A DNA stretch of 36,865 nt, taken from IMG/VR virus record IMGVR_UViG_3300020123_000146, positions 1 to 36,865 of that record; one strand, written 5' to 3'. The notes under the pieces were generated by a model. The model was not told the DNA's origin. It did no database searches and saw only the letters and a list, made by a program, of their open reading frames with translations. The translations under genes were made by a program, and so were the position numbers. Shown here piece after piece: positions 1-36,865 of the stretch. Numbering within the stretch: position 1 is the stretch's first letter; each line of letters begins with the position of its first letter. This DNA is from a virus.

Positions 1-24
1 CCTCCAAAAAAATGGGTCGGCCAT
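1..24 (-). CDS. Partial small ORF running off the left edge
   Basis: An ATG on the minus strand at 24-22 follows a GGAG five bases upstream and opens a frame reading MADPFFWR before the window ends. If the two window ends are joined, the frame continues for 41 codons in total and stops with a TGA that overlaps the GTG start of the small terminase gene at 36767. I do not recognise the product. It could be a real small gene between the HNH nuclease and the terminase, or a chance frame in non-coding end sequence. Confidence 0.25.
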
Positions 25-107
25 CTGGGCTCCGCTACTCGTTGCGATGTGGCCTGGTGTCGTTCCACAGTGGAGGCCGGGCGTCGGCTGGCCGCGGTGG
101 CCTGCTC

Positions 108-395
108 TCACCATGGGTGGCTGTGGTTGCCGGTGGTGCTGGGTTGTCCGGCGCCCTTGCTGAGGTTGCAGCAGGGGTGGGCTGCCTGCCAGTTGTCTGG
201 GTCGTGCACCGAGCCGCCTCGGGACCGGGCTTTGCTGTGGTCGAGGTGGCCTCGGTAGTTGTTGCCGCATTTCTGGCCTCCACATTTGGGGCACTTTTTC
301 TGGCCGCAGATTCCGCAGGCTGTGGCTGCGGCGAGGAAGATTTTTCGGGCCACCCTGTAGCGGCGGTGGCTGAGCTGGTTGGACCCGCGGCTCAT
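108..395 (-). CDS. HNH endonuclease
   Basis: A 95-residue HNH nuclease. Residues 27-43 carry two CxxC knuckles (CGIC and CPKC) plus a further Cys. The core follows with LDH at 51-53, DN at 67-68 and the closing AAHPCCNLSKG around 71-81, the usual H-N-H arrangement with a zinc site. The ATG at 395 overlaps the stop of the upstream gene (ATGA). Phage HNH proteins of this size are often encoded next to the terminase genes and in some phages are needed for cleavage at cos. Here the gene sits at the left edge, so it would neighbour the small terminase if the ends are joined. A role in packaging is inferred; the HNH fold call is firm. Confidence 0.88.
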   Translation of the reverse strand: MSRGSNQLSHRRYRVARKIFLAAATACGICGQKKCPKCGGQKCGNNYRGHLDHSKARSRGGSVHDPDNWQAAHPCCNLSKGAGQPSTTGNHSHPW

Positions 396-895
396 GGTTC
401 CCGGTCCGCCAGGCACCCTGGTCGGTGGTCGCATCCGCACAGTCCGGTGAGGTAGTAGCACGGGAATGGGCGGCCCTCTGTGGTGGCCGTAGCGGGCTTG
501 GCTGGGTCGCTGGGCGTGGCTGCGTGCTCGTCCTGCTGGGCCGGCTGCGTTGATCCTGGCGGGCTGGCGGGGCCAATCTGCGGCATTGACATGCGGGGTG
601 CGGCTCGTCGGAATGGGGCGAGGAACGGGCCGTAGTTGGCGTAGATGTCGTCTGTGAGGGTGCGGGTCGGCGGCTCGTCCGCGGTGGTGGCGGCGGGCAC
701 GTGGCGGTGGTCGGGCGCCTTCACTAGGTCCGGGTTTCGGTCCTGCCATGCCTGGATCTCGTCGAGGGCGAGTTGGACTTGGGCGGCCTGTGCGAAGTTC
801 CAGCTGTGCCGGCAGAGGATCCGGTACGCCTCGACGGCGGCCACGGCCAGCACGTCTTTCGCCTTGATCACGAACACGGGCATGGGGTCGTTCAT
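392..895 (-). CDS. Unknown early protein with YANYG motif and Cys-rich tail
   Basis: A 167-residue protein not recognised. The N-terminal third looks globular and alpha-helical, the middle is Ala/Pro/Thr-rich, and the C-terminus has several Cys and His (LCGCDHRPGC), which could bind a metal. Around residues 84-92 it carries IYANYGPF, which resembles VYANYGHF in the gene immediately upstream. It overlaps both neighbours by four bases (ATGA), so translation is probably coupled along the operon. Confidence 0.65.
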   Translation of the reverse strand: MNDPMPVFVIKAKDVLAVAAVEAYRILCRHSWNFAQAAQVQLALDEIQAWQDRNPDLVKAPDHRHVPAATTADEPPTRTLTDDIYANYGPFLAPFRRAAPRMSMPQIGPASPPGSTQPAQQDEHAATPSDPAKPATATTEGRPFPCYYLTGLCGCDHRPGCLADREP

Positions 896-1203
896 GACTG
901 GCCGCCGAGCAGGGCGGCGCGCACCCGCTGCAGGTTGAGCGCGGCTTCGATCATCTTCTGGTCGCGGCGTAGGGCGGCCTGCTGGGCCATGGCCTGCTGC
1001 GGGTCGGTGCCGGCTGGCAGGGTGAGCACCGATGTGCGTTGGTGGCGTTTGACGGCGGACAGCATCTGTTCGAGCGGCAGGTCTGCGAGCAGCAGGCCGA
1101 GGGCGGCGAGGCGTTGGGCGAAGTGGCCGTAGTTGGCGTAGACGGCTTCGGCGACCGGGTCGGGTTGGGTGGCGGTTGCTGCGTGGCCGTTGAGGTCGGG
1201 CAT
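892..1203 (-). CDS. Unknown early protein sharing the YANYG motif
   Basis: A 103-residue, mostly helical protein of unknown function. VYANYGHF near residues 21-28 matches the IYANYGPF segment of the downstream neighbour, suggesting a shared short binding element or a diverged relative. It starts with ATG at 1203 after a short untranslated stretch; a 20-codon ORF ends four bases before it. The C-terminal half is rich in Ala, Gln and Arg and predicted helical. No catalytic motif is visible. Confidence 0.65.
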   Translation of the reverse strand: MPDLNGHAATATQPDPVAEAVYANYGHFAQRLAALGLLLADLPLEQMLSAVKRHQRTSVLTLPAGTDPQQAMAQQAALRRDQKMIEAALNLQRVRAALLGGQS

Positions 1204-1386
1204 TGGTCAGGCTCCGTTCAAATCGATGGTTCGCGATTCACGATTCGTGCGCGGTACGTAGCGGAACATTGATTACCTTCATCAACCCCGCTTCTCCGTC
1301 AGTCCGTCCGTCCGTCCGTGCATTGCGTAAGCACGGATGCTTGGGCAATGCGTCGGGCATGTGCTCCGGCATATGCGTCCGCATCG
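1204..1386 (-). other. Intergenic stretch with GTCC repeat and two tiny ORFs
   Basis: This is one of the few gaps in the early operon. It holds four tandem GTCC units at 1302-1317. Two minus-strand micro-ORFs are visible: a 48-codon frame from an ATG at 1384 to 1238 with no good ribosome site, and a 20-codon frame from an ATG at 1269 to 1207 with GAAGG six bases upstream. The second ends four bases before the next start and could be a leader peptide. I see no terminator or clear promoter. Confidence 0.35.
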
Positions 1387-1761
1387 TTAGCCGGCATCGG
1401 CGTGGCCGTTCGGGCCATGCCACCGGGCCAGTGCGGCGTTGCGCGCCCGCTCGCTGCGGGCCAACGTCTCGTCGTTGGACTCCTGGAACTCGGCCCACCC
1501 GTTGATCGACCAGCCCACGCCAACCTCGTCCCGCCACAGGCCGGCGGCCACCAGCAGCTTGGCGTGAGCCGCCTTGCCGTTGATGCGGGCGAGCGCGCTG
1601 CGGGTGACGAACCCGTTGGTGCCGTGCTTGCCGGCGTACGTCAGGGAGCACACCCACACGAACGCGGCGGCCATGCCGCGGTCGCCGTGCTGGTCGACCA
1701 GGTCGATGATTTTCGGATGGTCGGGCATTGCGGTGTCGAGCCTGATCCAGGGGAGCGGCAT
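1387..1761 (-). CDS. Replication-initiator-like N-terminal domain protein
   Basis: A 124-residue protein. The opening PWIRLDT, the HPKI segment near residue 16 and the later GLW...GWSINGWAEFQ pattern (about residues 75-93) resemble the N-terminal winged-helix part of phage replisome-organiser or DnaD-like initiation proteins. Those proteins are usually 200-300 residues, so this is either a short form or only the DNA-binding domain. It sits directly downstream of the DnaN-like clamp gene, which suits a role in replication. The family resemblance comes from pattern recall and is moderate. Confidence 0.5.
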   Translation of the reverse strand: MPLPWIRLDTAMPDHPKIIDLVDQHGDRGMAAAFVWVCSLTYAGKHGTNGFVTRSALARINGKAAHAKLLVAAGLWRDEVGVGWSINGWAEFQESNDETLARSERARNAALARWHGPNGHADAG

Positions 1762-1791
1762 CGGGACCCCGTTCTGTGCGTAGGGGCCGGG

Positions 1792-2493
1792 TCAGTCGTC
1801 GTCGGCCGTGGCGAGCACCACGCCAACCGCGTCGCGCAGCAGCGACCGTATGGGCTCGTCGTCGCGTTGCGGCATGATGGCGCCCACGAACCGCTTCCCG
1901 ATGGCCACGTGGGTGAGCCCGCCGGTGAAGGTCAGTTGCATCGGGCCGCGGGCCCGCACCTTGGCGAAGTCGGCCAGATAGTCGGCCCGGTACACGGCCT
2001 TGCGGGTGGCCTTGACCCGGTCGGCCTTGGCCAGCTGGGCGCGCACGTCGGGGAACGGGAACGTCAGCCCGAGCCCGTCGGCAACCACGGTGATAGCCGA
2101 GTGGCCGGTTTCTCGAGAACGGATCACCTTGGTTCGGTCGTGCTCGGCGAAGTGGTCGACGACGATCGGCGTGTTTGCCTCTTTCGGCCCGAGCTTGAAC
2201 ACCTTGACCAGTTCTTTGGCGTCGGCCAGTCCGATGCTGGTGGCCCACGGCTCGTCGCCGGACCCCCATTCGGTGAACAGGTCGTCTTGGGCGGCGTCGT
2301 CGGGGTCGATGTCGCCGGGTGTCCACTGTGACCAGCCGACGCGGTACCGGTCGGTGGCGAGGGTGTGCAGGGTTTCCCCGTCCCATTCGAGGCGCACGCA
2401 GTGCAGCTCGGGCAGGATGTCGTCGGGGAACGCGAACGGGATGGCGTCGGACAGGATGCCGACCAGGTCGCCGGTGGGAATGGTGATGCTCAT
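1792..2493 (-). CDS. DnaN-like DNA polymerase sliding clamp
   Basis: A 233-residue protein that looks like a short beta sliding clamp. The segment CVRLEWDGETLHTLATDRYRV (about residues 32-52) matches the DnaN strand in which gene-specific residues precede a conserved ATD-R turn. The C-terminal TGGLTHVAIGKRFVGAIMPQR region matches the clamp's last strand that ends in MP-R. Bacterial DnaN has about 370 residues in three domains, so this would have two domains or diverged repeats. No polymerase, helicase or primase gene is visible in the window, so the clamp would have to serve host polymerase III. It overlaps the upstream gene by ATGA. Confidence 0.6.
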   Translation of the reverse strand: MSITIPTGDLVGILSDAIPFAFPDDILPELHCVRLEWDGETLHTLATDRYRVGWSQWTPGDIDPDDAAQDDLFTEWGSGDEPWATSIGLADAKELVKVFKLGPKEANTPIVVDHFAEHDRTKVIRSRETGHSAITVVADGLGLTFPFPDVRAQLAKADRVKATRKAVYRADYLADFAKVRARGPMQLTFTGGLTHVAIGKRFVGAIMPQRDDEPIRSLLRDAVGVVLATADDD

Positions 2494-2732
2494 CGGGCAC
2501 TCTCCGGGTCGGTGGCGGGCAGGGGCACGGTTGCGGTCAGGCGGGGGCTCAGCTCGGTGCTAGCGCGCACTTTGGTTCCGTCATGTCCGCCCTGGGCGCG
2601 CACTCGGGCCGCCCACGCCTCGACTTCGGCGAGCGTGGTTTGGACACCCATGACGCCGTCCGGCTTGCAGTTGAGCCAGATGGTGGCCTCGCGGGTGACG
2701 CTGGTGCGGATGTTCGCGTCGATCTGCGTCAC
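2490..2732 (-). CDS. Small unknown early protein
   Basis: An 80-residue protein with a GTG start at 2732 that overlaps the upstream stop (GTGA); its own stop overlaps the clamp start (ATGA). The first half has mixed strands and helix, with TIWLNCKPDG near the middle; the C-terminus is rich in Thr and Pro and probably disordered. It lies between a MazG-like gene and the clamp gene. I do not recognise the family. Confidence 0.6.
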   Translation of the reverse strand: MTQIDANIRTSVTREATIWLNCKPDGVMGVQTTLAEVEAWAARVRAQGGHDGTKVRASTELSPRLTATVPLPATDPESAR

Positions 2733-3079
2733 CAGGCACTCTCCCGGCGGTCGATGGCCTCAACCCAGGCGACGGCCACGGCGGCCACCTGCACCAGTTC
2801 GGCGCGCAGCACGCACGGTGCGTTTGCGGCGGCGGCCTCGTGGAACTCTTCGGCGAGCACCCCGTGCCATGTGGTGGTGCCGTGCTTGGCTGCGGCCTGC
2901 ACCTGCCTGCGCACCATGTCTGCGGCGAAGCCGCTGTAGAGCGCCCCGGCCGCCATGACCGGCCAGGCCGGGCCGGTGCCGTCGGGGTGATTCTGCTCGC
3001 CCCACTTGATGTTTTGCCGAATGCGTTCGTCGGTCACGTCGCGCAGCACGCGTTCAGTGGCCGGGTCGGTGAAGATCAT
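2729..3079 (-). CDS. MazG-like nucleotide pyrophosphohydrolase family protein
   Basis: A 116-residue all-alpha protein. It has ERIRQNIKWGEQNHPDG near residues 18-34, then LAEEFHEAAAA and LRAELVQVAAVAVAW in the second half. The EE-x-x-E helix followed by an E-rich helix resembles the MazG-like NTP pyrophosphohydrolase group found in many actinophages. MazG enzymes hydrolyse nucleoside triphosphates to monophosphates; in phages they may control nucleotide pools or alarmone levels. The second metal-binding helix lacks a clear ExxD, so activity is uncertain. The ATG at 3079 overlaps the DpdA-like stop, placing it in the same translation-coupled string as the DNA modification pair. Confidence 0.55.
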   Translation of the reverse strand: MIFTDPATERVLRDVTDERIRQNIKWGEQNHPDGTGPAWPVMAAGALYSGFAADMVRRQVQAAAKHGTTTWHGVLAEEFHEAAAANAPCVLRAELVQVAAVAVAWVEAIDRRESAW

Positions 3080-3723
3080 GCCGGTGACCTTTCGGTTTGA
3101 TCGAGGGCCCATAGGGCCTGCTGCTGGTCAAGTTCGCCCAGCCACGACAGCAGCCCGGGCAGGTTGCGGTCGGGGCCGAACGCGAGATATGTGCCGTCGA
3201 CGGAGTGACACCCCATCTGGGCTGCGATGCGTAGGCGGCGCCGGGAGTTGACGCGTCCCATGTGGACGTGTTTGCCGTGGGCCCTGGCGTCGGCCGTCAG
3301 CCGGCGGGCGTGCGGGCCGATTTTCCAGTCGGTGTCACCGCCCAGAAACAGCACGTCGAATGTCGACCACGGCACGGCCAGGTGCTCCAAACCGTTCTGT
3401 GCGGCCAGGGCAACGGGGTAGCCGGCGGCCCTGATGCGGCCCAGCATCGGCGCGGACCGGTCGAGGGTGGCGGCGGCGTCGCACACCACGTCGGGGGCGA
3501 CGGCGAAGGCGCACCGGTCCGCGGCCCACGTCCGTTCGCCGAGCCATGACAGGTACGCGTCGTCACCGGGGTAGTTCTCGGCGATGAACGCGGCGTTGTC
3601 GGCGCACCAGTCGACGCCTGGGAGGACGCGGTTGCCTGCGGCCGGTGTGACGATCTGCCCGAGGAGTCCGGCGGTCATGGCGTCACGCGCCTTGGGCCCG
3701 GACGCGGTTGCGTAGTACCGCAC
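3076..3723 (-). CDS. dpdA: DpdA-like 7-deazaguanine DNA transglycosylase
   Basis: A 215-residue TGT-like protein. DpdA proteins exchange guanine in DNA for a 7-deazaguanine (preQ0 or derivatives), protecting phage DNA from restriction. Visible elements are the N-terminal RYYATASGP (2-10), WCADN with Asp42 and Asn43, VAPDVV (75-80), AAQNG (107-111), LFLGGDTDWK (125-134), HMGRVNS (154-160) and SVDGT (174-178, Asp176). These match the order of base-binding and nucleophile loops in the family. I chose GTG at 3723 because it keeps the RYYATASG start typical of relatives; an ATG at 3678 would remove it. The gene overlaps the VUT transporter gene by 41 bases, a strong sign of a joint role. Which base is inserted, and at which sequence, cannot be read from the DNA. 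Confidence 0.75.
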   Translation of the reverse strand: MRYYATASGPKARDAMTAGLLGQIVTPAAGNRVLPGVDWCADNAAFIAENYPGDDAYLSWLGERTWAADRCAFAVAPDVVCDAAATLDRSAPMLGRIRAAGYPVALAAQNGLEHLAVPWSTFDVLFLGGDTDWKIGPHARRLTADARAHGKHVHMGRVNSRRRLRIAAQMGCHSVDGTYLAFGPDRNLPGLLSWLGELDQQQALWALDQTERSPA

Positions 3724-4204
3724 GCACACCCACCACCCCGAGCACGACGGCAAGCGTGATCCACGTTTTGCCGACCAGTTGGCCGGCGACGACAAGCGGC
3801 GCGAGGCCGAAGCCGGCGATGGTGAGGAACACGAACGTGTCGACGACGGACCCGACCAGGTTGGAGGCGATGGCGGCACGGATGTAGCCGCGCCTGCGGA
3901 GCGGTGTGTACACGGACATGTCGATCAGTTCGCCCAGCCCGAATGCGGCGGCCGAGGCGAGCGCCAGTTGCGGTGTGGACGCGAACCACGACAGCACCGC
4001 GCCGGCCAGCAGCACGCATAGGGTGGCGACCCGGCCGGCCGTGTCCTGCACCGCGTCACGGGCCACGAACGCCAGGCCGGCCATGTAGGTGCCTGCTGTG
4101 GCCGCCAGGCCGAATCCCATGGGGACGAACCCATACCGGGCGGTGAGCCAATTCGCGGCGACGATGCTGCCGAGGTAGGCGAAGACGGATAGCGCGCGCG
4201 TCAT
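3683..4204 (-). CDS. VUT/YhhQ-family 7-deazaguanine precursor transporter
   Basis: A 173-residue membrane protein with about five or six hydrophobic segments. It carries the VUT-family signatures: the RDAVQD loop (49-54), GELIDMSVYTPLR (91-103) and SNLVGSVVDTFVF (114-126). Bacterial YhhQ (about 220 residues) imports the queuosine precursors preQ0 and preQ1. The next gene downstream is the DpdA-like transglycosylase, so this protein most likely supplies its substrate. Start is the ATG at 4204 overlapping the upstream stop (ATGA). It is somewhat shorter than host members, mainly at the N-terminus. Substrate choice among preQ0, preQ1 and queuine is inferred from the family. Confidence 0.8.
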   Translation of the reverse strand: MTRALSVFAYLGSIVAANWLTARYGFVPMGFGLAATAGTYMAGLAFVARDAVQDTAGRVATLCVLLAGAVLSWFASTPQLALASAAAFGLGELIDMSVYTPLRRRGYIRAAIASNLVGSVVDTFVFLTIAGFGLAPLVVAGQLVGKTWITLAVVLGVVGVRAVLRNRVRAQGA

Positions 4205-4452
4205 GCTGCTGGCCTTTCGTTGCGGGCGTGGGTGTCTGCTGCGCGGCGCGCGCAGCAGTGGGCGGGCATCTTGTCCAACCCGTCGACGCGGCCCATGCAC
4301 GGGCAGCCGAAGGCGGGGTCGGTGGGGCACCGCTTGCCGAGGTGGCAGCGGCACGGGTAGGTGCGGTGGGTGGGGATGCGGGCGACGAGCCACACGCCGA
4401 CGGGCGTGGTGGCGACGGGGCCGCCTTCCACGTTGGTGCGTTCCCGGGTCAT
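4201..4452 (-). CDS. Cys-rich small protein upstream of the VUT gene
   Basis: An 83-residue protein with eight Cys between residues 33 and 67: PCRCHLGKRC, FGCPCMGR and HCC. Together with neighbouring His this could bind one or two zinc ions. It overlaps both the VUT gene and the upstream small HTH gene by four bases. Its function is unknown. The position directly before the transporter and transglycosylase makes a link to DNA modification possible, but small Cys-rich proteins are common in actinophage early regions and I cannot tell the two apart. Confidence 0.6.
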   Translation of the reverse strand: MTRERTNVEGGPVATTPVGVWLVARIPTHRTYPCRCHLGKRCPTDPAFGCPCMGRVDGLDKMPAHCCARRAADTHARNERPAA

Positions 4453-4685
4453 GCCGCGCTCCGCCGCTGGCGCCAGTCGTGCCACAGCGCCGTTCGGAGC
4501 TTCGTGACGGTGAGGCCGGTCAGTTGCACGATCGCCTGCTGGGTGAGACCGGCCTCGACGAGCGCGGCAAGGACGGCGTTTCGTTCCGCCTTGGCCAGGC
4601 CGAGGTTGACCGTCAGCTGGTCGACCTGGTCGGCCGCGGCGGTGTATTCCATCATCAGCTCGTCGATGTCGGGGCGGCCGGTCAT
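4449..4685 (-). CDS. Small helical HTH-like protein
   Basis: A 78-residue, almost wholly helical protein. Residues 20-45 look like a helical hairpin, and residues 44-72 (EAGLTQQAIVQLTGLTVTKLRTAL) have the spacing of a helix-turn-helix. It probably binds DNA, but no family is recognised. It sits beside a second HTH gene upstream, with ATGA overlaps on both sides. Confidence 0.6.
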   Translation of the reverse strand: MTGRPDIDELMMEYTAAADQVDQLTVNLGLAKAERNAVLAALVEAGLTQQAIVQLTGLTVTKLRTALWHDWRQRRSAA

Positions 4686-5029
4686 GCTGCGGCCCGCTCC
4701 CGGTAGCGCTGCACGGTGCGCCGCGCCACCCGCAACCGCTCCGCGATCTGCCGATTGCTCAAACCGGCGCGGTGCAGCTCGGCCGCGGCGGCGATGCGGG
4801 CGCCGATGCTCACCTGGTCGGCCTTGCCCGTCTTCGCCAGATAGATGTCGACGTCGGCCGCCTCGGCTGGCTGACCGCGCCAGCCACGCGCCCGATGCAG
4901 GTGGCCGCGCGGCTCGGCCGCCCTCCGCTGTGCCCGGACCCGTTCGCGCGCCTCAGGGCACACGCAGCCGTTGCGAATCGACCATTCGCTGGTGTGCGTT
5001 GGCGCCGGGCAGCCCTCGACCTTCGTCAC
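4682..5029 (-). CDS. HTH protein with N-terminal Cys cluster
   Basis: A 115-residue protein. The N-terminus has Cys at 7, 22 and 24 (EGC...NGCVC), possibly a small metal site. The C-terminal 45 residues contain a clear helix-turn-helix, AGLSNRQIAERLRVARRTVQRY, of the kind found in resolvase and sigma-region-4-like domains. It begins with GTG at 5029 overlapping the RusA stop. A regulatory or replication-associated DNA-binding role is likely; the target is unknown. Confidence 0.65.
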   Translation of the reverse strand: MTKVEGCPAPTHTSEWSIRNGCVCPEARERVRAQRRAAEPRGHLHRARGWRGQPAEAADVDIYLAKTGKADQVSIGARIAAAAELHRAGLSNRQIAERLRVARRTVQRYRERAAA

Positions 5030-5562
5030 GGCTGATCACCGAGCCGCCACAACCGGAGCACGGCGCCGGGCGCGTCCAACGCGTCGCGGTCCTCGCCCGC
5101 CCACACCTTCGCCACCCGGCCGTACTCGATGATCAGCGAGTCGTCGCGGATCACCCCGGCGTCTGTCAGCGAGTCCTCAACGGCGCGCACCAGCTTCGAC
5201 AGGTCGCCGGGCGCGCTCTTGGCGATCGGCCGGGTGGGCGCGTCGTCGCGCAGCAGGTGGGCGTTGCGACCGGTGCGATAGTGCGACTTGGGCCGGGTCA
5301 CGGTGAACACGGCGTCCAGGACGAGCGGTTCGTCCAATGTGGGCGCACCAGCGCGGGCGCTGATGGCGTCGGAGCGCACCGCGTCCCGCCACGGCTTGAC
5401 GTTCGCGGATGACTCGCGCATGACGATCTTGCCGGTGGTGTGGTTGCGGAATGCGTTTTTGCTCCCTTGTGGAGCGACGCCGCCCAGCACGGCGACCGCG
5501 AACAGCGGCTGTGGCGGGTCGTCTGGGGTGGGGTCTTCGGCGAACAGTTGCAGGGGCATCAT
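5026..5562 (-). CDS. rusA: RusA-family Holliday junction resolvase
   Basis: A 178-residue protein matching the RusA endonuclease family, which cuts four-way DNA junctions made during recombination and replication. The diagnostic block is SAPGDLSKLVRAVEDSLTDAGVIRDDSLI (about residues 116-144), supplying the metal-binding aspartates Asp120, Asp130 and Asp140/141. The earlier PQGSKNAF (31-38) is also typical of RusA-type N-termini. The gene overlaps the ERF gene upstream and an HTH gene downstream. With YqaJ and ERF it completes a phage recombination set. Confidence 0.87.
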   Translation of the reverse strand: MMPLQLFAEDPTPDDPPQPLFAVAVLGGVAPQGSKNAFRNHTTGKIVMRESSANVKPWRDAVRSDAISARAGAPTLDEPLVLDAVFTVTRPKSHYRTGRNAHLLRDDAPTRPIAKSAPGDLSKLVRAVEDSLTDAGVIRDDSLIIEYGRVAKVWAGEDRDALDAPGAVLRLWRLGDQP

Positions 5563-6374
5563 GACGGGTCACCGCCGGCCGCCCCGCCGCCGCGGCGTTC
5601 CAACCCGATTCGGTCGATCATCGGTATCAGGGCCTCCTGGTCGCCCACCTCGTTGGTGACCTCGTATCCGCCCAGCCCGAGCCGCAGCAGCTCGCTGCGG
5701 ATCGTCTTCAGCCGGTTGAGTGATGTGTCCGGGTGGACGATCTCGTCGCGGTAATCGTTCGGCGCCGGAATCGGCCGCTCGCCCCGGTCGTGGCCCTGGT
5801 CGATCGTCGGGTCATCAGTCGGCACGTGCAGCGAGGTCAGGAACAGCACTCGCTGGGCAACGCTCATCGCTTTCGCGGTGGCCTTGTCGCCCGTGTCGTT
5901 GGCCTGCCCGGCCGATTCGATGGTCCCGGCGAGCCGGTCACCGCTGGGCCCGATCACGGACCAGCGGACGCGCACGATGCATTCCTGCATGACGGTGCCC
6001 TTGCTGGTGCGCGTCTCCCGGTACTCGATGGTCACGATCTCTTCGGGCAGCACCAGCACACCGTGTCGGCGCAGCGCGGGCCCGACGGCGTTGATGACTG
6101 TGTCGACGCCGCGGAACAGGTAGCCCTTGCCTGCGCCGTCTCCGGCTTCGCGTTTGTCGCGCTTGGCGATGGTCTGGACGTCGGCCATGACGCGTGCCCA
6201 CGCCACCCAGACGGGCACCTGTTCGGCTGTTTCGAGCACGCCGGTGTACTCGATGTCGGGCAGGGTGTCGATGTCGGGCGTGGCCGGCTGGTCGATGCCG
6301 GCGGTGGGTGTGGCGGCCCCGCCGGTGCGGAGCGCAGCGGCGCTCTTGCTGGCGTTGGCGCGTAGGTCAGCCAC
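5559..6374 (-). CDS. erf: ERF-family single-strand annealing protein
   Basis: A 271-residue ERF-superfamily protein. These proteins anneal single-stranded DNA for phage recombination and genome circularisation. The core VMADVQTIAKRDKR followed by GKGYLFRGVDTVINAVGPALRRHGV (about residues 62-106) is the family signature; a long C-terminal half is acidic near 195-215 and probably binds partners. Start is GTG at 6374, which overlaps the upstream stop by eight bases. It lies between two small genes and the YqaJ exonuclease on one side and RusA on the other, a usual recombination order. Confidence 0.87.
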   Translation of the reverse strand: MADLRANASKSAAALRTGGAATPTAGIDQPATPDIDTLPDIEYTGVLETAEQVPVWVAWARVMADVQTIAKRDKREAGDGAGKGYLFRGVDTVINAVGPALRRHGVLVLPEEIVTIEYRETRTSKGTVMQECIVRVRWSVIGPSGDRLAGTIESAGQANDTGDKATAKAMSVAQRVLFLTSLHVPTDDPTIDQGHDRGERPIPAPNDYRDEIVHPDTSLNRLKTIRSELLRLGLGGYEVTNEVGDQEALIPMIDRIGLERRGGGAAGGDPS

Positions 6375-6714
6375 GGTGCTCGCCTCCGTCGTCGCTGGGT
6401 GTCGGGGCGTCGTCGGCCATGGCGTCGGCGAGCTGGGAGACCGAGTCACAGGCCGCACGCCAGCCAGCGGCGTACGGCTCGTGCCCGTCATCGGTCAGCA
6501 GGGCAACCGCGCCGCGGGAGACGAGGTGTTCCCAGTGGGCGCCACCGTCATCGAGGGGGCCGCGCACGTGGCCGGCCAGCCACGAATCGGTGTCGGGATA
6601 CCAACGACCAATGTTGATGTACGACGACACCCACACTTCGGGGTACTTGCTCAGCGTGGTAGTCACGCGGGCGACCGCGCCAGGGGCGGTGGGCTCGGGC
6701 AGGTCATCAGTCAT
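6367..6714 (-). CDS. Unknown early protein
   Basis: A 115-residue protein, acidic at the C-terminus, with aromatic-rich strands (VWVSSYINIGRWYPDTDSW near residues 27-45). It has no signal peptide or membrane segment. The ATG at 6714 overlaps the upstream gene by eight bases and its stop overlaps the ERF start by eight bases. Its place inside the YqaJ-ERF-RusA string suggests an accessory role in recombination, but I do not recognise it. Confidence 0.6.
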   Translation of the reverse strand: MTDDLPEPTAPGAVARVTTTLSKYPEVWVSSYINIGRWYPDTDSWLAGHVRGPLDDGGAHWEHLVSRGAVALLTDDGHEPYAAGWRAACDSVSQLADAMADDAPTPSDDGGEHRG

Positions 6715-7060
6715 CGTCGCCACCAACACCCCACGGGTCTTCGTACTCCTCACCGGCGGCCTGCATCTGGTCCTCGACCGTCGACGTATCAGGCTGCCGG
6801 CCACGCTCCAGCTCGAACCGGGACACGGGGGCCGTCGCCCACTGGCCGGCCACGCGCCGCACGATCTCCTCAGTGGTCGGGTGGATCGCGTAGATCGAAC
6901 CCGGCGACACCAGCTGAGTGCGCCCACCGTTCGGGCCGTCGATGCGCAAGAACCCGGCGCCGGCCACGGTCTGCTCGCGCACGTAGCCGGCGACGCGGCG
7001 GTGGCCAAGCATCTCCACAATGGACCAGCCGAGGTCGGCGGGTTCGGTGTTATCAGTCAA
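6707..7060 (-). CDS. Unknown early protein downstream of YqaJ
   Basis: A 117-residue protein with a beta-rich first half (GYVREQTVAGAGFLRID, residues 25-41, then QLVSPGSIYAIHPTTEE) and a very acidic tail. The start appears to be TTG at 7060, overlapping the exonuclease stop by eight bases, with GGAGG only three bases upstream; the next in-frame ATG would lose 16 residues. Similar short proteins with a VSPGSIYAI-type segment occur in actinophage early regions, but I know no function. Confidence 0.55.
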   Translation of the reverse strand: MTDNTEPADLGWSIVEMLGHRRVAGYVREQTVAGAGFLRIDGPNGGRTQLVSPGSIYAIHPTTEEIVRRVAGQWATAPVSRFELERGRQPDTSTVEDQMQAAGEEYEDPWGVGGDDD

Positions 7061-8138
7061 CGTCGTCCTCCGTCAGGCGCAGATCACGGGCAATGGCAAG
7101 CGTTCGGCCGGTCTTGTCGGCCACACAATCCGCGTACGCGTCCGGCCACACCTCAGCCAAGCGCGCTAGGTTCACGTCGGGGCGGCGGTTCTGCTCAAAG
7201 TAGGTCCACGCTGGCTCGCCCCGGCCCTGCTCGACCATGGCCGCCTCAGTGCCGTCGAGCAGGCGCACCATCTCAGCCTTCGCCGCACCCTTAGCGCGCT
7301 TGGCTGCGGCCTCGGCCAGCCGCGCCGTTTCGTAGTCGCTGATCAGGTTGTGGACGGTCAGGCCGTCCAGCCGGGCCGAGCCGGCCCGCACCGGGTGCAC
7401 CCGGTTGTCGAGGTCGACCAAGTCGTCGGCGTACGCCTCCACGTCGACCTCGGGCCGCTGGCCGCCGAGCACGCACCGGTTCCAGAAGTCGGCCACCGCG
7501 GCCACGATGTCCGCTTCGAGCGGCGGGTCTCGGCGCACCACGTACTGCCGGTAGTCGTTGCCGCCAATGAGGCAGGCGACGTGGGTGTGGTCGTATCCGG
7601 TGACGGCCATCTGCCACACCACTTGGGCGAGCACGTCGTCAGGAACGTTGCGGCGCCACCGTTTCGACACGAACGCGTTGCGGGTCTTGACCTCCAGCGA
7701 ACAGATGGTGCCGGTTGTCATCGCGGTGCGCGCACGCTGCGCCTCGGCCAGCGCGAGCGGGCACACGCCGACCTGACGGTCGAGGGTGCACAGCATCCAT
7801 GACCGGCTGGGCCACTCCCCAGCACCGGCGACGAGACCGACGCGACGCACCGTGGACCGATTGCGGCGGGCCCACTCCCGGGCCACCGTGTCCTCGTGCA
7901 GGCGTCCCCACAGGGCGGCCTCACCGGCGTCGTCGTCGGGCAGCCGGTCGCGCTTGTCGTACCACACGTGCAGGGCGGTGCGGTGCTCGGCGACGCCCAT
8001 GATGGCGGCCACGTCGGATGAGCCGATGCCGCGGCGGCGGGCGGCCAACCAGTCGCGCTCGGGCGCGTCGGCCGGCAGCACCCGGTACGCGTCCGGGGTG
8101 ACCCGGCGGCCGGGGGCGATCAGGGCGGGCTGCGTCAT
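7053..8138 (-). CDS. YqaJ/lambda-exonuclease family nuclease
   Basis: A 361-residue YqaJ-type recombinase nuclease that would resect double-strand ends to give ERF its single-stranded substrate. Motifs in order: RRGIGSSDVAAIMG (35-48), WGRLHEDTVAREW (77-89), the metal-binding Asp120, SLEVKTRN (147-154) with the E-x-K pair, and VLAQVVWQMAVTGYDHTHVACL (169-190) with the conserved glutamines. The C-terminal third has a helical region (EAAAKRAKGAAKAEMVRLL) found in the phage members. The ATG at 8138 overlaps the upstream gene. Length fits the family. Confidence 0.88.
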   Translation of the reverse strand: MTQPALIAPGRRVTPDAYRVLPADAPERDWLAARRRGIGSSDVAAIMGVAEHRTALHVWYDKRDRLPDDDAGEAALWGRLHEDTVAREWARRNRSTVRRVGLVAGAGEWPSRSWMLCTLDRQVGVCPLALAEAQRARTAMTTGTICSLEVKTRNAFVSKRWRRNVPDDVLAQVVWQMAVTGYDHTHVACLIGGNDYRQYVVRRDPPLEADIVAAVADFWNRCVLGGQRPEVDVEAYADDLVDLDNRVHPVRAGSARLDGLTVHNLISDYETARLAEAAAKRAKGAAKAEMVRLLDGTEAAMVEQGRGEPAWTYFEQNRRPDVNLARLAEVWPDAYADCVADKTGRTLAIARDLRLTEDDVD

Positions 8139-8320
8139 GGCCGCACCTCGACCCATTGGCCGGGGTGCTTCTGTTTGGCGGTGGCCCGCTTGACGAGGAT
8201 CTGCTTGCCCCCGCCGGCCGGGGTCACCCACTTCGTGCCGGCCTTCGGCCCGTCGCACCAGATCGCGCCCGACACCTTGTGGTCGCCGAAGTCGTAGTAG
8301 TCGATGAATGCGCCGCTCAC
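8135..8320 (-). CDS. Small unknown protein upstream of YqaJ
   Basis: A 61-residue basic protein beginning with GTG at 8320, which overlaps the upstream stop (GTGA). The first half is aromatic and acidic (FIDYYDFGDHKVSG); the second is Lys-rich (KQILVKRATAKQKHPGQW). It may bind nucleic acid, but no family is recognised. The ATGA overlap with YqaJ suggests they are made together. Confidence 0.55.
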   Translation of the reverse strand: MSGAFIDYYDFGDHKVSGAIWCDGPKAGTKWVTPAGGGKQILVKRATAKQKHPGQWVEVRP

Positions 8321-8622
8321 CGGTCTGCCCTCCGCACGGCTCGCGCGTCCTCGGCGATCTCGCACCGGGCGCACTCGGGCGGCGTGTCCGTCGGGCTGCC
8401 GCACACCACACAGCAGCAGCCCGGGCACGGTTCCAGGTGAACCATGCCGTCGGTTTCGCCCACCACCACGGCCTGATCGCCGTCGCACACCGGGCACACC
8501 GTGGGCAGCGGCACCTCACCCGGCAGGGGCAGGTGGTCGCGTTCGAACGCGGCCCGCTCGGCCGCCGGCATCTCCCGGTCGAGGTAGCGGCGGTACTGCT
8601 CGTCAACAGTTGGCTGGGTCAT
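8317..8622 (-). CDS. Small zinc-ribbon-like protein
   Basis: A 101-residue protein with a charged helical N-terminus and a Cys-rich second half: CPVCDG (43-48), CPGCCCVVCG (66-75) and CARCE (84-88). Three CxxC pairs suggest one or two zinc ribbons. Start is ATG at 8622 overlapping the upstream stop. Function unknown; such proteins are frequent in actinophage early operons. Confidence 0.6.
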   Translation of the reverse strand: MTQPTVDEQYRRYLDREMPAAERAAFERDHLPLPGEVPLPTVCPVCDGDQAVVVGETDGMVHLEPCPGCCCVVCGSPTDTPPECARCEIAEDARAVRRADR

Positions 8623-8783
8623 CGCGGCCACTCCCCCGCCGTGATGTTCCGCCACTCGTCCTCGATCGTGAGCCGCTCGGCCCGGATGCGGCGCCGCCGG
8701 GCCCGCGTCTCGATCCGCTCGACCAGGCTGGAGACCAGCAGGGCGAACAACCCGCCGGCCACGAACCACGCCACGGCGCTCAC
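8619..8783 (-). CDS. 54-residue single-span membrane protein
   Basis: A short gene with GTG at 8783 overlapping the upstream stop and a TGA overlapping the next ATG. The protein has one hydrophobic segment (AWFVAGGLFALLVSSLV, residues 5-21) followed by a very basic stretch (RARRRRIRAER) and a short acidic end. The charge pattern places the C-terminus in the cytoplasm. Function unknown. Confidence 0.6.
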   Translation of the reverse strand: MSAVAWFVAGGLFALLVSSLVERIETRARRRRIRAERLTIEDEWRNITAGEWPR

Positions 8784-9034
8784 GGGGTGACCTCAGCCGG
8801 CGACGCTGCACGGTTCAGGTGGTTGCGGGCGTCGAGCAGCCGATCGACCACGTCGGCCACCGACCGGTTCGCGCGGATGTGGGCGAGGGCGGCGTCCAGT
8901 TCGGCGACCGCGTCGACCAGGCGGCGGCGGGCGATGGCGTCAAGGGCGGCGTCCAGCTCGGCGCGGTCCTGCTCGGGCAGCACGGCCGCCGGGTCGGGTC
9001 GGGCCGCCCCGCGGATGCGGTCGATCAGGCTCAT
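8780..9034 (-). CDS. Small helical early protein
   Basis: An 84-residue protein predicted to be almost entirely alpha-helical, with repeated ELDAAL segments (residues 26-31 and 45-50) that suggest a coiled coil or a two-helix hairpin. It overlaps both neighbours by four bases. No recognised family. Confidence 0.6.
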   Translation of the reverse strand: MSLIDRIRGAARPDPAAVLPEQDRAELDAALDAIARRRLVDAVAELDAALAHIRANRSVADVVDRLLDARNHLNRAASPAEVTP

Positions 9035-9315
9035 GAGGTCGCCTTTCGCTTGCGCCAGCTGCCGGCCTGCGGGCAGGTCACGAAGTGGCTGGCGCGCAGA
9101 TCGGTGAACTGGCAGCGGGCGGACCAGGGGATCACCTTGGCCAGGGGTCGCAGTGGCGCGGCCTTCGGGTCGATGCCGGCGTATGGCGCCAGCGCGATGT
9201 TGCCGGCTACCTCGCTCGGCTCGGCGTCGACGGGCATCGCCTTACCTGCCACGGTCTGCGCCCAGATGACGGGGGCGCCGCACGACTTGCACGGCTCGGT
9301 GCGGTAGTCGGTCAT
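9031..9315 (-). CDS. Small Cys-containing early protein
   Basis: A 94-residue protein with an N-terminal CKSCGAPVIWAQT (residues 9-21) knuckle and two more Cys near 68 and 81 with an intervening His, making a plausible single zinc site. The CxxCgapvIwa opening and a following MPVD segment are typical of a small conserved family in actinobacterial phages and hosts that has no assigned function. ATGA overlap on both sides. Confidence 0.62.
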   Translation of the reverse strand: MTDYRTEPCKSCGAPVIWAQTVAGKAMPVDAEPSEVAGNIALAPYAGIDPKAAPLRPLAKVIPWSARCQFTDLRASHFVTCPQAGSWRKRKATS

Positions 9316-9764
9316 GTCGGTTCAGCCCATTCCGGGCAGGCGTTGCGGATGATCGCCCGGAACTCGCCGGTGACGCTCAGGGTGTCGGCGGCGTGGCGGG
9401 GCTGGTGGGCGGGCGGCATGGTCAGCGCGCGCGGGGGCCGGCCGATGGCCGGCGGCGGCCAGGCGGCGGCCGCCAGGTCGGTTGGTGTGACCCGGATGCC
9501 GTACGGGCGCACCGGTTCGGCGGGCGGCTCGACGACGCTGCGGGTGAGCCGTTGGTCGTTGGCTTGGTCGGCGGCCCGCGCGGCGGCCCGGTCGTCGCGG
9601 GCCGCCCGGATGCGCTGGCCGACGCTGTCGGCGGCGTAGCGGGCACGCCAGCACAGGTGGCCGACCTGGTCGAGCAGCCGGTCATGCACGCGCAGCTGCG
9701 CGTCGACGGCCGCCACCACGAAGGAGGCGGCGATCAGCACCGCCCAGGAGATCAGCGCGTTCAC
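9312..9764 (-). CDS. Membrane-anchored unknown protein
   Basis: A 150-residue protein starting with GTG at 9764. The first 20 residues (ALISWAVLIAASFVVAAV) form a membrane anchor without an obvious cleavage site. A basic helical region and a Pro-rich stretch (about 75-120) follow, and the C-terminus (TGEFRAIIRNACPEW) looks folded. Most of the protein would be cytoplasmic or surface-exposed depending on topology, which I cannot settle. Function unknown. Confidence 0.55.
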   Translation of the reverse strand: MNALISWAVLIAASFVVAAVDAQLRVHDRLLDQVGHLCWRARYAADSVGQRIRAARDDRAAARAADQANDQRLTRSVVEPPAEPVRPYGIRVTPTDLAAAAWPPPAIGRPPRALTMPPAHQPRHAADTLSVTGEFRAIIRNACPEWAEPT

Positions 9765-10309
9765 AGCGCACCGTCCTCACCGGACAGGAGCGGGCCGCAG
9801 CGCCACTCCACGATCTCGCGCTCACCCGTCTTGACGATCTTCGGCACCGCGGCCAACGCGTCCGGGTCGGGCACCTCCTCGGTGAACGGCTCGGTGCCGA
9901 TCACGACCCGCTCGCACACCTCGTCCCGGGCGGCCTGCGCGTAAAGGGCGATGCCGCCGAACGCGCGCCACACCATGTACGAGTTGTCGGTGCGGCCGGG
10001 GGTCTTGTTGGCGTGGCCCATGGCCCGGGCCACGTTGGCGAGCTGCGTGCGAAGGTCGGGCTTGGTGTCCCAGCTGTACGGGGCGCTCAGGTAGATAGGC
10101 AGCGAGGGAAGCGCGCAGTCAGGGATGTAGCGGCCGAGGTAGGGCAGCTGCACGTCGGGGTGCTCGTCCAGCCAGTCGGCCAGCTCGCGCAGCCCTGAGG
10201 TAAACGCTGCCCGCTCGGCGGCCTCGTGCATGCGCTCGGCCGCGGCGGCGTGGTCGTCATCCTCGACCTCGAACGGGTCGATGTCGGTGGTTGCCTTTAC
10301 GATGGTCAC
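9761..10309 (-). CDS. Unknown early protein, 182 residues
   Basis: A soluble 182-residue protein with a GTG start at 10309. The N-terminal 45 residues are acidic and helical; the middle (LPSLPIYLSAPYSWD, about 68-82; RAMGHANKTPGRTDNSYMVWRAFGG, about 95-119) is well conserved in feel and likely folded. Proteins with a similar helical N-terminus and a wholly unknown core are common in Streptomyces phage early regions. It follows a 215-base gap and probably heads the main early gene string after the first three genes. Confidence 0.6.
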   Translation of the reverse strand: MTIVKATTDIDPFEVEDDDHAAAAERMHEAAERAAFTSGLRELADWLDEHPDVQLPYLGRYIPDCALPSLPIYLSAPYSWDTKPDLRTQLANVARAMGHANKTPGRTDNSYMVWRAFGGIALYAQAARDEVCERVVIGTEPFTEEVPDPDALAAVPKIVKTGEREIVEWRCGPLLSGEDGAL

Positions 10310-10380
10310 GGAGCACCTCTCTGCTCTGTCCCGCGTCCCCCCGTCGTCTCACCGGCGGGGGTCGCTTCGTTTTCGGGGGA

Positions 10381-10408
10381 CCGGCCGCGCCGCAGGGTGC
10401 GCGGCCGG
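10381..10408. terminator. Strong hairpin in the early operon gap
   Basis: A perfect 10-bp inverted repeat, CCGGCCGCGC at 10381-10390 and GCGCGGCCGG at 10399-10408, with an 8-base loop. It lies between the minus-strand genes at 10525 and 10309. There is no U-run on either side, so it may be an attenuator or an RNA-stabilising element rather than a full terminator. Confidence 0.45.
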
Positions 10409-10524
10409 GGGTTGCTCGTGAAGCTGGTGACGGCGTCCGCCCGGCCCCGGGACCACGACCCGATGGACCGCGCGACCCTTGTCGGGCCCGTCCGGCGAGG
10501 GCCGGGCGGACGCGTGACCCGGAC

Positions 10525-10971
10525 CTACTCGGCGACCGTCCCGGCGGCCGTCGAACTGGTCGGGTCGCCCGCGCCGGTGCCGTCGCCTGCCGCCGGCTCC
10601 GTCGCGGGGGTGGTGGGGGTGGTTGGGGCCGGGTCGGCCGCGTTGATCCGCGAGTCGAAGTCGGCCAGCCGCTGGGCCACACTGGCCAGGCGGGTCTGCT
10701 CGTCCGGGCTCAGCTTCGGCGCGATGCTCTGCGCGAAGTCGGCCAGCTCGCGCGCCAGGTCGGCGTCGACGGTGCTGATCGAGGACACGATGGTGTCGAG
10801 GTCGGCGTCCAGTTCGGCGTGGAAGTCGTCCATGAGGTCTCCCTTGTTGGCCGCGAGCGCGGCGAGGATGGGCCCGGTGATGGCCGCCGGGTCGGCTTGG
10901 TGGATGTGGACCGTGACGTGGATGCACAGCGGCGGCGCGGAAACCGCCAGCTGCGCCGGCTGGTCGCTCAC
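10525..10971 (-). CDS. Unknown acidic early protein with disordered tail
   Basis: A 148-residue protein. I chose GTG at 10971, eight bases after the previous stop, giving MSDQPAQLAV and a strand-rich PLCIHVTVHIHQADPAA segment; an ATG at 10831 (MDDFHAELD) is the alternative. The middle is helical and acidic with a likely coiled coil (about 55-100), and the last 35 residues are Pro/Thr/Ala-rich and disordered. Short coiled-coil proteins with this opening occur beside secreted genes in actinophages; function unknown. Confidence 0.5.
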   Translation of the reverse strand: MSDQPAQLAVSAPPLCIHVTVHIHQADPAAITGPILAALAANKGDLMDDFHAELDADLDTIVSSISTVDADLARELADFAQSIAPKLSPDEQTRLASVAQRLADFDSRINAADPAPTTPTTPATEPAAGDGTGAGDPTSSTAAGTVAE

Positions 10972-10978
10972 CAGCAGG

Positions 10979-11377
10979 TCAGATGATCGCGATGCGGAAG
11001 CTGCTGATCGTGTCGTTCCACGGCGGGAACGACCCGCCGAAGTTGATGTTGTTGGGCGACGGCACGTCGAGTTCGTTGACGCCGCCACAGTTGGTCGACA
11101 GATAGAACTTGAGCCCGTAGCCACTGCCGTAGGTGGCCTGCGCGGACGAGATCGCGTTGTCCCAGACCACGCCGCCCTCGGTCATGTTGTGGCAGGTGGT
11201 GCCGTACAGGGAGATCGGTAGCGACCACTTGGTGCCGCCGCCGTTGGCGTCCATCCAGACGCAGCCGATGCCCGCGCTGCAGTCCGAGAACGAGGCCGAC
11301 GCGGGGGTCGCCACGACGAGCGAGAGACCCGCCGCCACGGCGAGCACGGCCAGGAGGCCGAGGATGCGCTTACGCAC
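10979..11377 (-). CDS. Secreted crystallin-like protein (I36 inhibitor-like)
   Basis: A 132-residue secreted protein. The N-terminus has two or three basic residues, a hydrophobic core and an ASA cleavage site near residue 28. The mature part opens with CSAGIGCVWMDANGGGTKW, a pattern seen in the small beta/gamma-crystallin fold of Streptomyces peptidase inhibitor family I36 and related proteins; four Cys could form two disulphides. GTG at 11377 follows GGAAGGA five bases upstream, a good ribosome site. A secreted protein in a phage early operon is unusual and suggests an effect on the host cell surface or its proteases. Inhibitor activity is only inferred. Confidence 0.65.
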   Translation of the reverse strand: MRKRILGLLAVLAVAAGLSLVVATPASASFSDCSAGIGCVWMDANGGGTKWSLPISLYGTTCHNMTEGGVVWDNAISSAQATYGSGYGLKFYLSTNCGGVNELDVPSPNNINFGGSFPPWNDTISSFRIAII

Positions 11378-11447
11378 GAGGTTCCTTCCGGGTTGATGGG
11401 TTTTGCGGGGTTGCCCGTTGCCCGCGCGGGGGTTTGTCGGGGCCGGC

Positions 11448-11708
11448 TCAGCTCTGACCGGCGTGTGCCATCGCGCGGGCGCCGCGCTTGCGGGTGGTGG
11501 CGGGCAGGAACGTGGCCACCGGCACACCCATGGCGGCGGCGAGTTTGTCCAGCTCGCTGGGGCGCCACTCGATGCGCAGGCGCATCCGCTTCCACACGGA
11601 CACCTGTGACAGGCCGATCTGCTCGCCCACCCAGCGCTGGGTGAGTCCTCGCTTGAGTACCTCACGCTCTACGTTGGCTGCGATCTCGTCGGCTGTCGTT
11701 GTCCGCAT
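11448..11708 (-). CDS. Small XRE/HTH regulator at the head of the early operon
   Basis: An 86-residue protein made essentially of one helix-turn-helix domain (EREVLKRGLTQRWVGEQIGLSQVSVWKRM, about residues 14-42), followed by a short basic tail. I chose ATG at 11708 because GAGAG lies ten bases upstream; an ATG at 11729 would add seven residues. It is the first gene of the leftward early operon and diverges from another HTH gene at 11812 with about 100 bases between. This is the usual cro/repressor geometry, so it is probably Cro-like or an early regulator, binding the inverted repeat just upstream. Confidence 0.7.
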   Translation of the reverse strand: MRTTTADEIAANVEREVLKRGLTQRWVGEQIGLSQVSVWKRMRLRIEWRPSELDKLAAAMGVPVATFLPATTRKRGARAMAHAGQS

Positions 11709-11716
11709 GGGCGGTA

Positions 11717-11743
11717 GACTCTCATGCATAGCGTTAGAGAGTC
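11717..11743. promoter_or_regulatory. Inverted repeat between divergent regulators
   Basis: GACTCTC at 11717-11723 and GAGAGTC at 11737-11743 form a perfect 7-bp inverted repeat with a 13-base spacer. It lies just upstream of the leftward HTH gene and about 70 bases before the rightward one. A TTGACT on the minus strand (11745-11740) overlaps its edge. It is a good operator candidate, although I see no convincing -10 element at the right spacing. Confidence 0.5.
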
Positions 11744-11811
11744 AAGGGCGTGACCGATTCGTCTGCGGGAAACGGTTGACTCAATCCCGTGAGGCAGTCA
11801 GGCTTATCGGT

Positions 11812-12276
11812 ATGAGCATCGATGTCACGCCGAAGGCGACAGACTCACTCAACGGCCGTGTGGCCGCGCAAACGCGTGCGGTGATGGCCTTCCACCAGAT
11901 CCGTCAGTCGGAGTTGGCCCGCAAGATCGGCGTCACAGAGCAGTGGCTGTCGGTTCGCCTGCGTGGCGTGCAGATGATCGGCCTTGACGATCTTGAGAAG
12001 ATCGCGGCGGGCATCGGCGTCCAGGTCGCCGAACTGTTCCCAAGGTCAGATCGGGAAGTTACGGTTACGTATTCGTCGATGTCCGATGTGCCCGCCTTTG
12101 AGGAGGCCGGCCCATCCTGGCACATCCCAGCGCCCCGCCGCCCCGCGGACACGCGCCCGGGTGACCGCCGGCCCGCCGGCCACCCGGATCCCGCTCTACT
12201 CCAGGCGATTAGTCCCCGCCATCACCCGAACGTCCCCGCACGCACGTCACGCGTACATCCGGTGATCACCTCCTGA
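11812..12276 (+). CDS. XRE-family regulator, probable immunity repressor
   Basis: A 154-residue protein. Residues 15-70 contain a clear helix-turn-helix (IRQSELARKIGVTEQWLSVRL, then LDDLEKIAAGIGVQVAELF), the XRE/lambda-repressor type. The C-terminal half is Pro/Arg-rich and looks disordered, without a peptidase S24 domain, so it would not be cleaved like LexA or lambda CI. It is divergent from the early operon and directly upstream of the integrase gene on the same strand, which suits a repressor. No Shine-Dalgarno is evident before the ATG, so it may be translated from a leaderless or short-leader mRNA. Confidence 0.65.
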   Translation: MSIDVTPKATDSLNGRVAAQTRAVMAFHQIRQSELARKIGVTEQWLSVRLRGVQMIGLDDLEKIAAGIGVQVAELFPRSDREVTVTYSSMSDVPAFEEAGPSWHIPAPRRPADTRPGDRRPAGHPDPALLQAISPRHHPNVPARTSRVHPVITS

Positions 12277-12328
12277 CTAACCGAATCGCCTATCAACACC
12301 TACACGCAGTCAGCGAAGGATCACTAAT

Positions 12329-13177
12329 ATGTCCGACCTAATCGCACGGCATGCCACCTGGGCAAAATCCGGGGGCAGCGCCGATACAACGATCGACGCG
12401 CGGGTGCGCCTGCTCACCCACGCCGACCGCCACCTACCGCTGGGCCTAGACCGCGCCCACACAGAAGAACTCCAGGCGTACCAGTCCAACCCCGACTGGT
12501 CGGCGTGGACCCGCTACACCTACGACGGCCACCTGAGGGCGTTCTACCGCTGGGGGGTCGCCGCCGGGCACTACACGCTCGACCCCACCCTGGCGATCCC
12601 CCGGCCGCCAGAGGGCACCCGCCTCCCGGACCCGATCACCGATGTCGAGCTGACCTACCTGTTCGAGCACGCGCCCTGCTGGTGGCATCTGCCGCTCGCG
12701 CTGGCCGCGTACGCCGGGCTGCGGGTGTCCGAAATCGCACGCCTGAGACGCCAGGACATCACCGTGGACCGGATACGCGTACGCTGCGGGAAGGGCGGTA
12801 AAGACGCCTACGTCGACACCCACCCGATCGTCTGGGCGCTTGTTCGGGACCTGCCACCCGGCCGGGTCGTCCGCGACGACACCGGGGCCGAAGTGACCGG
12901 CTACCAGCTCACCAGCAGAGGTTGGTATCTGTTTCACTCGCTCGGGATGCCCGACGTGCACCTGCACCGCCTGCGTCACTGGCACGCAACGAGCCTGATC
13001 GAGCACGGGGCCGACCTGGAAACAGTGCGGCAATGCATGCGGCACGCAAACCTGTCGAGCACCGGCTGGTACGTGCTGATCTCCAACCCGGCTCGCCGGG
13101 CAGCCGTTCACCGGCTGCCGGCGATGGGACACGGGCCGGCTCTCATCCGGCCCGTGCCCACCGCCGAAGCGGCGTAG
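12329..13177 (+). CDS. int: Tyrosine integrase
   Basis: A 282-residue tyrosine recombinase that would integrate the phage by recombining attP with a host attB. The N-terminal SAM-like DNA-binding domain covers about residues 1-85. The catalytic residues are visible: Arg132 in YAGLRVSE, Lys155/158 in GKGGKD, His213 and Arg216 in HLHRLRHWHAT, His239 in MRHANLSST, and the nucleophile Tyr248 in GWYVL. GAAGGA eight bases before the ATG gives a good ribosome site. It is short because it lacks the extra arm-binding domain of many phage integrases. I could not identify attP or a tRNA-like core nearby. Confidence 0.9.
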   Translation: MSDLIARHATWAKSGGSADTTIDARVRLLTHADRHLPLGLDRAHTEELQAYQSNPDWSAWTRYTYDGHLRAFYRWGVAAGHYTLDPTLAIPRPPEGTRLPDPITDVELTYLFEHAPCWWHLPLALAAYAGLRVSEIARLRRQDITVDRIRVRCGKGGKDAYVDTHPIVWALVRDLPPGRVVRDDTGAEVTGYQLTSRGWYLFHSLGMPDVHLHRLRHWHATSLIEHGADLETVRQCMRHANLSSTGWYVLISNPARRAAVHRLPAMGHGPALIRPVPTAEAA

Positions 13178-13185
13178 ACAGCATG

Positions 13186-13231
13186 ACGAGCGGCTCGCGG
13201 CCCGTCTATGACAGGTCGGCGAGTCGCTCGT
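13186..13231. terminator. Bidirectional terminator hairpin between int and gntR
   Basis: ACGAGCGGCTCGC at 13186-13198 pairs with GCGAGTCGCTCGT at 13219-13231, thirteen base pairs with one G-U or A-C type wobble and a 20-base loop. It occupies the gap between two convergent genes, so it could end both transcripts. There is no long U-run, as is common in high-GC actinobacteria. Confidence 0.55.
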
Positions 13232-13232
13232 C

Positions 13233-13481
13233 TCACGTTGGGGGATTGTCCGCCACGAATATGCCCGCACCGGGCACGCCTGTCACCCAGCCGACAGCTT
13301 TGAGACGGTCGACCGCGGTGCGGATGGTCTGCTGCGAGACCTCATAGTGCGCTCGCATCTCAGCTGCAGACGGCAGTTTTGAACCGGGTGGGTAAGTGCC
13401 GGAGCGTATGTGGTTGATGACATCCGTCATCACAAGATCAACTTTGCTGGTCACGTTCATCTCCCTGGCAGGTGATGACAT
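13233..13481 (-). CDS. Small GntR-family regulator (DNA-binding domain only)
   Basis: An 82-residue GntR winged-helix protein: VDLVMTDVINHIRSGTYPPGSKLPS, then AAEMRAHYEVSQQTIRTAVDRLKAVGWV and the wing GVPGAGIFV. It has no effector-binding domain, so it is about a third of the usual GntR length. Such minimal proteins are frequent in actinophages and in Streptomyces plasmids (KorA-like controls). I chose ATG at 13481 with GGAGG nine bases upstream; an ATG at 13460 is the alternative. Two matching sites, one overlapping this start and one 53 bases upstream, suggest it represses itself. Confidence 0.75.
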   Translation of the reverse strand: MSSPAREMNVTSKVDLVMTDVINHIRSGTYPPGSKLPSAAEMRAHYEVSQQTIRTAVDRLKAVGWVTGVPGAGIFVADNPPT

Positions 13482-13489
13482 GTGATCAC
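13472..13489. promoter_or_regulatory. Operator candidate overlapping the gntR start
   Basis: An 18-base near-palindrome (GTGAT...ATCAC) containing GATGACATGTGATCA at 13474-13488. It shares 13 of 15 bases with the site at 13534-13548 read on the other strand (GATGACAnGTGATnA). It covers the gntR start codon, a position suited to autorepression. Confidence 0.5.
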
Positions 13490-13529
13490 ACCTCCTCCCC
13501 CCGGTCAACGCACCGCAAGTACTTGACTA

Positions 13530-13553
13530 CCTATCATCACCTGTCATCATAGG
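13530..13553. promoter_or_regulatory. Second GntR operator candidate with -35-like box
   Basis: A 24-base partial palindrome with CCTAT and ATAGG ends. On the minus strand it holds GATGACAGGTGATGA, the partner of the site at the gntR start. A TTGACT at 13523-13528 on the plus strand precedes it, and a weak -10 would fall inside it, so binding could also control the rightward gene at 13718. Confidence 0.5.
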
Positions 13554-13717
13554 TTGGCCACCGTCGCTCCCTGGCAGGGTCCGGCGGAGGCACCTCGGAC
13601 GCGGCGCTCGTGGGGCGTCTGCGTCCGAGGCCCGGGGTTGGCGCCGGGGGTGCGCGCACAGGGTCCGCGCCCTCGGCTGCCCGACCTATCAGCCTCAACC
13701 TGTCGGAGGCACACAGC

Positions 13718-13966
13718 ATGAGCACCATACCCAGCGATCTTGCCGACAAGCTCGACGAACGCCTCCGCGCGCACCAGGTCGAAGAGTTGCTGCAGCTGGC
13801 CCAGCGGTACGGCGTCGCCATGGAGGTCAACGGCGTCCCCGTGCTGGCGGTGCCCGTGGTCGACCTGATCGAACCCGCGCTGTGCGAGGCTCTCGACGAC
13901 AGTCCGCTGTGGCGGCTGTTCCCGGCAGACGCGGCCGGGTCTTGGCGACCGGAGCGCGCCGGCTGA
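13718..13966 (+). CDS. Small unknown protein of the control region
   Basis: An 82-residue soluble protein with GGAGG eight bases before the ATG. Residues 1-35 are a helical, acidic stretch (LADKLDERLRAHQVEELLQLAQRYG), and the rest looks mixed. Function unknown. It may be controlled by the operator at 13530-13553, since it is the first gene to its right. Confidence 0.6.
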   Translation: MSTIPSDLADKLDERLRAHQVEELLQLAQRYGVAMEVNGVPVLAVPVVDLIEPALCEALDDSPLWRLFPADAAGSWRPERAG

Positions 13967-13974
13967 GGTTGCGC

Positions 13975-13980
13975 TAGCCT
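13975..13980 (+). promoter_or_regulatory. -10 element for a leaderless transcript
   Basis: TAGCCT fits the TANNNT -10 pattern and ends seven bases before the ATG at 13988, so transcription would begin at or next to the start codon. No Shine-Dalgarno is present. This is the usual leaderless layout in actinobacteria. Confidence 0.45.
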
Positions 13981-13987
13981 CACCGCC

Positions 13988-14185
13988 ATGACCCCGCCCC
14001 CGAGCCTCAGCGACCTGACGTTCAGCCAGTGGCTGCACCTGTGGGGGTGGAAGTTCTTCACCGCGTGGGCATTCGCCATGCTGTGCGCGGTGTGGATCGT
14101 CATCGGTGCTTTCGGCGACCAGCGACGCCGGGAGGCGGCCGAGCGGGCGGCCGACGGTGGTGAGGGTCCGATCAGCCGGCGTTGA
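13988..14185 (+). CDS. Small single-span membrane protein
   Basis: A 65-residue protein with an aromatic amphipathic N-terminus, one membrane span (FFTAWAFAMLCAVWIVIGAF, about residues 24-43) and a charged cytoplasmic tail (DQRRREAAERAADGGEG). It appears to be leaderless and overlaps the convergent gene at 14172 tail to tail by 14 bases. Small membrane proteins in phage control regions often act in superinfection exclusion, but nothing here proves that. Confidence 0.6.
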   Translation: MTPPPSLSDLTFSQWLHLWGWKFFTAWAFAMLCAVWIVIGAFGDQRRREAAERAADGGEGPISRR

Positions 14186-14495
14186 GCTGCGCCACCCACC
14201 GTCGGGCCGCCAACTCGTGCTTGGGCTTCACCTCGTTGATCAGGGTGACGCCGTCCCCGCACACCACGGTCACGAACACGCGGCCACGGCCCTGCAGCTT
14301 GCCCTGATCCTTGAGCGACGTGGTCAGCCGGGCCATGGTGGACGGTGCGCCGGTGGACTGCTCCACGGTGGCCTTCGCGCCGGCCCGGGCGCCACGGCTG
14401 GGCGCGCCCCGGGCGGCCTGCTTGCTGACGATCAGGTCGCCCTCGATGGCGAAGCCGATGTCGTCCCCGTCGCGCTCCAGCTGCGTCTTGGCCAT
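14172..14495 (-). CDS. Small unknown protein, minus strand of control region
   Basis: A 107-residue protein starting at ATG 14495. The first third (LERDGDDIGFAIEGDLIVSKQA) and last third (GRVFVTVVCGDGVTLINEVKPKHELAARRWVAQLN) are strand-rich, with a flexible Gly/Ala-rich middle. The final segment resembles the C-terminus of short domains that bind nucleic acid or partner proteins, but no family is recognised. It is the last of three minus-strand genes that start at 15383. Confidence 0.55.
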   Translation of the reverse strand: MAKTQLERDGDDIGFAIEGDLIVSKQAARGAPSRGARAGAKATVEQSTGAPSTMARLTTSLKDQGKLQGRGRVFVTVVCGDGVTLINEVKPKHELAARRWVAQLNAG

Positions 14496-14527
14496 GCCGG
14501 CAGGGTGCCACGTCCGGCCGAGCACCG

Positions 14528-14938
14528 CTAGGCCTGTTCGGACCGACCCACCGGCGGCGGGTACGCGCGGTTGAACGCCTCCACCATCGACAGCAGCGCC
14601 CTGGCAGCGCTGATATTCGACCGCGGGCGCGCGCCAGCGGCCACCAGGTCGCTCGTGACACGGTCGAGGTCGGCATGCCAGTTGGCCAGGCGCTCGGCGG
14701 CGTCGATGAGCTGGCGCAACTGTCGTAACGGGATCACGCCGGCTTCGGCCAGCTCGGCCCGCACCTCGGCCCGCTCGGCCTCGTCCGCGTCGGGCCACCG
14801 CTTCGCCAGGCGCCGGGCCAGCCCGGCCGGCCCGTTTACCGCTGCGGCGGCGGCGCGCCGGGTGGCAAGCGCCTCAGCGTCGCCGCTAGCCCCGCTCGGC
14901 ACGGACCCGGATTTGCGCAAGGGGGCAGTCATCGTCAC
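14528..14938 (-). CDS. Unknown protein, paralogue of its upstream neighbour
   Basis: A 136-residue helical protein. Its segment ATRRAAAAAVNGPAGLARRLAKRWPD...EAERAEVRAELAEAGV (about residues 25-68) closely matches the equivalent part of the gene just upstream, so the two arose by duplication. I favour GTG at 14938 because AGGAG lies seven bases upstream; ATG at 14932 is close behind. It overlaps its neighbour by 53 bases. The C-terminal half, with another set of helices, differs from the paralogue. Function unknown. Confidence 0.6.
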   Translation of the reverse strand: MTMTAPLRKSGSVPSGASGDAEALATRRAAAAAVNGPAGLARRLAKRWPDADEAERAEVRAELAEAGVIPLRQLRQLIDAAERLANWHADLDRVTSDLVAAGARPRSNISAARALLSMVEAFNRAYPPPVGRSEQA

Positions 14939-15383
14939 AGATCAGCTCCTGGCACATGGGGCAGGAGACTGAGGCTAGATCGGCCGGGTTGAGCAGGGCC
15001 GGGTTCTCGACCTCGACGGCGAGGGCGTACAGGTCGGCGGGGGCCCGGTCGTCATCGGACCAACCGGCGAGTTGGCGGAGGGTCCTTGCGACGGCAGTGA
15101 CTACGGCCTCGGCCAGCGGCGGCGGCGTGATGCCGGCCCCGGCGAGGATGGCGCGGACCTCCGCCTGCTCGGCTTCACCCAGATCGGGCCAGGGCTTCGC
15201 GATCCGCCGGGCCAGGCCAGCCGGGCCATTCACCGCGGCGGCGGCCTTGCGCCGGGCGGCGAGCGCGTCGTCTGGCTCGCGGTTCGCCCAGCTCGTCTGG
15301 CCGCCCTCCGACTGTGCCGCGCGTCGCGCTAGGGCGGCTTCGCGCGCCTCGATCCGCCTCTGTGCTGCCTTCGTGATGGCCAT
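14886..15383 (-). CDS. Unknown protein with duplicated N-terminal domain and Cys tail
   Basis: A 165-residue protein. Its basic N-terminus (ITKAAQRRIEAREAALARRAA) is followed by AARRKAAAAVNGPAGLARRIAKPWPD...EVRAILAGAGI, shared with the downstream paralogue. The C-terminus has SCPMCQELICDDDCPLAQ, four Cys in a likely zinc site, which the paralogue lacks. The promoter must lie between 15384 and about 15440, next to the CTTAGCGCGCTAGG-type sites, so it is probably controlled by the same regulator as the divergent gene. Confidence 0.6.
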   Translation of the reverse strand: MAITKAAQRRIEAREAALARRAAQSEGGQTSWANREPDDALAARRKAAAAVNGPAGLARRIAKPWPDLGEAEQAEVRAILAGAGITPPPLAEAVVTAVARTLRQLAGWSDDDRAPADLYALAVEVENPALLNPADLASVSCPMCQELICDDDCPLAQIRVRAERG

Positions 15384-15401
15384 GCGCCGATGGTCGCGCG
15401 G

Positions 15402-15413
15402 TTAGCGCGCTGA
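15402..15413. promoter_or_regulatory. Operator-like site A (imperfect)
   Basis: TTAGCGCGCTGA, a variant of the palindrome found in sites B, C and D, with two changes at the right end. It lies 19 bases upstream of the minus-strand gene starting at 15383, where it could block that gene's promoter. Confidence 0.45.
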
Positions 15414-15438
15414 GTCAAGCTCGACCCGCCCAAGAAAC

Positions 15439-15450
15439 TTAGCGCGCTAG
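15439..15450. promoter_or_regulatory. Operator-like site B
   Basis: TTAGCGCGCTAG with a 10-bp perfect palindromic core (TAGCGCGCTA). It lies immediately upstream of the -35 box of the rightward promoter. The surrounding CTTAGCGCGCTAGG is identical in sites C and D; B and C are 23 bases apart centre to centre. Confidence 0.65.
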
Positions 15451-15452
15451 GC

Positions 15453-15481
15453 TTGCTCGACTTAGCGCGCTAGGGTATAGT
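15453..15481 (+). promoter_or_regulatory. Rightward promoter with operator in the spacer
   Basis: TTGCTC at 15453-15458 and TATAGT at 15476-15481 are separated by exactly 17 bases, a near-consensus sigma-70-type promoter and the best in the window. Site C occupies the spacer, so a protein bound there would exclude RNA polymerase. Transcription would begin near 15488. Confidence 0.7.
15462..15473. promoter_or_regulatory. Operator-like site C in the promoter spacer
   Basis: TTAGCGCGCTAG, fully inside the 17-base spacer of the promoter at 15453-15481. The position is the classic one for repression. The binding protein is not known; candidates in the window are the regulators at 11812, 11448 and 16550. 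Confidence 0.65.
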
Positions 15482-15487
15482 GGTAGC

Positions 15488-15849
15488 TAGAAGGACAACT
15501 ACAGAGCACAGACCACTAGCCAGAAACCGGGACCCGCAAGGGCAGCAGGAGGGCTATCGGGAAACACCCCGCCAGCGCGCGGGTTGCCGAACCCCCCAAC
15601 ACCCGCACGCGAGTCGAGGCCAGGGATGCACACGCAAGGCGCCGGGTCAGCCGGCCGCCGGATGTGCCGCTCGCTGGTCCGGTGGACGTGCCGCGAGTGA
15701 GGCGGCCGGGACGGCAGGCACCAAACACGATCCCCTCCATCACGGTGGCGGCGCGACCCCCGATCGAGACACAGGCTCTCGGGTGCGAGCGCGCAGCACG
15801 CCGCGGCGGGCCGGCATTCAGCCGGCCCGACAAGTCCTCTGGAGGGGAC
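15488..15849 (+). promoter_or_regulatory. Long 5' leader with hairpin before the ribosome site
   Basis: About 360 bases separate the predicted start of transcription from the ATG at 15850. Near its end GGGCCGGC (15808-15815) and GCCGGCCC (15821-15828) form a perfect 8-bp hairpin with an ATTCA loop. A second small pairing (GTCC 15834-15837, GGAC 15846-15849) covers the GGAGGGG ribosome site. A GTG-started frame runs through this stretch at 15480 but has no ribosome site and shadows the real gene further on. The leader could be regulatory; apart from these elements I see no gene in it. Confidence 0.45.
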
Positions 15850-16419
15850 ATGAACGTCAAGGTTGCTGCGTGGATCAAGGGCATCGTCACTGCGGTGTCG
15901 GTTGGGATCCTCGTGTACGTCGCGCTCGTGAGCAGGGACCACATCACGCACATCGGCCAGCTGATGAACCTGGAGAGCTACCAGGCAAAGACGCTGTTCG
16001 TGCTGATCGACCTGCCGGCCCTGGTCGGCAAGGTGCTGCAGCTCCCCGTGTTCGCCCACTCCACCCGGAAGTTCGGTCGCAAACTGACCTACTTCTCGGG
16101 CGGGCTGAGCTTGGCTTGCAACGTGATCGCCGGCTTCGTCGCCGGTGGCTACGGGCCGGCCGCCTACGGGGTGTTCATCGTGATCATGTTCCTGATCATG
16201 GAGACGGCCATCATGAAGATCAAGCCGGCCGCCGCGGTGACCAAGGCCAAGCGGTCCGCCAAGGCTGCCAGCGCCGCCCCGGCCAAGCCGAAGGCGACAA
16301 GCACCGCCCGCAAGTGCGCCCCCGGGTGCACCTGTGGCAAGCACAACCGCGCCGCCAACATCGCCCCGGTCAGCCCGGGCGTTGGCCCGATCGGCACCTA
16401 CGCCGGCCGGAAGGCGTGA
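15850..16419 (+). CDS. Multi-span membrane protein with Lys/Ala-rich tail
   Basis: A 189-residue protein starting at an ATG preceded by GGAGGGG. Four hydrophobic segments lie at about 10-27, 48-66, 80-100 and 105-124. A Lys/Ala/Pro-rich stretch (127-154) follows, then a CAPGCTCGKH Cys cluster near 157-165 and a short Gly-rich end. The first half loosely resembles the DUF2637 group of actinobacterial plasmid membrane proteins. It stands alone between a tightly operator-covered promoter and a strong terminator. Expression during either lysogeny or infection is possible; superinfection exclusion is a reasonable guess, without proof. Confidence 0.6.
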   Translation: MNVKVAAWIKGIVTAVSVGILVYVALVSRDHITHIGQLMNLESYQAKTLFVLIDLPALVGKVLQLPVFAHSTRKFGRKLTYFSGGLSLACNVIAGFVAGGYGPAAYGVFIVIMFLIMETAIMKIKPAAAVTKAKRSAKAASAAPAKPKATSTARKCAPGCTCGKHNRAANIAPVSPGVGPIGTYAGRKA

Positions 16420-16473
16420 CGAACGAGCAGCCCGGACCAGCGGTCCGGTAAGCCGCTCGGTACGGTAGAAAGT

Positions 16474-16515
16474 GCGCGGCACCCGTCTTACCGGCGGGTG
16501 CCGCGCCCTTTTTTT
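16474..16515 (+). terminator. Rho-independent terminator of the membrane protein gene
   Basis: GCGCGGCACCCG (16474-16485) and CGGGTGCCGCGC (16495-16506) make a perfect 12-bp stem with a 9-base loop, followed by CC and seven T. It is a textbook intrinsic terminator for the rightward transcript. A second small hairpin, GTGGGA/TCCCAC at 16525-16540, lies just beyond and may serve the opposite strand. Confidence 0.92.
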
Positions 16516-16541
16516 GTGCCCATCGTGGGAACGCTCCCACC

Positions 16542-16553
16542 TTAGCGCGCTAG
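16542..16553. promoter_or_regulatory. Operator-like site D at the end of the XRE gene
   Basis: TTAGCGCGCTAG with the same 14-base context as sites B and C, 1.1 kb away. It includes the stop codon of the minus-strand XRE gene and lies just past the terminator. No promoter is seen here, so it resembles the dispersed stoperator sites of some mycobacteriophages, or may allow DNA looping. Confidence 0.6.
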
Positions 16554-17269
16554 GCCTCCGGCGGTCGCCGGTTGTACTCCTCCAACGTCGCCAACGCCGT
16601 CGACGCCTCCTGAAAGGTCAGATCCCACGGACCCGTGTTCACGTCCATGCTCCGACCGAACCCCACCCACTTGCCCGACAGCCGACGCCCCGTCGGATCG
16701 GCCAGCAGCTGCACCGCCCCCTGATACCGGGCGCCCCGGTAGTAGCCCGTCCGGGCCGTCACCTCCACCCAGGTGCCGGTGACCACGCTGCCGTCAACGG
16801 TCAGGTCCATGGTCAGCTCGCCATCGGCCGAGCCCGGCATCGACCGCACCGTGACCCGGTCGCCCTGGTGCAGCAGCAGCACGTAGTGCAGCCCGATGAA
16901 CGACGCGCCCCGGCTGCTACTCGGGTACTCGTACTGGCTGAGCCACACCCCGCTGTACCGCCCGGGCAGCGCCGCCGCAGCTGGCTGCGGTGCGAGGCCG
17001 ACCGGCTCGGCTCCGGCCGCCGCCGGTGGCACCGGCGGTCGGAACCCCAGCGACGCGATGGGCAGCCCGGTGGCCGCCTCCAACGCACGGGCGTACACCG
17101 GCCGCGGGTAGCCGACGGCCCCGGCCTCCCACCGCTGCACGTGCCGTTTGCTGCAGTCGTTCGGCTCGCCCATGCGGGTGCCCGCGTCTCGCACTGCCCG
17201 GGCCAGGTCGTCCTGCGACATGAGCAGTGAGGCCCGCACCGCCCGCAGGGTGCTGTTCGGCTCGGTCAC
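16550..17269 (-). CDS. XRE regulator with beta-rich C-terminal domain
   Basis: A 239-residue protein. The N-terminal helix-turn-helix is about residues 5-65 (LRAVRASLLMSQDDLARAVRDAG, then SKRHVQRWEAGAVGYPRPVYARALEAATG). After a Pro/Ala linker (about 78-102) comes a domain of repeated strands: SGVWLSQYEYPSSSR, LHYVLLLHQGDRVTVRSMPG, VVTGTWVEVTARTGYYRGA and LSGKWVGFGRSMDVNTGPW. This architecture is common among Streptomyces and Micromonosporaceae regulators of unknown ligand; the strands look like a small barrel. GTG at 17269 follows GGAGG seven bases upstream. It is a candidate binder of the CTTAGCGCGCTAGG sites, one of which overlaps its own stop. Confidence 0.72.
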   Translation of the reverse strand: MTEPNSTLRAVRASLLMSQDDLARAVRDAGTRMGEPNDCSKRHVQRWEAGAVGYPRPVYARALEAATGLPIASLGFRPPVPPAAAGAEPVGLAPQPAAAALPGRYSGVWLSQYEYPSSSRGASFIGLHYVLLLHQGDRVTVRSMPGSADGELTMDLTVDGSVVTGTWVEVTARTGYYRGARYQGAVQLLADPTGRRLSGKWVGFGRSMDVNTGPWDLTFQEASTALATLEEYNRRPPEA

Positions 17270-17365
17270 GCCCTCACCTCCGCTGGCCAGTGTCGCCGGA
17301 ATGTCGCCCGCTCTGACTCCATCATGCCGTCAGCTGTGTCGTCGCGCGACCCCGATTCGGCACCC

Positions 17366-17371
17366 TACGGT
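17366..17371 (+). promoter_or_regulatory. -10 element for a leaderless transcript
   Basis: TACGGT fits TANNNT and ends seven bases before the ATG at 17379, again without a ribosome site, so the mRNA is probably leaderless. No convincing -35 box is seen. Confidence 0.45.
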
Positions 17372-17378
17372 TCACGGC

Positions 17379-17645
17379 ATGACCGACGCGGTGCCAGCCC
17401 TGGCAGAGAGCACGCCGCGGAGGCCGGGTGCGGCCGGCCGCCCTCCGACCGGCCGCGCCCACGTGCCCACCCGGGAGATCAGCGACGCCGCCCGCACCCT
17501 GTACGCGACGGTGGCGCAGGCCGCGCCCGACCTGCGCGCCCGCTTGGAGACGCTGCAGCAGCGCGGCAAGGACAGGGGGATAGCGGCTGAGACCGTCGAG
17601 GAGGTCAGGGGGGTGCTGTTCGCAGCCCACCAGCCAGAGCTTTGA
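17379..17645 (+). CDS. Small unknown protein, divergent from the XRE gene
   Basis: An 88-residue protein with a Pro/Arg-rich N-terminus (about 1-32) and a helical remainder (ISDAARTLYATVAQAAPDLRARLETLQQRG, then VEEVRGVLFAAHQPEL). It is divergent from the XRE regulator with 109 bases between, so the two may be co-regulated. No family recognised. A strong hairpin pair follows the stop. Confidence 0.55.
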   Translation: MTDAVPALAESTPRRPGAAGRPPTGRAHVPTREISDAARTLYATVAQAAPDLRARLETLQQRGKDRGIAAETVEEVRGVLFAAHQPEL

Positions 17646-17657
17646 TGGGGGCGCCCT

Positions 17658-17679
17658 GCCGGGCAACGCAGTGCCCGGC
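17658..17679. terminator. First of two tandem terminator hairpins
   Basis: GCCGGGCA (17658-17665) and TGCCCGGC (17672-17679) form a perfect 8-bp stem with a 6-base loop, 13 bases after the stop of the rightward gene. Confidence 0.65.
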
Positions 17680-17683
17680 CCCG

Positions 17684-17724
17684 AGCGCGCGGGGCCCCGA
17701 CCAGCACCCGGGGCCCCGCGCGCT
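17684..17724. terminator. Major bidirectional terminator ending the late operon
   Basis: AGCGCGCGGGGCCCCG (17684-17699) and CGGGGCCCCGCGCGCT (17709-17724) are perfectly complementary over 16 bp with a 9-base loop. It sits between convergent genes and would stop both the late leftward transcript and the rightward one. No U-run, as expected for a very GC-rich host. Confidence 0.82.
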
Positions 17725-17731
17725 GTGCTCG

Positions 17732-18877
17732 CTACGGGGCGGCGGGGCTGCCGTCCTCGAATGTGTTGCCTGACCACACGTTGCCAGGCCCGCCCGCCGA
17801 GAATGCGAGCACCCAGCCGGATGAGCCGCACCGGGGGAAGTACCGCCGGTCGAACACGTTGTTGGTGATCAGGATGTGCGACCCGGGCGACGTGCTTCCC
17901 GACGTGTCGCCGCCGTAGAGGGTGTAGGACCCGCCGGCCAGCAGGTTCCCGTCGACGGTGGCGTACGTGAACGCCAGCCCGTTGTCGGCCCCCAGAAACA
18001 CGGCGCTGGTCTGGGTCAGCGGGTTTAGCAGGGCGTTGTGCCGCACCGTCAACCCGAAGTGAGCCCAGCTGGCGCGGATGCCGGTCGCCTCGACCGCGTC
18101 GTCGTGGCCGCCGGCCCGCAGGTCATGCACGTAGGAGTCGGTGATGGTGCCCACCCCGGTGCTGAACCCGTCGTCGGTCCCCGAGTCTTCGGTGGCCCGA
18201 ATGACCACACCCGAGTCGTCGAACGCCTGCACGCCCTGGTGCACCCGGCCGGCACCGACGATGCGCACGTGGTCGATGACCGTGCCCTGCACCCATTTGA
18301 TGGTGATGGCGGCCCCGGTCACCGGCGTGTCCGGCCGGACGCACAAATTCTCGAGTACGACGTTCGCGGCGGTGACTGTGATGGTGCCGTGCACGTCGAC
18401 CCCGTTGAGGACCTGCCCGGCTGTTCCGAGGGTGATGCTGCCCATGCGGGGCAGCGAGTCGCACGACGAGGCTGGCCCGGTGTTGGCCGAGTTGGGCCAC
18501 GACGGGGCCGGCGGCCCGGTCGGGGTGGGCGTCGGGGTCGGGGTGGGTGTGGGCGGCGCTGTGGTGGCTGGCGGCGTGGTCGGGGGTGCCGTGGTGGCCG
18601 ACGGCGTCGCCGTGGCTGTGGCGGTCGGAGACGGCGTTGTGGCCGCGTCGAGGGCCCGCTGGGCCAACGTCACACAGTTGGCCGCCCACGCCACCTCAGC
18701 GGCCGTCTGGGCCTGCGCCTGCTCGTCCTGGCACGTGGTCAGCGCGTCGCGCAGCCGCTGCACCGGGTCGGTGGTGGTGGCTGCCGCGGTGCCGGTCAGC
18801 GACCAGGTCATGGCGAGCACGACGGCGGCGACCGCAACAGCGGTCACCGTCCACGCGCGCCGGGTGGTGGTGGTCAT
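17732..18877 (-). CDS. Secreted right-handed beta-helix protein
   Basis: A 381-residue protein. A signal peptide or anchor lies at residues 9-33. A short helical segment with two Cys (DALTTCQDEQAQAQ...ANCV) follows, then a long Thr/Pro/Ala linker (about 80-130). From about 140 to the end there is a right-handed beta-helix, with repeated short strands such as VLNGVDVHGTITVTAANVVLENLCVRPD, GTVIDHVRIVGAG, TVRHNALLNP and HILITNNVFDRRYF. Beta-helix proteins often bind or cut polysaccharide. It is the last gene of the late operon, after the lysis genes, and a signal peptide is unusual for a virion tailspike, so it may act on the cell envelope or be released. No catalytic triad can be assigned. Confidence 0.7.
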   Translation of the reverse strand: MTTTTRRAWTVTAVAVAAVVLAMTWSLTGTAAATTTDPVQRLRDALTTCQDEQAQAQTAAEVAWAANCVTLAQRALDAATTPSPTATATATPSATTAPPTTPPATTAPPTPTPTPTPTPTGPPAPSWPNSANTGPASSCDSLPRMGSITLGTAGQVLNGVDVHGTITVTAANVVLENLCVRPDTPVTGAAITIKWVQGTVIDHVRIVGAGRVHQGVQAFDDSGVVIRATEDSGTDDGFSTGVGTITDSYVHDLRAGGHDDAVEATGIRASWAHFGLTVRHNALLNPLTQTSAVFLGADNGLAFTYATVDGNLLAGGSYTLYGGDTSGSTSPGSHILITNNVFDRRYFPRCGSSGWVLAFSAGGPGNVWSGNTFEDGSPAAP

Positions 18878-19077
18878 GGCGTCGGGCTTCCCTTCGTCGG
18901 CTGGTTGGGCACCTGGTAGACCGCGGCCACGCCGAGTACGGCGATGGCGACGGCGACCCAACCGTGCGCGGTGGCCGACATCGGCACCGCGTTCTGTGCG
19001 GCGACCAGCCCGGCCGTGATGGCGGCTGTGATCGCCTTAGCCCGGGGCCGCGCCCACGCGGCCAGCCGGGCGGTCAC
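18874..19077 (-). CDS. Holin-like small membrane protein
   Basis: A 67-residue protein with two membrane spans, AITAAITAGLVAAQNAV (about 15-31) and WVAVAIAVLGVAAVYQV (about 40-56), a basic N-terminus and a short polar tail. The WVAVAIAVLGVAAVYQVPN ending is typical of a holin group found next to endolysin genes in actinophages. It overlaps the genes on both sides by four bases and follows the endolysin gene by two genes. Confidence 0.72.
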   Translation of the reverse strand: MTARLAAWARPRAKAITAAITAGLVAAQNAVPMSATAHGWVAVAIAVLGVAAVYQVPNQPTKGSPTP

Positions 19078-19409
19078 CGGGCACCACCGGCACGGCGGGG
19101 CGGCGGCTGCGGTGGCCGGCCGGAGTTGGCCCGGACGCCACCGTCGTGCTGGGTAATGTGCTCGTTGAGCTTCCGGTCCAACTCGCGCACCTGCGAGTCG
19201 AGCAGCCGGAAGCGCGTCACCATGGACGGCACGCCTTTCGCCTCGTCACCGAGTAGGTCGTCAGCTACCTGGTCGAGGCGCCGGATGGTGCGCCATGCGG
19301 CTTTCCACACTGGTCTGATCCCCTTTCGCCAGACGATGCCGATCAGCGTCAGCAAGGCGACCAGCGCCCCCGACACGACCCCGATCGCTTGCCACTGGTC
19401 GACGCTCAT
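19074..19409 (-). CDS. Membrane-anchored lysis-cassette protein
   Basis: A 111-residue protein with one N-terminal span (AIGVVSGALVALLTLIGIVW, about 8-27), a basic amphipathic segment, and a long helix (RFRLLDSQVRELDRKLNEHITQH) likely to form a coiled coil, ending in a Pro/Arg tail. The layout of one anchor plus a coiled coil resembles second holins or spanin-like proteins of Gram-positive phages. It lies between the endolysin and holin genes. Confidence 0.62.
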   Translation of the reverse strand: MSVDQWQAIGVVSGALVALLTLIGIVWRKGIRPVWKAAWRTIRRLDQVADDLLGDEAKGVPSMVTRFRLLDSQVRELDRKLNEHITQHDGGVRANSGRPPQPPPRRAGGAR

Positions 19410-19471
19410 GTGAGCCCCTGCGCTTTCCGGTTGTGCGTGCGCGCGGCGGGTCCGGACCGCGCGGGGATGGG

Positions 19472-20536
19472 TTAGGCGGTGGTGGGCGGCCCGGTGAGCC
19501 TGGTCGCGTCCAGCTCGGCGCGCACGACCGCCCGCACCTCGTCGGCGGTGAGCCCGCCGGGCGGGGCCGGCGGCGGGGTGACGGCGGCGGCCTGGCGCCA
19601 GTCGGCAACCTGCACCCCGTAGGCGCATCCGCCGGTGACCGCGGCGAACGTCGTTGCGAACGACCACTTACCGTCGGCCGTGGTCGCCTTGGATAGCACC
19701 ACAACGGCCGGGGCGCCGCCCTGCGGGGTGCTGAACGGTTCCACGTCGTACATGCCCATGCGGTCGGTGTTGATGATGCGGTTGCCCAGGTCGGCCGGGC
19801 GGTCCGGCCAGGTGGTGTCGAACTGGTAGCGGATCATCGTCGTGTCCCCTTCCGGCTGCTGCGTCGGTCGCAGCGCCGCCTTGAGTTGGTCGAGGGTGCC
19901 GCGGAACGCGTTGGCGTCCGAGGTGGTCTGCCCGGCGATCGTGGTGTTCGAGCCGAACTGCAGGATGGTGGGCGTCTTCCCGCCGGCCGCCGCCCACTGC
20001 GCGGACCGGTCGCCGCCGGCCGCGGCGTACACGTCCGGGTAGTGCCCGACGCGGTTGGCCCCGTAGTTGCTCGACCACCACAGGCCGCGCAGGCCGCCGA
20101 TGCTGGCCCCGTAGTGCCACGCCGGGGCGTAGGGCAGGTGCTCGGTTGGCTCAAACGAGCCTTGCCCTTGGTGGACGAGCTCGTCCCCGAACTGGTTGAT
20201 CTGGTCGATGCTGGGCGGGGTCTGCAGGCCGGCGTAGAACGGCTCGTTGTCGGACTGCGCCACAAAAAACGGGAATCCCCGCCACCACGGCACGTCCGCG
20301 TCGAGCATCTGCAGGAACCACGCCACCTGGGCGGGCACGGACCGGTTGCCCCACAGGACGTGGTACCCGCCGAGGATGGGGCAACCCATTCCCCGCATGG
20401 CGTTGAGCTTCGGCGCGGCGGTGGGGTTGTGGTAGTAGTGGTCCCCGTCGGTGACTTTGGTGGTGAACCCGGCCAGCCCGTCAAGGCTGGTCGGAGTGTC
20501 ATCCCAACTCGATGAGTCCCATAGGAAGACGGTCAT
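19472..20536 (-). CDS. Endolysin with GH25-like catalytic domain
   Basis: A 354-residue lysin. The N-terminal 200 residues look like a glycoside hydrolase family 25 muramidase: FLWDSSSWD (4-12), a FTTKVTDGDHYYHNP strand (24-38), GYHVLWG (57-63) and FVAQSDNEPF (91-100), in which Asp96 and Glu98 form the D-x-E pair. GGKTPTILQFGS near 187-198 matches the last barrel strand. It would cut the glycan between N-acetylmuramic acid and N-acetylglucosamine. The C-terminal 130 residues contain a probable wall-binding or oligomerisation domain and a Pro-rich hinge before a final short helix. No signal peptide, so release needs the holin. Confidence 0.8.
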   Translation of the reverse strand: MTVFLWDSSSWDDTPTSLDGLAGFTTKVTDGDHYYHNPTAAPKLNAMRGMGCPILGGYHVLWGNRSVPAQVAWFLQMLDADVPWWRGFPFFVAQSDNEPFYAGLQTPPSIDQINQFGDELVHQGQGSFEPTEHLPYAPAWHYGASIGGLRGLWWSSNYGANRVGHYPDVYAAAGGDRSAQWAAAGGKTPTILQFGSNTTIAGQTTSDANAFRGTLDQLKAALRPTQQPEGDTTMIRYQFDTTWPDRPADLGNRIINTDRMGMYDVEPFSTPQGGAPAVVVLSKATTADGKWSFATTFAAVTGGCAYGVQVADWRQAAAVTPPPAPPGGLTADEVRAVVRAELDATRLTGPPTTA

Positions 20537-20712
20537 GATGTGGGCTCCGCGTGGCGTCGTCCATTGTGGAGCACCCGGTCACAGGCGGGGCAGTTGAAAT
20601 GCCGGCCCGCCGGGTCGGCCGCCTCGACCAGCGGCACAACCTGTTCGCCGGGCTGGGCTTGGCCGCACACAGCCGGGCCGCCCGGTTCGCGCGACGCGTG
20701 ATAGGTGGTCAT
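20533..20712 (-). CDS. 59-residue zinc-binding protein
   Basis: A small gene missed by length cut-offs. ATG at 20712 overlaps the tail gene stop (ATGA) and its TGA overlaps the lysin start. The protein has Cys at 16 and a CPACDR knuckle near 41-46 together with His38 and His50, which could hold one zinc. Function unknown. The tight overlaps on both sides support it being translated. Confidence 0.6.
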   Translation of the reverse strand: MTTYHASREPGGPAVCGQAQPGEQVVPLVEAADPAGRHFNCPACDRVLHNGRRHAEPTS

Positions 20713-21305
20713 ATCAACATCCGCAACGTCATATAGGACCGGATCAGTAGCGTCGAAGTGGTCGCCGCGGCGGCCACAAACTGCGACGCCATCATCTGCA
20801 CGTTGCCCGCGGTCGCCCCCATCACGATGCGGGCGGTGAGCCAGGTGTGCGTCGGCGTGGTCGAGCAGCCGTAGGGAATGGTGACGGTCTGCCCGGTGGT
20901 CTGGTTGGCGTCGGCGATGCCTTCCAGGCCGGCGGTGGTGCCCGACGCGAGCGAGTTGTGCAGGCCGAACCCTGTCCAGTCAACGACTGCGAGGGCCGGG
21001 AATGAGAGGGCGTATTGGATGTCGCCCTGGTTGTTGGCGGCCGACGACGCGTACAGGTGCGCGTTCAGTTCGTAGGTGTGGCCGGCAGCAGCGGGCAGGG
21101 TCAGGTCGGTGACCGGTTGCACGGTGCCCACATTGGTGTACGGAACGGAGGCGGTCAGAAACGCGTATCCGGGCTGCCACTGGGTGATCTGGGCCTGCAA
21201 GGACGCGATCAACGCGTCGTGCTGCTCGACAGTGTTGCCGAGCCCATTGGTGGCCACGTCGTCGACGACCTGGCCGGGTAGCACATCCGCCCACACGTAG
21301 CCCAT
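20709..21305 (-). CDS. Minor tail protein, small fibre type
   Basis: A 198-residue protein. The N-terminal 45 residues include a helix (HDALIASLQAQITQWQ) often found in trimeric fibre bases. The rest is strand-rich with a jelly-roll feel (LTLPAAAGHTYELNAHLYASS, about 70-90; TWLTARIVMGATAGNVQMMASQFVAAA near 150-177). Actinophages commonly encode such a protein after the tail-tip gene as a receptor-binding or fibre component. TGATG overlap with the upstream gene. Confidence 0.6.
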   Translation of the reverse strand: MGYVWADVLPGQVVDDVATNGLGNTVEQHDALIASLQAQITQWQPGYAFLTASVPYTNVGTVQPVTDLTLPAAAGHTYELNAHLYASSAANNQGDIQYALSFPALAVVDWTGFGLHNSLASGTTAGLEGIADANQTTGQTVTIPYGCSTTPTHTWLTARIVMGATAGNVQMMASQFVAAAATTSTLLIRSYMTLRMLI

Positions 21306-23593
21306 CAGTTTGACCTTCCGTAGGTGTCGACCCCGTACCGGCCGACCCCGTATCGGGCGACCGTGGTTGCGCCGCGGGCGGCGATGCTCTGCGTGTATGC
21401 GCCGTTGGCGTCGACCTGGTCGGTGAACTGTGTCAGCCAGAACTCGCCGGCCAGTTGAGTGCCGTCCGGGTCGGCCAGGACCACCCGGTCGCCGAGCTGG
21501 CGCCGCGGATCGCCCACAATGGACAGACCGGATACGGTGGGGTGCGGGTCTTTGATGTCGCCGAGCAGGGCCGCGGCAAGCGACTGGGCCACGTCGGCCG
21601 ACTGCACCCACTGGGAGGCGGTCAGTTGCAGCGGCTGCGGGCCGTACTTGCTGATGCTGGACTGGTCGCGGGACTCGGCGACGAACCCCGAGCCGACAGT
21701 GGCGTTCAACCCCTTCAGCCCGATGTTGGTGATATACAACGGGATCACGGCCAGGTTGGTGACCCGCACAGTTGCCGAGGCCGGCGTCCAGTTGGGCAGC
21801 ACGACGGCGCTGATCTGCTGCGCGTAGGCGAAGTCCGCGTTTGCATCATCGCTGAAATCCGCGTTGACGGTGATCACGAAATAGGGGTCAGTGAACGCGG
21901 CCTCCCCCGCGGCCAGCCACGTCGTAATGGAGATGTTGAACAGGCTGGTTTGCAGTTGCACCAACGGATCGGTGAAGGTGACCGGGAAGTCGACCACGGA
22001 CTGCGCTGGCACCGCCCGGTTGATTTGGTCGCGGTACACGAAGCCGAACCGGGGCGCCACCGTGACCGGGCTGTACGACACCTGCACAATGTTGCGGACT
22101 TGGTCGATGCCGTCGTCGATCTGCGCGTCGAGCAGTGACCCGTCGGCGGTGGACAGCACCCGCTGGGCGGTCTGCCCGGCGTTGTCGACGAGGCGAATCC
22201 GGGTGCGGTAGCGGAACACGCCCAACTCGTCGAAAGCGGCCACCGCCTGTTCGGCTTGGGCTACCTCGGTGATCAGGTCCCACGCCTCCCGCGGCGTCGA
22301 CTCGTATGAGGCGACGAGGTTAAGCAGGGACGGGTCGAGGACGGCGCCGACGGTGACCGTGTCCGCCAACCATGAGGCGGCTATATCGATGTCGTGCACG
22401 TGCACGTCGGACACGGGCTGATAGGTGTTGAACAGCAGGTTGGGGTTGGGCTGGCTGGTGTCCAACTCGGTCGGCAGGATCGTCGTTGCCTGCGTTTCGA
22501 AGACGCCGTCAATGCGGAACTGCACCACCCTGGCGGTGATGTCCCAGTGGACCCCGACCGCGTGCCAAGCCCCGTCGCCGGGAACGGTCTGGGTGCTGAT
22601 GTACTCGTGCAGCAGGGTGACCATGTCAAAGGCGAGCACGCGAAGGTACATGTGCCCGTCGGCTCGGAGTCCACATGCGAGGGTCGTGTAGCTGAGCACC
22701 GACCGCCAGACGCCGGACGAGGCGGTCGGGCTGGTCACTCCGAGACACCACATTTCGAGCCGGCCGCGCAGCTGCGACCAGGCGGGGGTGTTGGTGGGTG
22801 CCGCGTTTTGGACGATCACAACGTAGGGGTTGGTGGTGCTGCTGTAGGCGGCGGCCACCGCCTGCGCGAATGGGCCCGGCATGAACGGCGGCCGGATGCT
22901 GGTTTGCGCCGTGATGGTGGAGTACTGCGCCAGCCAGGCCGGGTTGCGGTCGCTGCGGATCGGGCTGATCGACCCGTACATGGGCAGCCACATCAGGGAG
23001 CCCTGCGGGCGGGGAAGGGGCCCCGCGCCGATGCCGTTGGCGTACAGGGCTTGCGTGACAATCCACGTGCCGTTGGCGCCGGCTATGTTGCCGTTGGTGG
23101 GAATGAGCGTGACCGTGTTGCGTAGCAGCGCCCGGTTGTCGAGCAGGGCCGCGGCGGCGGATCGGCCCCTGCTGACGGTGGTCATCTTGCGGAGCACGCC
23201 GGTGAGGCGGCGCACGTACTGGGGGCCGCTGGCGGTGATGAATCCAATGTCGACAGTGGTGGGCCGGTTGATGCGTTCGTGGTGGCCGAGGGGCGCATCC
23301 GACCCGCGCGTGTAGTAGCGGGCCGGGTGCATGGTCTCGTCGGTGGGGTCGCCTTCGGCCAACTGGACGGTGCCGGTGGCGGCGCTGCTGCCTTCGACGA
23401 GGCGCACCGGGTCGGGTAGGTCGGTGGTCAGCGACCGGGTGATGGTGATCGCACCCTGCCGGCCGCTGAGGTCGTCGATGCTGCCGGCCGGCCCGAACCC
23501 GTCCCCATCCCAGTCGACCATGACGCGGACGAGCGGGGTCCGCTCGCCGGCTTCGATGGCGGCGGCCAGGTCGGAGGGGACGACGATGCTCAT
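21305..23593 (-). CDS. Large tail-tip protein with LamG-like domain
   Basis: A 762-residue structural protein. Residues 1-150 look like a tail-hub scaffold (PLVRVMVDWDGDGFGPAGSIDDL). A concanavalin/LamG-like sandwich lies at about 220-430, with GDGAWHAVGVHWDITARVVQFRIDG as the diagnostic strands. The C-terminal part repeats hub-like motifs and ends with QLGDRVVLADPDGTQLAGEFWLTQ. Position after the small tail proteins and before the fibre gene fits the minor tail or tip protein that contacts the host. The LamG-like domain may bind cell-wall sugars. Confidence 0.75.
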   Translation of the reverse strand: MSIVVPSDLAAAIEAGERTPLVRVMVDWDGDGFGPAGSIDDLSGRQGAITITRSLTTDLPDPVRLVEGSSAATGTVQLAEGDPTDETMHPARYYTRGSDAPLGHHERINRPTTVDIGFITASGPQYVRRLTGVLRKMTTVSRGRSAAAALLDNRALLRNTVTLIPTNGNIAGANGTWIVTQALYANGIGAGPLPRPQGSLMWLPMYGSISPIRSDRNPAWLAQYSTITAQTSIRPPFMPGPFAQAVAAAYSSTTNPYVVIVQNAAPTNTPAWSQLRGRLEMWCLGVTSPTASSGVWRSVLSYTTLACGLRADGHMYLRVLAFDMVTLLHEYISTQTVPGDGAWHAVGVHWDITARVVQFRIDGVFETQATTILPTELDTSQPNPNLLFNTYQPVSDVHVHDIDIAASWLADTVTVGAVLDPSLLNLVASYESTPREAWDLITEVAQAEQAVAAFDELGVFRYRTRIRLVDNAGQTAQRVLSTADGSLLDAQIDDGIDQVRNIVQVSYSPVTVAPRFGFVYRDQINRAVPAQSVVDFPVTFTDPLVQLQTSLFNISITTWLAAGEAAFTDPYFVITVNADFSDDANADFAYAQQISAVVLPNWTPASATVRVTNLAVIPLYITNIGLKGLNATVGSGFVAESRDQSSISKYGPQPLQLTASQWVQSADVAQSLAAALLGDIKDPHPTVSGLSIVGDPRRQLGDRVVLADPDGTQLAGEFWLTQFTDQVDANGAYTQSIAARGATTVARYGVGRYGVDTYGRSN

Positions 23594-23913
23594 CAGGTTC
23601 CGACCTTGGTCCCGTCTTCCCACACGAACTCGCCCAGCGCACCGACCGGGCGGTGAACGCCGCAGTTGACGCAGTAGGTGGCGCCGTAGAACGCGGGGTT
23701 GGCGGCGTACGTCTCGGCGATCGCCTGGCCCATGGTGGTGGCGGCCCCGCACACGGTGTGCACGTAGGTCCGGCGGACGGGCCGCACGAAGCCGCGGGCG
23801 CGCTCGTCCTCGGAGAGGACCAGGTACACGTCGGCCTGCGGCACTGGCGGCCCGTCCAGCGATTCGGCCCCGTGGGTCAGTCGGGGGTCGTTGGGGTCGG
23901 AGGTGACGCCCAT
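23593..23913 (-). CDS. Small tail-region protein with Cys residues
   Basis: A 106-residue protein. THGAESLDGPPVPQADVYLVLSEDERARGFVRPVRRTYVH occupies the first half; the second has a Cys (HTVCG) and a YCVNCGVH knuckle, a likely zinc site. Short proteins with this RGFVRPVRRTY...H pattern are common among actinobacterial phages in structural regions, role unknown. It overlaps the tail-tip gene (TGATG). Confidence 0.65.
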   Translation of the reverse strand: MGVTSDPNDPRLTHGAESLDGPPVPQADVYLVLSEDERARGFVRPVRRTYVHTVCGAATTMGQAIAETYAANPAFYGATYCVNCGVHRPVGALGEFVWEDGTKVGT

Positions 23914-23914
23914 G

Positions 23915-24388
23915 TCAGCAGCGCTCGAACCACATGCCGCCGCGGAAGTTCACGGCTGAGGTGGGCGCCGTGCACCGAAGGCCCAGCACGGTGTTGATGC
24001 CCACGTCGGGGGTGGCGGTGAAGGGCAGGTCGATCAGGGCGGTTCCGCCGATCGGGGTCAGCGACCACATGTCGAGCACGGTTCCACCGGTCGGCTCGGC
24101 GATGTAGTTGGTCTTCATCGTGAACCCCACCGGGATGCTCGCCACGGTGACACCGCGGCCGTACACCGGGTTCACGGTGCCGGCCGTGCCGGTGCCATCA
24201 GCCGTGTAGGCCACCAGCTCGACGGCCACGGCCTTGTCGGTGGCGGTGACCGAGTCGAACCCGGCCCGCAGCTTGAGCAGGTCCAGACCGAACGTGGCTG
24301 GGGTGATGACGGCCACCACCGTTTTCGCGGTGGCTGCGACCAGGGGCACACCACCCACCGGGGCCAGCGCCGAGTAACCAGTTTTCAT
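23915..24388 (-). CDS. Tail-region protein, possible decoration or minor tail
   Basis: A 157-residue protein with no Met-rich or Cys-rich features and many short strands (VPLVAATAKTVVAVITPATFGLDLLKLRAGFDSVTATDKA, then AVAVELVAYTAD and TALIDLPFTATPDVGIN). It looks like a single beta sandwich such as those on tail tips. It sits between the large tip gene and the distal tail gene. Function inferred only from position. Confidence 0.6.
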   Translation of the reverse strand: MKTGYSALAPVGGVPLVAATAKTVVAVITPATFGLDLLKLRAGFDSVTATDKAVAVELVAYTADGTGTAGTVNPVYGRGVTVASIPVGFTMKTNYIAEPTGGTVLDMWSLTPIGGTALIDLPFTATPDVGINTVLGLRCTAPTSAVNFRGGMWFERC

Positions 24389-24403
24389 TGGTGCGTTCCT
24401 CTC

Positions 24404-25456
24404 TCAGCCGACCTCGACGAGCGTCGCGGTCACGTTGCGGTCCGGCAGAATCTGGTACTGCTCGGGCAGGGCGGTGATGGATACCTGCGGCATGCCGGTG
24501 CCCAGCGCCCACGTCCGGACGCTGGCGAACATGTCAAGCTGCAGCTGGTCGACGACCACATCGGTGGTGGTCTGCGCCGGCCGTTCGACCAGTACCGACC
24601 CGGCGCCCATGTCCCGCGACGAGGCGTAGGAGGAGACCAGTGCCCGGTTGGGGGCGCCCGCGGCGAAGCCGGCCAGCACACCGAAGGGCCGCCGGGCCGG
24701 CATGCCCCAGTCGTTTACGTCGGCTCCCACCTGTGCGGTGGTGAGCACCCCGGCCGCGACGCGCAACTGGGGCACCACGAACAGGGCCCCGGCCGGCGGG
24801 GCGCCCAGGGACACGTTGAACGCCGCGAACGAGCCCGTGACCGCGTTGACCGGCGTGCCGAGGGTGGCGGCCACCTCCGACCCGTCCAGGCGCCTCCACG
24901 ACAGCACAGGGGTTACGGCGACGCTGGGCGCGATGCCGGCCGACGACAGTTGGCCGCTGAACGTCCACGGGGTGCCCGCAGGCACCGGGAAACCGACCAG
25001 CCCGGCCGGCGCGGTCAGGGCGAGCACGCCCGACGTGACCGAACCCGGCAGCGTCCACCGCAGCGCCCGCGGCCCGCGCAGCACCGGACCCGGCGACGAC
25101 GACACCGACTCACCCGAGCCGGCGGCCACCACGAACCCGGTTGGGTCGTTCGTCTGGGATGTGGCCCCGGACTGGTTGGCGGTCAGGTGGTTGCGGCGCC
25201 CGGGGTCGAGCAGCACGAACGGGCCGGGGCCGCGGGCGCCGGTGAAGAATTCCTCGAGAACCGAGTACGTGACGGCGTCGATGGCCTTCCACGCCAGGGC
25301 GAATGTGCGCCGGGTGCGGCTGGCGAAGTCGACGGTGCGCCCGCCCGAGCTGGACGCGTGCGTGGTGGCCAGCCGATCGTTGGTGGGGGTCAGCCCGGTC
25401 AGCGGGTGCGGAAGGGCGACGAGGCCGAGTGCCGGCTTGCCGAAGTAGAACGTCAT
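24404..25456 (-). CDS. Distal tail / minor tail protein
   Basis: A 350-residue protein directly after the tape measure gene, the usual place of the distal tail protein. Residues 1-90 (MTFYFGKPALGLVALPHPLTG, DFASRTRRTFALAWKAIDAVTYSVLEEFFTG, then PFVLLDPGRRNHL) form the tail-hub-like start seen in actinophages. About 125-270 looks like a beta-sandwich of carbohydrate-binding type, and the last 60 residues return to the hub fold. It would form the ring joining tail tube and tip. Confidence 0.7.
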   Translation of the reverse strand: MTFYFGKPALGLVALPHPLTGLTPTNDRLATTHASSSGGRTVDFASRTRRTFALAWKAIDAVTYSVLEEFFTGARGPGPFVLLDPGRRNHLTANQSGATSQTNDPTGFVVAAGSGESVSSSPGPVLRGPRALRWTLPGSVTSGVLALTAPAGLVGFPVPAGTPWTFSGQLSSAGIAPSVAVTPVLSWRRLDGSEVAATLGTPVNAVTGSFAAFNVSLGAPPAGALFVVPQLRVAAGVLTTAQVGADVNDWGMPARRPFGVLAGFAAGAPNRALVSSYASSRDMGAGSVLVERPAQTTTDVVVDQLQLDMFASVRTWALGTGMPQVSITALPEQYQILPDRNVTATLVEVG

Positions 25457-25462
25457 CGTCGG

Positions 25463-27262
25463 TCACCGCCCCGCATAGCTGAGGGTCTTCTCACCGGCGC
25501 GGGCGGCCAGGGCCACGCCCTCGGGCCCGACGGTGAGTTTGAGGGTGGCCAGCAGGTCGCCGACGCGGCGCATGGCGGCCAGCAGGTCGCCGTGGTCGTT
25601 GGGCTGCTGCACGGCGGGGCCGAGTGGCACCGGCTCGGCGGCGATGCCGGCCGCCAGCAGCCCGACCGACGACACGGCCAGGTCGGTGTGTTCGCGCACG
25701 CCCACGGCGATGCCGGCGGGGATCTGCCGGCCGACCTCGTCGGCGAACACGCGCGACGGGGATCCGATGCCCAGGAAGTTCTTGACCCCGTCGAGGGCCT
25801 GCCCGGCCATGTTTTTGACCTTGTCGAGCAGTTCGCCGGCCAGGTTCCCGATGCCCTGGATGATGCCCTGCACGATGGCCTCACCCACGTGCACGAAGTC
25901 GTCGCCGATGTGGACGAACAGGCTGACCAGGCGGCCGGGGATGTCCTTGACGAACTGCACGGCGCCGTCGAACTTGGCGGCGATCTTGGCGCGCACCGCC
26001 TCGAATTTGGCCTCTGTGGCCGAAACCAGGGTGTCCCAAGCGTGCGGGATGTCGACGGTGAAGAAGTCGCGCACCCGGCGGCCTGCGCCGATCACGTCGT
26101 CAACGCGGCCCGTCACCCAGTTTTTGACGGTGGTGAACCGGGCCACGGCGGCCTGCTCGGTCGCTTCGAAGGCGTGCGGGATGTCCTTGGTGAAGAAGTC
26201 GGCCACGTCGGTGCCGGCCTGGCGCACGTCCTTCCACACGGTTTTGACCACGTTGCGGAAGCCCTCGAAGTGCTGCCAGCAGTACACGATGGCCGCCACC
26301 AGCAACCCAAGGCCGATGACGATCAGCGAAATCGGGTTGGCGTCCAGGGCGGCGTTGAGCAGCCACACGGCGATCGTGACGCCCCCGAGGATTTCGACCA
26401 GCAGGTGATTGTGGGCGATGAAGTCGGCCACGGCGCCCACGATGGCCACCACGGTCGGCAGGAACGGCAGCAGGGTCTGCAGCAGTTGGGTGAGCGCGGG
26501 CAGCAGCTTCTGCCCCAACTGTTCCTGGAAGTCGTGCCACGCCACGGCGGCTTTCTGCGCCGGGTCGGTGGCCGCGGCCCCCGCACCGCCGAACTCCTTT
26601 TGAACCTCCCCCAGGATGATCTTTTGCGCGCCCAACGTGTCGTTGTGCTCCGTCAGGATCTTGATCTGTTCCTTCTGCTGGGCGCTGAACGTCACCCCGA
26701 CCCGCTGCAGCGCGGTCAAACCCTTGACCGGGTCGTTGAGTGCCTTGCCCAGCTGCACCACAGAGGACTGCAGGTCTTGGTGCATGGCGGCTGACAGGTC
26801 AAGCGCGGACTGGGTGGCCTGGTCGAAAATGTCGTTGCCGGCCCCGGACTGGTTGCGGATGTTGGTGAACGTCAACAACACGTTCTCTCCACTTTGGACA
26901 ACGTCGCCCTGCACGCCGTCCAGTTCGCCGAGCTTCTCGGCCAGCTCGTGCACCTGGTCGGTGGTCAGCCCGGCCGCCCCGCCGGTCGACTTGATCACGG
27001 CTTCGGTGAGGCGCAGCGACTGCGCAGCCTCCCGGCCGGCACTCACCGACTCCTTCAGGAAGTCGAAGATCTCCAGCCCGGCGAACCCGGTGACGAGCCC
27101 CTTGAGCCCCTCTTTGAAGCTCGACCCGGTGGCCTCACCGGCCGCCCGCCCGGCCTTTTTACCGGCCTCGGTGGCCGCGGGCACCAGCCCGCGCTCGATC
27201 TCAGGGCCGAGGGTCGAGTTGTCGGGGCGCAGCCTCACGAACGCTTCCGCCAGCGTCGTCAC
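25463..27262 (-). CDS. Tape measure protein
   Basis: A 599-residue protein that sets tail length and is threaded through the tube. The N-terminus is Ala/Gly-rich and helical (VPAATEAGKKAGRAAGEATG). TDPAQKAAVAWHDFQEQLGQKLLPALTQLLQTL near 235-270 matches many actinophage tape measures. Hydrophobic spans follow at about 270-345. The C-terminal part has the GIGSPSRVFADEVGRQIPAGIAVGV block (about 488-512), a conserved end motif of this family. With about 0.15 nm per residue the tail would be near 90 nm, short for a siphovirus. GTG start at 27262. Confidence 0.9.
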   Translation of the reverse strand: MTTLAEAFVRLRPDNSTLGPEIERGLVPAATEAGKKAGRAAGEATGSSFKEGLKGLVTGFAGLEIFDFLKESVSAGREAAQSLRLTEAVIKSTGGAAGLTTDQVHELAEKLGELDGVQGDVVQSGENVLLTFTNIRNQSGAGNDIFDQATQSALDLSAAMHQDLQSSVVQLGKALNDPVKGLTALQRVGVTFSAQQKEQIKILTEHNDTLGAQKIILGEVQKEFGGAGAAATDPAQKAAVAWHDFQEQLGQKLLPALTQLLQTLLPFLPTVVAIVGAVADFIAHNHLLVEILGGVTIAVWLLNAALDANPISLIVIGLGLLVAAIVYCWQHFEGFRNVVKTVWKDVRQAGTDVADFFTKDIPHAFEATEQAAVARFTTVKNWVTGRVDDVIGAGRRVRDFFTVDIPHAWDTLVSATEAKFEAVRAKIAAKFDGAVQFVKDIPGRLVSLFVHIGDDFVHVGEAIVQGIIQGIGNLAGELLDKVKNMAGQALDGVKNFLGIGSPSRVFADEVGRQIPAGIAVGVREHTDLAVSSVGLLAAGIAAEPVPLGPAVQQPNDHGDLLAAMRRVGDLLATLKLTVGPEGVALAARAGEKTLSYAGR

Positions 27263-27501
27263 CTGCTCACCCCCAACTCCCGCAACAGCATCTGGTGGAT
27301 TTCGTCGCTCGGCTCGCGCGGAGCCGGTGGCGCGCTCAGCGCCTCCTCAAACGCGGCCAGCCGCTCGTCGACGGTGACCACGTCACCGGTGCCGCCCATG
27401 GCCCGGGCCAGCCCGGTCATGAGCCGGTCGGTGGCGGCCCGCGCCTCGACCTGGTCGACGAGCATCACGTGGGCGATGTCGGCGACCTGGGCGAGGCTCA
27501 T
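27259..27501 (-). CDS. Tail assembly chaperone, second frame
   Basis: An 80-residue helical protein whose ATG at 27501 overlaps the first chaperone's stop (ATGA). It occupies the -1 frame relative to that gene, as the T part of a G/GT pair would. I see no clear X-XXY-YYZ slippery sequence in the last 60 bases of the first gene, so it is probably made by re-initiation, unless the slip site is non-standard. DEIHQMLLRELGVSR at the end is typical of this position. Confidence 0.65.
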   Translation of the reverse strand: MSLAQVADIAHVMLVDQVEARAATDRLMTGLARAMGGTGDVVTVDERLAAFEEALSAPPAPREPSDEIHQMLLRELGVSR

Positions 27502-28025
27502 GCCGCGCGTCGGTCCTGTCTCGTTCGCTCGACCAGCAGCTGCAGGTCCGGGCGGCCAGCCAGATGGTCGAGCACCGGATCGGAGGAGTTGGCCGTCGAT
27601 GTCGCGTCGGTGCGTTCCGGCCCAGTGGAGGAGTCGCGCCGACGCCCAGTAGGGCGGCCGACCACCGCCTGCGTGAGGTCCCACACCAGCTGCAGGAGAT
27701 CGTCGGTGCTCTGCCGGTTGGCCCGGGCGTGCGCCCAGAATTGGTCGAACTCGTCCGGGTGCACGAACTCGCGCACCAGGTCTTTGACGACGGTGACGCC
27801 CTCGGGTGACTTGTCGTCGATCGCATTGGCCCGCTCGATGAAGTCCACAAAGGACAACTCCGACAGGTACGGGTTGAGGCGCACCGACATGCCCAGGTAT
27901 CCGAACGTGCGCTCCTCGGTCGGGCGGGCGGTGCCGAACTCGCCGATACTGCCCTGGCTGTCGGCCCGCGCCGGCCGAAGCCGGCGGGGGCTGACGGTCC
28001 TGCTGACACGTCGAGGCTTCGGCAT
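27498..28025 (-). CDS. Tail assembly chaperone, first frame
   Basis: A 175-residue protein between tail tube and tape measure genes. Its core (LNPYLSELSFVDFIERANAID, then VTVVKDLVREFVHPDEFDQFWAHARANRQS, about residues 51-105) is the common fold of actinophage tail assembly chaperones. A basic N-terminus (PKPRRVSRTVSPRRLRPAR) and a flexible polar end flank it. It would bind the tape measure during tail assembly. Confidence 0.78.
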   Translation of the reverse strand: MPKPRRVSRTVSPRRLRPARADSQGSIGEFGTARPTEERTFGYLGMSVRLNPYLSELSFVDFIERANAIDDKSPEGVTVVKDLVREFVHPDEFDQFWAHARANRQSTDDLLQLVWDLTQAVVGRPTGRRRDSSTGPERTDATSTANSSDPVLDHLAGRPDLQLLVERTRQDRRAA

Positions 28026-28027
28026 CG

Positions 28028-28609
28028 TCAGCCCCGAGCCGTGCCGGCCGCGAACATCGACCACGGGAACTGCGGGCTGACCGGGAGCTCGAAGTTGAAC
28101 GTGCACGGGATGACGGCCTCTTTGGGCGCCTTCGCGAACGCCGACTTGATGTCACCCGAGTTGATGCACTGGTACATGACGATGCGGAAGTCGTTGGTGG
28201 TGGCCTCCCATCCGAGCATCGCCCGCGTCTCACTGCCGGGGGTCGGCGGTGTCAGCGACGTGAGAGTGGTCGCGCCGGTGCCCGACACGATGGTGAGGGT
28301 GCCGCCGTTGACGGCCTTGTTCCAGTTGGCCAGGGCGAAGTTGAGCATGTTGAACGCCAGCGTGCCCTGCCGGCTGGTCGTGGCCCACTTGATCGGGTCG
28401 AGGAATTCGGCCGCGTTGACCGCCTCGACCTTGGTCGAGTAGTCGAACTCGCTGCCGTTCTCCGTGGCACCCAGCGACAGCCACGCCCCGGGCCACGCGT
28501 CGGTGAACTTCGACCCGACCACCGTGTTCGCGGGCAGAGTCGAGCCGGGGGGCGCCCAGAACAGGTATCCGGGGTCGGTGATGACGGACGGGGTGGCGGT
28601 GGTTGGCAT
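28028..28609 (-). CDS. Major tail tube protein
   Basis: A 193-residue protein forming the tail tube. The N-terminus TDPGYLFWAPPGSTLPAN and the later WLSLGATENGSEFDYSTKVEAVNAAEFLDPIKW (about 43-76) are typical of tail tube proteins of actinobacterial siphoviruses, as is the strand-rich FNFELPVSPQFPW end. It lies just upstream of the chaperone genes. No extra Ig-like domain is attached. Confidence 0.85.
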   Translation of the reverse strand: MPTTATPSVITDPGYLFWAPPGSTLPANTVVGSKFTDAWPGAWLSLGATENGSEFDYSTKVEAVNAAEFLDPIKWATTSRQGTLAFNMLNFALANWNKAVNGGTLTIVSGTGATTLTSLTPPTPGSETRAMLGWEATTNDFRIVMYQCINSGDIKSAFAKAPKEAVIPCTFNFELPVSPQFPWSMFAAGTARG

Positions 28610-28612
28610 GGG

Positions 28613-29050
28613 TCAGCCCTCCGTGGTCTCGTTGTCGACTGCCGGCTCGGCGGCCTCCGGCTCCGCGGCGGCCTCCGGCTCGGCCGCGGCGGCCTGGTCG
28701 TCGTCGTCGCCCGGCAGCGGCCGGACCCGGTCCACGAGGCCGGCGTGCAGGTAGCCGTGAGCGGCCACATTGGACACGGGCACCGGGTGGCCGGCCAGGA
28801 ACGCCAGGGCAGTGCCGTGGGGGATGTCCTGGTTGGCGATGTAGGTGCCGTACTCGATCCGCTGCACGATCCGCATCTCGTCCAGGGTCAGCGTGTTGGC
28901 CACCTGGATAGCGCGCTCGTCCGCGGTCAGCGGGCGATGCCCACCCGCGTCGGGCGTGAGCCGCGAATACAGCTCATCTAGCGCGCTCAGCTTCGCGGCG
29001 ATCTCCGGGTGCGTCACTGCCACCTCGGCCGCCAGGGCGTTTGACTGCAC
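28613..29050 (-). CDS. Unknown structural-region protein with acidic tail
   Basis: A 145-residue protein. I chose GTG at 29050 because GAGGGG lies five bases upstream; an ATG at 29065 adds five residues. The N-terminal 100 residues are helical (AALAAEVAVTHPEIAAKLSALDELYSRL type pattern), and the tail is a low-complexity Ala/Glu/Pro stretch. It sits between the gp10-like gene and the tail tube gene, where some phages carry a tail-tube-linked or scaffold accessory protein. Confidence 0.58.
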   Translation of the reverse strand: MQSNALAAEVAVTHPEIAAKLSALDELYSRLTPDAGGHRPLTADERAIQVANTLTLDEMRIVQRIEYGTYIANQDIPHGTALAFLAGHPVPVSNVAAHGYLHAGLVDRVRPLPGDDDDQAAAAEPEAAAEPEAAEPAVDNETTEG

Positions 29051-29061
29051 CGGTTCCCCTC

Positions 29062-29526
29062 TCATGGTGTGCTCTTCTTGGGCTTGGGCTTACGTTTCGT
29101 GCCGCCGTAGTACTTGCTGTTGAACTGCCCCGTCTTCGTGAACAGCTCTTTGCGGCTGCGCCGTTTCAGGGCCTTGGCGTTGCTGCGGCGGGTCCCGAAT
29201 TGGCTGTCTCCGGCCACCTCGGCCACGTCGCGCAAGCCCTGTTCAAGAAAGTGCTGGGCGGGCAGATAGACGGTTCCCTCGTCCTGAAACCGCATGTAGT
29301 ACCGGTCGGTGCTCCAGCTGACGCGGGCCGTCCACCCCACCGTTTCCTCGACCGGTTCGGCGTGGATGCTCTCCGCGCCCGCCCCGGTGCGCCGCGGCGC
29401 GTGCCCCGCAGCGTTGCCGGCGACCAGGTCGCCGAACTCCAACATGCGATCCTTCACCCACGGCTCGTGGGTGATCGCTCGCAGGCCGGCGTGGTCGAGC
29501 ACGACGGACACGGCAGCGTCGGACAT
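29062..29526 (-). CDS. HK97 gp10-like head-tail joining protein
   Basis: A 154-residue protein with the pattern of the HK97 gp10 / phi13 gp19 family: a helix (LRAITHEPWVKDRMLEFGDLVAGNAA), then HAPRRTGAGAESIH (about 34-47), VGWTARVSWSTDRYYMRFQDEGT and PAQHFLEQGL. A Lys-rich C-terminal extension (KKSTP end) is longer than usual. ATG at 29526 overlaps the upstream stop (TGATG). It helps seal head to tail. Confidence 0.78.
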   Translation of the reverse strand: MSDAAVSVVLDHAGLRAITHEPWVKDRMLEFGDLVAGNAAGHAPRRTGAGAESIHAEPVEETVGWTARVSWSTDRYYMRFQDEGTVYLPAQHFLEQGLRDVAEVAGDSQFGTRRSNAKALKRRSRKELFTKTGQFNSKYYGGTKRKPKPKKSTP

Positions 29527-29942
29527 CAGAACACCACCACCGTCAGCTCGGCGGCGATGTAGTCGACCGCGCCCACGGTGGCGATGCCCGGCCCGGTCCA
29601 CCGCTCGCACCGCAACGTCAGGCACACCCCGCCCAGCGTCTTGTCGGCCAGGATGGCGGCCACCACGCTGCTCGCACCGGTGGGCGCCATGAACTTGTCC
29701 ATCAGCTCATACCCGTACTGCCCGTCGGCTGCCGCTGCCGCGTAGCAGCGCCACGCGATGCTGACCCCGGTGGCGTTGTTGGGCTGCGCCGAGTCCATGT
29801 CGATCTGCCCGGGGCCGGCCCAGCACTGCGGCGCGTTGACCTGCGGCCCCGGCCAGTGCTGGGCGTGCATGCCGACGATCGACTGGCATGCCGTGGCCAG
29901 CCCCTTTTTGACCGCGGTCAGGTCGGTGAACTGGTCAGCCAT
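29526..29942 (-). CDS. Head-tail or tail terminator protein
   Basis: A 138-residue protein with an N-terminal helix (DLTAVKKGLATACQSIVG) and strands (VSIAWRCYAAAA, VCLTLRCERWTG, YIAAELTVVVF). This helix-plus-beta-sheet order is that of tail terminator proteins, which cap the tail tube. Its position between the connector and gp10-like genes supports a joining role. Four Cys are present, which is unusual but need not be functional. Confidence 0.65.
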   Translation of the reverse strand: MADQFTDLTAVKKGLATACQSIVGMHAQHWPGPQVNAPQCWAGPGQIDMDSAQPNNATGVSIAWRCYAAAAADGQYGYELMDKFMAPTGASSVVAAILADKTLGGVCLTLRCERWTGPGIATVGAVDYIAAELTVVVF

Positions 29943-29948
29943 GGCGGG

Positions 29949-30548
29949 TCACGCGAACCCTGCTTTGACGTACGCGGTGAGCAATTCCTCAACGTCGGGG
30001 TCGACCCGGCCCACCCGGATCGGCCCGAAGTCGCCCGCGTTGGCGATGCCGTCCGGGGTGTCCTTGCGGCGGAACAGGTGCGCGGCCTGCAGCAGGCACG
30101 CGTTGACCACCGTGTCCGGCACGGCCGGCCAGCCCCACTGTGCGGTCACCTGCACCCGCACCGACGGCCAGGTTGGCCAGTACGCCCAGAAGTGGCGCAG
30201 CACCTCGATAGGCCGGCCCAGCGCAAACGCGTTGAGTGGCCTGGTCTCGAAGTCGGTGACCGCGATCGTGTTGGTGAACGACCCCGCCTGTCCGGTGGCG
30301 ACAGCGAAGCCGGTCAGGCTGCCGATGTCGTCAACGGACAGGTACTCCGCGTCGCGGGCTTCGAACACGCGGGCGCTCGGCGCGGCGTCCAGGTTGAACC
30401 CGGTGCCGAGCCGTCCACAGTGCTCGTTGATCCGCAGCGTGGCCGACGCCAACTTCGCGTTCAAGTCGGGGTCCCACACGGTATCGGTGATGCCGAGGGA
30501 CGCCTTCAGCGCGGCGAGGGTGGCGTACGGGGTCGTGTTGGTGGGCAT
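29949..30548 (-). CDS. Head-tail connector (HK97 gp6-like)
   Basis: A 199-residue protein. ATLAALKASLGITDTVWDPDLNAKLASATLRINEHCGR (about 9-46) matches the gp6-like connector helices; ARVFEARDAEYLSVDDIGSLTG and VTAQWGWPAVPDTVVNACLLQAAHLFRRKD (about 133-163) complete the family pattern. It forms the ring beneath the portal. Located downstream of the capsid gene as expected. Confidence 0.83.
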   Translation of the reverse strand: MPTNTTPYATLAALKASLGITDTVWDPDLNAKLASATLRINEHCGRLGTGFNLDAAPSARVFEARDAEYLSVDDIGSLTGFAVATGQAGSFTNTIAVTDFETRPLNAFALGRPIEVLRHFWAYWPTWPSVRVQVTAQWGWPAVPDTVVNACLLQAAHLFRRKDTPDGIANAGDFGPIRVGRVDPDVEELLTAYVKAGFA

Positions 30549-30551
30549 CGT

Positions 30552-30818
30552 TTACGCGGTGTCCTTGGGCTGCTGCTGCCGGCCCTTGGGCGCCCGCACC
30601 GGGGTGGCCGGGGTTTCGGGCCCGCTGTCGTCGGTGGCCGCGTCGGCCTGGTCGGCTGCCGCGGCCTGCTCCCGCGCCCAGCGGGCGGTTGCCCGGTCGC
30701 CGCCGGCCGCAGCCTCACGGCCGAGGTCGTCCCACGTGGTGTGCCCGTCGGCTACCCGCTGACGGTGGTTGTCCTGAATGTGTTCCGGCACGTACCGGCC
30801 GGCATCTGTCGCGCCCAT
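30552..30818 (-). CDS. Small basic/disordered head-region protein
   Basis: An 88-residue protein with an N-terminal YVPEHIQDNHRQRVADGHTTW segment and a long Ala/Asp/Pro-rich remainder that is probably disordered, ending QQQPKDTA. It lies between the connector gene and the capsid gene, separated from the latter by a strong hairpin. Function unknown. Confidence 0.6.
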   Translation of the reverse strand: MGATDAGRYVPEHIQDNHRQRVADGHTTWDDLGREAAAGGDRATARWAREQAAAADQADAATDDSGPETPATPVRAPKGRQQQPKDTA

Positions 30819-30848
30819 GCTCGTCTCCGTTCGGATGTCGGGAGCGGG

Positions 30849-30892
30849 CCCCTGCGGCGGCGCACGGGGGGTGGTGGCCGCCGCCGCAGGGG
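30849..30892 (-). terminator. Strong hairpin after the capsid gene
   Basis: CCCCTGCGGCGGCG (30849-30862) and CGCCGCCGCAGGGG (30879-30892) are perfectly complementary over 14 bp with a 16-base loop, starting 15 bases after the capsid stop. There is no U-run. It may be a partial terminator or an RNA stabiliser that keeps capsid mRNA more abundant than downstream messages. Confidence 0.62.
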
Positions 30893-30906
30893 TGCCGCCG
30901 GTCGGC

Positions 30907-32418
30907 TTAGAAGGTCGGGGCGACCAGGCCGAAGGTCGCGCCGCCCGTGTCCAGGCCGCCGATCTTGCCCACGCCCTGCGGGTACCGGCCCGCGGTGAAC
31001 GCGGCATAGCCGTACACGACCAGCTTCACGGTCAGCTGGTTGCCCAGCGTCTGCTCGAACCGCAGCTGCGTGGGCATGCCGTCGCCGTCCTCCCACAGAA
31101 TGATCTTCGTGGGGTCGTAGACACCGACCAGGTCTTCCGACTCGGTGCCCACGTTGGTCGGCACGTTCGCGTCGGTGATGATCGGCAGACCCTGCATCGA
31201 CCCGACGACCCGGAAGCCGTTGACGTCGACCACGCCGCCCGCGTTGGTGCCCTCGTCGCCGTACGCGCCCGGGTTGCTGTTGATGCCGCCCGCGTTGTAC
31301 GCGCCCTGCGCGGTCGGCACGATGATCGGTCGGCCCGCCGTGTCGACGAGCGAGTTGAGCCAACCCCACCGGCGCGGGTGCATGACGATCAGCTGCGGGT
31401 CGATGCCCGCACCCGCCCCGGCCACCGCGGCGATCTGCCCGGCCAGCTTGGAGTTGAACAGGGTGTAGGTGGGGGGCGCCCCGAACAGGGTGGCCGCGTT
31501 GATGCCGGCCGTCTGGAACATGCCCAGCATCTGGTTGGACGCACCGGACCCGTTCAGGGCCTGCCGGCCCAGCTCGGCGTGGTAGGCGCCGGCCAGGTCG
31601 AGGTACACCAGCTCGTCGATGCCGGGGGTGCCCCGTTCCAGCGACTGGCGGGACACGTCCTGCTGCCCGGCGATCGTGTTGACGTTCACGGTCAGGTTGG
31701 CCCACACCTCGTCGGTGTTCTGCACCGCCGTGTTTTCCGGGGTCTGGCTGGCCACGGCCGCGCCGGTGGTGCCGCGGGGCACGATGAAGCTCATGCCCTG
31801 GTCGGGCAGCGGCATGTGGAACACCGAGTTGGCGAACGGCCGGCCAGCCCGGATCAGCAGCGCAACCAGCTGGGTCAGGTACTGCGGCACGATCAGGCCG
31901 GCAAACGTGGTGGTGGTCTGCGCCCGCTGCTCCGGCTGGCCACCCTCGCGCTCGACCTTGCCTTCGCCCTCGACCTGGACTTCGCGGGCGTGCCGCTCAA
32001 GCCGCTCACGGGCCTGCCCGTCGTAGCTGAACTGCGCCCGGTACGCGTCGCCGAAGAACGACACCCCGCGGCGGTTCGACTCGCGGGTGTAGGTGCGCGG
32101 GTCCTGCACGCGGGCGCCACCGGCGGGCCGGTCCGCGGCGGGGGTGTGCTGCCGGCTGGCCGCGTCGGCGGCGGCGTCCTCGTCGTGGGTCTTCTGGTAC
32201 TCGGCGGCCATCCGGGCGTGCTCGGCCGCCTCGTTCATGGCGGCCTTCCGCTCGCCGAGCAGCTTGTCGAAGCTGGTCTGCTCGTCTGCGGTGAAGTCCC
32301 GCTTGGCGGTGTTCGCGGTGTCGATCAGTGCCTGCGCGCTGGCCCCAAGGTCAGCGGCGCGCTTCTCGGCTGCGGCTTTCTGCGCAAGCCGCTGAGCAAT
32401 GAGGCTCTGCAGGTTCAC
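30907..32418 (-). CDS. Major capsid protein (HK97 fold)
   Basis: A 503-residue HK97-type capsid protein. Residues 1-115 form a Lys/Ala/Glu-rich coiled coil (LIAQRLAQKAAAEKRAADL..., FDKLLGERKAAMNEAAEHARMAAEY) that acts as an internal scaffold and is removed by the protease. Then come VEREGGQPEQRAQTTTTFAGLIVPQYL (E-loop region near 180-200), FIVPRGTTGAAVASQTPENTAV, TIAGQQDVSRQSLERGTPGIDELVYLDL and QLIVMHPRRWGWLNSL, standard for the family. GTG start at 32418 with AGGA eight bases upstream. Confidence 0.93.
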   Translation of the reverse strand: MNLQSLIAQRLAQKAAAEKRAADLGASAQALIDTANTAKRDFTADEQTSFDKLLGERKAAMNEAAEHARMAAEYQKTHDEDAAADAASRQHTPAADRPAGGARVQDPRTYTRESNRRGVSFFGDAYRAQFSYDGQARERLERHAREVQVEGEGKVEREGGQPEQRAQTTTTFAGLIVPQYLTQLVALLIRAGRPFANSVFHMPLPDQGMSFIVPRGTTGAAVASQTPENTAVQNTDEVWANLTVNVNTIAGQQDVSRQSLERGTPGIDELVYLDLAGAYHAELGRQALNGSGASNQMLGMFQTAGINAATLFGAPPTYTLFNSKLAGQIAAVAGAGAGIDPQLIVMHPRRWGWLNSLVDTAGRPIIVPTAQGAYNAGGINSNPGAYGDEGTNAGGVVDVNGFRVVGSMQGLPIITDANVPTNVGTESEDLVGVYDPTKIILWEDGDGMPTQLRFEQTLGNQLTVKLVVYGYAAFTAGRYPQGVGKIGGLDTGGATFGLVAPTF

Positions 32419-32420
32419 GG

Positions 32421-32475
32421 GGGATGTCCTGTCTCATGGCTGTGGTGCCCCATGGTCAACAGGCGGTGACATCCC
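32421..32475 (-). promoter_or_regulatory. Nested inverted repeat in the capsid gene leader
   Basis: GGGATGTC (32421-32428) and GACATCCC (32468-32475) are perfectly complementary. Inside them CATGG (32435-32439) and CCATG (32450-32454) pair again. In the mRNA this puts the ribosome site of the capsid gene in or beside a stem, so it could tune capsid translation. Confidence 0.45.
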
Positions 32476-32502
32476 AGGCCGGGCGCTATCGGCGCGGCGC
32501 AA

Positions 32503-32524
32503 GACTCCCCACGCGAGGGGGGTT
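32503..32524 (-). terminator. Small hairpin between protease and capsid genes
   Basis: CCCC (32507-32510) and GGGG (32517-32520) flank a 6-base loop, with further weaker pairing to 32503 and 32524. It may be an attenuator in the 142-base gap. No U-run follows on the minus strand. Confidence 0.35.
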
Positions 32525-32560
32525 CGTGTTAGTTACACGCTCGGATGGTAGGCCGACTGA

Positions 32561-33337
32561 TCAGGATCGGTCAAGCAACAGCTGAGCCTGGTTGGTGCTC
32601 ATGCGGGATGCGGCACGGGCCGGCTCGGCGGTGGGCCCGGTCAGGAACCGCTGGGTGAGCAGCCCGGCCAAGGTGCGCGCCGCCTCGTCCGGCAGGTCCC
32701 GGGCGAGCTGGCGCATGTCCTGCCCGCGCAGCCCGGCCGACGTTGCCGGGTTCGCCCCGTACCCAACGATGGCAACGTCCCCACGGTGGATGTCGTACGA
32801 CTGGATGCGGAACTCGGTGTAGTCCGGCGACCACTGGCCGGCCGTGATCATGAACTTGAACGACATCTCGTCGATCAGCAGGGACCGCAGCTTCGGCACG
32901 ATGTAGGCCACGTCCTGATCGGCCATGTCGAGTGCAGGCGCGTCGACCTGCAGCCCGTCGTCAGTTTCGGTCAGGGCCAGCGACCCGTTGGTGGTGCGGG
33001 CGATGCGGCGAAGGTCGGCGTGCTGCAGCACCAGGGGCACGTCGAGGTCGGCCCGGTTCAGCGACTGCTCGCCGGCACCGGCTGACACGACCTCGGTGTA
33101 CGGGCCCCAGAAGTCGTACATCTCATAGGGCGCCTCGTACGCGGTGGCCACCCCGAGGAATGCGACCGTGTCGCCCGCGGCCGACGCGCGCAGGGACAGG
33201 TCACGCAGCCGCGCCCCGACCCGGGCCGGGGCGGTCGGTTCCTCAGCCCACCGGCGCTGCCGGGGCCGGTCCATCCGGGTCGCCACTCCGGCCTGCCGGG
33301 CCACGGCGGCGTCTCGCATCAGCTGCTCGGTGGTCAT
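32561..33337 (-). CDS. HK97-family prohead protease
   Basis: A 258-residue serine protease of the HK97 prohead family, which removes capsid scaffolding domains during head maturation. The core covers about residues 45-185: AFLGVATAYEAPYEMYDFWGPYTEVV, LVLQHADLRRIARTTNGSLAL with the catalytic His in QHAD, and LLIDEMSFKFMI with the serine in EMSF. A C-terminal helical region ends in LLLDRS. ATG at 33337 overlaps the portal stop. Confidence 0.87.
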   Translation of the reverse strand: MTTEQLMRDAAVARQAGVATRMDRPRQRRWAEEPTAPARVGARLRDLSLRASAAGDTVAFLGVATAYEAPYEMYDFWGPYTEVVSAGAGEQSLNRADLDVPLVLQHADLRRIARTTNGSLALTETDDGLQVDAPALDMADQDVAYIVPKLRSLLIDEMSFKFMITAGQWSPDYTEFRIQSYDIHRGDVAIVGYGANPATSAGLRGQDMRQLARDLPDEAARTLAGLLTQRFLTGPTAEPARAASRMSTNQAQLLLDRS

Positions 33338-34536
33338 GCTGGCACGCTCTCTTTCGGGGTGGTGGTCGCCTTCCCGGGCGGCCCGAACAGGGTGGTGAAC
33401 TCGTCGATCTGCGCCTGCGTGAACGGCGCCTGGTTTTCGTACCGTCGCGCCTCGGATGGGGCCAGCGTCCGCGAGTTGATGCGCGTCTGGAACAGGGCGG
33501 CACGGGCGGCCGGGTCCATGCGCAGCAGCGAGTCGGTGTTGAGCTTCACGTACCGCTGCGACGGCACCAGGGTGGTGAGCGCGGCCTCCCGGCGCGTGAT
33601 CTCCGGTCCCAGGTGCAGGATCAGGTACTCCAGGTTTCGCTGCGTGATGTTCGCGTACGTGATCTTGCCGCCGCCCAGCGATTCGGCCGCGTCGATCAGG
33701 TCGCCGGGCACGCCGAAGAACCGGCCGATGTCGCTGATGCTGTACCGCTTGGTCTCCAGCAGGGCGGACGTGGAATTCTCGCCGGTCATCATCGAGTAAT
33801 CCCAGTCCGCGCCGGTGACGAACACGTCCCGGTTCGCGACCGCCTGCCGCCACTTCGCCTTGGTCGTCTCGGCCTCGGCTGGGCTCAGCGTCTTGGCGCT
33901 GTTCTTGAGCACCCCCGACGGGATGGCGCCCGTTCCGAACCACTGGATCGCGAACTCCTGGGCCGACAGGTACTCGCTGATCGACCAGGCCGCGTACGCG
34001 ATCGGACTCAGCCCGACGAACATGCCCGAGCGGGTGTTGGACTTCTCATGCCACACGTCGACCGGGTCGTACCACTTGCCGGCGATGCGGTAGCCGCGCA
34101 GCTGGTTGGCGCGCACCACCACAACGACCGTTGACCGGTCCTGCAGCTCGATGCACGCGGGCAGCCCGAACCCGTCCCGCTTCGTGATCACCCCGAACGT
34201 GTTGCCCGACGCCGCCTTGTCGGCCTGCGTGCTGAACATCCACTCGTTGATGCCGCACGACGCGCCGCCCGGTTGCTTGAGCACCATCGGGGTGGGTGTC
34301 TCCGCCGGCATCATCGTGCCCGCACCGTCGATGTCCACGTCGCGGAGTACGTCGATGGGGAACGACGACATGAGATCGGCCTGCAGCTTGATACACGCCC
34401 ACACCGCCGAGTGCCGCAGCGCGGTGTCGGCGGTGACGTTCACGATGCCGCCACGGTTCATGGTGCCGCCGCGGGCCGGCACGAGGATCTCGGGCGGCCA
34501 CGACGTGCGCGCCTGCTGTCCAAACAGGAGGCTCAC
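33334..34536 (-). CDS. Portal protein (HK97 family)
   Basis: A 400-residue portal protein forming the ring through which DNA enters the head. Family features: VTADTALRHSAVWACIKLQADLMSSFPIDVLRD near 33-65, then NTRSGMFVGLSPIAYAAWSISEYLSAQEFAIQWFGTGAIPSGVLK (about 166-210) and YSISDIGRFFGVPGDLIDAAE, followed by LRMDPAARAALFQTRINSRTLAPSEAR near the end. GTG start at 34536 overlaps the upstream stop. Length fits the family. Confidence 0.92.
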   Translation of the reverse strand: MSLLFGQQARTSWPPEILVPARGGTMNRGGIVNVTADTALRHSAVWACIKLQADLMSSFPIDVLRDVDIDGAGTMMPAETPTPMVLKQPGGASCGINEWMFSTQADKAASGNTFGVITKRDGFGLPACIELQDRSTVVVVVRANQLRGYRIAGKWYDPVDVWHEKSNTRSGMFVGLSPIAYAAWSISEYLSAQEFAIQWFGTGAIPSGVLKNSAKTLSPAEAETTKAKWRQAVANRDVFVTGADWDYSMMTGENSTSALLETKRYSISDIGRFFGVPGDLIDAAESLGGGKITYANITQRNLEYLILHLGPEITRREAALTTLVPSQRYVKLNTDSLLRMDPAARAALFQTRINSRTLAPSEARRYENQAPFTQAQIDEFTTLFGPPGKATTTPKESVPA

Positions 34537-34838
34537 GATGTCACGGCCGGACGCCGGGCCGGCCGGCCGCGGTGAAGCTCGGCCCGCGCTTCACGCCGCC
34601 GCGCCCGCCAACTGCGCCACGCATTCACTGTGCGCTTTCGGACAGGCACATAGTCCGGCGCGCCCACCGTCGTCATCCACCACGACCCGGCCAGCAGCAT
34701 CAGCCCGGACACCGCGAACCCAAACCACGACACCCAGCGGAACAGGCCGGCCCCCACAAACGTAGACACAGCAACAAGCCCCACCACGTCCATACACGTC
34801 GTGATGAGGCTTGCAAGATCAGATTTCCGGGGCTCCAC
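34533..34838 (-). CDS. Two-span membrane protein between terminase and portal
   Basis: A 101-residue protein beginning at GTG 34838 with GAGAGGGG five bases upstream. Two spans are visible, LITTCMDVVGLVAVSTFVGAGLF and WFGFAVSGLMLLAGSWWM, followed by a strongly basic C-terminus. A similar small membrane protein occurs here in many actinophages; function unknown. It is overlapped by the portal start (GTGA). Confidence 0.65.
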   Translation of the reverse strand: MEPRKSDLASLITTCMDVVGLVAVSTFVGAGLFRWVSWFGFAVSGLMLLAGSWWMTTVGAPDYVPVRKRTVNAWRSWRARRREARAELHRGRPARRPAVTS

Positions 34839-34849
34839 GCCGGCCCCTC

Positions 34850-36418
34850 TCAGTAGACCGAACTGGCCGCATCGTAGTCCTCCTGATCGGTAACGGACAA
34901 GCGTTGAGCCAAAACCCATCGGGCCAACGTCACACCCTCGAACGGCGCGATGTCCGCATGGCCGCGGCGGGCCCACGCAAACGCGTCCCCCAACGGCCTG
35001 GTCTTCGCACCCGCCACCGCCCGCTGCAGCGGCAACTGCGAGCCTTCCGGGCCGCGCCAGCGCACCTCGTCATTCTCGATCGCGTCGTACGCCGACCCGC
35101 ACGCCTGCGCCCACTCCCGGGCCGTCGGCATCGTCAGCAGCCGGCCCCGGGCCTGCGCCCGCGTCATCTTCGGCGACCACTCCAGCAGGCCGGCGCCGCG
35201 CAGCTTGAGGTGCAGGTGCCCGGCCGGGCCGGCCAGGTCCAACCCCACCCCGATCACGTCCGGCCGGCGGCCCAGCTCGGCGGCCCGCTTCACCACCCAC
35301 GCGCTGCCCAGCCGATGCTCGATGACCTCCCAGTGCTGGCGGCCGTCCGGGCGCGGACCGGCCACCGTGATCGTGTACCACTTGTGGTCATACGAGGCGG
35401 TGATGGCCAGCGCGATCGGCCGACCATGCCCCGACTCGACGTCGATGCAGTCCTTCCACCGGTCCAGGTCGACCACCGACGGCGCGGCCTCCTCGTCGGA
35501 CCACCGGTTCAGGCCGGCCCGCTCAAACTCGGCCTCCGCATCGGTGCCCGACTTCGCCGCGTCGGCCTTCATGCCGGCCTTCATCCGGCGCACCGCGCGC
35601 TCGTTGATGGTGAACCCCCACGCCGGCATCGCCGCCGCCCACGTGGCCGGGTCGTCCCCGTCCGTCTCCGGTTCGGCGCCCCACCAGAAGAACGCGGTGT
35701 CCTCCTGCTGGCCGGCCTCAACCGCCTCCCGGCCGGCCTCCATCTTGCCGAACAGGTAGGGCGACTTCGCCGCCGATTCGCCCACAGTGGACGGCACCCA
35801 CAGCTGCGAGTTGGGCCGGGTCAGCATGGCCGGCAGCCACGCCTGGTCGATGCGCCCATCCGGGTGCGCCCACGACTCATCAGCGATACCCAGGTCAAGG
35901 GTCGGGCCGTGCCCCGACTTGAGCGTCGTCGACGCGATGGCCCACACCGAGCCGTTCTCCCACTTCAGCCGCTCGAACCCGTTGGTCATGATCGGGTCGA
36001 ACCGCCCGGCGAAGTCGGACCGCTCCAACATGGGGATGTGGTCGTCCTGCAGCTTGATTCGGGCGTGGTCGCGGGTCTGCGCCGCGTACGTCACCGTCTG
36101 GTCGGGCCACGCCAGGCACCGGTGCGTCGCCACCGTGACCACCTCGAGCGTCTTGCCCTGCTGGCGCGGCGTCGACAGCACCACCGTGCCGTACACCAGC
36201 AGCCCCGTATCCGGGTCGACCTCGAAGGCCACGTCGTTGACGTAGCGCTGCCACGGCATCGGCTGCTTGCCCATGCCCAGCGCGGTCTGGGTCAGCCGCG
36301 GGCCCAGCGTCGGCCGGTCGTAGTTACGGCTCGTCCCGTACCGGGGCGGGCACTGCGGCAGCCACTCCTCCCACGGCTGTGCCCAGTCCACTGACGACGC
36401 CATCGCTCGGTCGGCCAT
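34850..36418 (-). CDS. terL: Terminase large subunit
   Basis: A 522-residue packaging motor. The ATPase has a Walker A-like STPRQQGKT (82-90) and Walker B LDLGIADE (174-181), with the arginine-rich region between. RPTLGPRLTQTALGMGKQPMPWQRYV (about 35-60) is the typical N-terminus of actinophage TerL. The C-terminal nuclease domain starts near 350 (PIALAITASYDHKWYTI) and includes VIGVGLDLAG. ATG at 36418 follows AAGGGGG. It overlaps the small subunit by 95 bases, more than usual, so the small subunit's last 30 residues share DNA with this gene. Confidence 0.92.
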   Translation of the reverse strand: MADRAMASSVDWAQPWEEWLPQCPPRYGTSRNYDRPTLGPRLTQTALGMGKQPMPWQRYVNDVAFEVDPDTGLLVYGTVVLSTPRQQGKTLEVVTVATHRCLAWPDQTVTYAAQTRDHARIKLQDDHIPMLERSDFAGRFDPIMTNGFERLKWENGSVWAIASTTLKSGHGPTLDLGIADESWAHPDGRIDQAWLPAMLTRPNSQLWVPSTVGESAAKSPYLFGKMEAGREAVEAGQQEDTAFFWWGAEPETDGDDPATWAAAMPAWGFTINERAVRRMKAGMKADAAKSGTDAEAEFERAGLNRWSDEEAAPSVVDLDRWKDCIDVESGHGRPIALAITASYDHKWYTITVAGPRPDGRQHWEVIEHRLGSAWVVKRAAELGRRPDVIGVGLDLAGPAGHLHLKLRGAGLLEWSPKMTRAQARGRLLTMPTAREWAQACGSAYDAIENDEVRWRGPEGSQLPLQRAVAGAKTRPLGDAFAWARRGHADIAPFEGVTLARWVLAQRLSVTDQEDYDAASSVY

Positions 36419-36767
36419 GCTTGACCCCCTTCCACACCTCGTCGAGCGCGGCCCGCAGCTCGCGCGCCGCCCCGGCCAGCCCGGTCGCACCCTCGGTGTC
36501 GTCCACGTCCAGCGCCCGGGCGAGCCGGTACGCCACCTCGGCGTACGTGGCCCGGGCGCCGTCCAGCTCGCCGAGCTTCGCCACGTCGGCCCGCACCTGC
36601 CGTTCGATCGGACCGCGGCGCACGGCATCGAGATCGAGCCAGCCCGGGACGAGGTCATGGTCGATGGGATCCGCGCTGCCGCACCCGCACGCGCACGGAG
36701 TCTTCTCACTCACAGTGGCCGAATCCGGGGCACCGTCATCGGTCGGCCGCCGCTTCCGCCCGGTCAC
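36324..36767 (-). CDS. terS: Terminase small subunit
   Basis: A 147-residue protein. I chose GTG at 36767 because GGAGG lies six bases upstream; a GTG at 36785 has no ribosome site. The segment RRGPIERQVRADVAKLGEL (about 53-71) followed by YAEVAYRLARALD and LAGAARELRAALDEVWKG is the usual pattern of actinophage small terminases, which recognise the packaging site. A CACGCG Cys cluster lies near residues 25-30. The last part overlaps the large subunit gene. Confidence 0.75.
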   Translation of the reverse strand: MTGRKRRPTDDGAPDSATVSEKTPCACGCGSADPIDHDLVPGWLDLDAVRRGPIERQVRADVAKLGELDGARATYAEVAYRLARALDVDDTEGATGLAGAARELRAALDEVWKGVKHGRPSDGVVSGLGTAVGGVAAAVPAPVRDEP

Positions 36768-36865
36768 GCCACGCCTCCAGTCCACTTAGGACAAGTTGCA
36801 GGCCCCTGACCAGGGGTTTTGTGCGCTCCGGAGAGAGATTCGCGCGGCAAAGCGCGGACGAAAGG
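36768..36865. other. Non-coding right edge, possible cos/packaging region
   Basis: About 100 bases upstream of the small terminase gene contain the perfect 14-base palindrome CCCCTGACCAGGGG (36803-36816) followed by TTTT, and a smaller inverted repeat CGCGC/GCGCG (36841-36855). This location and the HNH gene at the opposite edge suit a packaging site or chromosome end. A plus-strand terminator is the alternative for the palindrome. Confidence 0.4.

Follow-up and report, generated by a model that had tools for sequence, protein, structure and literature searches.

Two overlapping genes of an uncultured phage encode a small DpdA-like transglycosylase and a VUT-family transporter. The pair is conserved in phages, plasmids and bacterial genomes, with the synthesis genes QueC, QueE and QueD replacing the transporter in some relatives. 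It is likely that the two genes constitute an import-and-insert module. The VUT transporter would bring in a 7-deazaguanine, as a queuosine precursor and most likely preQ0, for a host that does not produce this base itself. The transglycosylase would then swap guanines of the phage DNA for the imported base, and the DNA modified in this way would block host restriction enzymes. As the transporter is replaced by QueC/QueE/QueD in relatives, the enzyme would work with whichever supply is present.

The window analysed here is a stretch of 36,865 nucleotides from a single IMG/VR virus record (IMGVR_UViG_3300020123_000146), which is linear, possibly a fragment, and has 70% G+C. Integrase, terminase, ERF, YqaJ/RecE and RusA genes are present in the record, and the terminase matches chiefly those of Mycobacterium, Gordonia and Arthrobacter phages, at about 30% identity. 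Given its integrase, terminase and recombination genes, the record probably represents a temperate actinobacteriophage. Both open reading frames and their overlap lie where the sequence-only reading had placed them (Table 1). The GTG start is supported by close relatives of the TGT-like protein, which share both the aligned start residue and the overlap. Judging from codon comparison, the reading frames of both genes are constrained: in comparison with four relatives, identity is 67–88% at codon positions 1 and 2 and 50–65% at position 3 in both frames. No dpdB, dpdC or restriction gene was recognised among the annotated genes of the window.

Table 1. Location of the two genes and their overlap in the window.
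Feature	Position	Strand	Remarks
DpdA-like transglycosylase gene	3076..3723	-	GTG start, 215 aa
VUT-family transporter gene	3683..4204	-	ATG start, 173 aa, Pfam Vut_1
Overlap of the DpdA-like and VUT genes	3683..3723	-	41 bases; recurs in relatives

The DpdA-like protein belongs to a family that common models do not recognise. A Pfam scan of the 215-aa protein and its relatives gave no match, including to TGT (PF01702) and DpdA (PF23859), and the protein matches phrog_15826 (6.8e-76), a family of unknown function. Because no TGT came up when the family profile was searched against solved structures, a structure prediction was needed. The AlphaFold model is a confident eight-stranded barrel (pLDDT 93.5). 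TGT occupies the top rows of the VIA-align comparison (Z 15.4, rmsd 2.8 over 199 residues), with an unrelated barrel scoring close to it at Z 14.9. The best Foldseek hits include TGT and the DNA preQ0 insertase DpdA (7ui4), with other barrels ranking above both, and several phage DpdA are also among the hits. On the basis of the model, the 215-aa protein is confidently predicted to be a TGT-type barrel.

The kinship of this family was addressed by profile-profile alignment (hhalign), with shuffled columns as the background control. The family scores 46–47 versus eight phage DpdA proteins, whereas the column-shuffled controls reach at most 23.9. The score is at background level with bacterial TGT, and only slightly in excess with Pfam-DpdA-type proteins (27.6 versus 25.7 for shuffles). 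By profile, phage DpdA is the closest kin when compared with bacterial TGT and Pfam-DpdA-type proteins. The DpdA kinship, for which the sequence-only reading had named the lack of any DpdA match as the decisive counter-evidence, is borne out by these scores and by the modelled barrel. Two formal memberships were rejected. The Pfam DpdA model is unmatched, as it also is by the 9g-type Sonali gp87, and membership in the canonical TGT family (PF01702) finds no backing in Pfam or in hhalign.

Residues D42, D78, Q109, G129, H154 and D176 are invariant in 21 aligned relatives and still invariant in 93 of 93 rows of the larger alignment; K134 and R157 are also invariant within the family. In the AlphaFold model D42, D78, Q109, G129 and D176 sit at the ends of successive barrel strands. 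Conserved residues at successive strand ends are the layout known for TGT. The sequence-only reading had proposed D176 as the nucleophile. Its position at the end of the last strand and its invariance (93/93) are as expected for the putative nucleophile, but its match to the DpdA nucleophile is left unsettled by sequence, since the hhalign alignment is offset by three residues around D176. H154 was aligned by hhalign with His196 of 9g DpdA, a residue conserved in 9g-type DpdA and missing in DpdA2 (PMC6884629). As an observation on family diversity, two members (L008:6001-6714 and L010:4081-4773) present an insertion with CxxC pairs, zinc-ribbon-like, just after the conserved GG, at a site that differs from the canonical TGT zinc site.

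The transporter matches Pfam Vut_1 (PF02592) with an E value of 4.5e-12 and 47 bits versus a curated cut-off of 27.2, as do 13 of 13 aligned relatives, and hydropathy of the 173-aa protein indicates about six membrane segments. A search of solved structures by sequence with the VUT profile gave no match. The proposal of a VUT/YhhQ transporter thus held at the family level (PF02592) and not at the finer one, the protein falling below the NCBI queuosine precursor transporter/YhhQ equivalog cut-offs (TIGR00697, 42.5 versus 50.95; PRK11212, 34.1 versus 252). Being above the Vut_1 cut-off and below the equivalogs, it is by these profiles a VUT-family member, and we infer that its cargo would be preQ0.

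The fold is common to tRNA-guanine transglycosylases, and the usual role of VUT transporters is to supply the tRNA queuosine pathway. This could mean that the pair acts on tRNA, with preQ0 or preQ1 imported by the pump and placed in tRNA by the small TGT during infection. We consider this unlikely: the profile kinship is with phage DpdA and not with bacterial TGT, and the sequence of the 215-aa protein stops soon after the barrel and lacks the zinc-binding part found in TGT. The genes are also located in mobile DNA, in the window among recombination genes. Besides, TGT is absent from all eight bacterial genomes found to carry the TGT-like family, an absence that is not significant alone, given that 43 of the 198 genomes sampled from the class have a TGT. 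QueC matches in the hosts were discarded; they cover about 60–70 residues with 21–28 bits in frames mostly longer than 500 aa, and were read as GMP-synthase-like.

A slightly less probable alternative is that the imported base is used outside nucleic acids, for example in protein conjugation. A remodelling of this kind is reported for the TGT-family Cap10 of type IV CBASS (PMC11996544), and the present family is itself short and divergent from TGT. However, the conserved strand-end residues that base exchange would require are all present and invariant, and in the profile comparison the family matches phage DpdA.

The association of the two genes is far beyond chance. In IMG/VR, 477 stretches encode relatives of the TGT-like protein; the best 80 were examined, of which two were cut and 78 evaluable. 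Among these best 80 of 477, 60 of the 78 evaluable relatives have a VUT gene immediately upstream in the same orientation, in most cases overlapping, and 18 of the 80 have none in the vicinity. These fractions, like those for VUT loci below, are descriptive, because the loci were selected for their resemblance to the query families and near relatives are among them. Overlapping genes are common in phages and VUT is missing from the vicinity of 18 of the 80 relatives, but a fortuitous adjacency in a compact phage genome is practically excluded, because the pair is conserved in 60 of 78 evaluable relatives, reaches down to about 47% identity with the window's protein, and recurs in phages, plasmids and bacterial genomes. 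Conversely, in 60 of 80 phage VUT loci a member of the TGT-like family or a 9g-type DpdA is encoded no further than 2.5 kb away. Of the remaining 20 loci, 13 are near an ORF with an LDSGG motif and TGT-like sequence. Two of these ORFs were scanned and both match Pfam DpdA (268 and 302 bits); the others of the 13 were assigned by resemblance. A fourteenth LDSGG match (L205) was left uncounted, as it looked unlike a real gene.

The gene pair is also found in Rhodococcus, Arthrobacter and Mycobacterium phages, and the VUT gene adjoins the TGT-like gene in Aoka, GreaseLightnin and ReqiPine5. The pair is present on a Streptomyces plasmid, on an Azospirillum plasmid with VUT downstream, and in Micromonospora and Streptacidiphilus genomes. 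In Micromonospora andamanensis (L020:5157-6325) both genes are frame-split, either because this copy has decayed or through a sequencing error, and an ORF that looks integrase-like by eye lies near the pair. In the Fishburnevirus phages Brusacoram and Atcoo (L224:2501-2764 and L225:2501-2764), the VUT match is limited to the first ~57 residues and there is no DpdA-like gene, as if a single deletion took most of the module. Cyanophage Pam5 (L227:3052-4531) and Rhizobium phage RHph_X2_30 (L226:4001-5700) combine VUT with a ~230-aa protein matching the phage DpdA profile, a further short form of the module. About 160 plasmids, most of them from Pseudomonas, carry a distant branch of the family; at the loci examined (L013:5764-6423, L035:4842-5657 and L065:4001-4642), no VUT gene was seen in the vicinity. 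A gene with a PAPS-reductase domain is near the TGT-like gene in L035 and L065, and adjoins it in ReqiPine5. An Erythrobacter phage member of the family is annotated as a DarB-like antirestriction protein.

How the base could be supplied is indicated by the relatives without VUT. In the window's own record, the QueC family search gave no match, and phage FolE, QueC, QueD and QueE used as tblastn queries found nothing at E 0.1; for these four genes, the earlier statement that no synthesis gene is visible stands. Among the relatives, none of the 22 VUT-lacking records has a VUT gene elsewhere. QueC or QueD is present in nine of these 22 records versus none of 28 VUT-bearing ones (Fisher p 2e-4, records treated as independent). 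In several records QueC or QueD occupies the slot upstream of the TGT-like gene that is otherwise that of VUT: the gene order is QueC-QueE-QueD-TGT in three loci (L078, L079, L121), and the gene directly before the TGT-like one is QueD in L080 and L127, QueC in L130 and QueE in L111. In Sonali the TGT-like gene is without VUT, and QueC, QueD and QueE are located a few kb off beside a second DpdA, of 9g type. Neither VUT nor QueC/QueD is found in 11 VUT-lacking IMG/VR records of the 78, several of which are short fragments. When the ability to make the base is placed as a label on the tree, 8 changes are counted, at least 3 of them forced by well-supported branches. Independent contrasts go in the expected direction whenever they differ, and are too few for significance. 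An unusual multi-copy version is seen in L012:1-5151, where three neighbouring TGT-like paralogues alternate with two QueC genes, QueE and QueD come next, and VUT is lacking. The suggestion that the phage imports the base instead of making it is supported by the swap of VUT with QueC/QueD/QueE. At the level of gene content, the data support a supply-plus-insert module that would use preQ0, either imported or made.

DNA 7-deazaguanines and DpdA have already been published (PMC6884629), and the label "DpdA-like" is already on several public relatives: Sonali gp81, Aoka gp40 and GreaseLightnin gp55, named "DpdA-like tRNA-guanine transglycosylase", belong to the same family with 48–57% identity. 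Compared with these actinobacteriophage members, the window's protein is divergent and comes from an uncultured phage; the annotation of their VUT neighbours is mostly "hypothetical" or "membrane protein". With phage DpdA of 9g type the family has in common the TGT-type barrel, profile similarity, His196 and, in some members, linkage to QueC/QueD/QueE. It differs in size (~215 aa versus ~290–360 aa) and in supply, which is here usually a VUT transporter and there synthesis genes. The transporter has PF02592 in common with the YhhQ preQ0 transporter (COG1738), but is shorter. Bacterial dpd islands also contain a DpdA homologue, whereas only two genes are present here; in these islands, preQ0 synthesis genes are nearby or, in about 9%, YhhQ (PMC11888242). 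In haloviruses HCTV-1 and HCTV-16, YhhQ coexists with the synthesis pathway (PMC8651126), and import and synthesis are therefore not exclusive everywhere. Base uptake by phages with DpdA only was raised as an idea by Hutinet et al. in 2019, who found YhhQ uncorrelated with any phage group and reported that phage Orion, with DpdA and no synthesis genes, has no DNA modification (PMC6884629). In our literature search, with doi 10.1093/nar/gkad657 outside its scope, no description was found of the tight VUT/DpdA-like pairing or of the swap.

Hutinet et al. left open whether DpdA phages without synthesis genes modify their DNA. What is added here is a defined small DpdA-like family tightly tied to VUT, with synthesis genes as the alternative. 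We can predict that modification should depend on the supply of the base. There is about an even chance that a wider reading holds, in which a minimal mobile two-gene module of phages, plasmids and bacteria devoid of the queuosine pathway would scavenge the preQ0 of other microbes and, by means of a single-domain transglycosylase, write it into DNA, such that resistance to restriction would depend on what the neighbours release. If import and insertion are true, the protection of the phage against restriction would hinge on a nutrient from its surroundings.

Follow-up and report, generated by a model that had tools for sequence, protein, structure and literature searches.

A palindrome array over a divergent promoter pair, with further copies inside an early gene, in a temperate phage of actinobacteria

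We analyzed the 36,865-base virus record IMGVR_UViG_3300020123_000146 (70% GC) over its whole length, hereafter the window. It encodes an integrase, XRE and GntR regulators, a RecE-like exonuclease, and ERF and RusA recombination proteins, together with capsid, portal, and terminase, and represents a temperate tailed phage with an actinobacterial host. Micromonosporaceae relatives of one window gene suggest, without proving it, that the host is near that family. Proteins encoded at 11448 (XRE), 11812 (XRE), 13233 (GntR), and 16550 (XRE) are DNA-binding by profile; these four and the product of 4682 are helix-turn-helix (HTH) proteins of the window, besides a small candidate encoded at 4449–4685(−). 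The lysogeny-type regulators are located away from a group of palindromes at 15402–15473, which we describe here.

The palindromes lie between two divergent genes, 14886–15383(−) and 15850–16419(+). A sequence-only reading of this DNA had reported these genes, two copies of a palindrome at 15439 and 15462, and a variant at 15402, all of which we confirmed. We refer to the sites, all on the plus strand, as O1 (TTAGCGCGCTGA, with two mismatches; 15402–15413), O2 (TTAGCGCGCTAG; 15439–15450), and O3 (TTAGCGCGCTAG; 15462–15473). The same reading was also correct that O3 fills the 17-nt spacer between TTGCTC (15453–15458) and TATAGT (15476–15481), which form the rightward promoter PR (15453–15481(+)). 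It had called this promoter near-consensus, which holds for the −10 hexamer (5/6 positions) but not for the −35 hexamer (3/6), and a stricter consensus scan lists none. A feature that it did not contain is that O1 occupies the 17-nt spacer of a putative leftward promoter, PL (15390–15418(−)), consisting on the other strand of TTGACT (15418–15413) and a weak −10, GACCAT (15395–15390). With the ATG at 15383 six bases further on, PL would give a leaderless transcript of the gene starting there, judging from the spacing of these elements. Such leaderless starts are frequent among actinobacteria. Thus, each divergent promoter has one operator in its spacer, while O2 lies between them, just 5′ of the PR −35.

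The leftward gene (14886–15383(−)) encodes a 165-amino-acid protein of unassigned function; searches of phages, plasmids, and 396 genomes from the phylum gave no homologs of it. It has a segment in common with the neighboring 14528–14938 (AAAAVNGPAGLARR..AKxWPD), an apparent tandem duplication, and this segment had no relatives in the collections searched. In Pfam and PHROGs, no DNA-binding family matched 14886–15383 or 15850–16419.

A fourth copy of TTAGCGCGCTAG, exact over 12 bases and missing from the earlier reading, is present at 16542–16553(+), past the terminator of the rightward unit, where it overlaps the TAG that terminates the XRE gene 16550–17269(−). The exact copies therefore number three (15439, 15462, and 16542) and, with the 15402 variant, all fall inside 1.2 kb. 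The core of the site, TAGCGCGCTA, is perfectly palindromic in three copies; the spacing of O1–O3 is irregular (23 and 37 bp). When up to two mismatches were allowed on both strands, the record contained 13 matches, whereas 100 shuffles averaged 1.41 and never exceeded 5. The sites are very probably transcriptional operators of some protein. Their position, repetition, and statistics bear out one part of an earlier proposal, that of a compact genetic switch, namely operators arrayed across divergent promoters. The evidence does not extend to a decision circuit with two regulators, since both divergent genes lack DNA-binding matches. What we see is likely to be a pair of divergent promoters under repressor control, accompanied by a few additional sites, and "switch" is too strong a word for it.

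Using a profile built from the four sites at 15402–16553, we scanned the whole record, with all other matches serving as held-out sites. In sixty order-2 Markov genomes, the maximum score was 15.8 and the 95% level was 14.2. Two held-out matches, CTAGCGCGCTTG (7158–7169(−), score 18.8) and TTAGCGCGCTTG (7291–7302(+), score 19.8), are both inside the RecE-like exonuclease gene (7053–8606(−), a frame whose true start is further in; PHROG 434, E = 4.7e-68). A marginal match, TGAGCGCGCTAG (28978–28989(−)), in gene 28613–29065(−), scored 14.0, on a par with the 95% level, and may be due to chance. The earlier reading contained none of these three. Matches at 28908 and 1592 had little in common with the sites outside the core.

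We considered whether coding sequence gave rise to the matches at 7158, 7291, and 28978 by coincidence, such that functional sites occur only in the 15.4–16.6 kb cluster. The residues encoded at the intragenic sites are ordinary (NLARLAE and AKRAKG), a single match as strong as those at 7158 and 7291 arose in 0.9% of synonymous-codon shuffles of the coding genes, and the 28978 match falls within the null. However, two of the matches are in one gene, a pair of this strength was never seen (0/1500 shuffles), and both are spelled with uncommon codons (CTA, TTG, and GCT), and we regard coincidence as a somewhat unlikely explanation. Perfect 16-bp palindromes also occur inside early genes (ACCGGGTGCACCCGGT, ACGCGCAGCTGCGCGT, and CACCCAGCGCTGGGTG, at 7390, 9688, and 11628).

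The rightward transcript has a leader of ~360 nt (15488–15849(+), from its predicted start), the first ~100 nt of which are conserved in Micromonosporaceae. The stretch at 15494–15590 is 88–89% identical, over ~90–105 nt, to the leaders at two loci (L104 and L109) of a single Micromonosporaceae genome, each with a DUF2637-like gene next downstream. Because the conserved stretch starts ~13 nt past the PR −10, it supports PR independently as a promoter. The leader matched no known RNA family in Rfam and folded no better than shuffles (z −0.64); it is a possible conserved cis-acting RNA. The gene that follows, 15850–16419(+), encodes a 189-amino-acid membrane protein related to DUF2637-type proteins (E down to 4e-16), which itself scores below the threshold of the Pfam DUF2637 model. 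Relatives of this protein are present in 5 of 250 Micromonosporaceae genomes, and all three relatives tested pass the Pfam cutoff. A conserved unit of leader and DUF2637-type membrane gene is found in the window. The unit ends in an intrinsic terminator (16474–16515(+)), composed of GCGCGGCACCCG / CGGGTGCCGCGC and then a T run.

Since the membrane-protein unit is bounded by a promoter and a terminator of its own, as moron-like cargo would be, and relatives of the protein are located in bacterial genomes, which also fits such cargo, we asked if a host regulator could bind the palindromes and turn on the unit in the lysogen upon host signals. This explanation gives no reason for two sites inside a phage replication/recombination gene. 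Moreover, the pattern of paired TAGCGCGCTA cores is rare, occurring in 47 places in 84,980 genomes, many of which adjoin other regulators. We consider a host regulator very unlikely.

Conservation of the sites in related phages had been suggested as a check on the palindromes, and for the sequence its outcome was negative. The nearest relatives found, none of them close, do not have the sites. They were absent wherever we found relatives of the portal protein, the integrase, or XRE 16550, including twelve phages with XRE-16550 relatives (53–62% identity) and a locus related to the window in its integrase, XRE, and GntR genes (L037). What is conserved is the leader with its downstream gene, which elsewhere has a different palindrome set. 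In viral contigs, the exact 14-mer CTTAGCGCGCTAGG was present at 20 loci of mixed composition and no common context, which we judged to be chance. As a marker of kinship in viral and bacterial genomes, TAGCGCGCTA pairs were also rejected, as mostly unrelated regulators lay alongside; the presence of the core palindrome near unrelated regulators elsewhere is thus no proof of kinship. A literature search for the palindrome sequence yielded no operator report among titles and abstracts. In Alphaproteobacteria, paired GTAGCGCGCTAC palindromes precede similar small genes (L050 29–63, L070 3387–3421, and L073 6593–6623) whose products, of the MPRTKRKP..KFQRYR type, we take to be MazE-like antitoxins. 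Their use of the same core is apparently unrelated to the phage sites.

At the locus designated L101/L104 (two labels for one place), three copies of another palindrome stand before the same leader, and the divergent gene encodes a 70-amino-acid protein that by inspection has a long helix and a C-terminal HTH. Small proteins of coiled-coil/HTH build are likewise encoded divergently to the membrane gene at L103 and L099. Searching with the L103 protein identified relatives with clustered palindromes before their own genes: CCTAGTACTAGG in L140 (the L103 gene itself), GCCTAGCGCTAGGC in L141, TAAAGNNNTTTGCAT-like repeats in L142 and L146, and CCCAACGTTGGG in L144. A repeat statistic was significant for 4/8 upstream regions (those not picked by the TAGCGCGCTA pattern), compared to 0/7 controls; L141 fell below significance, although its overlapping palindromes are plain by eye. 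At L045 and L047/L094, which were found by the TAGCGCGCTA pair alone, sites are located at the promoters of similarly built small HTH proteins. DUF2637 genes sampled across the host family were mostly of another build, with no clear divergent small HTH gene.

A profile of nine of these small HTH proteins ranked 4449–4685(−) first of 494 window frames (E = 0.0012). This gene encodes a 78-amino-acid protein with a predicted coiled coil and C-terminal HTH, and a single-sequence structure model of low confidence, with four helices, fits that build. With an independent seven-member profile that excluded the pattern-found loci, 4449–4685 was short of significance. The gene is 10.7 kb from the 15.4-kb cluster, and the sites nearest to it, at 7158 and 7291, are 2.5 kb upstream. 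In favor of its product as the binder are the small HTH gene divergent to the same leader at L101 and the repeated palindromes at the relatives' own promoters; against it are the position of the relatives' small HTH gene, which adjoins its operators while 4449 is distant, and the presence of the other HTH proteins in the window. We therefore name the 4449–4685(−) product only tentatively as the putative binder of the palindromes.

The sequence-only reading had instead proposed the proteins encoded at 11448, 11812, 13233, and 16550, none of which gained support, with 4449–4685(−) ranking best. One of these XRE or GntR proteins could still bind the operators, for instance in the role of an immunity repressor whose sites are dispersed, as known for mycobacteriophages (PMC9283540). 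All four have the DNA-binding profile matches, and the 16542 site overlaps the XRE 16550 stop codon. In contrast, no copy of the site is present in the 11730–11811 intergenic region of the XRE pair, the GntR gene has different repeats of its own upstream, and the sites are missing both from the twelve phages with XRE-16550 relatives and from L037. Binding by an XRE or GntR protein is thus unlikely in our estimation. The repeats upstream of the GntR gene are AGGTGATGACATGTGATCACACCT and CTATCATCACCTGTCATCATAGG (13471–13560) and are probably its autoregulatory sites. Between the divergent XRE genes, at 11710–11810, we noted an inverted repeat, GACTCTC-N13-GAGAGTC, likely an immunity operator distinct from TTAGCGCGCTAG.

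As a whole, the observations are best explained by a model, in which our confidence is moderate, that the palindromes serve as operators for a repressor that the phage itself encodes, the likeliest binder being the 4449 product. The sites, their excess over chance, the geometry of the promoters, and the conservation of the leader are observed, and from these we infer binding, repression, a roadblock, and which protein binds. Repressor bound to O1 and O3 in the promoter spacers and to O2 between them would turn both promoters off, silencing the leaderless gene 14886–15383 and the rightward unit of conserved leader, DUF2637-type membrane protein, and terminator. On the copies in the exonuclease gene, repressor may act as a roadblock that hinders elongation through the early genes. 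The exonuclease gene is upstream of 4449 within a leftward early-gene run. Since 4449 is 3′ of the exonuclease gene in this run, the intragenic sites are placed to lower its transcription, if bound protein blocks elongation, and the repressor could limit its own synthesis.

A broader proposal is that the leader and membrane gene form a conserved unit that is re-addressed by exchanging a cassette of palindrome set and small coiled-coil/HTH repressor; in the window, the repressor would have moved to the early operon, with intragenic palindromes throttling its own transcript. We regard this proposal as speculative and quite unlikely. The layout of the operator array is ordinary for gene regulation. 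The points of interest are that copies lie inside a gene, that the leader is conserved while its operators are exchanged, and that a specific, testable repressor candidate can be named. If the repressor model is right, it names a candidate repressor overlooked by ordinary annotation, provides a small control circuit amenable to testing in phages whose host group has seen little work on regulation, and adds a further case of palindromic operators inside phage genes, a place to test roadblock control. The conserved leader that precedes genes of the DUF2637 type may itself be a regulatory RNA.

In lambda-type switches, three operators lie over two divergent promoters. The window shares this arrangement, but its divergent genes are not recognizable repressors and its site spacing is irregular; by its flanking genes, the array is not a lambda-type repressor pair. 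In the L5-type system of cluster A mycobacteriophages, stoperators are asymmetric 13-bp sites oriented with transcription, which number >20 at promoters and in short intergenic spaces and, when in transcribed DNA, stop elongation once bound (PMC9283540). The window resembles this system in that a temperate actinophage carries one sequence several times, both at promoters and within transcribed DNA. However, its site is palindromic, six firm sites and one marginal site are present, two of the six are inside a gene, and we saw no L5-type repressor in the window. By the features tested, the array is not an L5-type stoperator system. The L101/L104 and L103 loci have another palindrome sequence and an adjacent regulator gene, which in the window would be distant if it is 4449. 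Like the window, they have a divergent promoter with repeated palindromes before a related membrane gene, and the L104 leader is nearly the same.
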